In this document: positions 1-64,000 of the stretch, one piece after another
Numbering within the stretch: position 1 is the stretch's first letter
Layout: each line of letters starts with the position of its first letter
Assembly (NCBI GenBank): GCA_029932675.1
Contig: JAOZPP010000003.1
Coordinates: 20,137 to 84,136 of the forward strand
Origin: a bacterium
Lineage (GTDB): Bacteria > SM23-81 > DAOVCL01
Direction of reading: 5' to 3'
Length of the DNA: 64,000 bases
Program-made: the position numbers and the translations under genes
Notes under the pieces: model-generated
The model's database searches: none
The model's input: only the letters and a program-made list of their open reading frames with translations
Told to the model about the DNA's origin: nothing

Positions 1-392
1 CCTCAGGTGATGGGGTGATCAGCTTTGCTGGATGGAATAACGGCTTTGGCAAATTTATAAAGATAGATCATGGGAGGGGGTATGTAACCACCTATGGCCA
101 CCTATCCAGATTTGCACGGGGGATTAAAAGGGGTAAAAGGGTTAAACAAGGGGAGGTGATCGGATATGTGGGACAGACTGGTGTAGCTACTGGGCCCCAC
201 CTTGACTATCGTTTTATCCTCAACCACCGCTATGTTAACCCTTTAAGGATTCGGCTACCGGCGGCAAAGCCCCTGTCCAGGAGGTACTGGAAGGATTTCT
301 TGGCCAGGAAAGATGCTCTCCTAAAGGCTTTGGATCAACTCTCCGGGGAGTGGGTGGCCGGGGAGGGAATCCAAGAGGGGGCAGCTCAATAG
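1..392 (+). CDS. M23-family peptidoglycan metallopeptidase, C-terminal part (cut by window edge)
   Basis: The reading frame is open from base 3 (bases 1-2 belong to the preceding codon), so the N-terminus and the first zinc motif (HxxxD) are outside the window. What is visible is the end of a LytM/M23 lysostaphin-like fold: the GDGVISFAGW strand, the YGHLS histidine and the GPHLDYRF loop. In classical members that last loop reads HxH; here the second His is Asp. A GTG at 15 could be mistaken for a start, but homologous sequence clearly continues upstream. The family cleaves cell-wall cross-links in the periplasm, or acts as a catalytically dead scaffold when ligands are lost. The stop codon touches the ATG of the next gene, so the two are probably co-transcribed. 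Confidence 0.85.
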   Translation, partial: SGDGVISFAGWNNGFGKFIKIDHGRGYVTTYGHLSRFARGIKRGKRVKQGEVIGYVGQTGVATGPHLDYRFILNHRYVNPLRIRLPAAKPLSRRYWKDFLARKDALLKALDQLSGEWVAGEGIQEGAAQ

Positions 393-1049
393 ATGGTTGT
401 CCCCCTGATTCTGGGAATCGCTGGAGGAAGTGGGGCAGGGAAGACCACTATTGCTCAAAAGGTGGTGAAGGAGATAGGCTTAGAGCGTTCCTTGATCCTC
501 TCCCAAGATGCCTACTACCGGGATAGGGGGGATCTCCCCTTAGAGGAGAGGGAGAGGGCTAACTTCGATCATCCCTCTGCCTTTGAGAATCGGCTGCTTA
601 CCCAACATTTGTGGGAGATTAAGCGAGGCAATCCCATTCCAAAGCTCTCCTATGATTACAGGACCCATCTGCGCAGGGTATCTAAGGAGTTTCTTCGACC
701 CAGAGAGCTGGTTGTGGTAGAGGGGATAATGCTCTTGGAAGATGAAGAATTGAGGAAGGTTTTTGATCTTAAGGTCTGGGTGGAGACCAGTGCGGATCTC
801 CGGTTCATCAGGAGGTTAAAGAGGGATATGGCCGAGAGGGGAAGGAGCTTAGAGTCGGTTGTCCAACAGTATCTTTCCACGGTACGACCTATGCATCTGA
901 GGTTTGTGGAACCATCCCGCAGATATGCGGATTTGGTGATAAGTGGTGAAGGGGATGTGGGGAAAGAGGTAACCATTGTAACTGAAAAGGTGAAGGCACT
1001 GTTTGAGGAGAGGGGCAAGAGATGGATACCATCTTTAAGGAGAAGATAA
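393..1049 (+). CDS. udk: Uridine kinase
   Basis: The 218-residue product phosphorylates uridine or cytidine to the monophosphate in pyrimidine salvage. The Walker A loop GGSGAGKT is at residues 11-18, followed by the SQDAYYRD acceptor segment, the NFDHPSAF substrate loop and the VVVEGIM strand typical of the family. Length matches the usual 205-220 residues. The ATG directly follows the stop of the peptidase gene. The 3' end overlaps the next gene by 28 bp. A phosphoribulokinase-like relative is the only realistic alternative, and the NFDHP motif favours uridine kinase. Confidence 0.93.
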   Translation: MVVPLILGIAGGSGAGKTTIAQKVVKEIGLERSLILSQDAYYRDRGDLPLEERERANFDHPSAFENRLLTQHLWEIKRGNPIPKLSYDYRTHLRRVSKEFLRPRELVVVEGIMLLEDEELRKVFDLKVWVETSADLRFIRRLKRDMAERGRSLESVVQQYLSTVRPMHLRFVEPSRRYADLVISGEGDVGKEVTIVTEKVKALFEERGKRWIPSLRRR

Positions 1050-2170
1050 GCAGAAAGGAGTTCTTAAAGAGATTTGGTGGGGGGGTGGCCTGGCTTGGTC
1101 TCTCCTCCATCCCCTTCTTTAGCCCCCGGGCAGATGCCGCAGAGGGGGGAGGGGAAATAGGGAGGAAACTTTCTCCTTGGTATAAACCGATGGGGAGGGG
1201 GATGATCAAATGCACCCTCTGTCCCAAGGGATGTACTGTCCCGCAGGGGGGGAGGGGGTATTGCCGGGTAAGGGAGAATCAGGAGGGGAAGTACTATACC
1301 CTGGTCTATGGTAATCCCTGTGCCGTCCATATCGACCCCATCGAGAAGAAGCCCCTCTTCCATGTCCTTCCCGGAAGCTTCGCCTTCTCCATTGCTACTG
1401 CTGGGTGCAACTTCGAGTGCAAATACTGTCAGAATTGGCAGATATCCCAGGTCAGCCCTGAGGAGACCACCCACTTTAACCTTCTCCCGGCCGAGGTGGT
1501 CAAACTCGCTGCTAAGAAGGGCTGCCGTTCTATAGCCTATACCTATACCGAGCCTTCCATTTTCTACGAATATATGTATGACACCTCCCTCCTGGCCAGG
1601 GAGAAGGGGATCCTCAATGTCTACCACTCCAACGGATACATAAACCAGAAGCCCCTGAGGGACCTATGTAGTTATATGGATGCAGCAAATATCGACCTAA
1701 AGGGGTTCACGGAGAAACTCTATACGAACCTTTTGGAGGGGGAACTTAAACCCGTCTTGGATTCCCTGGTTACCTTAAGGTCCGAGGGGGTGCACTTGGA
1801 GATTACCAACTTGGTTGTTCCCACCAAGAATGATGATATGAAGGCCATCAAGAAGATGTGTCTCTGGATAAGGGATGAGCTCGGCCCTGATGTTCCCCTG
1901 CACTTCTCCCGGTTCTACCCAATGTATAAGCTGAAGAACCTCCCTCCTACTCCGGTGAAGACCTTAGAGGAGGCCAGGAAGACGGCCTTAGATCAGGGGT
2001 TGGAGTATGTCTACATCGGGAATGTCCCTGGGAATCCCGGGGAGAACACCTATTGTCCTAAATGCAAGAAGCTGATCATCGGCAGGATCGGCTATACCCT
2101 TACCGAGGTGAATGTGAAAGAGGGGAAGTGTAAGTTCTGCGGCCATCCCCTCCCTGGGATCTGGAAGTAA
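1022..2170 (+). CDS. amrS: AmmeMemoRadiSam system radical SAM enzyme
   Basis: A 382-residue radical SAM protein. The cluster-binding motif CNFECKYC is near residue 130 (CxxxCxxC). Two more Cys pairs frame the domain: CTLCPKGC near residue 65, and a C-terminal CPKC...CKFC zinc-ribbon-like pair. This layout matches the AmrS family (pyruvate-formate-lyase-activase-like), usually found with Memo and AMMECR1 proteins; neither partner is in the window. The substrate is not known. The N-terminus reads SRKEFLKRF followed by a hydrophobic stretch and an Ala-rich cleavage region, a Tat-like export signal with Lys in place of the second Arg. It overlaps udk by 28 bp, so translation is probably coupled. 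Confidence 0.9.
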   Translation: MDTIFKEKISRKEFLKRFGGGVAWLGLSSIPFFSPRADAAEGGGEIGRKLSPWYKPMGRGMIKCTLCPKGCTVPQGGRGYCRVRENQEGKYYTLVYGNPCAVHIDPIEKKPLFHVLPGSFAFSIATAGCNFECKYCQNWQISQVSPEETTHFNLLPAEVVKLAAKKGCRSIAYTYTEPSIFYEYMYDTSLLAREKGILNVYHSNGYINQKPLRDLCSYMDAANIDLKGFTEKLYTNLLEGELKPVLDSLVTLRSEGVHLEITNLVVPTKNDDMKAIKKMCLWIRDELGPDVPLHFSRFYPMYKLKNLPPTPVKTLEEARKTALDQGLEYVYIGNVPGNPGENTYCPKCKKLIIGRIGYTLTEVNVKEGKCKFCGHPLPGIWK

Positions 2171-2227
2171 CCCCAGATTTCGGGGCACAACCCGGCAGAC
2201 AATAAGCCCTCTTGGAGGGAGGGGAAG

Positions 2228-2749
2228 TCAGTGGGGCCTCTTCCTCCCCGCCTTGTAGAGTTCCCTTATGCGGAGAAATATGTGGTTGTATTGGCCGCTT
2301 TTGAAGTCGGGGAAGCTCCAAGGGTAGGGGTGGAACCTTCCCCTTTCATAGTAGAGGGTTAAATCGGCATATATACCTGAGTTCAGGTAGATTTTCTGCC
2401 CATTATACTTCTTGGAGACCAAGATGACCTTGTTGTAGTCCATATAACCCGGGTCAATGTTGACCCTTCTCCTGTCGTTTATAGCGAGCTCTCCTTCGAT
2501 CCGCTCTGTCTCCAGCTTGACTTCAACTATCTCCTCAGGGCTAATCAGGGGGCGGCAAGAGAGGAAAAGCCTATAAATTCCCCTTCCCATCTCCTTCTCG
2601 TAGTAATCGGTGACGGTGAAGGGAAAGGCTTCGCTGAGGTAGTCTGGCTCACCATAAAGCGCCTCCAATCTTTCCCTCGCTTGGTTCAACTTCTCCTCAT
2701 CGCTATAGAGAATCCCCATAAAGAGCTTAACGGGATATGGCTCGGCCAT
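2228..2749 (-). CDS. DUF4416 family protein
   Basis: The 173-residue protein matches my recollection of the DUF4416 pattern: a KLFMGIL start, an F-x-x-T-DYYE-x-E-MG segment near residue 45, the NIDPGY motif near residue 98, a GIYADLTLYY strand near residue 126 and a closing pWSFPDF...FLRIRELY block. No catalytic function has been assigned to the family to my knowledge. It overlaps the 3' end of the upstream acetyltransferase-like gene by 23 bp, so the two form an operon. No signal peptide or membrane segment is seen. The 57 bp to the convergent amrS gene hold no clear terminator. Confidence 0.8.
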   Translation of the reverse strand: MAEPYPVKLFMGILYSDEEKLNQARERLEALYGEPDYLSEAFPFTVTDYYEKEMGRGIYRLFLSCRPLISPEEIVEVKLETERIEGELAINDRRRVNIDPGYMDYNKVILVSKKYNGQKIYLNSGIYADLTLYYERGRFHPYPWSFPDFKSGQYNHIFLRIRELYKAGRKRPH

Positions 2750-3551
2750 TGCAGAGTTCCCTTCCCCTCCTTAATACCTCCTTAGCTTCCTCGAGGAGCT
2801 CCCTTTTTATGCCAAAGATCTCTTCCACAACTGAGTCTTCCCCCTTCAACCTGTAGTTCTTCTTCCCCTGAGGGGTAGTCCTGCGCATAAAGTCATTGTG
2901 GAGATAGTAGAGCCCCTCTTCGGTAAAGCGGGTCAAATAGATACCCCTCATCCCCTTCCAGCGAAAAGATGACCGCCAATATTTGAGGAAATCCTGTGGT
3001 GGGGTAGGGAGGTCATGAAACCTGTATCTCCACTTTTCCCCTTCCTGGTTAAGGGTATAGAGGTCATAGTAGTGGCCCTTGGGGTCAAATTTTAACCCCA
3101 CGGAGGAGAATCCAACATCGAATGTTTGGGATTTAGTTCGATCGAGCTCCAAAGGGGTGTGAAGGAGATAGCCGGGGTCGAGGAGATATTTCCTCTCGCC
3201 TACCCTCACCACCAAACAGCAGTGGACGTTTCTCCCCGCCCTCATCTCTGCCATCACCGGATAGGAGGGTAGTCCATACCTCTCGAGTACTGCTTGGAGA
3301 AGGAAGGTGAGGGAGAAACAGGTACCACCCAACCCAGAGGCTATATGATCTTCCATCACCTCAGTGGGGAGGCGAATGTTGGGCCCGGAGCGGTAGAGTT
3401 TGATTATCTTGCTCAAGTTCTCATAGGGGATGCGGGAGAAACCCCGCAAGATGGCCCTTATTAGGGAAAGCTTATCCCCTTGCTCCCCTATCTGGTAGAG
3501 GTTGTTGAAGCGGTCAGCCCCCAACCAATGATTGCCTGGGTTCAAATCCAT
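2727..3551 (-). CDS. Arylamine N-acetyltransferase / transglutaminase-like superfamily protein
   Basis: The 274-residue protein carries the Cys-His-Asp triad of arylamine N-acetyltransferases in order: Cys in GLGGTCFSL near residue 77, His in NVHCCLVV near residue 109, Asp in LLDPGY near residue 122. The N-terminal FSRIPYENLSKII segment also fits the family. NATs transfer an acyl group from a thioester donor to an amine or hydrazine. The real substrate is unknown, and the divergent sequence leaves room for a general amidohydrolase or transglutaminase role. The start has no strong ribosome binding site (AT-rich leader), so initiation is less certain. It is co-directional and overlapping with the DUF4416 gene. 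Confidence 0.7.
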   Translation of the reverse strand: MDLNPGNHWLGADRFNNLYQIGEQGDKLSLIRAILRGFSRIPYENLSKIIKLYRSGPNIRLPTEVMEDHIASGLGGTCFSLTFLLQAVLERYGLPSYPVMAEMRAGRNVHCCLVVRVGERKYLLDPGYLLHTPLELDRTKSQTFDVGFSSVGLKFDPKGHYYDLYTLNQEGEKWRYRFHDLPTPPQDFLKYWRSSFRWKGMRGIYLTRFTEEGLYYLHNDFMRRTTPQGKKNYRLKGEDSVVEEIFGIKRELLEEAKEVLRRGRELCNGRAISR

Positions 3552-3613
3552 AATAAATAAGGAAAAATCAGAATCCTGTAAACCCCCTCTATCCCCTCAG
3601 CTAAGATCATCCC

Positions 3614-5032
3614 TTAGAGCTGGGCCTCAATCTCAACCAGCACCTCCTCGATCACCTCCAGGGCCAGATCCGCCTCCCTTCTGCTCACCACCAATGGAGG
3701 GCTCAGCCTGATGGAGTTAAAACCGCAGCCAAAGAGGATCAACCCCTTCTTGAATGAGCTCCCCACGAAGACCTGCACAATACCCTTCCCCTCTGAGGTA
3801 ACCTGACGGGGGAACATCTCCTTGCTTTCCTTGTCCCTTACCAGCTCGAAGGCCAGCATCAGCCCTTTCCCCCGCACATCACCAACGATTCGATGACGGC
3901 CCATAATCCCCTTGAGCTTTTCCTTTAGGTAACCCCCCACTTGGGCGGCATTTTCCACCAACCCTTCCTCCAGGAGCTTAATCGTTTGGTTCGCTGCTGC
4001 GCAGCTTACCGGGTTGCCCCCAAAGGTGCTCCCATGTGCCCCCTTCTTCCAGGCCCGGGGATCAACCTCGGAATCCATCAGCTCTGCTCTAGCCACCACC
4101 GCTCCCAAAGGGAGTCCGGAGGCCAATGCCTTGGCTATACAGATAACATCCGGTGCAACCCCCCAATGTTCGATGGCAAATGGCTTTCCTGTCCTTCCCA
4201 TCCCGCATTGAATCTCATCGGCGACGAGGATAATTTCGTATTTTTTGCTAATCGCCTGTAGTAGGGGATGGAACTCAGGCGGAGGGACTATATAACCCCC
4301 CTCGCCTTGGATGGTCTCTACGAAGATTGCCGAGACTTCCTCTGGATCGGTCAACCTCTCAAAGACGGTATCGGTGAGGTATTCTACACAAGGGAGGAGA
4401 GGAATCCCTTCAAACTGGCGACTTCCCTTGCAGGAGGGGTAGCTTAGATGGAGCGGACAGCGGTAACAGTATGGATAGGGAAGGTGAATTACTTCCGGGA
4501 TGAGGGGGGAAAAACCAGCCCGCTGCACCTTCTTGCTCCCGCTTAAGGACATTCCCACATAGGTGCGGCCATGGAAGGCCCCTAAAAAGGAGATCACCTT
4601 TGGTCGGCGGGTGTAATAACGGCTGAGTTTGAAGGCTGCCTCTAATGATTCGGCCCCGGAGTTAGCAAAGTAGACCCTTTTAGGAAAGCTGCCTGGAGTG
4701 AGCCTAACCAACCTTTCGGCAAGTTCTATCTCTGGTCGGTAGTAAAAGTCGCTTCCTCCAATGTGCAGGAGCCTGTTCGCCTGCTCATTTATGGCTTCTA
4801 CTACTTGAGGGTGGCAGTGGCCAGTTGCGCATACTGCGTAGCCGGCACCAAAGTCCAAATACCTTCTCCCATCGGGATCTTCTACCCACATCCCCTTTGC
4901 TCGCTCCACTACTAAAGGTATCTCTGAGGATCTGGTATCTGCCCCCAACATTACCTTTCTGTCCCGGCGAATTAGCTCGGTTGCCTTTGGCCCCACTTGG
5001 GGGGAACGGTAGCTAATCATCTGCTCTCCCAT
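3614..5032 (-). CDS. Class III PLP aminotransferase (acetylornithine/GABA aminotransferase family)
   Basis: The 472-residue fold-type I enzyme has all class III landmarks: NSGAESLEAA for the phosphate cup, AFHGRTYVGM, VETIQGEGG, VADEIQCGMGRTG, and the PLP lysine in CIAKALASGLPLGA. A Cys-containing insert (YPYCYRCPLHLSYPSC, near residue 190) is typical of the subgroup that includes archaeal GABA/acetylornithine aminotransferases and broad-specificity amino acid racemases. The exact substrate cannot be read from sequence. The first ATG (5032) is weakly served; a second in-frame ATG at 5020 has GGGAG five bases upstream and may be the true start. A second, unrelated-class aminotransferase lies just upstream. 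Confidence 0.88.
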   Translation of the reverse strand: MGEQMISYRSPQVGPKATELIRRDRKVMLGADTRSSEIPLVVERAKGMWVEDPDGRRYLDFGAGYAVCATGHCHPQVVEAINEQANRLLHIGGSDFYYRPEIELAERLVRLTPGSFPKRVYFANSGAESLEAAFKLSRYYTRRPKVISFLGAFHGRTYVGMSLSGSKKVQRAGFSPLIPEVIHLPYPYCYRCPLHLSYPSCKGSRQFEGIPLLPCVEYLTDTVFERLTDPEEVSAIFVETIQGEGGYIVPPPEFHPLLQAISKKYEIILVADEIQCGMGRTGKPFAIEHWGVAPDVICIAKALASGLPLGAVVARAELMDSEVDPRAWKKGAHGSTFGGNPVSCAAANQTIKLLEEGLVENAAQVGGYLKEKLKGIMGRHRIVGDVRGKGLMLAFELVRDKESKEMFPRQVTSEGKGIVQVFVGSSFKKGLILFGCGFNSIRLSPPLVVSRREADLALEVIEEVLVEIEAQL

Positions 5033-5135
5033 CTGAACTTGGTTTCCTCTGGTCGATTTTGAACCTCCAGAAAAAACTTCGGTTTATCCTGAATTATTCA
5101 TGAACTGGAATTAGCGTAACCTTCTTGAGGATAAT

Positions 5136-6320
5136 CTACCCGATCTTCGCGGAGAAGACCTTGGCCAATCTCTTTACCCCTTCCCTAATCAGCTTAGGGG
5201 AAGCATTGGAGAAATTCAATCTAAGGGTATTCTCTCCGCCCCCATTAGGGAAGAAAGCGGGACCAGGTACATAGGCCACCTTCTCCTTGACGGCCTCCGA
5301 AAGAAGTGCTGTAGCGTCTGCCCCAGAGGGAAGCTCTACCCAGAGGAAGAGCCCACCTTGCGGGGAGGTCCACTTCACCTTAGGGGGGAAGTTCTCCCGT
5401 AATGCTTCCAACATAACCCTTCTCCTCTGCCCATACTCTTCGCGCAGGATCTTAATATGTTTGTCCAGGCCACCGCCTTTCAGAAACTGGTGGAGGATAT
5501 ACTGAGCGAATGTATTCGTATGTAGATCGGCCCCTTGTTTGAGCTTAATCAGCTTTTCGATGACTGGCGCGGCGGCTGCTACCCAGGCAGTTCTCAATCC
5601 AGGGGAGACGATCTTGGAGAATGTTCCCAAGAGGATCACCACATCACTCCCCAGGGCCTTGAGGGTGGGAAGGTCCTCCCCCTCGTATCTGAGCTCACTG
5701 TATGGGTCATCTTCCACTATGGGGACCTGGTATCTCCTGGCGATCTCCACCAATTTCTTTCTCCTTTCTACTGAAAGGGTAACCCCGCCCGGGTTCTGGA
5801 AGGTGGGGATAACATAGATAAATTTTGGATTCTTTTCCTTTATCGCCTCTTCGATCAAATCCACCTTTATCCCATCCTTGTCTAAGGGGATAGTATGAAA
5901 TTTGACCCCATAGGCGTTGAAGGCTTGAATGGCCCCTACATAGGTGGGTTGGGCGGAGATAATCCAGTCTCCCTCCTCCAAGAAGAGCCTACCCAAGAGG
6001 TCAAGGCCTTGTTGGGAACCGCCAGTAATCAAAATTTCATCTTCATCTACCACTATTCCCTTTTGGGTCATCCTCTTGGCCAAGAACCTGCGCAAAAGCC
6101 TATAACCCTCTGTGGTGCTGTACTGCAGGGCAAACTGTCCCTCGTGTTTGAGGACATAGTCGCTTGCCTCCATTATTCCCTCCACTGGAAAGAGCTCTGG
6201 GGCTGGCAGACCTCCCGCGAAGGAGATGACATCCGGTTGCTGGGTGAGTTTGAGAAGGTCCCTAATCGCTGAGCTCTTTACCTTAAGGGCAGCTTGGGAG
6301 AAATTCCATCTCCATTCCAT
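5136..6320 (-). CDS. Class I/II PLP aminotransferase, 2-aminoadipate aminotransferase-like
   Basis: The 394-residue protein matches the LysN/aminoadipate and MocR-type catalytic domain without the HTH: ISFAGGLPAPELFP at the N-terminus, GGSQQGLDLLGRL, TFQNPGG near residue 177, EDDPYSELRY and the PLP lysine in GTFSKIVSPGLRTAW. Such enzymes use 2-oxoglutarate with 2-aminoadipate or with branched-chain/aromatic amino acids. The start has an excellent Shine-Dalgarno (AAAGGAGG, five to six bases before the ATG). Together with the class III enzyme downstream it suggests a small amino-acid catabolism or biosynthesis group, but no other pathway gene is linked. Confidence 0.88.
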   Translation of the reverse strand: MEWRWNFSQAALKVKSSAIRDLLKLTQQPDVISFAGGLPAPELFPVEGIMEASDYVLKHEGQFALQYSTTEGYRLLRRFLAKRMTQKGIVVDEDEILITGGSQQGLDLLGRLFLEEGDWIISAQPTYVGAIQAFNAYGVKFHTIPLDKDGIKVDLIEEAIKEKNPKFIYVIPTFQNPGGVTLSVERRKKLVEIARRYQVPIVEDDPYSELRYEGEDLPTLKALGSDVVILLGTFSKIVSPGLRTAWVAAAAPVIEKLIKLKQGADLHTNTFAQYILHQFLKGGGLDKHIKILREEYGQRRRVMLEALRENFPPKVKWTSPQGGLFLWVELPSGADATALLSEAVKEKVAYVPGPAFFPNGGGENTLRLNFSNASPKLIREGVKRLAKVFSAKIG

Positions 6321-6405
6321 TAGATCCTCCTTTATACTTTAGTTTTTCTGGTGAAGTTGCTGGGCTTGTTTCCTCTACCTGGATCACCTCAGGTGCACCT
6401 GGTTC

Positions 6406-6819
6406 TCACCCCCTTCGGGGTAGGAGGATATACCTCCCTTCGGCCTGGGCGACAATCCCTTTCCCCTCGGCGGTAACCTCTCCCCTGGTCAAAAACACCT
6501 TCCCCTTTTTGCCCACAACTTTTCCCTTTAGTTTGAGCCTCTCCCCCCTCTCGATGGGGAGTCTATACCTTATCTCCAACCGAGCGGTAACCACTTCCTC
6601 CTCCCAAGTGGAGACAGCCTTGGCCATAACCTCATCCAAAAGGGTAGCCGTCATTCCCCCGTGGAGCCAGCCCTCATAGCCTTCAAACCCAGGAGGGGGA
6701 ATTAGTTCAGCCTCTGCATATCCATCTGTTCCCTGGAAATCTAACTTTAGCCCCTTATTACCGCAGACAAAACAGGAGGGGTACGGAGGCAGTTTGGAAA
6801 GTTGCCTATTGCTCGCCAT
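6406..6819 (-). CDS. PaaI-family (hot-dog) thioesterase
   Basis: The roughly 137-residue protein has the 4HBT hot-dog signature: CFVCGN near the N-terminus, GYEGWLHGGM with the HGG turn, and TLLDEVMAK carrying the catalytic acidic residue on the central helix. The family hydrolyses acyl-CoA thioesters in the cytosol; the acyl chain is unknown. I chose the ATG at 6819 rather than the TTG at 6822 because GAGGAG lies seven bases before it. The gene overlaps the 3' end of the PspC gene, implying co-transcription. Confidence 0.82.
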   Translation of the reverse strand: MASNRQLSKLPPYPSCFVCGNKGLKLDFQGTDGYAEAELIPPPGFEGYEGWLHGGMTATLLDEVMAKAVSTWEEEVVTARLEIRYRLPIERGERLKLKGKVVGKKGKVFLTRGEVTAEGKGIVAQAEGRYILLPRRG

Positions 6820-7417
6820 CAATCGGCTCCTCAGGGATGATGAAGACCATTACTATATAGGCCACGATGCCCACCCCCCAGGAGGCAAATGTGCCTACTA
6901 CCCAGGCCAAGCGGAAGAGGACAGGGTCGAGATTAAAGCGACTGCCCAAACCTCCACATACTCCCCCGATTATCCTCTCCTGGCGAGAGCGATAAAGCCT
7001 TCTCTTCTCCTCCCCACCACCTTTCCGGAGGATGATGGCCACCCCCAAAAGGATGAGGAAGAGCGGCCAGACGAGCTTCCAGCTCAGTCCCCATAATCCC
7101 CAGAGCCAAAGGGAGAGGAGTTTGAAGTTAACCAAAAGGAGGAAGAAACCGAGGACTACGAGGATGAGCCCCCACCAGGCCCTTCGGCTTGGAGAATTAC
7201 CTGCGGATAGATCGGCCGAACCTTCAGAAGGATTGGAGGGGATGATTAAACAGGCAATTAGGTATGCCAGGATTCCTGACCCACCCCCCAGGGCGAAGAG
7301 GATCCACAGAATCCTCACCAAAACCGGATCCACCCCTAAATATTCCCCCAGGCCACCACAGACCCCACACAAGGTCTTATTCTTCCGGGATTTGTAAAGT
7401 CTCTTGTAACTTTCCAT
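6806..7417 (-). CDS. Tandem PspC-domain membrane protein
   Basis: The 203-residue protein contains two PspC domains that resemble each other closely: LYKSRKNKTLCGVCGGLGEY at residues 7-26, and LYRSRQERIIGGVCGGLGSR near residue 143. Each is followed by a hydrophobic helix. Between them lie two membrane segments rich in Trp and Leu, LiaF/DUF5668-like. PspC proteins sit in the inner membrane and sense envelope stress in the phage-shock or Lia systems. PspA, PspB and PspF are not seen in the window. The architecture is an internal duplication around a membrane core. A possible promoter lies about 40 bp upstream. Confidence 0.85.
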   Translation of the reverse strand: MESYKRLYKSRKNKTLCGVCGGLGEYLGVDPVLVRILWILFALGGGSGILAYLIACLIIPSNPSEGSADLSAGNSPSRRAWWGLILVVLGFFLLLVNFKLLSLWLWGLWGLSWKLVWPLFLILLGVAIILRKGGGEEKRRLYRSRQERIIGGVCGGLGSRFNLDPVLFRLAWVVGTFASWGVGIVAYIVMVFIIPEEPIDGEQ

Positions 7418-7451
7418 ACTCCCCTTTCCTGTGACAGGGTTTACAGAAATT

Positions 7452-7481
7452 TTAATAGATGCGCGCGGGGAGCTGACTCAA
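7452..7481 (-). promoter_or_regulatory. Possible sigma70-type promoter for the PspC gene
   Basis: On the minus strand TTGAGT (-35, 7476-7481) is followed after 18 bp by TATTAA (-10, 7452-7457). The predicted start falls roughly 30 bp upstream of the PspC ATG. Four to five matches in each hexamer make this a moderate candidate only. Confidence 0.35.
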
Positions 7482-7528
7482 GTCTCCCACCTACGATATA
7501 GCTCACCCATTTCTTGTCTTTATCGGCC

Positions 7529-8557
7529 TTATCTGCCAAAGGCATATAGCCAGCCGTCATCTGCCCCCACCAATATTAGCTCCCGGGCGTGGAGGGGTGA
7601 AAACCTGATGCTCCCCCCCAATTTGCATTGCCATCTGAGTTTTCCCTCTCCGTCCAGGGCATAGATGTTCCCATCAAAGGAGCCGAAGAAGAGGTATCCC
7701 CAAAGGGGGACCGGTGATGAGTGCACCAGACCGCCAGTCTGAAACTTCCAGCAGAGCCTTCCGGACTCCTCGTCCAGACAGTAGAGGGAGCGATCATTTG
7801 AGCCAAAGAGCACCTTTCCCTTCCAGAAAGAAGGGGGGGAGAGAATGTTTCCTGCGGTTTGAAAGTCCCAGAGCTTCTCCCCGCTTGCCTTATCCAAGGA
7901 GAAGAATTTGCCGCTATAGGTACCAAAGTGGATTCGCCCCTGGTGGCTTCCCAGGGGAGAGAAGATAGGGGAGAAGGCATTAAACATCCAAAGTTGTTTC
8001 CCATCTTCTGCATTTAGGCAATAGATATGTCCCTCTCCATCCCCAAAGTAGACCTCACCCTCTTCGAATAGGGGAGTGGAGTAAATTGGTCCTTTGGCCT
8101 TATATCTCCATAACATCCCTCCGTCAGAGGAATCCAAGCAGTAAAGCCATCCCCTCCCCGAGCCTACCCAGATCTTCCCCTCCTCTACTACAGGTTGGGT
8201 GAGGGGATCGGGGACCTCCGTCCGCCAGAGGGTTTTCTCCCCCAGCAAAGCCAGGACGCCATCCTGCTTCTGGGTGGAGATGAATATTGTTTCCCCTTCA
8301 CAGGAGGGGGCAGAGGCCGGATAGCCCTTCAGCCTTAGTTTCGAGATCACTTTCCCATCCCTGGGCCGAAGGATATAGATGACCTTTTTGGATGTCCCCA
8401 GAACAATTTGCTCCCCAAAGATCCGAGGTGAGGAAACCATCGGCCCTACCTTCCTCCGCCAAACAAGATGAACAACCGGAGTCTCCGAATTAAGGGAAGG
8501 CAAGAGGAGGAGGGAGAAGAGGAGGAGGGACGGAAAGTTTCTACCCCTTCTGCCCAT
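7529..8557 (-). CDS. Exported PQQ-type beta-propeller protein (BamB-like)
   Basis: The 342-residue protein has an N-terminal signal peptide (LLLFSLLLLPSLNS) and about seven propeller blades. Each blade carries the PQQ-repeat pattern of a Gly-Asp/Ser segment followed by (L/I)YCLD..dG..LW, for example near residues 135, 175 and 255. BamB, the outer-membrane assembly lipoprotein, has this fold, as do PQQ dehydrogenases; no PQQ ligand residues or lipobox are apparent. Its ATG overlaps the stop of the upstream barrel gene (TGATG), so translation is coupled. This suggests the propeller works with that Omp85-like protein. The call BamB-like is inferred from fold and neighbour. Confidence 0.75.
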   Translation of the reverse strand: MGRRGRNFPSLLLFSLLLLPSLNSETPVVHLVWRRKVGPMVSSPRIFGEQIVLGTSKKVIYILRPRDGKVISKLRLKGYPASAPSCEGETIFISTQKQDGVLALLGEKTLWRTEVPDPLTQPVVEEGKIWVGSGRGWLYCLDSSDGGMLWRYKAKGPIYSTPLFEEGEVYFGDGEGHIYCLNAEDGKQLWMFNAFSPIFSPLGSHQGRIHFGTYSGKFFSLDKASGEKLWDFQTAGNILSPPSFWKGKVLFGSNDRSLYCLDEESGRLCWKFQTGGLVHSSPVPLWGYLFFGSFDGNIYALDGEGKLRWQCKLGGSIRFSPLHARELILVGADDGWLYAFGR

Positions 8558-11322
8558 CAGAAATCCCAGCCAAAGAAGAAGTTAAACCTTACCCCCCGGT
8601 CCAAAGATTGAAAATCAGTGGTCTTTGACCAGTCGAACCTCAGGGCAGTGTAGTAGCCGAGACCAACCCTAAACCCTACGCCAATGCTCCCCTTAAGCCC
8701 ATCTAAGTCCTCTTCCCAGGCATTTCCCATATCGAAGAAGAGGGCCCCCCTTATCCCCCTAAAGTCGAAATCCCCTATAGGGGAAGCCATAAGAAGCCGA
8801 TCCAATAGGGGGAAGCGAAGTTCATTGTTGATGAGGAGAAGATGGCGTCCCATAAATGACCTCCTCTTATATCCCCTCATACTCCAACTCCCTCCCATAT
8901 AGAACCTTTGCGGTTCCTTGCCCTGAGATGTCCTTCCCACTATACGGAAGGCCCAACAACTTCTCCTGGTCAGCCGGAGGTAATTCCTTAGGTCTATGGA
9001 GAGATAACGGTCATAAACTTCCAAATGAAAGGGATCAACGGTTAGGGCCAAGCTGAGGTTGAACCTGAGACCATCAATGGGCCCAACCCCTCCCCAGAGG
9101 GAGGTATCCTTGATTAGGGAGAGGTAAACGGTGGAGAGAAAAGCCTTCCTTGGTTTCTCCCTCCACCAGGGTTTCTTTTCTGAACGTCTGAAAAGAAAAC
9201 TGGCCTCTGCCCTCTCAAATTTGGTCAAGGGATAGCTGAGGCTGGCCAATCCACCGTATTCCCTCTCCGAATACCAGCCTTCGTAATCATCATAATACTC
9301 ATCGTAGAAGTGAAAAAGGCCAGTGCCATAGTTGAACCTGTGTTCTAAATTTAGGTACCAGGCCCCTAAATTAAAGCTGGAGAAGAAATCGGCACTTGTG
9401 CGAGCGGTATTCCCCAGAAGGAAGTAATATTGGTGATTGCCTAAGACATCGCTAACCACGGCCTGAATTCCTCCAACAGCTCCCCTATGCAGGTTGTAGG
9501 CCATTGCGCTTTGAGCGAGGTCTAAGGAGAACTTTCTCCTGTATCTTACACTGGCCTGGGTGATGGTTCCAGCAATCGAAGGTGGGCTCCAGGATTTCCC
9601 TTCTTGCGGTGCGGAATCCCCCACCACTAACGTATCCTCCAAACTTTTTCTGTATATCTGGTAGCTATATCCCTCATAGACGGAGAAATATAGCTCTTTC
9701 CCCTCTCTTCCCCAGCAGGGATCAAATGCCCCGGTGAGGAGATTGGTTGCCTTTACTATCCTTTCTCCCTTCAAGAGATAAAGATTGAAGATCCCTTCTT
9801 CTCTATCTGAGGCGAAGACGATCTCCCCTCCATTGGGGGAAAAGGACGGGGAAAGGTCGTGATGGGGCCCCCAGGTAAGCTGAGTAATCTTCCCATCTTC
9901 AAGGTTATAGGAGAAGAGGTTGTAGTATCCATCCTTACCCCAGGAGCCTCGATCAGAACTGAAACATATTTCCTCCCCTAATGGGGACCAAGATGGTTCT
10001 CGCTCATCGTAGATATCCTTGGTAAGCCTGTGGAGTCTCCCATCGTTTAATTCAACGAGGTAGAGGTCATGAAGGCCCGATTTGTCAGCTCCCACCAGGA
10101 CTATCCGCTTAGAGTCAGGTGACCAACTGGGTGAGGAGAGGAAGATGAGTTCGGGGAAGCCAAACCATCTCTCCACCCTCCCCCGCTTTAAGTCGTAAAG
10201 GTAGAGGACATCCCCTTCATTCCTCTTGGCCACGAAGGCAAGTTTCCCTTCTTGGGAGATGGACATCCTCCCCCTGAGGAGGTGAAGGGATTCGAATTCT
10301 TCCGCCCTCTCCCCTTTCACTAAGAGCTTGACCCCTCCCTCCTCTCCCCGAGGGGGAATGGAATAGATGTTCGAATAACCCATTCTGCTCGATTTAAAGA
10401 CTACCTCTTCTTCACCGGAGTCAGGCTGGAAGACGGCTGGTTTTACATTTATCCCCTGAGAGGTCAACTTGACCGCAGCCAGCTCCGGGAGATCGCTCCC
10501 CTTCATCTGGGGGAAGTAGGATTTCTTTAACCACCAACTCCACTCCTTATCCAAAGTCTTTAGGTCCTTGCCTAAGGTATTTTTAAAATCGCCATTTAGA
10601 TCATTTGCTTTCCAGCAATTCTCTAAGAGGAGCCATAGCTTTTCCTCCCCATATGTTTGAGAGATAAACCTGAGGAATGACTGCCCTTCCTTATACATAA
10701 GGTAAGTTCCCTCGATCTGGGCCATCTGGGAAAGGGGAACGAACTCTCCTGAGATAATCGCATCCCTCATCACCATATCCGCTTCCTCATCCCAGCCCAC
10801 GGACCAATATTCGGCTATCCCCTCGGTGAACCAAAGGGGAGGGCCTCTGAAGTTATACTTGTGGTGGTCTTTGAGCACCTTGTTCAACTTTTCGAAGGTG
10901 AATACATGGACGAGTTCATGTTTTATTGAGTGCTTCAGTTTGGAATAGGAACCTTCAAAGGGAACCACCACCCTCCCCTTGATTTGCTCCATAAATGCTT
11001 CTACCGCCTCTGGTAGGAGGAGGGGGGTCACATTTGTCTGCTGAAAGTAGTTTTTGGTGCTGTAGAGGATGAGGGGAATCTTGTGGGAAGGGGTATAATT
11101 GAATTTGCTCTCCAGGTCCTGATAGCTTTCCTCTGCTATGCGCGCGGCAATCCCGGCCACCTCTTCCTCTTCTGGGTAGAAATAGACCCGAAAGTGGCTG
11201 GTCTCCATCACCCTCCAGTCGAATTGGGTATACTGGATCTTATTTTTTCCGAAATAGTATTGAGCCCTGGCCGAGGAAGCCAAGAGAAAGAAAAGTAAGA
11301 AGGGGAAAATCTTCTTCCACAT
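8557..11322 (-). CDS. Metallopeptidase-MA / TolB-like propeller / Omp85-type barrel fusion
   Basis: From the preferred start the product is 921 residues. The start at 11322 gives a clean signal peptide (MWKKIFPFLLFFLL...ARA-Q); an in-frame ATG at 11385 would add 21 residues ahead of it. Residues about 20-270 form a peptidase-MA-like domain with HELVH at 135-139 and the downstream glutamate in WFTEGIAEYW near 167, the pattern of a gluzincin zinc site. Residues about 280-570 hold TolB/WD40-like repeats (SPSWSPDSKRIVLVGA, PSFSPNGGEIVFASD). The last 300 residues look like a surface-antigen beta-barrel: SMRGY near residue 817 corresponds to the Omp85 VRGF loop motif, and the chain ends in aromatic Phe. 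It likely sits in the outer membrane with both soluble domains in the periplasm. It is coupled to the BamB-like gene downstream. Confidence 0.78.
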   Translation of the reverse strand: MWKKIFPFLLFFLLASSARAQYYFGKNKIQYTQFDWRVMETSHFRVYFYPEEEEVAGIAARIAEESYQDLESKFNYTPSHKIPLILYSTKNYFQQTNVTPLLLPEAVEAFMEQIKGRVVVPFEGSYSKLKHSIKHELVHVFTFEKLNKVLKDHHKYNFRGPPLWFTEGIAEYWSVGWDEEADMVMRDAIISGEFVPLSQMAQIEGTYLMYKEGQSFLRFISQTYGEEKLWLLLENCWKANDLNGDFKNTLGKDLKTLDKEWSWWLKKSYFPQMKGSDLPELAAVKLTSQGINVKPAVFQPDSGEEEVVFKSSRMGYSNIYSIPPRGEEGGVKLLVKGERAEEFESLHLLRGRMSISQEGKLAFVAKRNEGDVLYLYDLKRGRVERWFGFPELIFLSSPSWSPDSKRIVLVGADKSGLHDLYLVELNDGRLHRLTKDIYDEREPSWSPLGEEICFSSDRGSWGKDGYYNLFSYNLEDGKITQLTWGPHHDLSPSFSPNGGEIVFASDREEGIFNLYLLKGERIVKATNLLTGAFDPCWGREGKELYFSVYEGYSYQIYRKSLEDTLVVGDSAPQEGKSWSPPSIAGTITQASVRYRRKFSLDLAQSAMAYNLHRGAVGGIQAVVSDVLGNHQYYFLLGNTARTSADFFSSFNLGAWYLNLEHRFNYGTGLFHFYDEYYDDYEGWYSEREYGGLASLSYPLTKFERAEASFLFRRSEKKPWWREKPRKAFLSTVYLSLIKDTSLWGGVGPIDGLRFNLSLALTVDPFHLEVYDRYLSIDLRNYLRLTRRSCWAFRIVGRTSQGKEPQRFYMGGSWSMRGYKRRSFMGRHLLLINNELRFPLLDRLLMASPIGDFDFRGIRGALFFDMGNAWEEDLDGLKGSIGVGFRVGLGYYTALRFDWSKTTDFQSLDRGVRFNFFFGWDF

Positions 11323-11555
11323 GGCAAGGCTAAGATAAGAAGCAGAGGAGGGAAAAGCAAGCGGAAAGATAAGGGGCTGACCCATTATCGGAGTGGTGGA
11401 TCGAGCTTTACTTCTATAAGGTTCAGTTGTTTGCGGAACTCCAGGGGGGCGAAGCCCCTATAGAGAACTTTGCCAACGTGGTGCGCTAAGGACTGAATAG
11501 AAAGGATGGTGAGTAATTTTGCTTATCTGTTTTTTTCCACTGGGCTCTGGAACCT

Positions 11556-12041
11556 CTACTCAAAGTTAAAGCTCACTAAGTATTTCTCAAAATCGGCTAC
11601 GACATATCTTTTGCCCTTTTGGATAATCTTATGTCCTTCCCTTTCCAAAAGCTTCCTTTGAGCCTCCACTCTCCCTGGATATTTCTCGTTTATTATGCCA
11701 CCCGTTTTTAGGGTCCGCCAGTAAGGGGTGATATCCTTTATCCCTGCGGCTGCTGTCTCTTCTGCAGCATTGGCCGCAATCCAGGCGAAGATTCCAGTGG
11801 TCATCGGGCATCCAATTGTAGCGTTATGTTTATGGGCAAGTTTCGCCCGAATTTGATTTATGGTAATTAGCTTACCTTGGGGGACTTCCCTCATAATCTC
11901 ATCAACCTCTTTTGGGGCCGGGATGACAACCGTCCCTTTCCCCCACCTCTTGCTCAACTTTTCGCTGATCTTTTCTACTCTTGGTAGATCTTTACTATCT
12001 GCTAACTTATCTCGCCAGGATTTCCGCGGTTTGGCACCCAT
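11556..12041 (-). CDS. MGMT/alkyltransferase-like DNA-binding-domain protein
   Basis: The 161-residue cytosolic protein resembles the MGMT-family group with a KSWRDKL N-terminus, a VPQGKLITINQIRAKLA helix-turn region, IGCPMTTGIFAW and TPYWRTLKTGG. It aligns in style with the DNA-binding domain of O6-alkylguanine transferases and ATL proteins. The PCHR alkyl-acceptor motif of true MGMT is absent; the only Cys is in IGCP near residue 78. A repair or damage-recognition role is therefore inferred only. It follows the sorting-domain lipoprotein gene by 29 bp in the same direction. The 170 bp downstream, before the barrel gene, hold a GGGGCTTCGCCCC palindrome and nothing else I recognise. Confidence 0.62.
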   Translation of the reverse strand: MGAKPRKSWRDKLADSKDLPRVEKISEKLSKRWGKGTVVIPAPKEVDEIMREVPQGKLITINQIRAKLAHKHNATIGCPMTTGIFAWIAANAAEETAAAGIKDITPYWRTLKTGGIINEKYPGRVEAQRKLLEREGHKIIQKGKRYVVADFEKYLVSFNFE

Positions 12042-12070
12042 CTTTTAGCTCCTCTTTCAGAGGAAAGAGC

Positions 12071-12760
12071 CTACTTCAGAAGTAGCATGGCTCTCGTTGC
12101 ACTGTATCCCCCAGCTTGTAGGCGATAGTAATAAACCCCACTGGCAACTTCCTTCCCCTCTTCATCCCTCCCATCCCAAGTTAAACTGTGATGACCAGAG
12201 CCTGCTTCTCCATCCAAAAGCGTAATAACCCTTTTGCCAACAGTATCAAACACTTTCAAGGAGACCGAAGTAGATTCTGGTAGATCAAATTCAATATCTG
12301 TCTGGGGATTGAAGGGATTGGGGAAGTTTTGAGATAGATTGTAGATGTGGGAGGCAGGAGGGTCATCAGAATCTTTTGCTAAAAATCCACAGACCATCTC
12401 CTTTTCATTTATATCAACTACAGCAAGTTTATAGTAGCAGTTTGAATTGTCTCTCAAGGGATATACATAGGGGGTCTGGCCGATCACCAAGTTCTCATTT
12501 ATCTTGGTGTAACCTTTGGCTCTGGTGGGACTGCCATAAAGGTTGAAGCCTAAGATCTTCCTCTCCTCTTTTGTCTCCCATTCAAGCCTTGTGACCCCTC
12601 TGTCTGAAAGGAGATTAAAAGACTCGAGTTCTACGCCGTGTTCTACTTCATACCTCAAGATGCTGAGGAAGGGATTTTGCTCCGGTTTTGTAGGATTTTT
12701 CCAACACCCTATAATCAAACCGATTGAAACCAATAAAATGAGAGAACTAAACCTTCTCAT
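12071..12760 (-). CDS. Lipoprotein with C-terminal FlgD-like / type IX-type sorting domain
   Basis: The 229-residue protein begins with a lipoprotein signal (LIGLIIGC-like, Cys near residue 19). Its last 85 residues match the secretion-associated C-terminal domain: NLSQNFPNPFNPQTDIEF, LKVFDTVGKRVITLL, SLTWDGRDEEGKEVASGVYY and a basic hydrophobic tail. The middle part has a fibronectin-like strand pattern (LEWETKEERKILGFNLYG). It follows the FadL-type barrel gene by 15 bp and is probably co-expressed. A lipobox together with a sorting domain is unusual, since type IX cargo normally has an ordinary signal peptide. Confidence 0.75.
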   Translation of the reverse strand: MRRFSSLILLVSIGLIIGCWKNPTKPEQNPFLSILRYEVEHGVELESFNLLSDRGVTRLEWETKEERKILGFNLYGSPTRAKGYTKINENLVIGQTPYVYPLRDNSNCYYKLAVVDINEKEMVCGFLAKDSDDPPASHIYNLSQNFPNPFNPQTDIEFDLPESTSVSLKVFDTVGKRVITLLDGEAGSGHHSLTWDGRDEEGKEVASGVYYYRLQAGGYSATRAMLLLK

Positions 12761-12775
12761 TTGCTTTACCTCTTT

Positions 12776-14062
12776 TTACTTTATCTTCAACGAGGTCGAG
12801 AGAATGAGGGAAAATCCGCTGTTGTCACCAGGCGACAGTATCCTGCCGTCTGCATAGGAGATGTCGAACTGATAAAAACCCTTGTGAAAACCTGTGCCCA
12901 AGGTAAGGGAATATTGGATCCCAGTGGAAAAGGGAAGACTCTTGTAATCTGGTGAGGTGAAGAATCCAAGCCTCAGAGGGATATGCTCATTTATCTTAAA
13001 TCTCATGCCAAAATGAAGTTCTGTTCTATCCTTCCAGTTGTAATTTATCAACTGGTTATGGTAAATATCCGCCTGAGAGGAGTCAATAAAAACTGTCTTC
13101 TCATCTTCGACCATGCATCTTGCCTCTGATCCCTTTACATAAACCACCTCTCCAGCAAACCACAATGACTTAAAGGGGTTAAAGGAAACCCCTGCTCCAT
13201 ACCTGTCTGGTATGGTGAAATATCCATCTGCCTTTCCATGGAATTCATTGGGAACATTCTCCTGGTCACTTTGATAGCCAATTAAGAATAAAGAATGGGA
13301 CTCATCCCAGTGAACCTTCCCATATCTTTTCGCCACCAGCCCAAGCGATAGCTTTCTATTCGGCCTGAAATATAGGCCAAAATCGTAGCCAAATCCATTA
13401 CCAGACAATGAGTTGAGATGTTTCGGATGAAACTCGCCTATTATATTCCCAAGGGCATCAGTCTGTTTCTGTGGCTCATAATCGATCTCCAGCCTGCCAT
13501 CGGTGTGAATGTAGGAGAGATTTATCCCTATCGCTATGTTTTTTCTTAGCCGACGAGCTAGTGTTAAGGTAAAGGCATCACAGTTTAGGTGTCCAAGGTG
13601 AGTGGCTTTGGGGGCCATCAACAACTTTACATCAATTGGTATAGCAAAAATTGGGCTATAGCTCAGTCCAACTGTAAACAGTGGGGTGGAAAAGGTCATA
13701 AATCCATCTACCATATGATGGTGGTTATATCTGTAATCGCTATCGGCTATCTCCTCATAGTTGTTTCTGACTCTTATCCCATTTCTGCTACTATACCCAT
13801 AGACGAGTGTGGCATTTGCCCCCTCCAACAGTGCCGCCCCAGCGGGGTTCCAACAGATTGCTGAGGCGTCCTCTAATCCGGAAGAGTGGACATTGCCCAT
13901 TCCCATAGCCTTGGGATCAGAACCATAAAAACCTGAAGGGCCGATATTCCTTACAAACCGGAAGAGATATAGGTGGCCTCCGTAATCGTCAGAACCATAA
14001 GCCAACCCAACACTCAAAAATCCGAGCAAAACTATGAGAGCGAAAACTGCTTTCTTATTCAT
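12776..14062 (-). CDS. FadL/OMPP1-type outer-membrane beta-barrel protein
   Basis: The 428-residue protein has a signal peptide (MNKKAVFALIVLLGFLSVGLAYG). It then carries the FadL/PorV-style motif PKAMGMGNVHSSGLEDASAICWNPAGAA (begins near residue 50, quoted here in pieces: MGMGNVHSSG, DASAICWNPAGAA). The remainder alternates hydrophobic and polar residues in long beta strands with short turns, ending in SLKIK. FadL proteins import hydrophobic substrates, and the related PorV shuttles type IX cargo. Either role is possible, and the neighbouring sorting-domain lipoprotein makes the PorV-like role worth testing. It heads the group 12776, 12071, 11556. Confidence 0.75.
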   Translation of the reverse strand: MNKKAVFALIVLLGFLSVGLAYGSDDYGGHLYLFRFVRNIGPSGFYGSDPKAMGMGNVHSSGLEDASAICWNPAGAALLEGANATLVYGYSSRNGIRVRNNYEEIADSDYRYNHHHMVDGFMTFSTPLFTVGLSYSPIFAIPIDVKLLMAPKATHLGHLNCDAFTLTLARRLRKNIAIGINLSYIHTDGRLEIDYEPQKQTDALGNIIGEFHPKHLNSLSGNGFGYDFGLYFRPNRKLSLGLVAKRYGKVHWDESHSLFLIGYQSDQENVPNEFHGKADGYFTIPDRYGAGVSFNPFKSLWFAGEVVYVKGSEARCMVEDEKTVFIDSSQADIYHNQLINYNWKDRTELHFGMRFKINEHIPLRLGFFTSPDYKSLPFSTGIQYSLTLGTGFHKGFYQFDISYADGRILSPGDNSGFSLILSTSLKIK

Positions 14063-14431
14063 GGATCTCTTCCATCCCTTATTTGTTCAAGAGAAGAAAA
14101 TCTTAGCTTGCCTCAGGATTTTTATGGGTATTGGATACAGTTTCTTAATTGGACAGTTTTTCTTTTATGTTGTTGGGCTCTAGCAGTAATTAAATAAATA
14201 TACTTATTTTCTTTCTCTAACTCAGCTTTTAAATTACTATTCTTTCCCAATATCGATTGGCATATTATTCCTTTTGGGTCATTCAACTTCTCTTGTGAGA
14301 GGTTACCCTTTTTCTCACCAAAAATGGGGAGTTTTATCGCCTACCTCAATCTGTGGCGGAGACTCCCCTTTACCCTCTAAGTGGCTAAATAAATTTTTGC
14401 GCTCATAACTATCCCACTGCCAGCCACAGTT
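14063..14431. other. Intergenic region, no gene recognised
   Basis: This 369-bp A/T-rich gap lies between the small nrdD gene and the FadL-type barrel gene, both on the minus strand. I see short imperfect inverted repeats on the minus strand near 14290-14330 (a GGGT...ACCC arm pair with an inner TCTC/GAGA pair) but no recognisable riboswitch, no strong terminator, no plausible coding frame and no clear TTGACA-type promoter. Confidence 0.5.
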
Positions 14432-14602
14432 TTATTTCAGCTTAAATGGTTTCCTCTCCTCAAATTCCTGCTGTTTTCCTAAATTCCAGTTGGCCACTGG
14501 ACGATAGTAACCCACTACCCTACTGTAAACCTCGCAAGGGACCTTCTTCACTATTCTGCTTGTTGTCCGCAGTTCCTTTTCCTTCTTTACTTGGGTTTCC
14601 AT
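14432..14602 (-). CDS. nrdD: Stand-alone glycyl-radical C-terminal domain of anaerobic ribonucleotide reductase
   Basis: The 56-residue protein contains only the radical segment of class III RNR: CEVYSRVVGYYRPVANWN, with the radical Gly at residue 31, then GKQQEFEERK. In most NrdD proteins this is the C-terminal end of the catalytic chain. Here the large ORF stops at 14604 and this one starts at the ATG at 14602, one base later and in another frame. AGAGGAGG lies 12 bases before the ATG. A TTG at 14614 would extend it by four residues but abuts the Shine-Dalgarno directly. The stop, Shine-Dalgarno and start look genuine, so this is probably a real split rather than a sequencing frameshift. 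Confidence 0.85.
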   Translation of the reverse strand: METQVKKEKELRTTSRIVKKVPCEVYSRVVGYYRPVANWNLGKQQEFEERKPFKLK

Positions 14603-14603
14603 T

Positions 14604-16712
14604 TTAAGTTCCAACCTCCTCTAAGGTCTCCACCCCATATCTCTCCAGTTCCTCTGGGGTATGTTCATAGGGACAAAACTGATGTTCCCCGGGGATGTAG
14701 CCGTGGACAGGACAAATGCTGAAGGTGGGGGTGATGGTGAAATAGGGAAGCTTGAAGTTCTCCGCTATCTTCCTCACCAAGAGCTTGCACATCTGAGGGT
14801 CATCTATTTTTTCTCCCACATAGCAATGAAAGACAGTTCCCCCCGTATAGATCGTTTGCAGGGGGTCCTGCAGGCTCAGGGCCTCAAAGAGGTCTTCTGT
14901 ATAGCCAACAGGCAGTTGGGAGGAGTTGGTATAATAGGGCTCCTCATCCCCCTGGGTGAAGATGTCGGCATATTGTTCCCTGTCTATGCGGGCTAACCTA
15001 TAGGAAGTCCCTTCCGCTGGAGTAGCCTCTAAGTTGTAGAGGTTGCCAGTCTCCTCGGAGAAACGGGATAGTTGTTGGCGCATAAATTGAAGGGTCTGGA
15101 TGGCGAAGTCCCTCCCCTTTGGGTTGCCGATGTTTACCCCCAAGAGGTTAACCGCGGCTTCGTTCAATCCCACAACTCCGATGGTGGAAAAATGGTTGGC
15201 CCACCAGCTACCGAAGTTCTCCTTAATCGCCTCTAAGTATACCTTGGAATAGGGATAGAGGCCCTCTTCTGTAAAGCGCTCCAAGACCTTTCTCTTCACC
15301 TCTAAGCTTACCTTAGCTATCTCCATAAGGTCTAAGAGTCGGTCAAAGAATTCCTCTTCTGTCGAGGAGAGATATCCCAAACGGGGAAGGTTGATCGTGA
15401 CCACTCCAATGCTCCCGGTAAGGGGATTGGCCCCGAAGAGGCCACCTCCTCGATAGGTGGCCCTCTCCCTTTTCTGAGATGAGGAAGAGAGCTTGAGGGA
15501 GAGGAGATCCCCCCTCTTGCGGAGCTCCCTGTTATCCAACCTTAATCGGCAGCACATAGAGCGGGCGTCATCCGGATTCATATCGGAGTTGATAAAATTG
15601 GAGAAGTAAGGGGTCCCATACTTGGCGGTCATCTCCCAGAGCCTATTTAACTTGGGGTTATCCCAGTGGAAGTCCTTGGTGATGTTGTAGGTAGGAATGG
15701 GGAAGGTGAATACCCTCCCCTTGGCGTCTCCCTCCATCATCAGCTCGCAGAATACTGAATTGAAGAGATCCATCTCCTCCTGAAACTCACCATATACCTC
15801 CTTTTGGGGATTACCCCCAATGATAACTGGCTCATCCCGTAGGCTACTTGGTGGTTCCAAGTCCATAGTGATGTTAGTGAAGGGGGTTTGAAAGCCTGTG
15901 CGGGTGGGGATGTTTACGTTGAAGAGGAACTCCTGCATCTCCTGTTTTAACTCCCGGTAGTCAAGCTGATCATAACGGATGAAGGGGGCCAAGAGGGTGT
16001 CGAAGTTGGAAAATGCTTGGGCTCCGGCAGCTTCCCCCTGAAGGGTATAGAAGAAGTTGACCACTTGCCCCAAGGCAGCCCTCAGGTGTTTGGGAGGCTT
16101 ACTCTCCGTCTTCCCCACAACTCCGCCCAGACCGCGGCGCAGAAGGTCCTGGAGGTCCCAACCACAGCAGTAAACGGAGAGGAGACCCAGGTCATGGATA
16201 TGGAAATCCCCTCGGCTATGGGCCTCTCTCACCTCCTGGGGATATATCCTCTCCAACCAATATTGGGCAGTGACCAAGGAGGTGATGTGGTTGTTCAGCC
16301 CTTGGAGGGAGTAGCTCATATTGGAGTTTTCCCTCACCCTCCAGTCCTCCTTTGAGAGGTAGCGATCGACTATATTGAGGGCTTCAGAGAAGAGCGCACG
16401 GGCGTGCCTGAGCTTGGCATGTTGTTCCCGATAGAGTATATAGGCCTTAGCAACCTCGGCCTTTCCTCTCTCGATGAGCACCTTCTCCACTAAGTCCTGC
16501 ACATTCTCTACGGTGGGGATTCGTCCATCCTTGTAGATAACTTCTAAAACGGTGACGACCTGATGGGTGACCTTAGCTGCCTCCTGGGGTTCAAATGCCT
16601 TTACCGACTTCATCGCCTTGGAGATAGCTTCTCTGATCTTTTCGCTGTTAAAACGGCTCAGCCGGCCATCCCTCTTACGGATGAACTGAATCGTAGAATC
16701 AATCTCTTTCAT
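14604..16712 (-). CDS. nrdD: Anaerobic ribonucleoside-triphosphate reductase, large (catalytic) chain without radical domain
   Basis: The roughly 702-residue chain reduces NTPs to dNTPs under anaerobic conditions. An ATP-cone domain occupies residues 1-100 ([17 protein letters not shown]). The ten-stranded barrel follows with [24 protein letters not shown] and [17 protein letters not shown]. It ends with the zinc segment [15 protein letters not shown], but the usual closing CxxC is C-P-Y-E, and the glycyl-radical motif is missing (it is encoded by the next small gene). I chose ATG 16712 over 16748 because GGAGGG sits five to six bases before it. It overlaps accC by 14 bp. No nrdG activase is in the window. 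Confidence 0.9.
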
Positions 16713-18054
16713 TGGCACCCTCCAACCTCTCCACAAAGGAGGTATCAAAATCCCCTTTAACGAAATCTTGGTCCATTAAGACCTTCTGATGGAAGGGGAT
16801 AGTGGTTTTTACCCCCTCAACTATGAACTCCTCCAGGGCCCTCCTCATCCTCACAATTGCCTCCTCCCTCGTCCCCCCATAGGCGATGAGTTTGGCCAGC
16901 ATCGAATCATAATAGGGGGGAATGATATACTGGGCATAGGCGTGGGTATCCACCCTTATCCCTGGCCCACCCGGTATGTGAAAACTGGTTATCTCCCCCG
17001 GAGAAGGCCTGAACCCGTTGGCAGGATCTTCTGCATTTATCCTGCACTCAATGGCATGTCCTTTGAGGTTGATCTCTTCCTGAGCAAAGCTTAGGGGTTC
17101 ACCAGAGGCAATCTTTATCTGTTCCTTGACCAGGTCCACCCCACTCACCTGTTCAGTGACCGGATGCTCCACTTGGATTCTGGTGTTCATCTCCATAAAG
17201 TAAAAATTGCCCTCCGCATCGAGAAGAAACTCTACCGTTCCTGCCCCTTTATACCTTACCGCCCTTGCTGCCTTTACCGCAGTCTTCCCCATCTTCTCCC
17301 GCAGCTTAGGGGTCACCGCAGGTGAAGGGGATTCTTCAACCAGTTTCTGATGTCTCCTCTGGATGGAGCACTCCCTCTCCCCTAAATGGATGACTTCACC
17401 CTCGCCATCGCCCAAGATCTGCACCTCCACATGCCGGGGATGTTCAATGATCTTCTCCAAGTAGACCTCTGGGTCTCCAAAGGCTGCCTTGGCCTCCGTA
17501 CGGGTTATCTCAAAGGCCCTGCGCAGTTCCCACTCATCCCTTACTATTCTCATCCCTTTCCCCCCTCCCCCTGAGCGGGCCTTTACCATAACCGGGAATC
17601 CAATCCCCCGGGCTAGCTTCACCGCCTCCTCCAAGTCTCCTACCACTCCGTCTGAGCCAGGGATTACCGGAACCCCTGCCCTCTTCATCGCCTCCTTAGC
17701 ATAGGCCTTGTCACCCATCTTCCTGATCATCTCCGAGGTGGGGCCAATGAAGGTAATCCCCACCGACTCACATATCTCCGCAAAGTTGGGGTTCTCGGCT
17801 AAAAATCCATACCCGGGGTGAATGGCATCTGCATTTGTTACCTCGGCAGCGCTGATGATCCTCCGGGGATCGAGATAGCTCTTCTCCGCTGGTGGGGGGC
17901 CAATGCAGACATCCTCATCGGCAAAGCGGACATGTAAGCTATGGAGATCGGCCTGGGAATAGACGGCAATCGTCCTTATCCCCAATTCCTTACAGGCGTA
18001 GATGATTCTCAGGGCAATCTCGCCCCGATTGGCGATCAGGACCTTAGAGAACAA
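16699..18054 (-). CDS. accC: Acetyl-CoA carboxylase, biotin carboxylase subunit
   Basis: The 451-residue subunit carboxylates biotin on AccB with ATP and bicarbonate, the first step of fatty acid synthesis. Visible landmarks are [11 protein letters not shown] at the N-terminus, the Gly-rich ATP loop [43 protein letters not shown] and the catalytic [18 protein letters not shown]. Length is typical (445-455). It starts 2 bp after the pilT gene and is followed with a 14-bp overlap by nrdD. accB is one gene further upstream, with pilT lying between them. Confidence 0.96.
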
Positions 18055-18056
18055 TT

Positions 18057-19190
18057 TTAGCTAAGGGATGGGGAATCTGCCCCCTCGCTTTTCTGAAACT
18101 CCGTCCATCTGCGGTCTGCTGCTCCGGTAATCCCCTTGACTTTGAGCTCGAAGTCATCTGGATTTGTGCTGTTGAGAAGGGCATCTGCGTAGGTGATTAA
18201 CCCTTGCTGATAGAGCTTCATAATGGATTGATCAAAGGTTTGCATTCCATACTGGGTCTGACCTGCTTCCATTAGATCGATGATCTGTGGAGTCTTGAGG
18301 GGATCGATGAGATAGTCTCTGACCGATGCCGTGCTTACCAATACCTCTACTGCTGGAACCCTCCCTTTCCCATCGGCCATATTTAGGAGCCGCTGAGAGA
18401 TGATCGCTTTGAGCACCCCGGAGAGCAGGAGCCTGATCTGTTGATGCTGATGAGGGGGGAAGAAGGAAATGATGCGGTTGATGGTCTCAATGGCATTCAA
18501 TGTATGGAGGGTGGAGAGGACCAGGTGGCCGGTATCTGCGGCAGTCAAGGCGATGGACATCGTCTCCATATCCCTTATCTCCCCTAAAAGGATGACATCA
18601 GGGTCCTGTCTGAAGGCCTGCCTGAGAGCGGTGGCAAAGCCCTCGGTATCCCCCCCTAATTCCCTCTGGTAGATAATGCTCTTTTTGTTTATATGTACAT
18701 ACTCAATGGGATCTTCAATGGTCAAGATGTTTGCCCGGCGGATCTCGTTAATATGATCAACCATAGAGGCCAAGGTAGTGGATTTTCCCGACCCCGTGGT
18801 TCCAGTAACTAAGATTAACCCCCTCTGTTCTTCGGCCAATTTCTTCACCACCTGAGGGAGGTTGAGCTCCTCAAAACTGGGGATGACCCGTTTCACTGCC
18901 CTGACGGCCATACCGGGAGTCCCCCTTTGATAATAGAGGTTTACCCGGAACCTTCCCAGCTTGGATACGCTCAAGGCCAGATCGAGCTCCTTCCTTTTGT
19001 AAAAACCATCGCCTTGCTCCGGGCTCAGGGCCTGACCAATTATCTCCTTCATCCCCTCGAGGTCAACTGGGGGGGCATCCTTAAGGAAAAGCCTTCCATC
19101 TATGCGGAAGACCGGGGGCATCCCTACCCTGAGGTGAAGGTCTGAGGCCTTCTTTTCCAACATCTCCTGGAGTAACTCTCTTAAGTCCAT
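18057..19190 (-). CDS. pilT: Type IV pilus retraction ATPase PilT
   Basis: The 377-residue hexameric ATPase powers pilus retraction and twitching. It has an N-terminal PAS-like region ([18 protein letters not shown]), Walker A in [15 protein letters not shown] near residue 138, the Asp box and Walker B in [16 protein letters not shown], and the His box [11 protein letters not shown]. The C-terminus ([23 protein letters not shown], near residue 330) is PilT-like rather than PilB-like. No other pilus genes are in the window. It is inserted between accB and accC, with 32 bp to accB and 2 bp to accC, so it is probably transcribed with fatty-acid genes. Confidence 0.93.
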
Positions 19191-19222
19191 AATTGCCTTT
19201 GGTTTATCCTGAATATTTTGCT

Positions 19223-19687
19223 TTAAGTTGTTAACTCTACCAAGAAGAGGGGTTGGTCATACTCCACTGGATGGGCGTTCTCCACTAAGATCCTCACTAT
19301 CCTCCCGGAAACTTCTGATTCGATCTCGTTCATCAGCTTCATTGCCTCTACAATACAGACCGTATCCCCTTTCTTCACGATCTGGCCTTCCTCTACATAG
19401 GGTTCTGCCTCTGGAGCAGGGGCGCGGTAGAATGTGCCGACCATTGGTGATCTTATCTCATAATGGTTCCCTTGGGGGCCCTCCTTAGGTTGGGCCTCTT
19501 CCTTATTGGCCACCTCCATCACCTGGGTGGGGCTGTGGTCTTCCCCCTGGGCTAAGGGGGTTTTCTCCTCCTTCTCCCTCCTTCGCCTGATAATCCTTAC
19601 CTTAGTTCCCCACCTGGATAGCTCAAGCTCATCTATATTGCTCTCTTCCACCAATTTGACCAATTTCCTCAACTTAGATTCGCGCAT
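19223..19687 (-). CDS. accB: Biotin carboxyl carrier protein of acetyl-CoA carboxylase
   Basis: The 154-residue carrier has a helical N-terminus (LRKLVKLVEESNIDELEL), a linker rich in Glu, Pro and Gln, and a C-terminal biotinyl domain with the EAMKLMNE biotin-lysine motif near residue 117. Length and layout match AccB. The start ATG lies one base after the efp stop. The efp-accB pairing is common in bacteria; the usual accC neighbour is displaced by pilT. Confidence 0.95.
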   Translation of the reverse strand: MRESKLRKLVKLVEESNIDELELSRWGTKVRIIRRRREKEEKTPLAQGEDHSPTQVMEVANKEEAQPKEGPQGNHYEIRSPMVGTFYRAPAPEAEPYVEEGQIVKKGDTVCIVEAMKLMNEIESEVSGRIVRILVENAHPVEYDQPLFLVELTT

Positions 19688-19688
19688 C

Positions 19689-20246
19689 TTAGACCCTCTC
19701 TATATAGGTCCCCTCTCTGGTGTCCACCTTTACCCGATCCCCCCTTTGGACAAAGAGGGGGACCTGGATAGTGGCCCCAGTCTCCAACTTGGCCGGCTTC
19801 GTGCCCCCGGATACTGTATTCCCCCTCACTCCGGGTTCCGTTTCCACAACTTCCAGCTCAACAAAGATGGGCAGTTCAACTCCAATGGCTTCGTTGTTAT
19901 GGGTCAAGACGGTAACCTCCGCGCCCTCCTTGAGGAAGGACTTCTCCCTTCCCAAGCCGGCTTCTGATATCGGCAACTGCTCATAGGTAGAGCTATCCAT
20001 AAAGTAGTATAAACCTTCAGCGTGGTAAAGGTATTGCATGGGCCTCTTCTCCACCCTCGCCTCTTCAACCCGTTCCCCGGCCCGAAAGGTCTTCTCTAAG
20101 ACACTTCCGTCGGAGAGCCTCTTCAGCTTTGTGCGCACAAAGGCCCCTCCCTTACCGGGTTTGACGTGGAGAAACTCTACAATAGTGTAGAGATTGCCCT
20201 TTAAACTGATGACCATCCCATTCCTGAAATCAGCGGTGGTAGCCAT
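19689..20246 (-). CDS. efp: Elongation factor P
   Basis: The 185-residue factor relieves ribosome stalling at proline runs. It has the N-terminal KOW-like domain, and the tip loop reads HVKPGKGGAFVRT, placing Lys at residue 32 (equivalent to the modified Lys34 of E. coli). The C-terminal OB domains follow with YEQLPISE and GNTVSGGTKPAKLETGATIQVPLF (given in part). A Lys tip suggests lysylation or a related modification, or none. No epmA or epmB is seen. The gene lies between the M24 peptidase (9-bp gap) and accB. Proline-rich proteins such as the neighbouring TPR protein would depend on it. Confidence 0.96.
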   Translation of the reverse strand: MATTADFRNGMVISLKGNLYTIVEFLHVKPGKGGAFVRTKLKRLSDGSVLEKTFRAGERVEEARVEKRPMQYLYHAEGLYYFMDSSTYEQLPISEAGLGREKSFLKEGAEVTVLTHNNEAIGVELPIFVELEVVETEPGVRGNTVSGGTKPAKLETGATIQVPLFVQRGDRVKVDTREGTYIERV

Positions 20247-20255
20247 AGCTCAGCC

Positions 20256-21320
20256 TCACAGTTGAACCAGGTCTTTGGATAGATTCGTTAAGATCTCAGG
20301 GCCATCTCTTCTGATGACCACCATATCCTCAATCCTTATCCCTCCCCAGTTAGGGATGTAGACCCCTGGCTCGATGGTGATCACCATCCCCTCCTTGAGG
20401 ACCGTCTCGCTTTGGGCCGATACCCGGGGTTCCTCATGGACTGAGATCCCTACCCCATGGCCCAGGGAGTGGCCGAAGTTGGAGCCATATCCTGCTTCCT
20501 CGATAACCTTGCGGGAGATCCCATCCAGTTCAGAGGCCTTAACCCCTGCCCTCGCCCTTTCCAATCCAGCCTTCTGGGCCCGGTGCACCAACTGGTATAT
20601 CCCCTTCTGCTTTTCATCGGGTTCCCCTAAGAAGATCGTGCGGGTGCAATCCGAGCAGTATCCCTGGTAGCTTGCGCCAAAATCGATTATCACCATCTCC
20701 CCGGCTCGGATCTCCTTTTCCGAGGCTAAACCATGGGGAAGGGCCGCCCGCCAACCCGAGGCCACTATCGTTTCAAAGGAGGGTTTTTCCGCTCCCTTCT
20801 TCTTCATCTGGTAATCAAGCTCTGTGGCCATTTCCTTTTCCCTTACCCCCGGATGGATTAGGTTCAAGGTCTCCTGGAAGGCCTCATCGGCGATCCTGGC
20901 CGCTTCCCTCATCCTTTGAATCTCCTCTTCATCCTTGACCGACTTCAGGCCCTCTACCTTCCCCCTGCAGGGGATCAGATCGGCCCCTGGGAGAACCTCC
21001 TGCAACCTCTGATATCCATAGTAGGTAAGGTGTTCAGCCTCAAAACCTAACTTAAAACCATCGGTGAAGATCCCCAGTTTGGGAAGTTCGTCAAAGAGCC
21101 TCTTCTCCGCGATGACTATCTCCCACCCCTCTACCTCTTGGGCGGACTGTTCCTTATAACGGAAGTCGGTGATGAAGACCTTTCGCTGGGAGGTGACGAG
21201 GGCGGTTCCTGCCGAGCCAGAGAAACCAGTTAGCCAGTAGATGTTCGGAAGGGAGGTGATCAGAAATCCATCCGCCTCGTCCAGGGAATCGAGCAACATC
21301 CTTAACCTCTTAGCCCTCAT
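20256..21320 (-). CDS. pepP: Xaa-Pro peptidase (M24 family)
   Basis: The 354-residue cytosolic metallopeptidase removes N-terminal residues ahead of proline or cleaves Xaa-Pro dipeptides. The N-terminal creatinase-like domain shows YWLTGFSGSAGTALV. The catalytic pita-bread domain shows the ordered dimetal ligands: VIIDFGASYQGYCSDCTRT (two Asp), NFGHSLGHGVGISVHE (His), ITIEPGVYIP (Glu) and GGIRIEDMV (Glu). It overlaps the TPR protein gene by 11 bp and precedes efp by 9 bp; the peptidase-efp pairing is widespread. Specificity (PepP or PepQ) cannot be decided from sequence. Confidence 0.9.
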   Translation of the reverse strand: MRAKRLRMLLDSLDEADGFLITSLPNIYWLTGFSGSAGTALVTSQRKVFITDFRYKEQSAQEVEGWEIVIAEKRLFDELPKLGIFTDGFKLGFEAEHLTYYGYQRLQEVLPGADLIPCRGKVEGLKSVKDEEEIQRMREAARIADEAFQETLNLIHPGVREKEMATELDYQMKKKGAEKPSFETIVASGWRAALPHGLASEKEIRAGEMVIIDFGASYQGYCSDCTRTIFLGEPDEKQKGIYQLVHRAQKAGLERARAGVKASELDGISRKVIEEAGYGSNFGHSLGHGVGISVHEEPRVSAQSETVLKEGMVITIEPGVYIPNWGGIRIEDMVVIRRDGPEILTNLSKDLVQL

Positions 21321-22437
21321 CTCCGGCCTCTTCCATTTGGTTCCTCAGCTCTTCGATCCTGTCCTTATACTCCTGGTTGTTTGGTTCTTTCTCCAAAAGC
21401 CTGGTGTAGACCTCCAGCGCCTTCTGGAGAAGGCCCTGTTTGCGATAGATCTCTGCTAAGGTAGGTGTCTCTATCCCGGCAAACTCACTCTCTAACCTCT
21501 CTATCCCCTCCTCCAAGCCCACAGAGGAAGCTTCCTCCTGGGCAGGGGTTTCCACCTCCTCTTCTTCCTGAGGAAGGCCTTCCTCTTTTAGGGGGGCGAC
21601 CACCTCCGGTTGAGGGGGGGGAGCTTCTATTGGCCCAGGGGGGGGAGCTTCGGGCTCCGCTGCCTCCTGTGGGGGGGATTCGCCCTCAGAAGGCGGGATT
21701 TCTGGCTTCTCCTCTGCAGTCTCTACCCCTTCCGGGAGGGTTTCCCTCTGCGGGGGTTTTTCCTCCTCTTCAGGGGCCTCTATGGGCGGAGCTGGTGTGG
21801 GCTCTATAGTTGGTTGCTCTATACCCTCCTGGGGAGGGGCTTCCCTCGCCTCCTCCTCACCTTCCGGTGCAGGGACCTCCTCTTCCTCCAACTGCGGGGG
21901 CTCTGGGACAGCCTCCTCCTCTGCCGGGATCTCTAAGGGTTTCCCCTCCGCGACTTCCTCTACAGCTTTTTCCGCCTCCTCAGGGGGGGCCTCAATGGGT
22001 TCCAAGGGGGGAGGTTCGATTATAGGTTTCTCCTCTGCCAAAGGCTCCTGCGGTTCACTGACCTGTTTCGCCTCATATTCTTCCAAAAAACTTTTGGCCT
22101 TCCTATGAGAGGGCTCTATCTGGAGGATCTTTTGGGAGAGTTGCAGGGCCCTCTCCATATCCTCTTCCCTTTGGGCTATCTCCAATAGGCCCTGGAGGGC
22201 GCGGAGGTTCTCCCCCTCCGACTTCAACACCTCCTCCAACTTCCCCCTCGCCTCAGCAAACATCCCCTTGGTCAGATAAGCCTCCCCCAAGATGAGCTTG
22301 GCCTCCTGATAATGGGGGTATACCTCCAAGCCCTTCTTACAGATGGATATTGCCTTCTCCACATCCCCCTCGGCCATGAACTTACCGGCCAATTTGGCAA
22401 ATACCTGGAATCTATCGCTTAGGTCTGGACCAGCCAG
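21310..22437 (-). CDS. TPR protein with long Pro/Glu-rich linker
   Basis: The protein has N-terminal TPR repeats (AISICKKGLEVYPHYQEAKL, then ALQLSQKILQIEPSH), a roughly 190-residue low-complexity linker of Pro, Glu and Ala, and a final TPR-like unit (LAEIYRKQGLLQKALEVYTR). Obvious homologous sequence (DRFQVFAKLAGKFMAEGD) extends upstream of the first conventional start (TTG 22392). The frame is open to a stop at 22483-22485. No ATG or GTG is available, but AGGAGG stands six bases before an in-frame CTG at 22437, which I take as the likely start (375 residues). It may be a scaffold or assembly protein; no catalytic motif is seen. It heads the operon with the M24 peptidase, efp, accB, pilT and accC. 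Confidence 0.72.
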   Translation of the reverse strand: MAGPDLSDRFQVFAKLAGKFMAEGDVEKAISICKKGLEVYPHYQEAKLILGEAYLTKGMFAEARGKLEEVLKSEGENLRALQGLLEIAQREEDMERALQLSQKILQIEPSHRKAKSFLEEYEAKQVSEPQEPLAEEKPIIEPPPLEPIEAPPEEAEKAVEEVAEGKPLEIPAEEEAVPEPPQLEEEEVPAPEGEEEAREAPPQEGIEQPTIEPTPAPPIEAPEEEEKPPQRETLPEGVETAEEKPEIPPSEGESPPQEAAEPEAPPPGPIEAPPPQPEVVAPLKEEGLPQEEEEVETPAQEEASSVGLEEGIERLESEFAGIETPTLAEIYRKQGLLQKALEVYTRLLEKEPNNQEYKDRIEELRNQMEEAGDEG

Positions 22438-22506
22438 AATCGGCCTCCTTTTTGATTCGGTAATAATTAGTGAACCCCTTGCTCACATCGGCATTCAAGG
22501 GAGTTT

Positions 22507-22527
22507 CCTCCCCCTTGATGGGGGAGG
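22507..22527 (-). repeat. Perfect 8-bp hairpin in the leader of the TPR operon
   Basis: CCTCCCCC and GGGGGAGG are separated by five bases. The hairpin lies between the predicted transcription start near 22585 and the Shine-Dalgarno at about 22444-22450. No T-run follows on the minus strand, so it is not an ordinary terminator; it may be a leader structure or a remnant of a dispersed repeat. Confidence 0.5.
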
Positions 22528-22591
22528 ACTAAGGGGAGGATGATTATAGAAGAGATTTGTAGGGACAGTCTGTCCGTTCCCCTTCTAAAAC

Positions 22592-22620
22592 ATAATAGCA
22601 AAGTAGCCTTTACCTGTCAA
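22592..22620 (-). promoter_or_regulatory. Strong sigma70-type promoter for the TPR-pepP-efp-accB-pilT-accC operon
   Basis: On the minus strand TTGACA (22615-22620) and TATTAT (22592-22597) are separated by exactly 17 bp. The -35 box lies inside the last codons of rfaE2. The expected start is near 22585, giving a leader of roughly 150 nt with a GC-rich hairpin. Confidence 0.65.
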
Positions 22621-23119
22621 GGGAACTTTTGAAAATTTTGTCCTTATCCGGGCAATATCTCTCCAAGATCCTTTGGATCAAACCCTTTGTGCTTTTCTCC
22701 TCCACGATCTTCACAGTCACCACCCGGCCACCTCTGCTCTCCACAACGTCCTTCCCCACTACATCTTCTGGTTTCCAGTCCCCCCCCTTAACGATATAAT
22801 CGGGTTGAAGAAGGGTGATTAACCGGTAAGGGGTCTCCTCATCAAAGATACAGACATAATCCACCATCTCCAGGGAGGCGAGGATAGTTGCCCTCTCCCC
22901 TTGGGGAACTATTGGCCTCCTCTCCCCCTTAACCCTCCTCATCGAAGAATCGCTATTCAACCCAACGATGAGGAAGTCCCCTAACTTCTTTGCCTCCCGC
23001 AGACAATGGATATGGCCTATATGAAGGAGATCAAAACAGCCATTGGTGAAGACTACCCTCTTGCCTTCCCATCGCTTCCTGGCCTCCAAGAGGTCCTTTA
23101 AACCAACTACTTCGCCCAT
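22610..23119 (-). CDS. rfaE2: D-glycero-beta-D-manno-heptose 1-phosphate adenylyltransferase
   Basis: The 169-residue nucleotidyltransferase activates heptose-1-phosphate to ADP-heptose for the LPS inner core. Motifs are VVFTNGCFDLLHIGHIHCL (the GxFDxxHxGH site), VGLNSDSSMRRVKG, and DYIVKGGDW near residue 125. It corresponds to the C-terminal domain of HldE; the kinase domain is absent, so it is the stand-alone form. I prefer ATG 23119 over TTG 23152, since the family starts close to VGLKDLLEARK, though the ribosome binding site is weak (GGAG too near). The gene carries the promoter of the next operon in its 3' end. Confidence 0.88.
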   Translation of the reverse strand: MGEVVGLKDLLEARKRWEGKRVVFTNGCFDLLHIGHIHCLREAKKLGDFLIVGLNSDSSMRRVKGERRPIVPQGERATILASLEMVDYVCIFDEETPYRLITLLQPDYIVKGGDWKPEDVVGKDVVESRGGRVVTVKIVEEKSTKGLIQRILERYCPDKDKIFKSSLDR

Positions 23120-23198
23120 TCTCCATACCAATGATTGATCGAGGAAAAACAACAGAATTGGGTTTTAGGTTGTCACCGATGGTCTTGTACGCCTGGGG

Positions 23199-23229
23199 AT
23201 AATATTGCTCCCCTTGCCCCAAAAGTCAA
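23199..23229 (-). promoter_or_regulatory. Possible sigma70-type promoter for rfaE2
   Basis: TTGACT (23224-23229) and TATTAT (23199-23204) on the minus strand are separated by 19 bp, slightly wider than ideal. The predicted leader to the rfaE2 ATG is about 70 nt. Confidence 0.4.
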
Positions 23230-23281
23230 CCTCTTTTTCGGTAGGGGATAGGTAAGGATTCACAAAATTGGGTGGGAGAAA

Positions 23282-23305
23282 GAAAAAGGGGCTTGGGAAA
23301 GCCCC
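23282..23305 (-). terminator. Rho-independent terminator after the initiator tRNA
   Basis: On the minus strand GGGGCTT pairs with AAGCCCC around a four-base loop and is followed by a T-run (TTTTTCTTT). It lies about 12 bp beyond the tRNA 3' end, as expected for a single-gene tRNA transcript. Confidence 0.8.
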
Positions 23306-23316
23306 TGCAGGTTTAG

Positions 23317-23390
<74 letters not shown>

Positions 23391-23402
23391 ATGATTTATT
23401 TA

Positions 23403-23431
23403 AATATAAGGTCAATTTTCAGCCTTGTCAA
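23403..23431 (-). promoter_or_regulatory. Strong sigma70-type promoter for tRNA-fMet
   Basis: TTGACA (23426-23431) and TATATT (23403-23408) on the minus strand with 17-bp spacing. The element overlaps the 3' end of the CorC-family gene, and the tRNA begins 13 bp downstream of the -10 box. Confidence 0.7.
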
Positions 23432-24680
23432 GGTTTTTCTTTTCAATTTTTGCCGAAGGGAGTTCCAACTCTACCTTGGTTATTCTCTGTCCCTTGACTT
23501 CCTTGATTAAGAATCTGATGCCCTCATACTCCAGCTCTGTCCCCTCTTGGGGGATACTATTCGCCAGATCATAGAGGAATCCTCCCAGGGTCTCGTAATC
23601 CTGGGTGGGGAGGTCAATCTCCAACTGCTCATTGAGATCATCGATAGAGACCATAGCCGCTACCAAATAGGTTCCCTCCCTTAAGGGGGTAATCAACTGC
23701 TCTTCCCGGTCATATTCATCCTGGATCTCACCAACGATCTCCTCTAAGAGATCCTCCAAGGTAACTATTCCTGCAGTTCCTCCATATTCGTCAACCACCA
23801 CTGCCATATGGATCTTTTTTCTCTTAAACTCGCGGAGGAGTTCGTTGATCCCTTTGCTTTCCGGCACGAAATAGGCTTTGCGGGCAACCTTCTGGAGGGA
23901 AAAGTTCTTCCCCTTCTGATGGAGGTTTTGCAGGAGGTCCTTGGCATAGATGATGCCCACTATATTGTCTATCTTCCCATCATAGAGAGGGATTCTGGAG
24001 TGGCCATACTTTACAATCAGGTCTAAGACCTCCTCTAAGCTGTTTTGAAGGCTTGCCGAGATCACATCTATGCGGGGCACCATAACTTCCTTTACCGTAG
24101 TATCAGCAAATTCGAAGATGCCTTGAATCATCTCCTTCTCCTCCTGCTCCAGCTCTTCCAGCTCCCTCCCCTCATCTTTGAGGGAGGGAAGCCTCTCCAA
24201 GGTGGAGATGAGTCCCTCCTCCCTCCTTTTTATTAGCTTAAGAAAGGGAAGTCCCACTGTAAAGGTGAAGATTGGGGAAAGGAGGCCAAAGAGGGTTAGG
24301 CAGAGGAAGCCGAACTTAGAGGGGTAATCCTTGGAGCCAGAGGCGAGGAATTTGGGGATGATCCAGCCAATAAGGTAGAGGATCACCCACCCCCCGAAAA
24401 GTCCTCCTCCCCAAGCAAAGGGTGAACCACCGAAGGTCCTCAGGGAAAAGCTGAGGGAACCAAGGATTCCTACAGAATAGGAAAAGAGCCTTAGCCCCTC
24501 CATCCCCAAGGTTAACTTCCCCCTTTGGCAGAGGAGTCCGTTTAGCCTTTTCGCCTCCTTGCTTGTCTCCCCCCAGATCCTTTCTGCCCTCTCCGGGGTG
24601 AGACTGCTGTAAAGGGAAAGCGTGTAGTTGACCAGGGCCAGAACTACTAAGGAAAAGAGCAATAGACCTATCTCAATCAT
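23412..24680 (-). CDS. CNNM/CorC (HlyC) family membrane protein with CBS pair
   Basis: The 422-residue protein has an N-terminal CNNM-like region with about four hydrophobic helices (residues 1-150). A tandem CBS domain follows, signposted by VPRIDVISA, IPLYDGKIDNIVGIIYAKDLL and HMAVVVDEYGGTAGIVTLEDLLEEIVGEI (quoted in part). A C-terminal CorC_HlyC domain closes it (LGGFLYDLANSIPQEG). The family is linked to magnesium/cobalt efflux or membrane homeostasis. It overlaps ybeY by 4 bp and closes the phoH-pgpH-ybeY-corC cluster, a conserved order in many bacteria. Confidence 0.9.
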   Translation of the reverse strand: MIEIGLLLFSLVVLALVNYTLSLYSSLTPERAERIWGETSKEAKRLNGLLCQRGKLTLGMEGLRLFSYSVGILGSLSFSLRTFGGSPFAWGGGLFGGWVILYLIGWIIPKFLASGSKDYPSKFGFLCLTLFGLLSPIFTFTVGLPFLKLIKRREEGLISTLERLPSLKDEGRELEELEQEEKEMIQGIFEFADTTVKEVMVPRIDVISASLQNSLEEVLDLIVKYGHSRIPLYDGKIDNIVGIIYAKDLLQNLHQKGKNFSLQKVARKAYFVPESKGINELLREFKRKKIHMAVVVDEYGGTAGIVTLEDLLEEIVGEIQDEYDREEQLITPLREGTYLVAAMVSIDDLNEQLEIDLPTQDYETLGGFLYDLANSIPQEGTELEYEGIRFLIKEVKGQRITKVELELPSAKIEKKNLDKAEN

Positions 24681-25102
24681 CGGGGCTCACCTGATAAGAG
24701 TTGATCTTCCTTCTCTTTCATCTGCTTAGCCTCCTTGTTGGTTTCGTGGTCATAGCCTAAGAGGTGGAGTATCCCATGGATAATCAGCCTCCTAGTCTCA
24801 TCCTCCAACCCGATTCCATAATCCCGTGCCTGTTCTGCAGCGCGGTCCAAGGAGATGTAGATCTCCCCCCAGACCATCTCCTCTGTGGGGAGCCTCTGTG
24901 CGGGGAAGGGAAAGGAGAGGACATCTGTAGGGCCCGTTCTTCCGGTAAACCTACGGTTTAAGTTGGTGATATAGGAATCATCTGTAAGGACGATGTGCAA
25001 CCTCCCTTTATCCATTTGGGGTAGGGCCTTTAAAGCTAAACTGCGGAGCTTCTCCAGCCTGAGCTTTACCTTGGGATGGATGTTGGTTATCCAGACCTCC
25101 AT
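24677..25102 (-). CDS. ybeY: Endoribonuclease YbeY (16S rRNA maturation)
   Basis: The 141-residue metalloprotein has the UPF0054 zinc motif HGILHLLGYDHE (H-x3-H-x5-H) near residue 110, and the upstream GRTGPTDVLSFPF and EIYISLD motifs. It acts in 16S rRNA 3' processing and ribosome quality control. The gene overlaps pgpH by 1 bp and the CorC-type gene by 4 bp, so the three are translationally coupled. Confidence 0.95.
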   Translation of the reverse strand: MEVWITNIHPKVKLRLEKLRSLALKALPQMDKGRLHIVLTDDSYITNLNRRFTGRTGPTDVLSFPFPAQRLPTEEMVWGEIYISLDRAAEQARDYGIGLEDETRRLIIHGILHLLGYDHETNKEAKQMKEKEDQLLSGEPR

Positions 25103-27288
25103 TAGGGCCTGGCCTCCGATTTTGCCCTCCCCTTTGGGGGATACTCAACCCGCGGGTGAAACATACCGGTGAGGACACGGACAAAGCTCTCCTCTATTAA
25201 ATGGAGGTCCCGCAGGGTGATCTCACAGTTCTCCAATTCCCCAGAGGAGAACTTGTCGTTAATGATCTTTTTTACCAACCCCTTGATCCGCGCCGGAGTA
25301 GCTTCAGTGAGGGTGCGGGAGGCTGCCTCTACGGCATCGGCCAGCATTATGACGGCGGCCTCCTTCGTTTCTGGCTTCGGTCCTGGATAACGGAACTTAT
25401 CCTTTACCGTCTCATCGGCCCCCATCTGCTTGGCCTTCTCATAGAAATAGTCCATTGTCGTTGTGCCATGATGTTGCTGAATGACATCGATTATTGGCTT
25501 GGGTAGTTTTTCCCTTTTGGCCTCCTCCACTCCCTCTTTGACATGGGAGAGCAGCACAAGGCTGCTCATTGTAGGAGCAAGTTTTGTATGGGGGTTCTTC
25601 CTCCCCTGGGTTTGGTTCTCCACGAAGTAATCCGGTTTCACCAGTTTTCCGATATCATGGTAGTAGGAGCTAACCCGGGCCAAGAGGGAGTTTGCCCCTA
25701 TAGCCTCGGCGGCGGCTTCAGCCAGGTTTCCCACCGCCAGGCTATGATGGTAAGTTCCTGGGGCTTCGATAGCCATTCGTCTGAGGATAGGCCGATTTAA
25801 GTCAGAGAGCTCAAGAAGGGTGACATCCGTGGTTATCCCAAAGATCCGTTCGAAGATGGGCAAAAAGCCCATAGCCAAGAGGGGAGAGAGAAATCCATTT
25901 AGGATTCCACAACTGGAGAGCTCAAACCTCTGAGCCAAGGGGGAGAACTTGAGGGTCTCCACCAGGAATATGGTGATCACATAGGTGATGGAGATGTAAA
26001 GCATTGGTTTGTAGAATTGATGTCGTTGTCTGAGCCTAAGCACGCTATAGGCACCGATCACTCCCCCTACTATAGCGACCAGAGCTGAGGAGAAGTCAAA
26101 GCTGCGCTGCACCCCTAAGAGGAGCCCCGCGGTCACCGTTCCCATTATCCCTATCTGGGCATTGAGGGAGATGGCTAAGATCATAGAGACCAAGGTAACC
26201 GGGACAAGATAGGGGCTGAGGCTGAACCAACCGCAGATGATATAGGTGGTCAGGGAGACGAAGCAGAAGAGTATGGCAATGAGGGATAGTTTTTCGAATT
26301 GGGCCAAGATCTTTCTCTGGAAGAAGAAGAGGTAAGAGCAGAAGAGGCCGATGATGAGAGAGACCATAAGGAACCTCCCCACTAAGGGGAGGCCTTGGGC
26401 TAGAAACCCCCTTTCCCTCTTTGACCTTGCTATGGCTAAGGAACGGAGCTTCTCCAAATGGGCTTTTGTTACCCTCTCGTGGCTGCCGATTATCCGTTCA
26501 TTCTTTAAGACCAGGCCCTTCTGGGGGGATATCCTTGATATCGCCTCCTCAACCCTCTTTTCTGTCTCCTTCTGATTAAACCTTAGATTGGGGAAGAGGA
26601 AACCTGCGGAGAGCTCCGCAGCTATCTGGGCCGAGGAGTCATCATCAGGGAAGTCCCCCTTTATCTTCCCCCTGATTATTTCCCTTGCGGCAGCTAAATC
26701 CAGGATTTCCTTGGGGCTTACCTCCCTCTCCTCCTTCCCGTTGCGGATGATTACCACCCTTTGTTTTCCCCCCAGGGCCTCTTTCTTAGACCCCACGATC
26801 CCCTGAGAGAAGAGGTAGCCGAGGAGGTCCTTGACCTCTTTTTCTATCTTCCTCCCCTTCCCCTTTTCCCGCAGGTAGTCTATTACCTTGGGAGGGATAA
26901 GGGGATATTGGTGGATCAAAAGGGCCAAACTATCTGGGGAAGATGTTTCCCTAAGCCTTCTCACCTGCTGAAAGAACCTCTTTATCCCCGCAAGTTTTGT
27001 CTGGGTCAACCCCCGATCTAAATCGAAGACCAGGGGTGCAGTAGAGGCCACCTCCTCGGTTTCCTTGGCCAGCTCTTCGTCGCTCTTTAAGATTGGGAAG
27101 GTATAGGGGGCGATGACGTCCTTGTGGGAGATATCTCCTAACTTGGGCATATCAATGGGTTGGTAGAGGTATGAGTTGGGGAAGAGGGCGGAGATGATGG
27201 CTATAGTGATCACCCCTAAGAGGATTTGGTAAAACCAGTTTTTCTGTTTCTGAGGGGGCTTGGAATTTGGCTTATTTGATCTTTTCAT
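25102..27288 (-). CDS. 7TM-HD hydrolase (PgpH/YqfF-type cyclic di-AMP phosphodiesterase)
   Basis: The roughly 728-residue membrane protein has one N-terminal transmembrane helix, a large extracytoplasmic 7TMR-HDED domain, about seven helices between residues 300 and 470, and a cytoplasmic HD domain with HHSLAVGNLAEAAAE and YYHDIGKLVKPDYF (the HDIG motif). Family members hydrolyse c-di-AMP. I set the start at ATG 27288; a TTG at 27297 would add three residues. Neither has a strong ribosome binding site, and coupling to phoH (17-bp overlap) may drive translation. Confidence 0.9.
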   Translation of the reverse strand: MKRSNKPNSKPPQKQKNWFYQILLGVITIAIISALFPNSYLYQPIDMPKLGDISHKDVIAPYTFPILKSDEELAKETEEVASTAPLVFDLDRGLTQTKLAGIKRFFQQVRRLRETSSPDSLALLIHQYPLIPPKVIDYLREKGKGRKIEKEVKDLLGYLFSQGIVGSKKEALGGKQRVVIIRNGKEEREVSPKEILDLAAAREIIRGKIKGDFPDDDSSAQIAAELSAGFLFPNLRFNQKETEKRVEEAISRISPQKGLVLKNERIIGSHERVTKAHLEKLRSLAIARSKRERGFLAQGLPLVGRFLMVSLIIGLFCSYLFFFQRKILAQFEKLSLIAILFCFVSLTTYIICGWFSLSPYLVPVTLVSMILAISLNAQIGIMGTVTAGLLLGVQRSFDFSSALVAIVGGVIGAYSVLRLRQRHQFYKPMLYISITYVITIFLVETLKFSPLAQRFELSSCGILNGFLSPLLAMGFLPIFERIFGITTDVTLLELSDLNRPILRRMAIEAPGTYHHSLAVGNLAEAAAEAIGANSLLARVSSYYHDIGKLVKPDYFVENQTQGRKNPHTKLAPTMSSLVLLSHVKEGVEEAKREKLPKPIIDVIQQHHGTTTMDYFYEKAKQMGADETVKDKFRYPGPKPETKEAAVIMLADAVEAASRTLTEATPARIKGLVKKIINDKFSSGELENCEITLRDLHLIEESFVRVLTGMFHPRVEYPPKGRAKSEARP

Positions 27289-28216
27289 ATCTATCAAAAG
27301 CCCTGATTATCTCTTGGACTAGCCGGTGTCTGACCACATCTTTTTCGGTAAGATAGATGAATTTTATCCCCGCGACATCCTTGAGGATGTTTTGGATGAG
27401 GATTAGCCCAGAGGAGGAGGGATCGCCCAGGTCTATCTGGGTTATGTCTCCGGTAATCACCGCGCGGGAGTGGGGTCCCAATCTGGTGAGGAACATCTTC
27501 ATTTGGGCGATAGTTGTATTCTGGGCCTCATCAAGGATGACAAAGGCCCTCTTTAGGTTTCTGCCCCTCATATAGGCCAAAGGGGCAATCTCAATTACTC
27601 CCTCCTCTATGGATCTCCTCATCTTCTGCGGGGGGAGCATATCGTAGAGGGCGTCGTAGAGGGGACGAAGATAGGGATCCACCTTTTCCTTGAAATCTCC
27701 GGGAAGAAAACCGAGGCTCTCCCCGGCCTCCACCGCTGGCCTAACCAGGACTATCCTTTGGATAAGCCTTTCCTTGAGGGAGGAGACGGCCATAGCTACT
27801 GCTAAGTAGGTCTTTCCTGTCCCGGCTGGGCCAATGGAGAAGACGATGTCAAATTTGGCCATCGCCTCCAAGTAGTCCCTCTGTCCCAGGGTTCTTGGCC
27901 TTATTCCCTCTAAACGGGAGGAAAGCACAAACGGCGGTGACTCCAAGTTAGAGCTCCCCTCCTTCTTTACCTTCTCCAGGAAGAAGCGGACATCATCCTC
28001 GGTGCAAAAATGACCCCTTTTAGCTTGGTCCATCAGGTCAAGCAAGAGGAGCCTTATCTCCTCCACCTCCTTTTCCTGACCCTTTACCATCACCTTGCGC
28101 CCCCGCACTACTATCTGGGAGGTGAACTTCTCCTCAATCCTCCTCAGGTTTCTATCGTTGAGCCCAAAGATGGCTACAGGCTCGACATCGGGAAGTGTTA
28201 GTCTTATCGTCTTCAA
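27272..28216 (-). CDS. phoH: PhoH family P-loop ATPase
   Basis: The 314-residue protein has a short N-terminal KH-like region (residues 10-80, with VRGRKVMVKGQEKEVEEI), then a P-loop domain: SIGPAGTGKTYLAVAMAV (Walker A), VRPAVEAGESLGFLPGD, and FVILDEAQNTT (Walker B). PhoH-like ATPases are linked to RNA metabolism with YbeY, with which this gene is clustered. The start is TTG, supported by GGAGG six to seven bases upstream. It heads the phoH-pgpH-ybeY-corC operon. Confidence 0.92.
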   Translation of the reverse strand: MKTIRLTLPDVEPVAIFGLNDRNLRRIEEKFTSQIVVRGRKVMVKGQEKEVEEIRLLLLDLMDQAKRGHFCTEDDVRFFLEKVKKEGSSNLESPPFVLSSRLEGIRPRTLGQRDYLEAMAKFDIVFSIGPAGTGKTYLAVAMAVSSLKERLIQRIVLVRPAVEAGESLGFLPGDFKEKVDPYLRPLYDALYDMLPPQKMRRSIEEGVIEIAPLAYMRGRNLKRAFVILDEAQNTTIAQMKMFLTRLGPHSRAVITGDITQIDLGDPSSSGLILIQNILKDVAGIKFIYLTEKDVVRHRLVQEIIRAFDRYEKIK

Positions 28217-28294
28217 GGATAACCTCCAAGATCTTGATTTAGTTGGCTAAGGTTATTCACGAAAGCGCTTGGTATGAATTATCACAGCCTTTTT

Positions 28295-28320
28295 GCCGTC
28301 AGATCTGGGGACCTGACGGC
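28295..28320. repeat. Dispersed palindrome, family A copy
   Basis: A 26-bp inverted repeat beginning GCCGTCAGA and ending CTGACGGC. An element of the same length and outer arms occurs at 62852-62877, and shorter related hairpins are at 31731-31753 and 63303-63325. It lies between phoH and aspS. Confidence 0.75.
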
Positions 28321-28393
28321 TCGGGGGTGCTAAACACCGCAAGATAAATTCCTTCACTGACCTGACCCGCACTAAAGTGCGGTGGAACTTAAA

Positions 28394-28426
28394 GGTTGCT
28401 TCGCTCCCTGCGGTCGCTTGCAATGA
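28394..28426. repeat. Dispersed TTGCTTCGC/GCAATGA element
   Basis: TTGCTTCGCT and GCTTGCAATGA flank a short GC-rich centre. A related element in the opposite orientation is at 31595-31620. Similar TTGCTTCG...GCAATGA repeats are, from memory, frequent in intergenic DNA of uncultured bacteria. Confidence 0.6.
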
Positions 28427-28466
28427 GGGACGTAGGGAGAGAGATCTGTGTCCCTCCGCCCCTTTA

Positions 28467-30233
28467 TCACTCTATTAGCTTTATCCCCAATTCCCTCAAT
28501 TGATCCTCCCTTACCGGAGAGGGGGAACCGACCATAAGCGAGGAAGCGGCAGTAGTCTTTGGGAAAGCGATCACCTCCCTGATGGACTTTCCACCGGCCA
28601 TGAGCATAACCAACCTATCCAGTCCTGGGGCGATGCCCCCATGAGGGGGGACCCCAAATTGGAACGCCTCTAAGAGAAAGCCAAATCTTTCTTTAATCTC
28701 CTGGGGGGAAAGGCCAAGTATCCCGAATATCTTTCGTTGCAGGGGTTCCTGATGGATCCTAATACTCCCACTTCCTATCTCCACCCCATTTAAGACCAGG
28801 TCATAGGCCCTTGACCTCACCTTGAGGGGCTCAGAATCCAACAAGGGGATGTCCTCAGGTACCACCCCGGTAAAGGGGTGGTGCTCCGATTCTATTCTCC
28901 CTTCCTCCTCATTATAGTGAAAGAGGGGAAAGTCGATCACCCAGCAAAAGCGAAAATCCCCTTCTGGAATTAGCTTTAACCTTTTGGCCACCTCCTGTCT
29001 GAGTATCCCCAAGGAGGCGGAAACGACCTCATCCTGGCCGGCAACCAAGAGGAGTAGATCCCCTTCCCTTGCCTTTAACCTCTCCCTCAGCCTTTCTATC
29101 TGGCTGGGGGAAAGGAATTTGGTCAAGGGGGATTTTATCCCCTCTGGGGTAATCTTCATCCAGAGGAGGCCCTTTGCCCCTCCCTCCGCAGCTATTTTGC
29201 CCAGCCCATCTATCTCCTTGCGGGAGAAGTCCGCTGACCCGGGGGAGTTTATCCCCTTTACCACTCCTCCATCTTGGAGGACCTCTTTAAATATACGAAA
29301 TTCCGTCCCCTGAACCAAATCGCTTAAGTCACTTATCTTCAACCCAAACCTTATATCTGGTTTGTCGGTGCCGTATTCACTAAGCGCATCAGGGTAACTT
29401 ATTCTCGGAAAAGGCAGGGAGATATTTATCCCCAGGACTTCCTGGAAGATATGGGCCATTAGGCCCTCGGTGATGCCGAAGATATCCTCCTCCTCGACGA
29501 AGGAGATTTCGATGTCTATCTGGGTGAACTCCGGTTGGCGATCGGCCCGCAGATCCTCATCTCGGAAACATTTGGCTATCTGATAATACCTGTCAAACCC
29601 GGCAACCATCAGGATCTGCTTATACATCTGGGGGGATTGAGGGAGGGCATAGAACCATCCCTTATGTTCCCGACTGGGGACTAAGTAGTCCCTGGCCCCC
29701 TCCGGGGTGCTCTTGGTGAGGATAGGGGTCTCCACCTCTAAGAAGCCATGGTTGTTTAGGTATTCCCTAGTGGCTTGACAGACCTGATGGCGGAGGATGA
29801 GGTTCCTCTGCAAGGGGGGCCTTCTTAAGTCCAGATACCTATACTTAAGTCTGAGATCCTCTGTGGCCTCCGGGTCATCGGAGATAAGAAATGGCGGTGT
29901 CTTAGAAGGGCTTAAGACCTCAAGCTCATTTCCCTCAACCTCTATCTCCCCGGTCTCCAGGTTCGGGTTGACCATCCCCTCCGGCCTGTGGAGCACCTTC
30001 CCTTTTACCCGTACCACCCATTCACACCTAAGCTTTGCCGCCTGGGATTGAATTGTGGGGTTGGTGGAGGGCCTAAATACCACCTGGGTGAGCCCATACC
30101 TGTCCCTTAGATCGATGAAGATTACCCCCCCGTGGTTTCTCCAGCGATGAACCCAGCCGCAGAGGACAACTTCCCGGCCAATATCCTGGGGTCGCAACTC
30201 ACCACAGGTATGGCTTCTCTTAACTGTTGACAT
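28467..30233 (-). CDS. aspS: Aspartyl-tRNA synthetase
   Basis: The 588-residue bacterial-type class II synthetase has an N-terminal OB anticodon-binding domain (residues 1-110), motif 2 (FRDEDLRADRQPEFTQIDIE), the bacterial GAD insert (about 290-410) and motif 3 (GIAPGLDRLVMLMAGG). The OB loop reads RWRNHGG with His at residue 34. As I recall, a His there and not Leu marks non-discriminating AspRS, which charges both tRNA-Asp and tRNA-Asn. The presence of gatC at 58.6 kb fits that reading. It overlaps hisS by 14 bp. Confidence 0.95.
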   Translation of the reverse strand: MSTVKRSHTCGELRPQDIGREVVLCGWVHRWRNHGGVIFIDLRDRYGLTQVVFRPSTNPTIQSQAAKLRCEWVVRVKGKVLHRPEGMVNPNLETGEIEVEGNELEVLSPSKTPPFLISDDPEATEDLRLKYRYLDLRRPPLQRNLILRHQVCQATREYLNNHGFLEVETPILTKSTPEGARDYLVPSREHKGWFYALPQSPQMYKQILMVAGFDRYYQIAKCFRDEDLRADRQPEFTQIDIEISFVEEEDIFGITEGLMAHIFQEVLGINISLPFPRISYPDALSEYGTDKPDIRFGLKISDLSDLVQGTEFRIFKEVLQDGGVVKGINSPGSADFSRKEIDGLGKIAAEGGAKGLLWMKITPEGIKSPLTKFLSPSQIERLRERLKAREGDLLLLVAGQDEVVSASLGILRQEVAKRLKLIPEGDFRFCWVIDFPLFHYNEEEGRIESEHHPFTGVVPEDIPLLDSEPLKVRSRAYDLVLNGVEIGSGSIRIHQEPLQRKIFGILGLSPQEIKERFGFLLEAFQFGVPPHGGIAPGLDRLVMLMAGGKSIREVIAFPKTTAASSLMVGSPSPVREDQLRELGIKLIE

Positions 30234-31491
30234 CTTTCCCCCTTATCCTGGAGCAGATCCCCTCAATATCTGCCCAGTTCACCTTTAGCTCCTGGCCACT
30301 CTCCATCTCCTTTAGGTTGGCCTCACCGGTCTCCAGTTCCCTATCCCCGATTACCAGGGCAAAGGAAGCCCTCTCGCGGTTGGCCTCCCTTAGTTGGGAC
30401 TTAAGACTTCGGCCCAAGAAATCCATCTCACAGCGCAAACCTGCTTTCCTTAGCTTCCTGATTAACCTTAGACAAAGCCTTTGGGCTTGCAGACCCAAGG
30501 AGATCAAGAAGAGGTCAGGTCTTGAGTTTGGTGAGTTTTCCTTCTCGTTTAGGCAAAGGAGCAGCCTTTCCATTCCCGCGGCGAATCCAACGGCAGGGGT
30601 AGGAACCCCACCCAATTCCTCCACAAGGTCGTCATACCTCCCCCCTCCACAGAGGGCATCCTGAGCCCCAAGCCCAGGACCCAACACCTCAAAGACCGTG
30701 CGGGTGTAATAGTCCAGTCCTCTCACCAGCGTAGGATCTACCTTAAATGATATCCCCAAATCACTTAACCCTTCTTTAACGGTTTGAAAGTGTTCCCTAC
30801 ACCTCTCACAAAGGTCATCGAGGATGACCGGGGCTTCCTTCATTATCAGCTTGCACCCTTCCTTCTTACAATCGAAGCACCTTAAGGGGTTCCTCGTCAA
30901 CCTCCTTTGGCACTCCGCACAGAGCTCATCGGCTTTATCGGCCAAGTAGTTCCTTAGCTTAGTTCGGTAACTTGCCCGACAATCCCGGCATCCTATGCTG
31001 TTCAGCTTAAGCTCTAAGCCATCGAGCCCCAGTTCCTGGTATATATCCACACAGAGGGAGATCACCTCAACATCTATCTGGGGTTGGGGGGAGCCGATAG
31101 CCTCCACCCCATACTGGTGGAATTGCCTCAGCCTTCCCGCCTGAGGGTTTTCCTGCCGGAACATTGGGGCGATGTAAAAGAGCTTTTTTAGAGGAGATCG
31201 TCTACCCAAGTTGTTCTCCAAATAGGCCCTGATCACCGGGGGAGTCCCTTCCGGAGAGAGGGTGAGGCTCCTTCCACCCTTGTCCAAGAACGTATACATC
31301 TCCTTGGTAACGATGTCTGTGTCCTGGCCGGTTCCCTTGGCAAAAAGTTCGGTAAATTCAAAAATGGGGGTGCGGATCTCCCTATAGTTGTACCTGGCCA
31401 TCACTTCCCTTATCTTCTCCTCTAACCTTCTCCACCTCTCCACCTCTCCGGGAAGGATATCCTTAGTCCCTTTTACTCTCTTCAGCTTCAT
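30220..31491 (-). CDS. hisS: Histidyl-tRNA synthetase
   Basis: The 423-residue class II synthetase shows motif 2 (MFRQENPQAGRLRQFHQ), the histidine-binding signatures LVRGLDYYTRTVFE and GGGRYDDL, and a C-terminal anticodon-binding domain (residues 325-420). It carries a Cys-rich stretch (CRDCRASYRTKL...CAECQRRL...CFDCKKEGC, residues 165-215), a zinc-like insert known in part of the family. It is transcribed with aspS, which it overlaps, a very common bacterial pair. Confidence 0.96.
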   Translation of the reverse strand: MKLKRVKGTKDILPGEVERWRRLEEKIREVMARYNYREIRTPIFEFTELFAKGTGQDTDIVTKEMYTFLDKGGRSLTLSPEGTPPVIRAYLENNLGRRSPLKKLFYIAPMFRQENPQAGRLRQFHQYGVEAIGSPQPQIDVEVISLCVDIYQELGLDGLELKLNSIGCRDCRASYRTKLRNYLADKADELCAECQRRLTRNPLRCFDCKKEGCKLIMKEAPVILDDLCERCREHFQTVKEGLSDLGISFKVDPTLVRGLDYYTRTVFEVLGPGLGAQDALCGGGRYDDLVEELGGVPTPAVGFAAGMERLLLCLNEKENSPNSRPDLFLISLGLQAQRLCLRLIRKLRKAGLRCEMDFLGRSLKSQLREANRERASFALVIGDRELETGEANLKEMESGQELKVNWADIEGICSRIRGKDVNS

Positions 31492-31840
31492 CTATAAATT
31501 AGGTAATTGAAGGGTCGCTCTGTTTGGCCCCTGCCGTTTCGCCCGCTCACCCTTCTGTTGGGGTCCAAGTTATTCATAAACTCCGTATGAACGCTCATTG
31601 CAAACGAAGCGAAGCAATCCGCTTATGAGATGGCAGAGCCCCTGTTCTGCCCCGATCAGATCAAGGGATCTGGCCACTCAACTATTGGTAGTTCGAAGCT
31701 ACTGTGCAAATTTTGTGAATGATTCATCCCTATCAGGAGAGATTCCTGACGGCACAGAAAGGCTTGGTCCCTTTGGGGGATGCGAATTATTTAGATTAAG
31801 TCCCTCCTCGCATATCAGCCTTCATATTAAGGGAAACAGG
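31492..31840. other. Repeat-rich intergenic region between hisS and the DUF1844 gene
   Basis: The 349-bp gap has no convincing gene. It holds four inverted elements: an opposite-orientation copy of the TTGCTTCGC/GCAATGA element (31595-31620), a GGCAGAGCC...GTTCTGCC hairpin (31632-31651) related to the pair at 62.7 kb, a CAGATC-aagg-GATCTG hairpin (31657-31672), and a degraded family A palindrome (31731-31753). No T-run terminator or clear hisS promoter is seen. Confidence 0.65.
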
Positions 31841-32191
31841 TCACTTCTTCTTAGATTTTGGCTTCTTAGGTTTCTTCTTCTCTGGTTCGGCTGTTTTTTT
31901 CTCCTCCTTTGCTTTTTCCTCGGCGGTGGTCTTCTCCTTCTCTACCTCATCTACGTAGTTCATCCGCAACTCAAAGAGAACGTGGTCTAAGAGTTTCTTC
32001 TCCTCTTCGCTGAGGTTCCCCTTTGTCTTTTCTTCAATCATCCCTAATATATCGATGGAAAACCTTGCCTGGTTGAGATCTTTCTCGATCTTCTTGGTTA
32101 AGGGGTTGATCACCTTGCCCATCTGTTGCATAGCTGCTGCTTGGAACATAAAGATCAACTGCATAAAGAGGTTTCCCTTCTCCTCAGCCAT
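31841..32191 (-). CDS. DUF1844 family protein
   Basis: The 116-residue protein matches the DUF1844 pattern: FMQLIFMFQAAAMQQMGK at the start, then LNQARFSIDILGMIEEKTKGNL, and HVLFELRMNYVDE near residue 75. The last 35 residues are a Lys/Glu-rich, probably disordered tail. Function is unknown. The start ATG is served by GGAGGTGAT formed from the last codons and stop of the cupin gene, so the pair is translationally coupled. Confidence 0.85.
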   Translation of the reverse strand: MAEEKGNLFMQLIFMFQAAAMQQMGKVINPLTKKIEKDLNQARFSIDILGMIEEKTKGNLSEEEKKLLDHVLFELRMNYVDEVEKEKTTAEEKAKEEKKTAEPEKKKPKKPKSKKK

Positions 32192-32194
32192 CTA

Positions 32195-32539
32195 TCACCT
32201 CCGTTCATTGGGGACAAGACAGATAAACTCCCATATCTGGTTACCGTCATTTCGGAATTGATGCTCTTCCTGGGGGCTAACCAGGGCGATATCGCCAGCC
32301 CTTAACCGATACTCCTCCCCTTCGTCGCTCAGGATTCCCTCCCCCGCGATGACGAAGATCTCATGTTCCCAACTATGGGAGTGAAGCGGCGTATATCCAC
32401 CGGGCTGCACCTTAAAGATCCTCATCGAAAAATTGGGTGCTCCATCCTTCTCCGATAGGGCCCAGGCAATGGTAGTCCCCTTTGCCCCCTCTTCAGTAAC
32501 TGGTTCAGATTTAACCTCACGGTAGTTTACAAGTTTCAT
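32195..32539 (-). CDS. Small cupin-domain protein
   Basis: The 114-residue single-domain cupin has motif 1 PLHSHSWEHEIFVIAGEG (H-x-H-x3-E) near residue 50 and motif 2 GDIALVSPQEEHQF near residue 82, giving the usual three His and one Glu metal ligands. Substrate is unknown; such proteins are often sugar or auxin-like small-molecule binders or dioxygenases. AAAGGAGG lies five bases before the ATG, and a strong promoter is about 55 bp upstream. Confidence 0.88.
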   Translation of the reverse strand: MKLVNYREVKSEPVTEEGAKGTTIAWALSEKDGAPNFSMRIFKVQPGGYTPLHSHSWEHEIFVIAGEGILSDEGEEYRLRAGDIALVSPQEEHQFRNDGNQIWEFICLVPNERR

Positions 32540-32593
32540 CCTATCCTCCTTTGCGCTTCTCTGAGAGTTGCCGGGGAGAAAGCCATTTTGTTC

Positions 32594-32622
32594 AAAATAA
32601 AAAATATAAGCTATTCTGTCAA
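32594..32622 (-). promoter_or_regulatory. Strong sigma70-type promoter for the cupin-DUF1844 pair
   Basis: TTGACA (32617-32622) and TATTTT (32594-32599) on the minus strand with 17-bp spacing. The predicted start lies near 32587, leaving a leader of about 48 nt before the cupin ATG. Confidence 0.65.
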
Positions 32623-32638
32623 CCTTAATCTCGGGATT

Positions 32639-32672
32639 AAAAAAGGAGCCGCCCGAAGCTGAGGGCGACTCC
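32639..32672 (-). terminator. Rho-independent terminator after the 1147-residue secreted protein gene
   Basis: On the minus strand a ten-base stem (GGAGTCGCCC with GGGCGGCTCC, one mismatch) with an eight-base loop is followed by TTTTTT. It separates the secretome island from the cupin promoter. Confidence 0.85.
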
Positions 32673-32698
32673 CTTGGGTTGAAAGCTTTGATTCAAGC

Positions 32699-35600
32699 CT
32701 ACCTCAGCAGGACCATTCTTTTTGTCTCTGTAAAATCCCCCGCTTTCAACCTGTAGATGTAAATGCCTGAGGCCACTGAACCTGCATCCCAGTGGGTTGA
32801 CTTATAACCAGCTTTCTGCTTCTCATCTACCAAGGTAGTTACCTTCTGCCCCAGGATATTGAATACCTCAAGCTTCACCGAGCACTCCTTTGGCAATGTG
32901 TAACTGATCTGGGTGACCGGGTTGAATGGATTGGGATAGTTCTGTGAGAGGCTATAAGATTGGGGGATGGACTGCTGGCCACCATCTCCTTGAACTATAA
33001 CAACAGGGGTTGTATTCCGAAATAGTAACAGACCCCCTCCCCCATTTCCCATCACATCACCCCAGCTATAAGACGCAAGCAGAGAGAATCTACCGGTATT
33101 ATCAATGTCTCCCAACTCGATATTGCCTATATGAGTGCCCATGCAACCAAAACTTGTCCACCAACCAGGCTCAGGTTTGAGCACTGAACCATCACCAGAG
33201 TTGAAATAGATATGAAAATAGTCGCCATTCCGATCGGTAAGGGCTAAATCTGGTCTCCCATCCAAATTCACATCTCCTATGGCAATTCTGCAGGGACTCC
33301 AAGAAAAATCTGGGTCAGAGGTCCATACTGGCGAGCTATTGATAAGTCCTTCCTGATTGTTGAGGAAAAGCTTTGCCCGTCCTTCATAAGAACTGGTACC
33401 AATGACGATATCCTGGTAGCCATCTCCGTCCATATCCCACCAGATAATAGAAGAGACTTCCTCCCCGGTAGAGATAATCTGGGTGGGAGAAGAAGATAGA
33501 TTGCCATTATCATTGGCAAAAATCAAGATGTCGTTACCATAGCCAATGGCAAGCTCAGGATAGTCATCATCATTAAAGTAACCTAATTTTCCCCAATCAA
33601 TATCGCCTTTGTAGGATGTCGTCCAGTCAGGACTTTGGTGAAGGTTACCTTCCTGATCGTTGAAATAGACAGCAACCCCTTCATATCTACTTACCGCCAG
33701 ATCATCCCAACCGTCATTGTTGACTTTTCCCCACGCTACCCCCCCGTAGCGGGTGGAAAGCGTGTCCATCCAGGCAGAAGAACTTGATAGCTGGTTACCT
33801 TCATTCAGGTGAACCTCTACCCTGAAGCTACGAGCTATGGCCAGATCCCTTTTTCCATCGTTGTTCATATCTCCAAAGTCGTAATCGTTATCGTGAACTG
33901 GCTCACTCACCATGCCATAGGAGTACCAAACAACATAATCATTAAATCCACCAGAACCATCATTCCAAAATTCATGATCGTGGACGCCATAATAGTCGAA
34001 TGGAGGCGGCGAGTAAGAAGAGGCTCCTAAGGCAACATCAAGGAAACCATCGCCATTTATGTCATCAAGGGCTATAATCTCAGGATACATATTATAGGTA
34101 AACCCATCCGGTTCTGGATATATCTCTGGGGTTGATGGTAGATAGGAGTAATTCTGCTCACATACCGCACTGGCTTCATTAGAGTAACCGCTTGCCCCAA
34201 AGGGATTATGGGCAGTTACGGCAAAATAGTAGGTCTGGCCAGGAACAAATTCATCATCATAGAGGATGTAAGAATCTGTATAACCAACATTTATCTCTTC
34301 GGTATAGTCGCCAGATGAGGTCCCATAATGGAGTTTATAACTTGTGGCCCCCTCAGAATGTTCCCAACTCAGATCTATCCTCTCTGGTTTAGGGGTAGCA
34401 GTAAGGTTCTCAGGTGCCTCTGGTGGATATCCGGATTCGAAGAAAGCGGTAAAGATGGTGTCATTAGGCCCAGCCACCACCTGATGGCTCCTGGCTCCAC
34501 CATCGCTCCAGTGATCAAAGGCATAAGTCACTTCCCCTACTGTTTGAGGGGATATGGCCGTTATCCAATGTTGGCTGCCCGGCTCCCAGGCTGTGACATA
34601 CGGGGATTGGTGATTACCTCCATCCACTTGGATAACCCCGCCACTGAAGTTGTTTTGAACTGTTACCTCTACCTCTGGTATTGTATAGGTCACCGTCAAT
34701 TGAGGTAATTTATCTTGGTCCCAATCATATCCACAGAAAGTAAGATATGGTGGATCACCCTGATCTTCGTCGTTCCATCCATCTACAACAAGATAAACAG
34801 TAAAGAAGTCTTGTGCACCGGCTAATGAATGAGTGAGGAACCACTGAAGTCTGGCACATGCCTCTTCACCTCCGAATGATGGCCACACATAGGTGCTGCC
34901 AGGAAAGGGAAAGCTATAATTGTCAACGGCAAGAACACTACCCTCATTTGGGTCGGTCATACTATTATAAAACCACTCGGCATTCTCAGGAGGATTCCAA
35001 GTCGCAGGGGCCCACTTAGAGTGGTACATATCCATATAGACTTTCTCTGTAAATTCTATTGTATCATCAAAAATGCTATAAGTTAACCTCAAATCGATAT
35101 TTGAAACTTCAGCCTCATCCTCTATATCTCCTGTATCCCATTGTATCCACCCTCTGAACAAGTAATTATCTCCCCCTGAAACTACTTTACCCACCCATGG
35201 AGTCCCCATAAATTCCCAGTAATACTCGTTAGCTTGCTCAGTATATCTCGCGTAACCAGTATAATTCTCAGGAGGATACAATACCATCTCATGGATAGCA
35301 GTTCTGGCAGAAGAATTCTCCATGGTTAATTTCTTTAGGGAAGAGATAGGTATTTGAAGTAGCAAAGTTATCTCACTTTTTTTGAACCTGACCTCATATT
35401 GAGAGGGCAATCGGGAGTTTACTCTATTCGGTATCTTTGAAATCGCATAAATATTCCTATCAATTTCATCTCTAAATTCTATTTTACCCTTGGTAATAAA
35501 ATCACTTCTCATCTCTCTTCCCTTAGCATACACAGAAAAACAGCCAGGAGTTAGTATGCTAAAAACTTTAACAATAAGAGTGTCCATATCTGCTGAAAGA

Positions 35601-36142
35601 GAATCGAGCAACTCCGATAGGTTCTCAATTACTATTTGCCCCTTTAAAGAATTTGCTCCCACAATGAATTCCAGGTCTACATTCTCGTCTATGCCCCTAT
35701 ACCTAATTGTATCGATCCTGACATCCTCTATCTTTGTCTGTCCATACCCTGGAGAATCCCCTGATCCGGGCATATTAGTTACTTCTCCCCTGAGTTCCAG
35801 TTCAAGCCATAGGTCATCTGACAATGCTATTTTAACTTTGTCATCGGAAAAGTAAAACTTTAAACTGTTCGTTTCACAGGCATAGCCAAAACCCTCCTGA
35901 CCAAAAGGGCGAATAGTAGGATCTATATCCTGCCAATTGCTATCGTTGTCCATATAGTGAATTGGTGAAGCAAATAATTCTGCTCGGTAAGTGCCATCGC
36001 CATTATCAAAAAACTTGGCACAACGGGCCCGTTTTTGAATGATCTCTTGCCTCTCTTGTCCATTGACGACATCCGGAAGAAGGGCAAAGATCGCCAAATT
36101 CAACACCAGACCCACTGATAAAAGACAAAATCTCCTCCTCAT
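32699..36142 (-). CDS. Large secreted FG-GAP/fibronectin-type protein with type IX-type sorting domain
   Basis: The 1147-residue protein has a signal peptide (FCLLSVGLVLNLAIFALL). The N-terminal half contains a DNRLRE-like beta domain around residues 330-480 (FRGWIQWDTGDIEDEAEVSN). A fibronectin III domain follows near residue 595 (PPEAPENLTATPKPERIDLSW). Several VCBS/FG-GAP repeats with DxNxDG-like calcium loops come next (LDDINGDGFLDVALG, DMNNDGKRDLAIA, DMDGDGYQDIVIG). The last 80 residues are the sorting domain (NYPNPFNPVTQISYTLP ... KRMVLLR). It probably ends on the cell surface or outside. Function is unknown; adhesion or carbohydrate binding is a guess. A perfect-Shine-Dalgarno 20-codon ORF lies upstream and a terminator downstream. 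Confidence 0.82.
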   Translation of the reverse strand: MRRRFCLLSVGLVLNLAIFALLPDVVNGQERQEIIQKRARCAKFFDNGDGTYRAELFASPIHYMDNDSNWQDIDPTIRPFGQEGFGYACETNSLKFYFSDDKVKIALSDDLWLELELRGEVTNMPGSGDSPGYGQTKIEDVRIDTIRYRGIDENVDLEFIVGANSLKGQIVIENLSELLDSLSADMDTLIVKVFSILTPGCFSVYAKGREMRSDFITKGKIEFRDEIDRNIYAISKIPNRVNSRLPSQYEVRFKKSEITLLLQIPISSLKKLTMENSSARTAIHEMVLYPPENYTGYARYTEQANEYYWEFMGTPWVGKVVSGGDNYLFRGWIQWDTGDIEDEAEVSNIDLRLTYSIFDDTIEFTEKVYMDMYHSKWAPATWNPPENAEWFYNSMTDPNEGSVLAVDNYSFPFPGSTYVWPSFGGEEACARLQWFLTHSLAGAQDFFTVYLVVDGWNDEDQGDPPYLTFCGYDWDQDKLPQLTVTYTIPEVEVTVQNNFSGGVIQVDGGNHQSPYVTAWEPGSQHWITAISPQTVGEVTYAFDHWSDGGARSHQVVAGPNDTIFTAFFESGYPPEAPENLTATPKPERIDLSWEHSEGATSYKLHYGTSSGDYTEEINVGYTDSYILYDDEFVPGQTYYFAVTAHNPFGASGYSNEASAVCEQNYSYLPSTPEIYPEPDGFTYNMYPEIIALDDINGDGFLDVALGASSYSPPPFDYYGVHDHEFWNDGSGGFNDYVVWYSYGMVSEPVHDNDYDFGDMNNDGKRDLAIARSFRVEVHLNEGNQLSSSSAWMDTLSTRYGGVAWGKVNNDGWDDLAVSRYEGVAVYFNDQEGNLHQSPDWTTSYKGDIDWGKLGYFNDDDYPELAIGYGNDILIFANDNGNLSSSPTQIISTGEEVSSIIWWDMDGDGYQDIVIGTSSYEGRAKLFLNNQEGLINSSPVWTSDPDFSWSPCRIAIGDVNLDGRPDLALTDRNGDYFHIYFNSGDGSVLKPEPGWWTSFGCMGTHIGNIELGDIDNTGRFSLLASYSWGDVMGNGGGGLLLFRNTTPVVIVQGDGGQQSIPQSYSLSQNYPNPFNPVTQISYTLPKECSVKLEVFNILGQKVTTLVDEKQKAGYKSTHWDAGSVASGIYIYRLKAGDFTETKRMVLLR

Positions 36143-36163
36143 CTTTTCCTCCCACTGTTACGG

Positions 36164-36226
36164 TTAACAATTGCCTGGGTGGACAGAAAAAGCAATCGGC
36201 TTTCTTAGCTGAAATAATTTTCTCAT
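36164..36226 (-). CDS. Possible 20-codon leader peptide
   Basis: An ATG at 36226 opens a 20-codon frame ending TAA at 36164, between the barrel-like gene and the 1147-residue gene. It is preceded by AAAGGAGGTGAT, a full 12-base match to the usual anti-Shine-Dalgarno, though the gap to the ATG is short (four bases after GGAGG). The peptide starts MRKLFQLRKP and is basic. It may be a regulatory leader, a remnant of a lost gene, or chance. Confidence 0.3.
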   Translation of the reverse strand: MRKLFQLRKPIAFSVHPGNC

Positions 36227-36278
36227 ATCACCTCCTTTCACCTTCTTGTTTGCAGCCATTAAGTTGTTAAATCCATCC

Positions 36279-37886
36279 TTACCACATTGCCTGACTTCCA
36301 ATTAGAAATTTGTAGCTATATGGTTTACCCAATATTCCTCCTTTCCAAAGGCGATTGTAACCCATCGTCAGGCGAAGTTGCTTCAATATCTGAAAATTTA
36401 AACCAGCTTTAAAACTCCTGTTTTTGTCACCTGAGTCATTTTGGGAGGAACCATCCAGGTTGATCTGAATTCTATCAGTGATTCCATATTTAGTCTCTAC
36501 GCTCACCTTCCAGCTATTCCGCTTTTTGAAATTTTTCACCCTCAGATCGAAGATGTTTTTCTTGTGACTAACCCAACTGGTGACCCTGTCCTGGGGTATA
36601 TAGCCAATTTGAATCTGCCATTGACCCGCTTTCAGCAGTGGATGGTAATAATAATCGAAATCTGGAATTTCGTAATAAGGCAGGCCACCGTCAAATCCGT
36701 AACTGAAATACTTTAAGCTTAATCTACCAGACAAAGAAAGGGAATGGAAATAATATGACCCACCTTCACGTAAAACCCTCTTATCGAATTTTATCTCACT
36801 ATTTATCATTAAATGGTCTGTTATGCCATAGTTGAAAATCTCACTGTTTCCAATTGTCCAGGTCTTGGATGTTAGCAAGCCGCTTTGTCTCGTATATTTC
36901 CAGTATATTTGGTTATTTAGTTTAACCTGTTTCCTTCCTAACAGATGGCCATAGTAATCATCGTAGTCAGCTAATATCCTTCTAATGTCAATTTTTCCAT
37001 TATCCGTCAAGAGATCAAAACCCGATCTAACAATAACATGATCTTCTTTCCTAAGTAAGTGAGGGACGCCGCCACAAAAGTTCTTATCACTCAAATAGGA
37101 GTAATGCCAGTTTGGAGAAAGATAAATGCGCATATTTTTATTTATTTGCATATCCACTTGAGAAGAAAGATTGTTATACCTTCTTTTTCTTGTGATACAT
37201 ATGGAATTGGGGCCCTTTTCTGAACTAAAGCTATCTGTAATACTAATCTGTATTTGGCTTGGCAAACCAAGTCTAAAGCTCATCTCATACGCGTGATTAG
37301 TCATCCTATACTCAGTATGGTCGTATTCTGCTTTCCCTAAATTATATTGATAGGAATTACTGATCTCAAACTGGCCTCTATTTAACAAGGGGGTATTGTA
37401 GTAGTAAAAATTGAGCATCCTCTGGGGCACATATGTTTTCCCATCATTGCTCAAGAATGAAATACTGAAGGAAACTTTTTGATTTTTCAGCTTGGAGTAA
37501 TTCTCGTAGTCTTCATAATCCATGTTGTTAAATTGTTGACATAGGCTTCCCGAAATTTCAAGATTGACTTTCGGCCTATACTGAAAGGAAACTGTTGGCT
37601 TGTAATATTCAGCTATCCAATTACTTGTTCCTCGATGTCTCAAAGGAAGACGATTATTTAGTTTAAGTTGATATAAATGGCTCTTGCCGAAATATAAGTT
37701 ATTGTGCAATGAGAAAAACCCGTTTTGACTTTTGCTGACAGTAAAATCAGTCCCCCTATTTGTAATAATTCGACCGTAAAAGTAATCGAAACTGAGTTCA
37801 TCGATTTCTTTTGCTTTACAGTTAGAGAGAAATATAATAGACAAAATCAAGACTATTGCTGTAATAATCCTTGATAATCTTCTCAT
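36279..37886 (-). CDS. Unrecognised exported protein, probable outer-membrane beta-barrel
   Basis: I recognise no family. The roughly 535-residue product begins with a lipoprotein-like signal (ILSIIFLSNCKAKE, Cys near residue 23). It then consists almost wholly of alternating polar/hydrophobic strands rich in Tyr, Asn and Ser, ending in Trp, the terminal aromatic typical of outer-membrane barrels. It has no sorting domain, unlike its neighbours. The preferred ATG is 37886, which places the signal at the N-terminus; an ATG at 37919 would add 11 residues. The codon usage looks more A/T-rich than the operons on either side. It lies 8 bp downstream of the 843-residue FG-GAP gene and is probably co-transcribed. 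Confidence 0.55.
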   Translation of the reverse strand: MRRLSRIITAIVLILSIIFLSNCKAKEIDELSFDYFYGRIITNRGTDFTVSKSQNGFFSLHNNLYFGKSHLYQLKLNNRLPLRHRGTSNWIAEYYKPTVSFQYRPKVNLEISGSLCQQFNNMDYEDYENYSKLKNQKVSFSISFLSNDGKTYVPQRMLNFYYYNTPLLNRGQFEISNSYQYNLGKAEYDHTEYRMTNHAYEMSFRLGLPSQIQISITDSFSSEKGPNSICITRKRRYNNLSSQVDMQINKNMRIYLSPNWHYSYLSDKNFCGGVPHLLRKEDHVIVRSGFDLLTDNGKIDIRRILADYDDYYGHLLGRKQVKLNNQIYWKYTRQSGLLTSKTWTIGNSEIFNYGITDHLMINSEIKFDKRVLREGGSYYFHSLSLSGRLSLKYFSYGFDGGLPYYEIPDFDYYYHPLLKAGQWQIQIGYIPQDRVTSWVSHKKNIFDLRVKNFKKRNSWKVSVETKYGITDRIQINLDGSSQNDSGDKNRSFKAGLNFQILKQLRLTMGYNRLWKGGILGKPYSYKFLIGSQAMW

Positions 37887-37926
37887 AATTGGTTTGCCTT
37901 TCTCTTCAAACGTCTTCATAATCTTG

Positions 37927-40458
37927 CTATCTCAACATAATTAGCTTTTGGGCTTCAGTATAATTCCCAGCCTTCAACCTGCAGAGATAGACACCGCTTC
38001 CCACTCTTTGGCCCCTCTCATTCTTCCCATCCCAAACAACCTCATAGAAATCCGGCCCTTGCTCCTCGTCTACTAAAGTTTTCACTTCTTGGCCCAAAAC
38101 ATTATAGATTCTTAAACTGACTGCTAACTGTTGGCCTCTCACAGCCGAGAATTGGTATCTAATGATTGTCCGCTGATTGAATGGGTTTGGAAAACCCTGG
38201 TATAACTTGCAGAACTTTGGCAAAATTTTGAGAGCTTTTGCCGATACAGGGCCAAACCAGGGCTTTTCCACCTCTGGCTTGGTCACCAAAAGCTTGTAAT
38301 AATAAGTAGCTCCTCCGTTAACCGTTGAGTCATAATAGGTATATTGAACATTTCCCATAAAGGGAGCAGGATTAATTCTGGCATATTCACCATCGAAAGT
38401 GGAGGAGCGATAAAGGTCAAACTGGGCTTTAGTTTTGTCTGTCTGCCACCTCACTCTTACATACCATTCATATCCAGTTGCCTTGAAGGCATAGACATTC
38501 ACCACAGGAAGAACAGGAGGAGGCTCAATATAGGCCATTACTGGCCCATAAAATGAGCATAGACTATCCGGGTCAATGACCTCCAGCCAATAGTAATTAG
38601 TTACCCCAACTCCCGCCGAACTATCAATAAGGGATATGCTATCCCCTACCAATAAAGATTTATTTAACTTCCTGAACTCAGAGTAGGCCCAAGGTGGGGT
38701 GTAATGGATGGTGTAGGCTCGATAAAGATTAAAACCAGCGTACTGACCACCTGGTGCAACCTTCCAAAACACCTCAACCAGAGAGTCAACCACTTCCGCT
38801 CCAAAGTCAACTATTTGATAGGGGACATCAGATATCAATTCATAGTCGTAGAGCTGATGGATACCTGGCCCTGAACAGGAGAAGACCAGATTTTCCCTAC
38901 CGTCAGAATCCATATCACAGCAGTTGATGCTGCGGATATAGCACCCGCAAAGGAGCGGTCCCTGCCAGATCTTTGCGTAGGCGCCTCTATTTGCCTGAAA
39001 AATTACTATCTGTGAGAATTGGGGCAGGCCAGAACCTGGGAAAAAACTGTTGCCAGCAACTATACTGGGATATCCACCGATTTCGCTTATCTCCATGCTG
39101 AGAGGGCTGCCTTTCATTGTAGAGGAATCATACCAATCCACATAAAACTGATTAATCCCTCTGGATTTCAAAACAAAGATGCTCCCAGAATAACCATTAG
39201 CGCCCCCTTCAATGAGCTCATTCTGCCCATCTTGATCAATATCAACTATGTGAGGACGAACACCAAAAGCTGTTAATCCCGTGTGAATATACCTCTTGGT
39301 GAAGGAATCACTTGTAGGGTCATAATCGAAGTACAATAAAACTACTGGATTCCCTGTATAAAAGCCAGTGGAGCCGATTACCATCTCGTTGGAGCCATCG
39401 TTATCAATATCCCCAACTGCAAAATCGCAGTCAGGGGCAAAATCATAGAGAGTATGTGTGCGAGTGAAGGTGTAAAAATCCGAGGATTTGTGGGAGAACT
39501 CATCGATGGTGATCTTGGTGTCATCCACACCATGAGGTCTGAAATGATCGCTAAACAAAATCGTTATCTCCTTTACCCCGTCATTGTCAATATCCGTGAT
39601 GTCCATCTTCTCAAGTGAATAGTCAACACAATATCCATTTTCATACGAATAATGAGAATGAACATTTGTGTTATAACAATGAAACTTATTAACACCAACA
39701 GATTCGAAAATGCGTATGGTAACTCCTGGACCACTGGTTGTATAGAATTCTTTCTTTCCATTACCATCTATGTCCCCAACTAAAGGAAGCAACTTTCCAT
39801 GGACAATGGTAGTATCCCATACCTCCTGGTATGTATCATCGCCAACATTCTTAAAAACATGCAAAGTCGTCAATGTATCAAGCCAATCTGACCAGGAGTA
39901 GGTGACAAATTCCTGAAAACCGTCGTCATCCAAATCCCCCGCTACGCTGTATTCGGTGCCATAACCATAATTCTCCGACCTCCATACCTCTCCAAATTGC
40001 ACCGGGTCTCCCCAGGAAGTGCCGAAGAATCCACCTCTATCTTCAAAACCGCCCTGTTTTATCTTCTCTTGCATTATATTGTATCTCTCATTCTGACTGT
40101 TTTCATACTCCACCTGTAGTTCTGGATAAATGTTACCTCTCTGAGTTCTCCATTTTATGGATTTCACAGGTTTATCTATAACCTTAGTCCAAAAGGGTTG
40201 GGCTCTTAGTTTGCCATTTACACACCTGTAGACCTTTATGGTGTCTCCAGAGACGATGGTTATATCCTGGTAACCATCCTTATCGAAATCACCGAGGGCC
40301 ACATTTGATGGTAGCTCACCAACAGGCACGCCTCGGTCTGAAACCTGAATGCCAAAGTCCTGAGGCTTCAGATAAGCAGCCTGGCCAAAAGAGAATGGTA
40401 AAATGGCCAAAGAAGTTAATAAAAAAATGGTTAGATTTTTAGTAGTCAGTATACTCAA
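37927..40458 (-). CDS. Secreted FG-GAP repeat protein with type IX-type sorting domain
   Basis: The 843-residue protein has a signal peptide (FLLTSLAILPFSFGQAA). It has at least six FG-GAP/VCBS-type repeats with Asp-rich loops (ALGDFDKDGYQDITIVSG, DLDDDGFQEFV, DIDNDGVKEITI, DIDQDGQNELIEGG). Two fibronectin-like modules follow (VEVFWKVAPGGQYAGFNLYR, then RVRWQTDKTKAQFDLYR). The sorting domain closes it (FPNPFNQRTIIRYQF ... QKLIMLR). It looks like an extracellular propeller/adhesin. The start is TTG with GAGG closely upstream. It is in the same transcription direction as the 1147- and 414-residue genes and shares their tail. Confidence 0.82.
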   Translation of the reverse strand: MSILTTKNLTIFLLTSLAILPFSFGQAAYLKPQDFGIQVSDRGVPVGELPSNVALGDFDKDGYQDITIVSGDTIKVYRCVNGKLRAQPFWTKVIDKPVKSIKWRTQRGNIYPELQVEYENSQNERYNIMQEKIKQGGFEDRGGFFGTSWGDPVQFGEVWRSENYGYGTEYSVAGDLDDDGFQEFVTYSWSDWLDTLTTLHVFKNVGDDTYQEVWDTTIVHGKLLPLVGDIDGNGKKEFYTTSGPGVTIRIFESVGVNKFHCYNTNVHSHYSYENGYCVDYSLEKMDITDIDNDGVKEITILFSDHFRPHGVDDTKITIDEFSHKSSDFYTFTRTHTLYDFAPDCDFAVGDIDNDGSNEMVIGSTGFYTGNPVVLLYFDYDPTSDSFTKRYIHTGLTAFGVRPHIVDIDQDGQNELIEGGANGYSGSIFVLKSRGINQFYVDWYDSSTMKGSPLSMEISEIGGYPSIVAGNSFFPGSGLPQFSQIVIFQANRGAYAKIWQGPLLCGCYIRSINCCDMDSDGRENLVFSCSGPGIHQLYDYELISDVPYQIVDFGAEVVDSLVEVFWKVAPGGQYAGFNLYRAYTIHYTPPWAYSEFRKLNKSLLVGDSISLIDSSAGVGVTNYYWLEVIDPDSLCSFYGPVMAYIEPPPVLPVVNVYAFKATGYEWYVRVRWQTDKTKAQFDLYRSSTFDGEYARINPAPFMGNVQYTYYDSTVNGGATYYYKLLVTKPEVEKPWFGPVSAKALKILPKFCKLYQGFPNPFNQRTIIRYQFSAVRGQQLAVSLRIYNVLGQEVKTLVDEEQGPDFYEVVWDGKNERGQRVGSGVYLCRLKAGNYTEAQKLIMLR

Positions 40459-40517
40459 AACCTCACCTTGAAGTTAAACTTATCATACCCAGGTTTCCAA
40501 CAATATAATACCCTTTT

Positions 40518-41762
40518 TCATCTGATGATAACCATTTTCCTTGTTTGAGTGAAAATACCCGCTTTTATCTGATAAAGGTAAACACCACTGGCCACTGGAT
40601 TCCTATATTTGTCTCTTCCATCCCAATGAACAATATAGGAACCTGGCTTTTCATATTTATTGACTAATCTCCTGACTAATTGTCCTTTGATGTTATAAAC
40701 CGATAGGTTAACAAAAGAAGGCACAGGAAGAGTAAAGGAGAGTTCAGTTTCCGGGTTAAATGGGTTGGGATAGTTCTGCGAAAGGGAAAAGGCTTTTGAT
40801 GGAGGTCCAGAAGTGCCCCTTCCTTTGACTCCAACACTGACATATACCCAGATAGAGGATGTATCTGCATTCCCACAAGTATCTTCTACCTTTACAAATA
40901 TTTGATATTCCCCAGGGTCTAAGTTTTGGGTATCCCAATAATATGGCCAGTCAGCGGCCATTCCATTAGTGGAGATGTAATTATAGGTTGAATTATTTGA
41001 TCCACTTGCATAGACGGCAGATAGTTCCCAAAAGGATAACCAACCATCGAAACGGAGATTACATTCTTCTGATTCAATAAGATTTCCGCTTTCATCCTTG
41101 ACCCACCAGCAAACCAGAAAAACCCCATTGTTTAGGTCTACACCTCCAGGATAGGAAGTGCTATCCCATGCTCTGGCCATAATATCCACTTTGCCATAAA
41201 CTGTATCTATACCTGTCATTTCGTCCGGTTCTGTCCAGATGGACTCAATGAGCGGTTTAGTGGTATCGGCAAAAGGTTGCAATGTATAGGTAAAGGCCAA
41301 AGGGTTAGTTTCATAACCGTTTTCCCCATCTTGGAAGTGAAGATGGGTGCTGCTTCCCGTAGCTATGTAGCCCAAAGTATCTACTCCTGCCTCGACATCA
41401 TCGTTAACAGATATTTGAATGTTCTCCAAATGGATATATCTATATATGTTGCCAAAATCATCTTGAACATCTACGAAATCCTGTAATGCATCTGCTCTTG
41501 ACACTATTCCATCCACTACCGGATAAACTGGCACATTTGAAGTTCCTATGTCGTGTATGTCCACACCCTTATGGAAATGGGGATAAGGAGGGGCTTCGCG
41601 ATATTCTCCATAGGTAGCTGTAACTCTATGCTGTGAATTAAAGGGTGATAAAGGCCATTGATAGGTCAGCGCCTTTGTCACGCAGCTAACTGTTAAGAAA
41701 ATGACACATAGGCATGAAAATAACCACGCTTTTTTGCTTTGTGAAATAGTCACTATTACCAC
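40518..41762 (-). CDS. Secreted M23 peptidase with type IX-type sorting domain
   Basis: The 414-residue protein has a signal or membrane segment near its N-terminus (WLFSCLCVIFLTVSCV), then a complete M23 catalytic domain: HKGVDIH near residue 64 (HxxxD), YRYIHLENI, and STHLHFQDG near residue 138 (the HxH pair). A central Ig-like region (residues 170-310) and the sorting domain follow (NYPNPFNPETELSFTLP ... RKMVIIR). A Cys in the signal could be a lipobox (TVSC). It probably cuts peptidoglycan of other cells or of the host cell's own envelope outside. The start is unsettled: GTG 41762 or GTG 41753, the latter at better spacing from AAGGGGGG. Confidence 0.85.
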   Translation of the reverse strand: MVIVTISQSKKAWLFSCLCVIFLTVSCVTKALTYQWPLSPFNSQHRVTATYGEYREAPPYPHFHKGVDIHDIGTSNVPVYPVVDGIVSRADALQDFVDVQDDFGNIYRYIHLENIQISVNDDVEAGVDTLGYIATGSSTHLHFQDGENGYETNPLAFTYTLQPFADTTKPLIESIWTEPDEMTGIDTVYGKVDIMARAWDSTSYPGGVDLNNGVFLVCWWVKDESGNLIESEECNLRFDGWLSFWELSAVYASGSNNSTYNYISTNGMAADWPYYWDTQNLDPGEYQIFVKVEDTCGNADTSSIWVYVSVGVKGRGTSGPPSKAFSLSQNYPNPFNPETELSFTLPVPSFVNLSVYNIKGQLVRRLVNKYEKPGSYIVHWDGRDKYRNPVASGVYLYQIKAGIFTQTRKMVIIR

Positions 41763-41774
41763 CCCCCTTTCTAA

Positions 41775-43175
41775 TTACTCTTTCACTCTATAGCATAATA
41801 TCCTTTGTTTAAGTGCTACTGCCATCAATTTCTTGCCTGCGGGTGTAATCATAATCTGTGTGGAGATTCTCTTTCCCTCCAGCATTTCCGAGATAAAAGG
41901 TTTTTTCCAAACGAGAACTCCATCTTTTGAGTATAGCAGGAGTTTCGGTCGGCCAGTGCTTGCTATAAGTAACACAGTGCCACTGGAGTCTATGGTCACA
42001 TGAGCAACTTTAAGCCCTTTCTGTTCCCAGATTAAATCTCCTGTTTCACATTTAATTAACTTCAGACCTGGGCCATCGGTTGATTTACCAAAGAGAGCAA
42101 CATATTTGTCATTTGGAGAAAAAGTAACTGAATGAAGCTCAAAGGGTAGTTCCTTTATCACTCCACCATTTCTGGCGAATAGCATAGTCGTCTCAGCCAT
42201 AACCGGTCTTTCTCCCAATTGATGCCTAAAATTGTAATGTGAAGTTACCAAATACTTACCCTGGGGCGAGGTGACCACTCCGCCACCGTAATCATCGTTT
42301 AGAGGATATCTCCACAGCTCGTTTATGGAGATGGTGGGTATAGACTTCGGAGGGACTTCAATCTCACCCCACTTTGTTTCGCTAGAGGATAAATCGTAAA
42401 ATATTAACCAGGGATTAGTGCTTACACCTTCAGTAGCGGTAAAGTATCCTAATTTTTCTCGAAGGTGTTTCATTTCTTCTTCGGTTTCCGAGCGAAACTT
42501 CTCTTCACCTTTTGGCCTTGGCCCATGTTCGCAAACACCGATAGCAAGATAGCGGCCATTTTCTGAGAAACTGGGTTTAAAACTCCTCCCATTATCCCAC
42601 CCAATGTCTCCAAATGGTTTTATCTGCTGGAGTAATTGCCCATCGCAAGTGTAGAATTTTAAGATTCCCTTTTCAGCATCACTCTCTAAGGTTAACCCCT
42701 TATTAGAAATGAGTATCCCAGGCACGAGCTCATCATATAACCAAGGAGTTTCCCTTTCTCCGATTTTCTCTCCTTTAGCGTTTAGGATCTCCAATGTCCT
42801 TTTACCCCACCTCTCTGGAGTAGGTCGGATTGTAGAAGTGGAAATCACGATATAATCAGCATTCGGGGAGAAAGTTGCTTCAAACCAGTTGGGCAAACAC
42901 GGATGGGTTGAAATAAGGTTAAAATTCTGGTCATAAAATTCTATCCTGTTCTTTAGAACAACTATTTTAGGAAAGATTTTTACTTCTCCTTCTAAGCTCA
43001 GTCCGAATGCAACATCAGATATCGGCTCATCAAACCTTTTCTGCCAAATTAACCTATAAGCCACAGAATCCTTAGAGACCTGGGCTAAACACAGCCTACT
43101 TGGATTTACCCCAATCAAAAGGCAAAAGGATAGAAAGGAAATCAGAGCCAACATTGCTTTCTGATAAGTCTTCAT
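41775..43175 (-). CDS. Exported WD40/propeller-like protein of unknown function
   Basis: The roughly 466-residue protein starts with a signal peptide (MLALISFLSFCLLIGV...LCLAQ). Several propeller-like repeats follow, with SPNADYIVIST, FSENGRYLAIGV, SPQGKYLVTSH, SPNDKYVALFG and DSSGTVLLIAS, that is, TolB/WD40-type strand turns. No sorting domain is present and the C-terminus ends YRVKE. I choose ATG 43175 because AGGGGGG lies eight bases upstream; ATG 43193 overlaps that site. A promoter lies about 150 bp upstream. It may head the run of exported proteins down to 32.7 kb. Confidence 0.7.
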   Translation of the reverse strand: MKTYQKAMLALISFLSFCLLIGVNPSRLCLAQVSKDSVAYRLIWQKRFDEPISDVAFGLSLEGEVKIFPKIVVLKNRIEFYDQNFNLISTHPCLPNWFEATFSPNADYIVISTSTIRPTPERWGKRTLEILNAKGEKIGERETPWLYDELVPGILISNKGLTLESDAEKGILKFYTCDGQLLQQIKPFGDIGWDNGRSFKPSFSENGRYLAIGVCEHGPRPKGEEKFRSETEEEMKHLREKLGYFTATEGVSTNPWLIFYDLSSSETKWGEIEVPPKSIPTISINELWRYPLNDDYGGGVVTSPQGKYLVTSHYNFRHQLGERPVMAETTMLFARNGGVIKELPFELHSVTFSPNDKYVALFGKSTDGPGLKLIKCETGDLIWEQKGLKVAHVTIDSSGTVLLIASTGRPKLLLYSKDGVLVWKKPFISEMLEGKRISTQIMITPAGKKLMAVALKQRILCYRVKE

Positions 43176-43327
43176 TGTTCTTCCCCCCTTCATTGATGGT
43201 TAACTGGCTGCCTCAACCTTCATCCCTTGTCTTGAGCTTATTATTTTTAAGTAACCCCCTATTTTAATTGGATCTTAGTCTATTTCCTTTCTGTAGGCTA
43301 ATCTTAAAATCTACTCCTCCAAATTCC

Positions 43328-43355
43328 AAAATAAGCCAATTCTCTTCTTTGTCAA
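43328..43355 (-). promoter_or_regulatory. Sigma70-type promoter for the exported propeller gene
   Basis: TTGACA (43350-43355) and TATTTT (43328-43333) on the minus strand with 16-bp spacing. The site sits in the divergent gap next to the plus-strand HTH regulator, so it may be that regulator's target. The leader would be about 145 nt. Confidence 0.5.
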
Positions 43356-43431
43356 GAGGAAAAATAGATTTTTCTCTCTGTATTATGAAAAATTTTGGGG
43401 TTATTATAGATATTCTACAAAAAGGATGGTT

Positions 43432-43788
43432 ATGAATAAAATCGTTGTAAAATTGGGTGAAAGAATACGAGCCTTGAGAAAGATGCATAAACTCACACAA
43501 GAGCAATTAGCGGAGAAAGCAAATCTTCACCCGACTTACATAGGTCAGATCGAGAGAGGGGAAACTAGTGCAACAATTGGAATTATTTCTCGGATTGCCG
43601 ATGCATTCTCCATTCGGTTGGCTGAGTTATTCGATTTCCCATCAGGAAACGGGCCCATTACCAGGAAACAACTGCTAATTGACGAGATAGCAACCTTACT
43701 AAAAAAGGAAGAACTCAAAAATGTCGAGTTGATTAAAGCTGTTGTAGTTGAAGTCTTAAAATGGACAAAACGCAATCAACAACATTAA
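43432..43788 (+). CDS. XRE-family (Cro/cI-type HTH) transcriptional regulator
   Basis: The 118-residue protein has an N-terminal HTH (LGERIRALRKMHKLTQEQLA, then HPTYIGQIERGE, residues 5-60) and a roughly 55-residue C-terminal helical tail. It is the only plus-strand gene within the 2.2-59 kb stretch and is divergent from the exported propeller gene. AAAGGA lies five to six bases before the ATG at 43432; an ATG at 43426 overlaps that site. It may control the flanking secretome genes or itself; no ligand domain is seen. Confidence 0.85.
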   Translation: MNKIVVKLGERIRALRKMHKLTQEQLAEKANLHPTYIGQIERGETSATIGIISRIADAFSIRLAELFDFPSGNGPITRKQLLIDEIATLLKKEELKNVELIKAVVVEVLKWTKRNQQH

Positions 43789-43852
43789 GTCTTACCTTCC
43801 AGAATATTTATAGATGGCTTGTTCTAACCAGTTCGGTATCAATTGGCCCATA

Positions 43853-46800
43853 TCATCGCAGCAGGATCATTTTCCTGGTCTGGGAAAGGTTGCCCACCCT
43901 TAACCTACAGAGATACACTCCACTGGCGACTTGGTGTCCGTATTTGTCCTTCCCATCCCAGCTAATGGAGTATCTCCCAGGCCCTTTTCCCCCAGCAACT
44001 AAGGTCTTGACCTCTTGCCCCAGCAAGTTGTAAATCTTTAAGCTGACCACCATTTGCTGACCGCTGGCTCCTGACAACTGATACCCGATGGCTGTAGCTG
44101 AATTGAATGGGTTGGGGTAGTTTTGGAAGAGGTCAAATGTGGTGGGTAATTTGGCCGCAGATCTGTCCTCCACCCCCACTATGTAGTTGCTGTTCTGATA
44201 ACCGGGGGTGCCGTAGTTTCCTGTCCCATAGGTACTGTCAGTGCAAGAGGTCCAATTTGCCCCCACGTTGTTGTCCACCAAGGGGTTAGACAATTGCATG
44301 GACCTGCCCCAATCATCAGGCCAGTTTAAACCATCGTCGTAGTAGACGAAGTCCACGACCTGATCTCCGTTCATCAGGATTATCTCGTCGTCTGAATTAG
44401 ATAGCTTAAAGGCCAAATAGCTGTAGACATAATTCGGATTATATCCCCCGTTCTGTCCTGGATTCCCGTTGCAGCCCAAGACCACATATCCCTGCGGGGG
44501 GACCTTCAGGGGGCTGGAGATTATGAAATTGTTTGAATAGATATCCTTGACGGTCCAGCCTTGGATATCTATGGAATCGTCGGTGACATTATAGAGCTCA
44601 AACCACTCTCCAAGACTATCATCTACCCCATACGAGGGGTCCTTCATTATCTCGTTGATCACTACCGTAGGGGAAGAGGAGAGTTCGTCGACATCATAGG
44701 TTGTTGGGGTTAGATCCCCTCCAGAGACAATATACTGGCTCCCATTGGTTTCAATGAGCACCGTTCCATTGGCTACCTGCACCTTTGCCCCGCTATTATC
44801 TGGATCTCCTCTCTCGGTTTGATAGACGGCCTTGGTGACTGGGAGGAAATCAAGCCTGTCAAGGACATCCTGGTGGGGATGACCGAAGGTATTGCTGTCC
44901 CCTACGGAGATAAAGGCTGCCTCAGGCAGGATCACACCTAAGAAGGACCGTTGGGTGCTGGTGTTGCTCCCATGATGGCTGAGATGAAGGGCATCTACAT
45001 CTCCGACTACAGATGCTACCCTTCCCTCCACATCGGCGGTGCCAAAGCCACCTCCAGTAAGATCGCCAGCGATCCAATAGTCAAAATCGCCAAATTCCAC
45101 CTTAAGGCCAACAGAGAGGCTGTTTTCTGTCTGACTTGTCCCGGTGGTGTCTACCACCCCATCTCCGTAGATGTGGGCATCGACGACCAGACAGGTAGCT
45201 GTGGCTCCGCCACCTAAGTCGATTACCTGCCCAGGGGTGATTGTTTGGCGCACATCCCTAATGGCATTGAGATACTGGTTGAATTGGTTCCCTCCCACGG
45301 AGTCCCCTCGATCATAGGCGATGCCCGGCAGATAACCGCTGTTCACTACTTCATCCAACCCACCAATGTGGTCAGGGTCATAATGGGAGGCGACCATAAA
45401 GTCCAAGTTGCCTATCCCTAAGCTATCCATCAGGGGAACAATCCTATCATATCCCATCCCATAGGGTCCTCCATCCATGAGTAATGTCTTACCGGTGGGA
45501 GAAATCATTAGGGTGGCATCCCCTTGGCCGATGTCTATGTTGTAGATTTTCAGGGTTGGCTCGGTGTGGAGGGGAACTATGTCATATGTGTTCCGCGGGT
45601 TTATTCGATACTCTCCGTGAGAATAATTGACAAGCCCGGTGATGCTGGCCATCGTGTCCCCCATAGATGGTTCATAATGGAAACACATATCATCGATCTG
45701 ACAGGTATCGCCCACCCCATCGGTTACGGTCCAGACGCCAAAGGAATCTGCCTCCTGAGCAACAACCACGTTGTTTATCTGCACCAGCACTCCCTCATAG
45801 GATTCACCTGCGGCAGAGCAGCCTTGGCCTAAAGCAGCAACAGTCGCAGTAACAGGGGTAATCCTGGAAATCCCATGGGCAAGGATCTGGTAGTCGGATA
45901 CGTTGATTTCGGTGAAGCCATAATATTCAGAGACCGAACCAGTGATGGTTATGCTATCTCCCACTGAGGGATGCACCGTGTTGTCGAAGATGTAAACCCC
46001 ATTCCAGCAACCGACGGAATCCTGCAGCCAGAAGTTGTCGTAACCTATGTTTCGGGTAATTCCAGTGACGATACCAGTTATGGTTACCAAACTGTCCGCA
46101 TACGGGGAAGGGTAACAATCGTTGCCACTACCCTGATTTGTGTTGTTAAACTGAACATCGTGGATGGGAAGATGGGGTGGAGGTCCTTGCATTCTACCAA
46201 TGTCGTCTATACCCCGAGGGTTGATCTCGTATTCTGAGTAAGAATAGTGTACGACCCCAATGATATAGGTAAGGCTTTCTCCCACAGTGGGGTCGTAATG
46301 GAGACAACGGTCATCTATTTGGCATTCTGTTGCCCCCCCATCATCGGAGACATACCATTCCCCATACCCATTAAGATCCTGGGTTACCACTACGGAATCT
46401 ATCCTTACCAGCACCCCCTCATAGGATTCACCAGTTGCCGAGCATCCACCGGCCAGATCCGCGGAGGTCACTTTAACCGGCTCCGGCTCAGACAATCCAG
46501 TGGCCAGGATTTGATGTGAACTGGGATCGATCTCCGTTACTCCGAAATATTCACTAATTGAGCCAGTTAGGGTAATGCTGTCGCCTCGCGAAGGGTGGAT
46601 GGAGTTGTCGAATACATAGATCCCATGCCACAGCCCAGATGCCTCCTGGATCCAGAAGTTATCATAGGATGTGTTCTCGGTTATACCGGTGACCACCCCG
46701 GTAATGGTTACAGTGTTACCATTCTCCGGGGATGGATAGCAGTCAGGGGAACTCCCTGGGGTTGTATTGTTATACTGCACATCGTAGATGGTGGTTGCCC

Positions 46801-46855
46801 TAAGGGGGAGAGTGCATACCAAGCCAAAAATCCAGGCAAAAATAAGCTTTTTCAT
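43853..46855 (-). CDS. Secreted ComEC-like metallo-beta-lactamase with OB-like repeats, lamin-tail and sorting domains
   Basis: The roughly 1000-residue protein has a signal peptide (LIFAWIFGLVCTLPLRA). Two similar OB-like modules follow, each with TITG(V/I)VTGIT and a YEGVLV(R/Q)I strand (residues about 20-210 and 230-425). A ComEC/Rec2-type metallo-beta-lactamase domain comes next (DIGQGDATLM, SHYDPDHIGG with H-x-D-x-D-H, LSHHGSNTS; about 440-720). Then a lamin-tail domain (VVINEIMKDPSYG, WTVKDIY; about 735-870) and the sorting domain (YPNPFNSATAIGYQL ... RKMILLR). ComEC's hydrolase acts on DNA during uptake, so an extracellular nuclease or phosphodiesterase is plausible but unproven. ATG 46855 is chosen for its GAGAGGAG Shine-Dalgarno. 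Confidence 0.82.
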   Translation of the reverse strand: MKKLIFAWIFGLVCTLPLRATTIYDVQYNNTTPGSSPDCYPSPENGNTVTITGVVTGITENTSYDNFWIQEASGLWHGIYVFDNSIHPSRGDSITLTGSISEYFGVTEIDPSSHQILATGLSEPEPVKVTSADLAGGCSATGESYEGVLVRIDSVVVTQDLNGYGEWYVSDDGGATECQIDDRCLHYDPTVGESLTYIIGVVHYSYSEYEINPRGIDDIGRMQGPPPHLPIHDVQFNNTNQGSGNDCYPSPYADSLVTITGIVTGITRNIGYDNFWLQDSVGCWNGVYIFDNTVHPSVGDSITITGSVSEYYGFTEINVSDYQILAHGISRITPVTATVAALGQGCSAAGESYEGVLVQINNVVVAQEADSFGVWTVTDGVGDTCQIDDMCFHYEPSMGDTMASITGLVNYSHGEYRINPRNTYDIVPLHTEPTLKIYNIDIGQGDATLMISPTGKTLLMDGGPYGMGYDRIVPLMDSLGIGNLDFMVASHYDPDHIGGLDEVVNSGYLPGIAYDRGDSVGGNQFNQYLNAIRDVRQTITPGQVIDLGGGATATCLVVDAHIYGDGVVDTTGTSQTENSLSVGLKVEFGDFDYWIAGDLTGGGFGTADVEGRVASVVGDVDALHLSHHGSNTSTQRSFLGVILPEAAFISVGDSNTFGHPHQDVLDRLDFLPVTKAVYQTERGDPDNSGAKVQVANGTVLIETNGSQYIVSGGDLTPTTYDVDELSSSPTVVINEIMKDPSYGVDDSLGEWFELYNVTDDSIDIQGWTVKDIYSNNFIISSPLKVPPQGYVVLGCNGNPGQNGGYNPNYVYSYLAFKLSNSDDEIILMNGDQVVDFVYYDDGLNWPDDWGRSMQLSNPLVDNNVGANWTSCTDSTYGTGNYGTPGYQNSNYIVGVEDRSAAKLPTTFDLFQNYPNPFNSATAIGYQLSGASGQQMVVSLKIYNLLGQEVKTLVAGGKGPGRYSISWDGKDKYGHQVASGVYLCRLRVGNLSQTRKMILLR

Positions 46856-46896
46856 AGCTCCTCTCAAGTTAAGGTGAAAAGTTTAGATTTTCTTTA

Positions 46897-46925
46897 AATA
46901 TAATAAATTTTTTGGGAAAAATCAA
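46897..46925 (-). promoter_or_regulatory. Sigma70-type promoter for the ComEC-like secreted protein gene
   Basis: TTGATT (46920-46925) and TATATT (46897-46902) on the minus strand with 17-bp spacing. It stands between the mlaD terminator and the start codon at 46855. Confidence 0.6.
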
Positions 46926-46972
46926 GCCTATTCCAAAGGCTCTATTCCTAAAAGGTTCCCTTGGCCACGGAG

Positions 46973-46999
46973 AAAAAAATACCGCCCTTAGGGGACGGT
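46973..46999 (-). terminator. Rho-independent terminator closing the kds-lpt-rpoN operon
   Basis: On the minus strand a short stem (ACCGTCC / GGGCGGT, one mismatch) with a small loop is followed by TTTTTTT. It lies 27 bp after the mlaD stop. Confidence 0.8.
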
Positions 47000-47025
47000 G
47001 GAGGGAAGCAAGAGATCAGAGGAAC

Positions 47026-47907
47026 TTAAAATAGCCTAAACCTAAAGTATCTCTTGGGATTCTTTTTTATGTCCGCCACAAGATCGTTCAGATTTTTAAC
47101 TGTTTTTCTGAGCTCAAGATAAAGTTCCTTATCGTTTACCAATTGGCCCAGGGAACCTTCTCCCCTCTCTACCTTGGAGCTTATCCTCCCCCAGGAGACT
47201 GATGCATCTTCCAATTTTGCTATTAGGGCATCCAGCTTCTCGGTAGTGCGAGAGAGGCGGGCCAGGGTTGTATCCACCCCACCGCCTTTCATCATAACCC
47301 TCCTTAGTCCTTGGCTCCCCTCCCTTAGATCCTCTATCGTCCCCGATATCCTCCCCCTGTTTTCCCTAACGAGGGAATCAAGCTCGACTGAGAGGTTGTG
47401 GATTGCCTCCAAGGTCTGGCTGACCATTTTCTCATTTTCAAAGGCGTTCATGGTTAGGCTCATTCCCTGTAAGACTCCAGCCAACTTGCTAATTAACTCA
47501 GAGAAGCCAGGTTGGTAATTTCCTCGGAGAGGTCCTCGCTTGGCTAAAGGGATGGAGGTTGTTCCTGGAAAGATCGAGACGAATTTTTCACCCATGAGCC
47601 CGATGTTCTCCACCGAAAAGCCTGCTCCCTGGCTTAGCTTTACTTCTGATTTTATCTCCATAGTGACCAAGGCCTCCCCTTTAGGGCTGAGTTTCACTCT
47701 CTTCACCACACCCTCCTTGACACCATTAACCATCACTGGATCCCCTGGAGAGAGGCCACCCACCTCTGGGAATGTCACCTCTATGAGATGCCTTTGCCTG
47801 AGTAAGGCATACTGCTTTAGCCAGAGCAAACCCACGAAGAGGACTAAAAGGGAAAGCACAACAGTAAAGCCAACCTTTAATTCTAACCCTCTCCTTCTTT
47901 CACTCAT
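47026..47907 (-). CDS. MlaD/MCE-domain phospholipid transport protein
   Basis: The 293-residue protein has one N-terminal transmembrane helix (VGFTVVLSLLVLFVGLLWL). An MCE domain follows (residues about 40-120: PGDPVMVNGVKEGVVKRVKL, VENIGLMGEKFVSIFPG) and then a long helical tail that ends GQLVNDKELYLELRKTVKNL (near residue 255). It likely forms the periplasmic ring that moves phospholipids between membranes, with MlaE and MlaF permease/ATPase partners; neither is in the window. It overlaps hprK by 8 bp and is the last gene of the operon. Confidence 0.85.
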   Translation of the reverse strand: MSERRRGLELKVGFTVVLSLLVLFVGLLWLKQYALLRQRHLIEVTFPEVGGLSPGDPVMVNGVKEGVVKRVKLSPKGEALVTMEIKSEVKLSQGAGFSVENIGLMGEKFVSIFPGTTSIPLAKRGPLRGNYQPGFSELISKLAGVLQGMSLTMNAFENEKMVSQTLEAIHNLSVELDSLVRENRGRISGTIEDLREGSQGLRRVMMKGGGVDTTLARLSRTTEKLDALIAKLEDASVSWGRISSKVERGEGSLGQLVNDKELYLELRKTVKNLNDLVADIKKNPKRYFRFRLF

Positions 47908-48865
47908 AATCAGTCCCCAGGTATTCTTCGGACTCGCTCTTGCGTTGAATCTCTTCGGTTAACTTCTGTCTAAATAACATTGCTGAATCATGGCCATATA
48001 TCCTCAGGATATGGTTCATAGCTACCACCTCAGATATAACCGTTATATTCTTACCCGGGGAGATGGGTATAGTTACCAGAGGGATTCTTACCCCCAAAAT
48101 GGTAGTATAGTTTTCCTCCAGACCCAGCCTCTCATATTCTCCCCTTTCCTCCCAGTAGACGAGTCTGACCTCAACCTCAATCCTCTTCTGCCCCCTGATT
48201 GCCCTGATACCAAATAGTTTCTCGATATCGATTATTCCCACTCCCCTTATCTCCATCCTATGTCCGAGAAGTTTGCCCCCCCTTCCCACTATAACCCCTG
48301 GAGCGATCTTGATCACCTTCACCACATCATCGGCAACTAAGCGATGGCCCCGTTCTACCAGATCTAAGGCGCACTCACTCTTGCCTATCCCACTCTTGCC
48401 TGTATAAAGAAGGCCGATTCCATAGACATCCACCAGGGTCCCGTGGATGGTGGTCTGCGGGGCGAAGAGGTGATCGAGCCAGAAGGATGCCTTCTGGACA
48501 AATTCGGTAGTAGAGAGGCTGGTCCCCAGAACGGGTATCTCGTGCTCCGTGGCTACTTCCAAAAGGACTGGGGGAGGTTCAAGCCCCTTGGTTACAATGA
48601 CACAGGGCAGCTCTGTAGCGAATATCCTTCTTAGAACGGCCTTGGTCTCCTCTGCTGGTTTCTGTCTGAGATAAGTTATCTCTGTCTCCCCCAAGACCTG
48701 GACCCTATTCTGAGGGAACCTCTCGATAAATCCGGTCAGTGCCAATCCAGGTCGGTGGATACCGCTAGAGATCAATCTCCTTTTTAGGCCCGAGGGGCCA
48801 TTGAGAAGGTAGAGCCCCAAGAGCTTCCTCTTCTTATAGAGGTCTTCTACGGTGTAATCCCCCAT
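47900..48865 (-). CDS. hprK: HPr kinase/phosphorylase
   Basis: The 321-residue protein has the N-terminal HprK domain (ALTGFIERFPQNRVQVLGETE) and a C-terminal kinase domain with the Walker A TGKSGIGKSECALDL near residue 155, then HRLVADDVVK and GRGGKLLGHRMEIRGVGIID near residue 210. In Firmicutes it phosphorylates HPr Ser46; in many Gram-negatives it sits beside rpoN and hpf with incomplete PTS genes. No HPr, EI or ptsN is in the window. Its ATG overlaps the hpf stop (TAAATG), with GGAGGAG in the hpf 3' end. Confidence 0.92.
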   Translation of the reverse strand: MGDYTVEDLYKKRKLLGLYLLNGPSGLKRRLISSGIHRPGLALTGFIERFPQNRVQVLGETEITYLRQKPAEETKAVLRRIFATELPCVIVTKGLEPPPVLLEVATEHEIPVLGTSLSTTEFVQKASFWLDHLFAPQTTIHGTLVDVYGIGLLYTGKSGIGKSECALDLVERGHRLVADDVVKVIKIAPGVIVGRGGKLLGHRMEIRGVGIIDIEKLFGIRAIRGQKRIEVEVRLVYWEERGEYERLGLEENYTTILGVRIPLVTIPISPGKNITVISEVVAMNHILRIYGHDSAMLFRQKLTEEIQRKSESEEYLGTDYE

Positions 48866-49195
48866 TTACTCCTCCGGGGCAAGCTGCTCCTCAACCTTGG
48901 AGTTCTGCTTATGGTTACGGAGTTTCGCTTTATACCTCTTGATCCGCCTCTCCATCTTCTCTACCACCTCGTCTATGGCTGAGTACATATCATCGGATTC
49001 TGCCCTACTGGCTAAATCAGTCCCCCAGACATGGATCACTAACTCAACAGCTTGCCTATGCTTCTCCACGGAGAGGATCATATGACCCCTTATCAAGTGA
49101 TCGAAATACTTCTTGAGGGTAAAGACTTCCTTCTGAGCATAGTCCCTTAAAGCATCGGTCAACTCAAAGTGGCGGGCAGTGATCTTGATGTCCAT
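48866..49195 (-). CDS. hpf: Ribosome hibernation promoting factor (short form)
   Basis: The 109-residue protein shows DIKITARHFELTDALRDYAQ at the start, the beta-strand SVEKHRQAVELVIHV, and SDDMYSAIDEVVEKMERRIKRYK near residue 70, the S30AE/HPF fold. There is no C-terminal dimerisation domain, so it is the short form, which in the gamma-proteobacterial model needs RMF to make 100S ribosomes. AAGGAGG lies five bases before the ATG. It is directly downstream of rpoN, a conserved order. Confidence 0.94.
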   Translation of the reverse strand: MDIKITARHFELTDALRDYAQKEVFTLKKYFDHLIRGHMILSVEKHRQAVELVIHVWGTDLASRAESDDMYSAIDEVVEKMERRIKRYKAKLRNHKQNSKVEEQLAPEE

Positions 49196-49363
49196 TTTAC
49201 CCTCCTTATATAGCTTAATATTTTTGGATACGAAACCAGATCTATGGGGAACTTAATTCCTGCCGGTTATCTTTCTGGATTCCCCCTGTGGGGACGAACT
49301 TTAGCCCTGTTCGATGAAGCGAGCCTCTCCCTACGAGTGATAGGAATAGAAGAACCTGAGTTT

Positions 49364-50758
49364 TCATCCACCGATCTTCATTCTAAACCTTGCCGGGAGA
49401 ATCTTCAATTGTTCCCTATATTTAGCCACGGTGCGCCGGGCGAGATTTATCCCCCTTTTCTTCAACTCAGCAACAATGGCGTTGTCGTTTAAAGGATGTG
49501 CAGGATCCTCCTCCTCGATTATCTTCTTGATGAGCTCCAATAGGCTCTGAGTGGAAACCCCCTCTTCAGTGCCCTCAACCTTGCGTCCAAAGAAAGATCT
49601 CAACTCAAATATCCCTTGGGGGGTCTGAACCCATTTGTCATTGACCACCCGGGATATCGTGGAGAGGTGAACACCTACCTCATTGGCCACTTCCCCCATA
49701 ACGAGGGGCTTGAGAGCAGAGGGGCCTTTTTCCAGGAAGTCTCGTTGTCGCCTCATAATGCTCTTGGCCACATTGAGCATAGTGTTCCTCCTCTGTTGGA
49801 GGGCTTTAACTAACCACCTGGCTGAATTCAACTTCTCCTCTACATATCTTTTCGTTTCCTCTGAGGCTGGGCCTGACTTCTGGAGGAGTTCTTTATATTT
49901 TCGGTTTATCCTTAGCTTAGGGAGGTTCCCATCGTTGAGAAAGACCTCATAATCATCCCCCACCTTCTTGACTATGATGTCCGGATAGATTTCCGCCGCA
50001 GGGGAGGCGAATTCACCGGAGGCAGGTTTGGGGGATAGCCGAGAGATCTTCTCCAAAGCCTTCTGCACTTCTTCGGGGGTGACTTTAAGTTTTTTCGCCA
50101 GTTGGGTGGGGGTCTTCCGATCTAAGAGGTGGAGGTATTCCCCGATTATCTTCTTTACCAACTCATCGCTTATGCCCAGTTCTTTTACCTGGATAAGAAG
50201 ACATTCCCTCAGGTCCCTGGCCCCCACGCCAGGAGGATCGAAGGTCTGAATGATGGAGAGGAGTTTCTGGCACTTCTCCAGAGGCTTCTGGAGGATGGCG
50301 GCGATTCCCTCTAATGGATAGGAAAGGTAACCTTCATCGTCTATGTTGCCAATTATGAACTCCCCGATTTCGAACTCCTCCTTGCTTAGGTCCTTCAACC
50401 TAAGCTGACTGAGGAGGTGATCATAAAGGGTTTCTTGGTAAACGGGAACCCTTGCCTTAACCTCCTCCTCCGGGGCTTTGGGTTCCTGTGGCCCACCGAA
50501 GTCGAATCCCTCCTCTAAGAACTTCTCCCAATCTACCTCCTCCTCGCCCAGTTCAAGCTCTTCCTCTGGCTCCTCTTCAGCTTCTTCCTCAGAGGGTTCC
50601 TCCTCGGCTTCCTCCACCTCCTCCAAAAGGGGATTGGTGGCCAGTTCTTGCCGGAGGACCTGCTCCAGCTTGAGAGTGGAATACTGTAAGAGCTTCAGAG
50701 CCTGGATGAACTGGGGGGTGAGCTTTAAAAGCAGCGACGATTCTAAGTCAGCTTTCAT
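49364..50758 (-). CDS. rpoN: RNA polymerase sigma54 factor
   Basis: The 464-residue factor has region I (LTPQFIQALKLLQYSTLKLEQ near residue 15), an acidic Glu-rich region II (about 50-90), the core-binding domain, the HTH (HLSTISRVVNDKWVQTP near residue 355) and the C-terminal RpoN box ARRTVAKYREQLKILPARFR. It directs transcription from -24/-12 promoters, and it needs activators such as the AAA+ protein at 59.5 kb. It is cotranscribed with lptB and hpf, the usual arrangement in Gram-negatives. Confidence 0.95.
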   Translation of the reverse strand: MKADLESSLLLKLTPQFIQALKLLQYSTLKLEQVLRQELATNPLLEEVEEAEEEPSEEEAEEEPEEELELGEEEVDWEKFLEEGFDFGGPQEPKAPEEEVKARVPVYQETLYDHLLSQLRLKDLSKEEFEIGEFIIGNIDDEGYLSYPLEGIAAILQKPLEKCQKLLSIIQTFDPPGVGARDLRECLLIQVKELGISDELVKKIIGEYLHLLDRKTPTQLAKKLKVTPEEVQKALEKISRLSPKPASGEFASPAAEIYPDIIVKKVGDDYEVFLNDGNLPKLRINRKYKELLQKSGPASEETKRYVEEKLNSARWLVKALQQRRNTMLNVAKSIMRRQRDFLEKGPSALKPLVMGEVANEVGVHLSTISRVVNDKWVQTPQGIFELRSFFGRKVEGTEEGVSTQSLLELIKKIIEEEDPAHPLNDNAIVAELKKRGINLARRTVAKYREQLKILPARFRMKIGG

Positions 50759-50770
50759 TCCTCCACCTTT

Positions 50771-51499
50771 CTACTCCAATTTAAACCTCTCGCCCAAGTA
50801 GACCCTCTTGGCTTCCTCATCCTGGGCAAGTTCCCGGGCGGGGCCGGATTTAAGGATCCTACCTGTGGACATAATATAAGCACGATCGGTTATCTGGAGG
50901 GTCTCCCTTACATTGTGATCCGTGATGAGGATTCCTATCCCCTTTTCTTTGAGCCGGGAGATTATCCCTTGGATATCCTCTACGGCGAGGGGATCAACCC
51001 CTAAGAATGGCTCATCCAAGAGGATAAATTTGGGATCAGTGACCAGCGCCCTGGTTATCTCCACTCTCCTTCGTTCCCCTCCAGATAGGTTGTAAGCCTT
51101 AGCTTTAGCTAAAGGGGCCAGATCAAGCTCCTCCAGGAGGGATTTCAACCTCCTCTTTTCCTCCTCTGGAGGGAGCCTCAAGGTCTGCAGGATAGCGAGG
51201 ATATTTTCCTCCACGGTAAGCTTGCGGAAGATGGATGGCTCCTGGGGAAGATATCCTATCCCGAGGCGGGCCCTTTTATACATAGGCAAAGAGGTGATCT
51301 CCTTTTCGTCTAAGAAGACCCTCCCTCCGTCGGGCCTGATCAGACCCACGATCATATAGAATGTGGTGGTCTTTCCAGCCCCGTTTGGGCCTAAAAGCCC
51401 GACAACCTCCCCCATTTTTATTTCTATGCTCACCTGATCAACGACCCTTCTCCTCCGGTAGATCTTAACCAGGCCCTCGCACCTCAACCATTGGTTCAT
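50771..51499 (-). CDS. lptB: LPS export ABC transporter ATP-binding protein
   Basis: The 242-residue ATPase has Walker [18 protein letters not shown]-loop [14 protein letters not shown], signature [16 protein letters not shown], Walker [17 protein letters not shown] and the switch DHNVRE. It powers extraction of LPS from the inner membrane with LptFG and LptC. The lptC-lptB-rpoN-hpf order is the standard one, except that lptA is missing between lptC and lptB. The ATG overlaps the lptC stop by 4 bp. Confidence 0.95.
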
Positions 51500-52047
51500 A
51501 GCCCCTCATCTATATGCAGGCCCTTTATCCTTCCCTTAATTTCCGACCTAATCTTTATCTGCTTGAGCTCGGGATCTGCCTCCATCCCTTTCCCAGTAAC
51601 TACATTCCCCCCTCTGCTTATCTTTACCAGCGAATCTGTATATATCCGATTGGTGCGAGAATTCCATTTTAAAGAAGGGGTTTCCAACCTCAACCCCTCT
51701 GAGGTGACTACCACCACCTTACCCCTGGCTTCTATCTCTTCCTTTCCCCCCCGTACTACCCCCTCCTGAGAGGTCAATATGGAGGAGAGCTTGCCCTCGC
51801 GGTCGTAGAATTTTGTCCTCACCCCTTGGAGGATGTCTTCCCCTCCCTTGAGGTATTTGGATATGCGGTCTGCATAAATAACTGCTGTCGTCGTTCCCTC
51901 CGTAGAGAAGGTGATAGTTGATTCTTCCAGAATCTGGTCGGGCTGGGCTGGGGTATTTCTTCCCGTTTTTGGGGTCTCTTTTCCGCATCCCCAGCAAAGG
52001 AGGGGAATAAGGATCAAGACATTATAGCGTATTAATTCGCCAACCAA
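51496..52047 (-). CDS. lptC: LptC-like LPS export periplasmic lipoprotein
   Basis: The 183-residue protein has an N-terminal hydrophobic segment with a lipobox-like Cys ([12 protein letters not shown], near residue 21). A beta-jelly-roll pattern typical of LptC/OstA follows: [43 protein letters not shown], and a [27 protein letters not shown] stretch near residue 130 (quoted in part: TGKGMEAD). It bridges LptFG to LptA. The start is TTG (52047) and overlaps the upstream acyltransferase gene by 16 bp. No lptA gene follows. Confidence 0.82.
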
Positions 52048-52901
52048 TTAGCCCCCATCCAGGCCCAATGGGTAGGGTATCGACGGATGAACTCCTCCAG
52101 GATTTCCACCCATCTCCCCACTAAAGTGGTCAACTCCCCCGCGGGCTCAATTGGCTGCCCCACCTCTATGAGGTGGAAGTTCTTTTCCAGGTGGATGAAT
52201 AAGGGGACAAGGGGGCAGCCCACCTTCTGGGCCAGAAGGAATGGCCCTAAAGGGATGAGTATTTTTCTTCCAAATAGAGGAAAAGCTCCACGTCTTACCC
52301 CCTTACCTCCTCTGTCGGCAAGCACTCCCACCACTTCCCCCCTTTTTAAGGTTGCTAAAAGCGGCTTAGCCCCTTGGGAGACCGTGACGTTTCGCTCCTT
52401 CCACTGCTCCCTATATTCCACAAGGAGTCTATCTAACCGGGAATCATAGAGTCTTCTTCCCACTACGGTTATGGGATAACCCTTCCAGGAGAGCCAGGCG
52501 GCGATGAGCTCCCAGTTGCCCAGGTGGGCGGTAAGCCCCACCACCCCCTTACCCCTGCGATAGGCCTCCTTAAACCTCTCCCAGCCCTTTACCCTCACTA
52601 AGCCCTCTCTGAAATCCCTTGGTCCTGCCCTCCTTAATGTGTCAACGGCATTACGTCCTAAGTTGAAAAAGACTTCTCTGGCGAGTTCCTTGCTCTCCTT
52701 AGGTCCCATTCCGAAGGCCATCTTTAGACCTTTCAATGTTTTTCTTCTTTGCTCTCTAAGAAGGAAATAAATCAGTTTCCCCAATAGGCCGCAGAACTTA
52801 AGGGAGAACGAGCGTGAAGTAGCCCTATTGAATCGAATAAGCCACTTGGTGAACAGATAAATGGCATAATTCTTAATCCTCTTCTTGAACCTCCACCCCA
52901 T
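52032..52901 (-). CDS. Lipid A late acyltransferase (LpxL/HtrB family)
   Basis: The 289-residue protein has an N-terminal amphipathic/hydrophobic segment and the acyltransferase motif AHLGNWE near residue 125 (H-x4-E type). GVLADRGGKGVRRGAFPLFG follows near residue 190, then PLVPLFIHLE, and the family-typical C-terminal [12 protein letters not shown]. It adds a secondary acyl chain to Kdo2-lipid A. It stands between kdsD and lptC, so lipid A completion and LPS export are in one transcript. Which LpxL/M/P subgroup it belongs to cannot be told. Confidence 0.88.
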   Translation of the reverse strand: MGWRFKKRIKNYAIYLFTKWLIRFNRATSRSFSLKFCGLLGKLIYFLLREQRRKTLKGLKMAFGMGPKESKELAREVFFNLGRNAVDTLRRAGPRDFREGLVRVKGWERFKEAYRRGKGVVGLTAHLGNWELIAAWLSWKGYPITVVGRRLYDSRLDRLLVEYREQWKERNVTVSQGAKPLLATLKRGEVVGVLADRGGKGVRRGAFPLFGRKILIPLGPFLLAQKVGCPLVPLFIHLEKNFHLIEVGQPIEPAGELTTLVGRWVEILEEFIRRYPTHWAWMGANWLAN

Positions 52902-52963
52902 TGTCAGGCTTTATTCCATCTTCGAATTTGGGATTCCATTGCTGAGATCACACCGCAGATGGT

Positions 52964-53920
52964 TTAAAAAACTCCTGATCGCAAGATGTCGTGTAGGTGA
53001 ATTATGCCTATGGGTTTTTTCCTCTCATCGACGACCACCAAACAGGTTATTCCATGCTTCTCCATCAACCTGAGGGCCTCGGCGGCAAGCTTCTCCTTCC
53101 GTATGATCTTGGGATTGGCGATCATTACATCCCTAACCTTAAGGCCGAATATATCCTTCCTCCTCTCCAAAAGCCTCCCTAAGTCTCCATAGACAAATAT
53201 CCCGCAGAGAGTCCCATCCTCATCCACTACAGTGGTTACCCCCCTGTTCCCAGTCAAGACCAATATGGTATCCATCATCGGGGTATCCTTGGCCACAATA
53301 GGGACATCTTTGTCTTTAAGCATCAAGTCCTCTACTGTAAGGAGTAACCTTCTTCCAATGCTTCCTCCCGGATGGAAGTGGGCTAGATCCTCTGGGCCAA
53401 ATCCCCTTCTCTCCAAGATGGCAATGGCTAAAGCATCCCCCATTACCATAGCGGCAGTAGTGCTGGTTGTGGGGATAAGGTCATTGGACCCCGCCTCGTT
53501 ATCCACGCTACAATCCAAGGTTATGTCGCTCTTGGTGGCCAAGAGGGAATTAGGATTTCCGGAGAGGGAGATGATGGGAACACCTAACCTGCGAAAGAGG
53601 GGAAGGAGCCTGAGAAGCTCATCGGTGTCGCCGCTTTTGGAGATCATCACCACCACATCGTCCCTCTGAACTAATCCCAGATCTCCGTGTGCCCCTTCGG
53701 CAGCGTGGAGAAAGAAGGCCGCAGTGCCCGTGGAAGAAAGGGTGGAGGCAAGCTTTTGGGCCACTATACCTGATTTACCCATACCGGTGACAATCACCCT
53801 GCCCTGGCACTCCATAATAAGATCAACGGCTCGCTCAAAGCTCTCATCCACTTTGAGGGAGAGTTCCTCTATGGCCTTAGCCTCTTCTCGGATTACCTCT
53901 TTGGCCCGCTGGATACTCAT
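52964..53920 (-). CDS. kdsD: Arabinose-5-phosphate isomerase (Kdo pathway)
   Basis: The 318-residue enzyme converts ribulose-5-phosphate to arabinose-5-phosphate. An N-terminal SIS domain (residues 35-170: VTGMGKSGIVAQKLASTLSS, MISKSGDTDELLRLLP) is followed by GGSIGRRLLLTVEDLM and a CBS pair (DKDVPIVAKDTPMMDTIL and VRDVMIANPKIIRKEKLA). This matches KdsD/KpsF length. Its ATG overlaps the kdsC stop by 4 bp. Confidence 0.93.
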   Translation of the reverse strand: MSIQRAKEVIREEAKAIEELSLKVDESFERAVDLIMECQGRVIVTGMGKSGIVAQKLASTLSSTGTAAFFLHAAEGAHGDLGLVQRDDVVVMISKSGDTDELLRLLPLFRRLGVPIISLSGNPNSLLATKSDITLDCSVDNEAGSNDLIPTTSTTAAMVMGDALAIAILERRGFGPEDLAHFHPGGSIGRRLLLTVEDLMLKDKDVPIVAKDTPMMDTILVLTGNRGVTTVVDEDGTLCGIFVYGDLGRLLERRKDIFGLKVRDVMIANPKIIRKEKLAAEALRLMEKHGITCLVVVDERKKPIGIIHLHDILRSGVF

Positions 53921-54414
53921 CTCTTAGCCTCCAGGATGAGCTCAACGAACTCCCTTATTGCCCCTTTACCACCATTGGCTCGGGTTATATAGCTGGCTAT
54001 CTCCTTTACCTCAGGCCGAGCATTGGCCACTGCTACAGCTAAGCCCGCCCTCTCCATAGCTGGAAGGTCCTGGAGGTCATCGCCCACGACAGCTATCTCC
54101 TCACTATTTAAACCATACCTTTCCCTCAAGGTTTCAAATACCTTTGCCTTATCTTTAACCCCCAGCCAGACATCCTTCACTCCCAATGCCTCTGCCCTCC
54201 GCTTAGTGGCTTCCAACTGCTTTGCCGTGACGAAAGCAACGATAAGGCCCGCCTCCTGGGCTCTCAAGATCCCCTTCCCGTCCTGGATATCAAACCGGGC
54301 ATACTCCCTCCCCCCTTCATCAACCCATATCCCTCCGTCGGTAAGCACCCCATCCACATCTAAGAAGAGGAGCTTTATCCTCTTCAGTATGGGAAAGAGG
54401 TTAGAGGACCTCAT
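53917..54414 (-). CDS. kdsC: Kdo-8-phosphate phosphatase
   Basis: The 165-residue HAD enzyme has motif I LLFLDVDGVLTDGGIW, motif II VTAKQLEATKRRAEALG (shifted as usual in the cap-less C0 type), and motif III with DDLQDLPAMERAGLAVAV. It removes phosphate from Kdo-8-P to give Kdo. It starts within kdsA's 3' end (14-bp overlap) and runs into kdsD with a 4-bp overlap. Confidence 0.93.
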   Translation of the reverse strand: MRSSNLFPILKRIKLLFLDVDGVLTDGGIWVDEGGREYARFDIQDGKGILRAQEAGLIVAFVTAKQLEATKRRAEALGVKDVWLGVKDKAKVFETLRERYGLNSEEIAVVGDDLQDLPAMERAGLAVAVANARPEVKEIASYITRANGGKGAIREFVELILEAKR

Positions 54415-55234
54415 CCCATCTCCCCCGGGTGGCTTCCAACTCCTTAATCTGGCAGAGGAGCTTCTCTAACTTGCTGAGGGGCCATTGGGAGGCTGAGTCG
54501 CTGAGGGCCTCCTCGGGTTGGGGATGGACCTCCAGGTAGATGGCCTGACAGCCAGCAGCAACGGCTGCCCGCAAAAGGATGGGAACAAATTCCCTTTGGC
54601 CTCCTGACTTTCCCTTTTCTCCCCCGGGGAGTTGAACGCTGTGGGTGGCATCAAATACTACCGGGTAGCCCAGTTTGGCCATAATAGTCAAAGATCTCAT
54701 ATCCACCACTAAGTTGCCGTAGCCGAAAAAGGTCCCTCGCTCGGTGAGGAGTATCCCTCCGTTTCCCGTTGATTCCGCCTTTGCGGCTATATATCCCATA
54801 TCTTGGGGGGCCATAAACTGGCCCTTCTTTATGTTCAGGGGCAGCCCAGAGCGGGCAGCCTGAAGGAGAAGCTTGGTCTGCCGGCAGAGAAAGGCCGGGA
54901 TTTGGATGATATCAGCCACCTGGGCAACGGCCTCCACCTCGGTAGTACAGTGCACATCGGTGAGGACAGGGATTCCGAATTCCTCCTTTACCTTCGCCAG
55001 GACCCTTAACCCTTCCTTTAGGCCCGGTCCAACGAAGGAGCTGATGCTCAAACGGTTGGCCTTGGAGTAGGAAGACTTGAAGATAAAGGGCATATTCACC
55101 CTTTGGGCGATCTCTTTGAGCTCATCCGCAGTTTCCAGTACCATCCCTTCCGACTCTATCACACAGGGACCGGCGATCAAGGCCAGGGGCCTACCAGGAC
55201 CGATGAAGAAGTCCTTTACCTTTACCTCCTTCAT
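54401..55234 (-). CDS. kdsA: 3-deoxy-8-phosphooctulonate synthase (Kdo-8-P synthase)
   Basis: The 277-residue TIM-barrel enzyme condenses PEP and arabinose-5-phosphate. Motifs: LIAGPCVIES near the N-terminus, FKSSYSKANR, TDVHCTTEVEAVAQVADIIQIPAFLCRQT (quoted in part: DIIQIPAFLCRQT), LLTERGTFFGYGNLVVDMRS and VFDATHSVQLPGG. The Cys in the position before the ES pair (AGPCVIES) suggests the metal-dependent class, though that needs an alignment. Its ATG overlaps the hepT stop by 4 bp. Confidence 0.95.
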   Translation of the reverse strand: MKEVKVKDFFIGPGRPLALIAGPCVIESEGMVLETADELKEIAQRVNMPFIFKSSYSKANRLSISSFVGPGLKEGLRVLAKVKEEFGIPVLTDVHCTTEVEAVAQVADIIQIPAFLCRQTKLLLQAARSGLPLNIKKGQFMAPQDMGYIAAKAESTGNGGILLTERGTFFGYGNLVVDMRSLTIMAKLGYPVVFDATHSVQLPGGEKGKSGGQREFVPILLRAAVAAGCQAIYLEVHPQPEEALSDSASQWPLSKLEKLLCQIKELEATRGRWDEVL

Positions 55235-55674
55235 AAAGAGCCTCTGTTGTTCCTTGCTGTTCCTTCAATCCTCAAAAGATCCTCGATAAAAAGCTTAATG
55301 TCTCTTAGCCTATCCTGCAAGATTTCATGGACCTCCTCATCGGTGATGCCCAAATAGAGGTGGACGGTACGGTTCCGTAAATCAATCAACTCACCATGTC
55401 TCTCCATACCTTGCCCCCCAATTAGACCCTCCTGAAACAGCTTTTCGATCACTCCCCTCCTTGATCCAGGCGGAGGCCACCCCCTCTGAGCAATGAGATG
55501 GTAAGCACAATCAAGGAAGGTCTCAACGGAGATCTGAAAAAGGTGCTTTGCTGCAGCAACTTTAGTGAAATCGGAGAGGAAATCCTCCATCCTTAGTTTA
55601 GCCAACCTCGCCAATTTGCTCAGGTTCGCCTCAACCAAGGCTATCCTTTCCTGGAGAACCCTATTTTCCTTCAA
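55231..55674 (-). CDS. hepT: HEPN-family HepT-like toxin ribonuclease
   Basis: The 147-residue all-helical DUF86 protein has the RNase motif R-x4-H-x-Y exactly: Arg100, His105, Tyr107 in LRNRTVHLYLG. In the Shewanella HepT-MntA system that Tyr is the residue AMPylated by MntA to neutralise the toxin. Its 5' end overlaps the nucleotidyltransferase gene by 14 bp, and its stop overlaps kdsA by 4 bp, so a toxin-antitoxin pair sits inside a core LPS operon. Pairing and motifs give good confidence; activity is untested. Confidence 0.85.
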   Translation of the reverse strand: MKENRVLQERIALVEANLSKLARLAKLRMEDFLSDFTKVAAAKHLFQISVETFLDCAYHLIAQRGWPPPGSRRGVIEKLFQEGLIGGQGMERHGELIDLRNRTVHLYLGITDEEVHEILQDRLRDIKLFIEDLLRIEGTARNNRGSL

Positions 55675-56083
55675 CCAGGTACTCCTCCTTTAAGTAATGG
55701 TCAAACAGCTTCCAGAAGAGATCAAGGCTTGGTTTGATGTCCAGATACCTCCTGATGACCGACCAGCGAAATTCGATCTCCTCCTCGGGGTGTGGATCGT
55801 AGATGAGAGAGCCTGTGGAGAGGACCTCAAATTGAAAGGTTACAGGTTTATCGTTTAGGGTTACCACATCCACCTTTTTATCCTTCAAGGCCTCGGCCAC
55901 CAAGCGGGAGAGCTTTAGCTTTTCAGCTAACCTCACCTGATCCTTAAAAAACACTGCTATATCCAGGTCGCTCAAGGGGTTCTCCTCTCCCCTGGCATAT
56001 GAGCCGAAGGGGAAATAGAAATGAAGCAGAACCCAAGTATAGGCTTCCGCATCACTTCCCCTCCGGTTGATACTTATTTTCAT
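55661..56083 (-). CDS. mntA: MntA-like nucleotidyltransferase antitoxin
   Basis: The 140-residue minimal nucleotidyltransferase has GS-x10-DxD exactly: GSYARGEENPLSDLD at residues 27-41. The later KKVDVVTL strand supplies the usual third acidic residue. MntA-type enzymes AMPylate the partner HepT toxin. It follows pyrG by 8 bp and overlaps hepT by 14 bp. The N-terminal 24 residues (including RRGSDAEAY) are less typical, so the start could be slightly further downstream. Confidence 0.85.
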   Translation of the reverse strand: MKISINRRGSDAEAYTWVLLHFYFPFGSYARGEENPLSDLDIAVFFKDQVRLAEKLKLSRLVAEALKDKKVDVVTLNDKPVTFQFEVLSTGSLIYDPHPEEEIEFRWSVIRRYLDIKPSLDLFWKLFDHYLKEEYLVEGK

Positions 56084-56091
56084 TCTCCATC

Positions 56092-58445
<2,354 letters not shown>

Positions 58446-58451
58446 TCAATT

Positions 58452-58480
58452 ATCCTATACCCATTGAGCTCAAATGTCAA
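58452..58480 (-). promoter_or_regulatory. Sigma70-type promoter at the head of the kdsB-mlaD operon
   Basis: TTGACA (58475-58480) and TAGGAT (58452-58457) on the minus strand with 17-bp spacing. About seven bases after the -10 box is the ATG of kdsB (58445), which would make the transcript leaderless or nearly so. Confidence 0.55.
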
Positions 58481-58552
58481 CAAAAAAGTTTCTGGCTCCG
58501 GGCCATCTATGACTCGAATCCACCTAATTTCCAAGGGGTTGTGAGCCCTTAT

Positions 58553-58583
58553 AAAAAAATACGGTGATACCTTACCACCGTAT
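58553..58583 (-). terminator. Rho-independent terminator after gatC
   Basis: On the minus strand ATACGGTG pairs with CACCGTAT (eight perfect base pairs, nine-base loop) and is followed by a T-run (TTTTTTT). It ends gatC before the kdsB operon promoter. Confidence 0.9.
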
Positions 58584-58605
58584 CCAAAGAGGAGCTGATC
58601 CTTAC

Positions 58606-58911
58606 TCAACCCAGTGCTTTAGGAACTTTAAAGTAACCCCCCTCCTTTTGGGGGGCATTCCGGAGAGCCTCCTCTTGAGGAAGGGATTCCTTTACCACAT
58701 CCTCCCTAAACACATTCTTTAAAGGAAGGATATGAGATGTGGGTGGAACATCCTTCAAGTTAAGCTTGCTTAACTGCTCCATATACTCCAGGATTTGCCC
58801 GAGCTGGACGGAGTATCTCTCCTTCTCCTGCTCAGTGAGCTGCAACTTCGCCAACCTGGCAATATGCTCCACCTCTTCAATGGGAACCCTCATCTTTTCT
58901 AAATTTACCAT
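58606..58911 (-). CDS. gatC: Asp-tRNA(Asn)/Glu-tRNA(Gln) amidotransferase subunit C
   Basis: The roughly 101-residue subunit shows PIEEVEHIARLAKLQLTEQE, LGQILEYMEQLSKL and VFREDVVKESLPQEEAL, the GatC pattern. GatCAB amidates misacylated Asp-tRNA(Asn) or Glu-tRNA(Gln). gatA and gatB are not adjacent. I set the start at ATG 58911; the ATG at 58893 would give the more conserved N-terminus, and an ATG at 58959 adds 16 unlike residues. A strong terminator follows. Confidence 0.85.
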   Translation of the reverse strand: MVNLEKMRVPIEEVEHIARLAKLQLTEQEKERYSVQLGQILEYMEQLSKLNLKDVPPTSHILPLKNVFREDVVKESLPQEEALRNAPQKEGGYFKVPKALG

Positions 58912-59058
58912 CTCAGTTCCCAAAAAGCAAGCGATTTTTGTATACCCTCTGGCCTTCAACCTTCCTTCCGGAAACGCTGATCCACCTCTTCCGCTTGGTT
59001 ATAGGAGAAGGAATCGGTATAGGGTGGTTACTATGTGGGGTCATCAACCAAAAAGTCC

Positions 59059-59087
59059 TTGACAGCAAATGGTGTTAATGTTATATT
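59059..59087 (+). promoter_or_regulatory. Strong sigma70-type promoter for the small secreted protein and sigma54 activator
   Basis: TTGACA (59059-59064) and TATATT (59082-59087) on the plus strand, with exactly 17 bp between. The start would be near 59094, about 40 bp upstream of the ATG at 59135. Confidence 0.75.
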
Positions 59088-59134
59088 TGGACATAGATTT
59101 GCTGGTAGATATTTGCCCTGTGAGGTGAGGGATA

Positions 59135-59476
59135 ATGAAAAAATTCGGTATTATCTTGTTGATCATAGCCTTTCTTCTTTCTACAAATAGTTTTCTGCTG
59201 ATGAAGAGGGTCTCTGCTAACACTGGGGAGGAGAGACCTATGCTTATGGCCGCCTGGCCATGGGATTTTTATTACCATAACCCCAAGGGGTCCAACCACA
59301 ATTCTGGCTCTTCGACTATTCAGAATCCAGCCGAAAATCAAAAGACTCCCCAGCAATCCGCAGGGACAACCATCCAATTTCAGGAGAGCAACAAACCAAA
59401 GAACTCTCCTACAGAGAGAAACCTCCGGAGTTGGCTCCTTAAAATTTCCCTCTTTCTGAGAATACTCCTCCACTAA
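59135..59476 (+). CDS. Small exported protein of unknown function
   Basis: The 113-residue protein starts with a hydrophobic signal segment (FGIILLIIAFLLSTNSFLL), then a Trp/Tyr cluster (AAWPWDFYYH), then a polar stretch rich in Asn, Ser, Gln and Pro, and ends with a short hydrophobic segment (WLLKISLFLRILL). No family is recognised. GAGGTGAGG stands a few bases before the ATG. It lies 9 bp upstream of the activator gene in the same direction, so it may be the signal or the periplasmic part of its sensing. Confidence 0.7.
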   Translation: MKKFGIILLIIAFLLSTNSFLLMKRVSANTGEERPMLMAAWPWDFYYHNPKGSNHNSGSSTIQNPAENQKTPQQSAGTTIQFQESNKPKNSPTERNLRSWLLKISLFLRILLH

Positions 59477-59485
59477 GGGCCGGAG

Positions 59486-62284
59486 ATGACAAAGCAACGG
59501 GTAAGAAAAATGGGAGGGTTAAAGGATTCGATTGAGGAGATAGATAAGCTGCTTCTTCCGGGTGGGGACTTGGAATTGGCTGAGGAGAAGGTTGAGATGG
59601 TTTTAAAGGCTCTATCTTCTTCCCACAGCCAGATTGAGGTAGCCAGGGTCTACATACAGGCGGCTCAGGTCAAAGTAGAGTTAGGCAAGTATAAGGAGAC
59701 GGAGAGCTATGGGCTCCGAGCCCTGGACTTACTAAGGGATACTGCCGAGCATAGGTTAAGGGGAAAAGCCCAGTGGTGTCTGGGGCGAGCCTATTTTTAT
59801 CTTGGAAAAATCGACAAATCCCGGATGTTTTTCGAGGATTCTCTGAGCACATATCGCACAATTGGGGACGAACAGGGGAAATTAGATGCAGTAAATGGGC
59901 TAACATTGATTGATTTCGCTGCTTCCGATTGGTTATCTGCCAAGAAGAGGTTAAAATACGCTTATCAAATAAACCAGGAATCAGGCAACCGGCGGGGGAT
60001 GGCCCTTTGCCTCACCAACCTGGCGACTGTATCCATACTTCTTGGAGAACATAATGCTGCGGAAAAAGCCCTCAAGGAGAGCATTAAGATCAAGGAGGAA
60101 TTAGGGGATTTACTTCTCTTAACCCATAGTTGGATTAGCCTGTCGAGGTTATACCTGAGGGAGCGGAGGTGGTCTGAGGCCTCTGGGCTTATCCAGAAGG
60201 CAAGGGAGGTGAGTGAGGGACATACCCTTTCCCGTCAGTTGGCGATGAGCCTGGAGAGTGAAGGCCAGTTATACTTTGAGCGAAAGGAGTATGCCAAAGC
60301 CGAGAAGAGCTATCTGAAAGCCTTAAAAATAGGGGAGCGGATATCCCCTGAGGGGGACATCGTCTCAGAGGTTTCTCGCAAGCTGGCTGATTTGTATGTA
60401 GCTATCAAGGAGTTTGATAAGGCGGTTAAATATGGCCAAAGGGCTCTGGAGGTCTCCACCAAGCTGGGGGACAGATTTGAGCAAGGCTGTTGTCATCGGG
60501 CCTTAGCTGTGGCGTATCATTTAAAGGGGTTAAGGGATAGATCCCAGGAGGAGTTTGCTAAAGCTATCTCTATTTTACGCTCCATAGGGGACAGGTTTGA
60601 ACTGGCCCATACCCTATTAGCTCAGGGGGAGCTAAGGGGTGAGCTTGAGCTCTTGCAGGAAGCCCAGAGGCTCTTTGCCCAAATCCAAGGGGCAGAGTTC
60701 TACCAGGCCCTGGCTTTGCTCCAGATTGCTAAGGCAGAGCCATCCTGCAAGGTGGCCGTTGAATATCTAAGGGAAGCGGAAAAGATACTGCGAGCTAAGG
60801 GGGAAGGTGAGAAGCTCAAGGAAGTGGAGAGCCTAAAGGTTGAGCTTAACAGGAAGCTAATCCAACCTACAACTGAAAAGTATAAGGTTCTGAAGGGTCT
60901 GGCCTCGCCGGGGGTAGGGGATATCTTTGAGGGGTTAGTCAGGGAGCTCGAGGCAGACCAGGGGTTTATTGCCTATCGAAGCAGAGGTGAGATGGTAATA
61001 GGGAGGACTCACAACCTTGCCCAAGAGGAGGCGAGTAAGGTTCTCTCCCTTTTAAGCGATGAAAATGGTTTCCAAGCAGGTGAGCCCTTTATCCTTTATG
61101 ACACAGCGCTTGATGATCGCTTCTCCTCTTTGGGGGCAGGTAGCGTAATGATCACCTCCTTTACCAGCGGGGGCAATGGTGAGGCAGGAGGTTATCTCTA
61201 TTTGGCTCGGCTGAGGGAGAGGGAACCCTTCTTGGAGAAGGAATATGACCTGTTCTATACCCTTTCGCACTTAGCTGAAAAGGCTATCTCGGAGCAGAGG
61301 CAGAGGGAGTTGGAGGAAGAGTTGGTCTCCCTAAAGAGGGGATCGAAGATAATCACTCACAGCCCTAAGATGCTGAGGGTAATGGAAGTAATTGAGTTAG
61401 CCAAGAACACTGATGCAACTATCCTCTTAATGGGGGAAACAGGAACGGGCAAAGACTTCCTGGCTAGGAAAATCCACCAGGGGAGTCACAGGGGAGATAA
61501 GAGCTTTGTGGAGATACATTGTGGGCCAATGCCCAAAGAGCTGGTAGAGTCAGAGCTGTTTGGTCATGAAAGGGGTGCTTTTACCGGGGCTATCTCTCGC
61601 AAGTTGGGGCGGCTGGAGCTTGCGGCAGGAGGGACCCTCTTCCTCAACGAGATAGGGGAACTGCCAGAATCCACTCAGGTGAAGCTATTGAGGTTTTTAG
61701 ATACCAACGAACTGGAGAGGTTAGGGGGAAACGAGACCATAAAGGTGGACACCAGGGTGATAGCGGCCACCAACAGGGATTTGAAGGCAGAGGTGGATAG
61801 GGGGAGGTTTCGGAAGGATCTCTACTACAGGTTGAATATGTTCAGTGTGGAGCTACCGCCGTTGAGGGAGAGGGAGGAGGACATACCCCTTTTGGCTCAA
61901 CATTTCCTAAAGCTCTATGGGGATAAGCATGAGAAGAAAATTCAGGGGATGGCTCCTGAGGTTTTGCGGGCACTGATGGAGTATGACTGGCCGGGTAACA
62001 TAAGGGAGTTGGAGCATGTGATTGAAGTGATGGTAATAGCGGCCAGGGATGGAGAGGAGATTGGTTCAGAGCTATTGCCAAATGCACTCCTGAAATCCTT
62101 TCCACCAGGAGGCTCCTGCACCCTTCCCGGGAAGCTCGCCTCTATAGAGAAGGAGGCCATTTGTGATGCACTGAAGCGAACCAAGGGGATAAAAACGAGA
62201 GCAGCTCAGATATTAGGGATACATGAAGCTACACTACGGAGCAAAATGAAGAAATATAAGATAGAGGGGGTAATGGACAATTAA
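59486..62284 (+). CDS. TPR/GAF-type sigma54-dependent transcriptional activator
   Basis: The 932-residue regulator has about 440 residues of TPR repeats (for example ALCLTNLATVSILLGEHNAA and KAEKSYLKALKIGE), a GAF-like module (about 460-605), and a AAA+ domain. That domain has Walker A GETGTGKD at 650-657, GAFTGA at 697-702 (the sigma54 contact loop), Walker B GGTLFLNEIGEL with Asn at 721 where most have Asp, and YDWPGNIRELEHV. A Fis-type HTH closes the protein (TRAAQILGIHEATLRSKMKK). There is no receiver domain, so sensing is through TPR/GAF. It follows the small secreted protein gene by 9 bp and ends at a perfect terminator. Confidence 0.92.
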   Translation: MTKQRVRKMGGLKDSIEEIDKLLLPGGDLELAEEKVEMVLKALSSSHSQIEVARVYIQAAQVKVELGKYKETESYGLRALDLLRDTAEHRLRGKAQWCLGRAYFYLGKIDKSRMFFEDSLSTYRTIGDEQGKLDAVNGLTLIDFAASDWLSAKKRLKYAYQINQESGNRRGMALCLTNLATVSILLGEHNAAEKALKESIKIKEELGDLLLLTHSWISLSRLYLRERRWSEASGLIQKAREVSEGHTLSRQLAMSLESEGQLYFERKEYAKAEKSYLKALKIGERISPEGDIVSEVSRKLADLYVAIKEFDKAVKYGQRALEVSTKLGDRFEQGCCHRALAVAYHLKGLRDRSQEEFAKAISILRSIGDRFELAHTLLAQGELRGELELLQEAQRLFAQIQGAEFYQALALLQIAKAEPSCKVAVEYLREAEKILRAKGEGEKLKEVESLKVELNRKLIQPTTEKYKVLKGLASPGVGDIFEGLVRELEADQGFIAYRSRGEMVIGRTHNLAQEEASKVLSLLSDENGFQAGEPFILYDTALDDRFSSLGAGSVMITSFTSGGNGEAGGYLYLARLREREPFLEKEYDLFYTLSHLAEKAISEQRQRELEEELVSLKRGSKIITHSPKMLRVMEVIELAKNTDATILLMGETGTGKDFLARKIHQGSHRGDKSFVEIHCGPMPKELVESELFGHERGAFTGAISRKLGRLELAAGGTLFLNEIGELPESTQVKLLRFLDTNELERLGGNETIKVDTRVIAATNRDLKAEVDRGRFRKDLYYRLNMFSVELPPLREREEDIPLLAQHFLKLYGDKHEKKIQGMAPEVLRALMEYDWPGNIRELEHVIEVMVIAARDGEEIGSELLPNALLKSFPPGGSCTLPGKLASIEKEAICDALKRTKGIKTRAAQILGIHEATLRSKMKKYKIEGVMDN

Positions 62285-62311
62285 ACTCCCTTAGAAAAGA
62301 GTGCAGATACT

Positions 62312-62342
62312 AACCACTTGAGAAGACTCAAGTGGTTTTTTT
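62312..62342 (+). terminator. Rho-independent terminator after the sigma54 activator
   Basis: AACCACTTGAG pairs with CTCAAGTGGTT across a four-base loop, followed by a run of T. It isolates the activator from the downstream sigma54-type promoter. Confidence 0.93.
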
Positions 62343-62365
62343 ATTCCCTGGGATTGGACCATAAG

Positions 62366-62399
62366 GTTAAATTTAACGTAATTCTCCACGATTAATCGT
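62366..62399 (+). promoter_or_regulatory. Two 12-bp perfect palindromes, possible enhancer sites
   Basis: GTTAAATTTAAC (62366-62377) and ACGATTAATCGT (62388-62399) lie ten bases apart, roughly 185-205 bp upstream of the sigma54-type promoter. That distance is typical for enhancer-binding activators. A/T-rich palindromes also arise by chance, and the two sequences differ from each other. Confidence 0.35.
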
Positions 62400-62571
62400 A
62401 TGTTTTCACGAGTTTATAAATACCAAGATACAAAAGCATCATCGCCGATTAGGCCCTTTTATGGTCGTGATAATCCACGAATTCTGCGGAATTCCCAAAA
62501 TAGAGAAGTCTATCAGCATGGATAACTCAAAAAATAGCAACGACTTAAAATCTTCCTTTGGATGATCTGAT

Positions 62572-62587
62572 TGGCATAGGATTTGCT
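62572..62587 (+). promoter_or_regulatory. Sigma54-type (-24/-12) promoter
   Basis: TGGCATAGGATTTGCT matches the TGGCAC-N5-TTGCA pattern with the required ten bases between the GG and GC dinucleotides and a T-rich -12 half. It lies 290 bp downstream of the stop of the sigma54 activator gene, facing the 53-residue gene and the propeller gene. A chance match is possible, but the fit is the best I found in the window's non-coding DNA. Confidence 0.55.
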
Positions 62588-62683
62588 ATAACTATTAGTG
62601 TCTCCGCTTGTCCGTGGCTTGGCGGGCAGGGGAAGCCGGTGCTGCCTTCTTTGGTGGTTGGAGACAGCATTAGGGAACAATGA

Positions 62684-62710
62684 GGTGGCCGAACCCTTGA
62701 TTCTGCCACC
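62684..62710. repeat. Dispersed palindrome, family B copy 1
   Basis: An inverted repeat with arms GGTGGCCGAA and TTCTGCCACC (one mismatch). Copy 2 is at 62768-62793 and a weaker relative at 31632-31651. Confidence 0.7.
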
Positions 62711-62767
62711 AAACATAGCGGAGATGCCCGTAGGCTCCTCCCTGCCTGCCTCTCCGAGCATAAATGA

Positions 62768-62793
62768 GGTGGCAGAACCCCGATTCTGCCACC
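62768..62793. repeat. Dispersed palindrome, family B copy 2
   Basis: Arms GGTGGCAGAA and TTCTGCCACC pair perfectly around a CCCCGA centre. Flanking bases (AATGA on the left) are shared with copy 1, so the repeat unit is a little longer than the palindrome. Confidence 0.75.
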
Positions 62794-62851
62794 TGCCTTT
62801 GGAGTGCTGTGATTCCTGTCACAGCCTACCTCAACAGGAGTTACCACACTT

Positions 62852-62877
62852 GCCGTCAGATTCGGGAATCTGACGGC
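62852..62877. repeat. Dispersed palindrome, family A copy
   Basis: Two 12-base arms, GCCGTCAGATTC and GAATCTGACGGC, pair perfectly around GG. It has the same length and outer arms as the element at 28295-28320, 34 kb away. Confidence 0.8.
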
Positions 62878-62903
62878 TCAGTGAAGGGGGAGGAGTTAAC
62901 CTT

Positions 62904-63065
62904 ATGGAATCGAGTGAGAAAAAGCCGAGGGTGAGGATGAGTTTAGAGCTTCATCAGGAGAAGCCACCGAAGAAGAAGGGGGTGTGGCAGAGGATTCTGG
63001 AGGCGTTGGAGGAGGAGTTAAGAAAAGGGAGGGAGGATGAAAGCAGGGACCCCAGTGACTGGTAG
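62904..63065 (+). CDS. Small basic/acidic protein, 53 residues, unknown function
   Basis: An ATG preceded by GGGGGAGGAG opens a 53-codon frame ending TAG. The product starts MESSEKKPRV, has a Lys/Pro segment (EKPPKKKGVW) and a Glu-rich helix (ILEALEEELRKGRED), and ends in DPSDW. It is hydrophilic with no signal peptide. It lies about 305 bp downstream of the sigma54-type promoter and 330 bp upstream of the secreted propeller gene. No family is recognised. The strong ribosome binding site and helix-like composition support it as a gene. Confidence 0.5.
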   Translation: MESSEKKPRVRMSLELHQEKPPKKKGVWQRILEALEEELRKGREDESRDPSDW

Positions 63066-63072
63066 AAACCAC

Positions 63073-63102
63073 TTGACTTGAGAACAGGGGGAGGAGTAGG
63101 AT
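63073..63102 (+). promoter_or_regulatory. Possible sigma70-type promoter for the secreted propeller gene
   Basis: TTGACT (63073-63078) and TAGGAT (63097-63102) with 18-bp spacing on the plus strand. The leader to 63397 would be almost 290 nt with several hairpins, which weakens the case. Confidence 0.3.
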
Positions 63103-63302
63103 TTTAGAGAAAATGAAAATTGGCGAGGGGCAAATACTGATAACCGAATGGCAAACAAGGGGCCGTAGATCGTTGTTCGTCTATCGTAGCTCGTAGATCG
63201 TGGATCGTGCTCGTATTTCAGGGAATGCATAATGTTGGGGTTCGATTTATCGAGCCCATAAAGGGTGTGGGTTGGATGAATCCGACCCCTACAAGGAAGA
63301 GA

Positions 63303-63325
63303 CTGTCAGGGCAGAGCCCTGACAG
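63303..63325. repeat. Perfect ten-base hairpin related to family A
   Basis: CTGTCAGGGC and GCCCTGACAG pair perfectly around AGA. The outer CTGTCAG/CTGACAG arms and the trailing CAC resemble the GCCGTCAG family. Confidence 0.65.
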
Positions 63326-63396
63326 CACGGGGTGAGGAATAATTGACTCAACGAACTGAGCAGACTCAAAGAACCTCTATACTGGAGGGTAGGAAG

Positions 63397-64000
63397 ATGA
63401 GAAAGATATTTTTGTGGATGGCGGTTTTGTTTCTTTTGCCGGGGGGCAGGGTTCTGGGTGGAGGATGGATCTGCCAGAACCAGAGCAACCTTTTAGGGAG
63501 AGTGAAATTTGTTGATGCTCAAAATGGCTGGGCAATAGGAAAGTGTGGGACCATTGTTCACACCAAAGATGGCGGGTTAACTTGGGAGATTCAGAATTGT
63601 GGAATGCGGGCTGATCTAAATGGGCTATGCTTTGTGGATTCACTAAGGGGTTGGATAGCAGGGCAAGGAGGCACAATCCTTAAAACCAAAGACGGGGGGA
63701 AGTACTGGGAGAAACAGGAGAGTGGAACGAACAGTGCTCTCGTGGGCATAACCTTCAAGGACACCTGCAATGGCTGGGCAGTCGGGGACTATGAGACAAT
63801 CATCCATACCACAGATGGAGGAAATACCTGGATGACTCAGATGAGTGGGGAAAGCTGGAGGCATCTCCTAGATATTTGCTTTGCCGACTCTCTCAATGGC
63901 TGGGCTGTGGGATATGATGATTGGGGAGGAGATGACTGGGCATATGGAATCGCTTATCATTCCACGGATGGTGGAGAAAGCTGGGAGGATGCCTCAGATG
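63397..64000 (+). CDS. Secreted Ycf48/BNR-type beta-propeller protein, N-terminal part (cut by window edge)
   Basis: The frame runs from ATG 63397 off the window end (201 codons visible). A signal peptide (IFLWMAVLFLLPGG) is followed by four propeller blades of about 42 residues, each with the Ycf48 pattern: DAQNGWAIGKCGTIVHTKDGG, DSLRGWIAGQGGTILKTKDGG, DTCNGWAVGDYETIIHTTDGG and DSLNGWAVGYDDW...HSTDGG (quoted in part). Each blade ends (T/Y/S)WE or TWM. In the plant/cyanobacterial model Ycf48 helps assemble photosystem II; exported bacterial relatives are mostly uncharacterised and often carry the same sorting domain as the proteins at 32-47 kb. GGAGGGTAGGAAG precedes the start. Confidence 0.85.
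   Translation, partial: MRKIFLWMAVLFLLPGGRVLGGGWICQNQSNLLGRVKFVDAQNGWAIGKCGTIVHTKDGGLTWEIQNCGMRADLNGLCFVDSLRGWIAGQGGTILKTKDGGKYWEKQESGTNSALVGITFKDTCNGWAVGDYETIIHTTDGGNTWMTQMSGESWRHLLDICFADSLNGWAVGYDDWGGDDWAYGIAYHSTDGGESWEDASD

Follow-up and report, generated by a model that had tools for sequence, protein, structure and literature searches.

A predicted zinc peptidase joined to a TolB-like propeller and an Omp85-type barrel, with a coupled BamB-like gene, in several FCB phyla

Introduction

Beyond BamA, TamA, and the TpsB group, a number of Omp85 subfamilies have been catalogued but hardly studied. In a bacterial DNA stretch of 64,000 nucleotides (hereafter, the window), a first-pass annotation proposed that one open reading frame fuses a zinc peptidase, a TolB-like propeller, and an Omp85-type barrel, that the next gene encodes a BamB-like protein, and that the two products may form a self-contained machine for insertion or quality control in the envelope. 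We examined the composition of the chain, its distribution and neighbors, and the other Omp85 proteins of the genome. This protein pair represents a way into the upkeep of the outer membrane in FCB-type bacteria.

Domain composition of the 921-residue protein

The gene is located on the minus strand (8557..11322) and encodes 921 amino acids followed by a stop codon, with a signal peptide, a gluzincin peptidase, a TolB-like propeller, and an Omp85 barrel. The signal peptide (residues 1-20; 11263..11322, minus) ends with ARA followed by Q and was judged by eye to be of the signal-peptidase-I type. An alternative in-frame ATG is present at 11385; however, it is the less likely start, given that 11322 is where the signal peptide begins. 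With the curated Pfam cut-offs, Peptidase_MA_2 scored 39.3 bits (cut-off 32.4), PD40 41.2 bits (20.9), and Omp85 41.9 bits (24), and the domains follow each other in the order of Peptidase_MA_2, the PD40 repeats, and Omp85 from the N to the C terminus. The presence of all three modules in one chain, as the first-pass annotation had proposed, is confirmed by this profile search, and the HELVH motif, the downstream Glu, RGY, and the terminal Phe, which is the last residue of the protein, were all located in the open reading frame. Chance motif matches were ruled out by the scores over the family cut-offs and by conservation, and the architecture lies far beyond chance because full-length homologues with approximately 30-53% identity and the same domain order occur in several phyla.

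The peptidase domain

The gluzincin (Peptidase MA) domain covers residues 30-275 (10498..11235, minus), as indicated by Pfam PF13485 over its cut-off, AlphaFold2, and a fold search. This region was folded and searched alone, and the structural comparison with the whole model barely covered it. The isolated domain was modeled with a pLDDT of 87.5, and its best fold matches were the peptidase units of collagenases, the M30 peptidase lugdulysin, and M1 aminopeptidases (Z 13.5-17.4 over 197-229 residues), all of which are gluzincins. At the level of sequence profiles, the domain matched an M1 aminopeptidase with an E-value of 0.00029; a match to a collagenase was weaker (E 0.011).

The HELVH motif (residues 135-139; 10906..10920, minus) provides two predicted zinc ligands and the predicted general-base Glu, and its H, E, and H are identical in 59/59 homologues. 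The predicted third zinc ligand is E167 in WxxEG (10822..10824, minus), and Y210 (10693..10695, minus) is a candidate catalytic Tyr; both are identical in 59/59. In a profile alignment, Y210 pairs with a Tyr of Vibrio collagenase whose index in the aligned chain is 549; Y549A is a mutant in PDB 9l5o, the numbering of which is presumed to match this index. The positions invariant in the 59 homologues are H135, E136, H139, W164, E167, G168, and Y210, while many of the whole homologues are less than 40% identical to the window protein and the ten-sequence alignment has a mean column identity of approximately 41%. The features that define gluzincins, HExxH with a downstream Glu ligand and the gluzincin fold, were found, the former in 59/59. 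The invariance of every predicted catalytic position suggests that the peptidase is active in each copy of the family, a prediction made from sequence conservation, and it ruled out a dead peptidase scaffold.

The propeller and the barrel

The middle of the chain (residues ~278-565; 9628..10491, minus) consists of PD40 repeats and was identified as a TolB-like beta-propeller by its structural match to TolB (Z 28.0, 2.4 A, 244 residues), with a score below the cut-off of the TolB equivalog TIGR02800 (127.3 versus 343.15 bits). The C-terminal region (residues 598-921; 8560..9531, minus) was assigned as an Omp85-type barrel by AlphaFold2, PF01103, and its match to BamA (Z ~20, 3.8-4.4 A, ~295-297 residues). 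No POTRA domain was detected in the Pfam scan, and none is present between the propeller and barrel in the AlphaFold2 model.

The full chain, modeled with an alignment of ten homologues, reached a pLDDT of 75.5 and a pTM of 0.73. A 16-strand barrel, on which the first-pass annotation had staked its Omp85 assignment in advance, is present in this model, with exactly 16 long strands in residues 598-919. RGY (residues 816-818; 8869..8877, minus) is placed between strands 11 and 12, in a loop of 26 residues that corresponds in position to L6 of BamA, and the R of this motif is kept in 58/59 homologues. On the strand number and the place of RGY in the loop, the refuting condition set by the first-pass annotation was not borne out by the model. 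The proposed identity of the SMRGY loop with the Omp85 motif holds, since MRGY occupies the L6 position and is profile-aligned to VRGF of BamA: GGSW-x-RGY aligns with GGSSTVRGF, and FFDMGNAW with FFWDMGTVWD. D864 in FFDMGNAW (8731..8733, minus) is kept in 58/59 homologues, as is E834 (8821..8823, minus) in the homologue alignment. E834 is a candidate partner of R816, a role that it would have by analogy with BamA. The barrel R/E/D residues and a C-terminal Gly are retained in 57-58/59 homologues. Two features of the Omp85/TpsB superfamily, a 16-stranded barrel and (V/L)RG(F/Y) in loop 6, were found.

The even number of strands and the C-terminal Phe imply that the barrel ends, and hence the propeller and peptidase, are periplasmic. 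This topology bears on the notion of a type Vd-like system in which the peptidase and propeller are secreted through the barrel and yield a protease at the cell surface, as was originally proposed for PlpD and as the resemblance of the peptidase fold to secreted collagenases may suggest. We regard this as very improbable because both ends of the barrel appear to face the periplasm, a BamB-like lipoprotein partner suggests the same face, and the type Vd model has been contradicted by experiment for PlpD itself (PMC11116518).

The BamB-like partner gene

The next gene (7529..8557, minus) encodes a BamB-like PQQ propeller of 342 amino acids with a signal peptide and no lipobox Cys, and the stop codon of the 921-residue frame overlaps its ATG as TGATG. 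The coupling noted in the first-pass annotation is thus directly visible, and the linkage is conserved across phyla. The product scored 123.8 bits against PQQ_2 (PF13360; cut-off 27.6) and remained below the cut-off of the BamB equivalog TIGR03300 (147.4 versus 285.2 bits); in each of six relatives that were scanned, the partner was also above this PQQ_2 cut-off. In eleven relatives of the partner, the signal peptide has a Cys at its end and the product is a predicted lipoprotein, whereas no lipidation Cys is present in the first 70 residues of the window partner, which is therefore probably a soluble periplasmic protein here, as judged from its sequence. The N terminus of the window partner is shorter than those of its relatives.

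In most of the 27 gene pairs that were measured, the two genes overlap or are separated by no more than 15 bases. The neighboring loci sampled were best hits rather than a random selection; within them, a co-directional BamB-like gene directly downstream was found at 17/20 type I loci in the phylum of genome G048, and a BamB-like neighbor was also present in Zixibacteria, KSB1, Ignavibacteria, Marinimicrobia, Bacteroidetes, and at loci of the window's own phylum. In a tree, the window protein falls in a clade of 35 rows with a support of 100 by a quick method, as against a longer paralogue class of approximately 990-1100 amino acids. Most members of this first clade outside the phylum of G048 have the BamB-like gene directly after them on the same strand, with one gene in between in G012, whereas the neighbor was absent at 15/15 loci of the second (type II) paralogue class. 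Several of these type I and type II genes come from the same genomes, and their difference in the BamB-like neighbor serves as an internal control. Several divergent members without linkage to a BamB-like gene exist and, together with the second paralogue class, indicate that the partner is not obligatory. At loci L087-L106, in the phylum of G048, the BamB-like gene is often followed by a gene of approximately 270 amino acids, one of which was scanned and carries a PEGA domain; a third gene of this type is absent beside the window copy.

Distribution

Full-length relatives occur in Zixibacteria, KSB1, Ignavibacteria, Marinimicrobia, Glassbacteria, and one Bacteroidetes MAG, with more distant relatives in Gemmatimonadota. 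In the window's own phylum, the family was present in 4/4 genomes, and in the phylum of G048 it was present in 82/82 of those sampled. The fusion and its neighbor, the occurrence of which in other genomes had been a point to be counted, thus recur across several FCB phyla.

Other Omp85 and envelope genes in the genome

The genome encodes its own BamA of 755 amino acids with four POTRA stretches and, as recognized by eye, Skp-, LpxD-, and LpxC-like neighbors, as well as a TamA-like POTRA-Omp85 protein and a further POTRA-Omp85 protein. Two more peptidase-propeller-barrel paralogues are present, and the barrel of the copy on contig C55 is below the Omp85 cut-off. At L055:3889-10293, this divergent paralogue adjoins an M6-peptidase/FG-GAP protein of 1025 aa that has a Por-type secretion tail. 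A 974-aa protein (L127:3047-5971, contig C59) combines Peptidase M1 (78.7 bits) with an Omp85-like C terminus, which scored 20.3 bits, just below the cut-off, in one scan and 24.1 in another, and represents a second gluzincin-Omp85 fusion, of a different kind, in this genome; our literature search found no paper on peptidase M1-Omp85 fusions. A patatin-POTRA-Omp85 protein of the PlpD type is encoded at L124:2681-5272 (contig C21). Two and three genes upstream in the window (12071-14062) are genes for a FadL/Toluene_X-like barrel and for a protein whose end resembles a FlgD/Por-type sorting domain; in Bacteroidota, the BAM subunits include a FadL-type protein, BamG (PMC12611786).

Because the genome has its own BamA, a TamA-like protein, and further Omp85 proteins, the window protein is an addition to BAM and not a substitute for it. 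A self-contained replacement of BAM was ruled out as the main reading by BamA and the TamA-like protein, and the first-pass proposal of a self-contained insertion machine is not supported in view of the same proteins, the further Omp85 proteins, and the lack of POTRA in the window protein. The same considerations weigh on the idea that the protein is a variant Omp85 insertase or translocase, for the insertion of barrels or the export of lipoproteins, whose peptidase trims the substrate in passage. The RGY in L6, the 16 strands, the conserved BamA-like motifs, and the BamB-like partner are what such a protein would have, and most Omp85 proteins are assembly or translocation factors according to the portion of a 2014 survey drawn on here (PMC4104836); nevertheless, with no POTRA and with BamA and TamA-like proteins already in place, this idea appears unlikely.

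A plainer alternative is that the barrel is a mere anchor or dimer platform, as in PlpD, and that the periplasmic peptidase digests peptides or a lipoprotein for nutrition or signaling, with no link to barrel assembly. PlpD is a precedent for a non-translocating enzyme-Omp85 protein, the same genome has a patatin-POTRA-Omp85 and an M1 peptidase-Omp85 protein, and the lack of POTRA along with the separate BamA and TamA-like proteins fits this alternative. However, the conservation of the barrel R/E/D residues and C-terminal Gly in 57-58/59 homologues exceeds the need of a plain anchor, and the BamB-like partner has been retained across phyla. We consider this explanation to be doubtful, but worth keeping in view.

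Proposed function

The explanation that we favor, with a probability of roughly 40%, is an outer-membrane-anchored periplasmic zinc peptidase that matures envelope proteins or controls their quality, with a propeller for docking and a BamB-like partner. The Omp85-type barrel would be seated in the outer membrane with both of its ends in the periplasm, and the TolB-like propeller below it may act as a docking platform in place of POTRA domains. Polypeptides presented at the propeller would be cut by the N-terminal gluzincin domain, and the BamB-like protein from the next gene would bind the complex. The most likely job is to mature proteins that are exported or belong to the outer membrane, or to control their quality by proteolysis, in a mode that would resemble that of BepA on BAM but within a single chain. 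The analysis itself shows the domains, a predicted fold, a predicted active site that is conserved, an operon-type linkage, and phylum-wide retention; within this explanation, we infer the topology, the binding of the partner, and the class of substrates, and the role in maturation or quality control is plausible.

By analogy, the precedents of PlpD and BepA may count in favor of an outer-membrane-anchored peptidase. On the other side, a protein with no POTRA has no known route for nascent barrels, and the window partner has no lipidation Cys. A broader version, in which the FCB phyla possess an assembly or quality-control machine parallel to BAM that is composed of a POTRA-less Omp85 protein with its own propeller and peptidase and a dedicated BamB-like lipoprotein, seems rather unlikely. 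The anchored peptidase would naturally fuse activities that are split in E. coli over BepA, BamB, and an Omp85 protein. Since the family is universal in the sampled genomes of one phylum and has a complete predicted active site and a conserved partner, it offers a concrete and testable pair.

Comparison with known systems

Regarding the middle domain and the neighboring product, the likeness to TolB and BamB, respectively, lies in the propeller folds, and both are below the equivalog cut-offs. BamA differs in its N-terminal POTRA domains, of which the window protein has none. BepA is a periplasmic Zn-peptidase that acts on an outer-membrane protein on BAM (PMC8423444); it is similar in being a periplasmic zinc peptidase at a site of outer-membrane assembly, and different in belonging to another peptidase family, M48, and in being a separate protein with no barrel. 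PlpD also has an enzyme N-terminal to an Omp85 barrel, and this enzyme has been shown by experiment to be periplasmic (PMC11116518). However, PlpD has a lipase and POTRA, whereas the window protein has a peptidase and a propeller, and no patatin domain was found in it by the Pfam scan.

In a search of the literature for the three-domain combination, the only relevant work was a survey by Heinz and Lithgow (2014), while in a 2025 paper on the Flavobacterium BAM, a peptidase or a propeller subunit is absent, with 0 occurrences of both words. In the portion of the survey drawn on here, ten Omp85/TpsB subfamilies are distinguished, and the 'Metallo' Omp85 class among its entries is named as a metalloprotease with Omp85 and defined by PF00149 (PMC4104836), whereas the window protein has PF13485 instead. 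Membership in this class was rejected as PF00149 was absent at E 1 or less in the Pfam scan. PF00149 is the metallophosphoesterase family.

The same portion of the survey describes WD40-Omp85 as a subfamily of unknown function with a TolB-like propeller and no POTRA, which its authors likened to a fusion of BamA and BamB (PMC4104836). The window protein shares the TolB-like propeller N-terminal to an Omp85 barrel and the lack of POTRA, and its family likely overlaps with this subfamily. The suspicion that the architecture was already on record is thus borne out in part, as the propeller-Omp85 combination was published as WD40-Omp85 in 2014; neither a peptidase nor a BamB-like neighbor is mentioned for the published class in that portion of the text (PMC4104836). 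Relative to the WD40-Omp85 catalogue, as far as that portion extends, the present analysis adds a peptidase that is predicted to be active, a BamB-like partner, and retention throughout a phylum.
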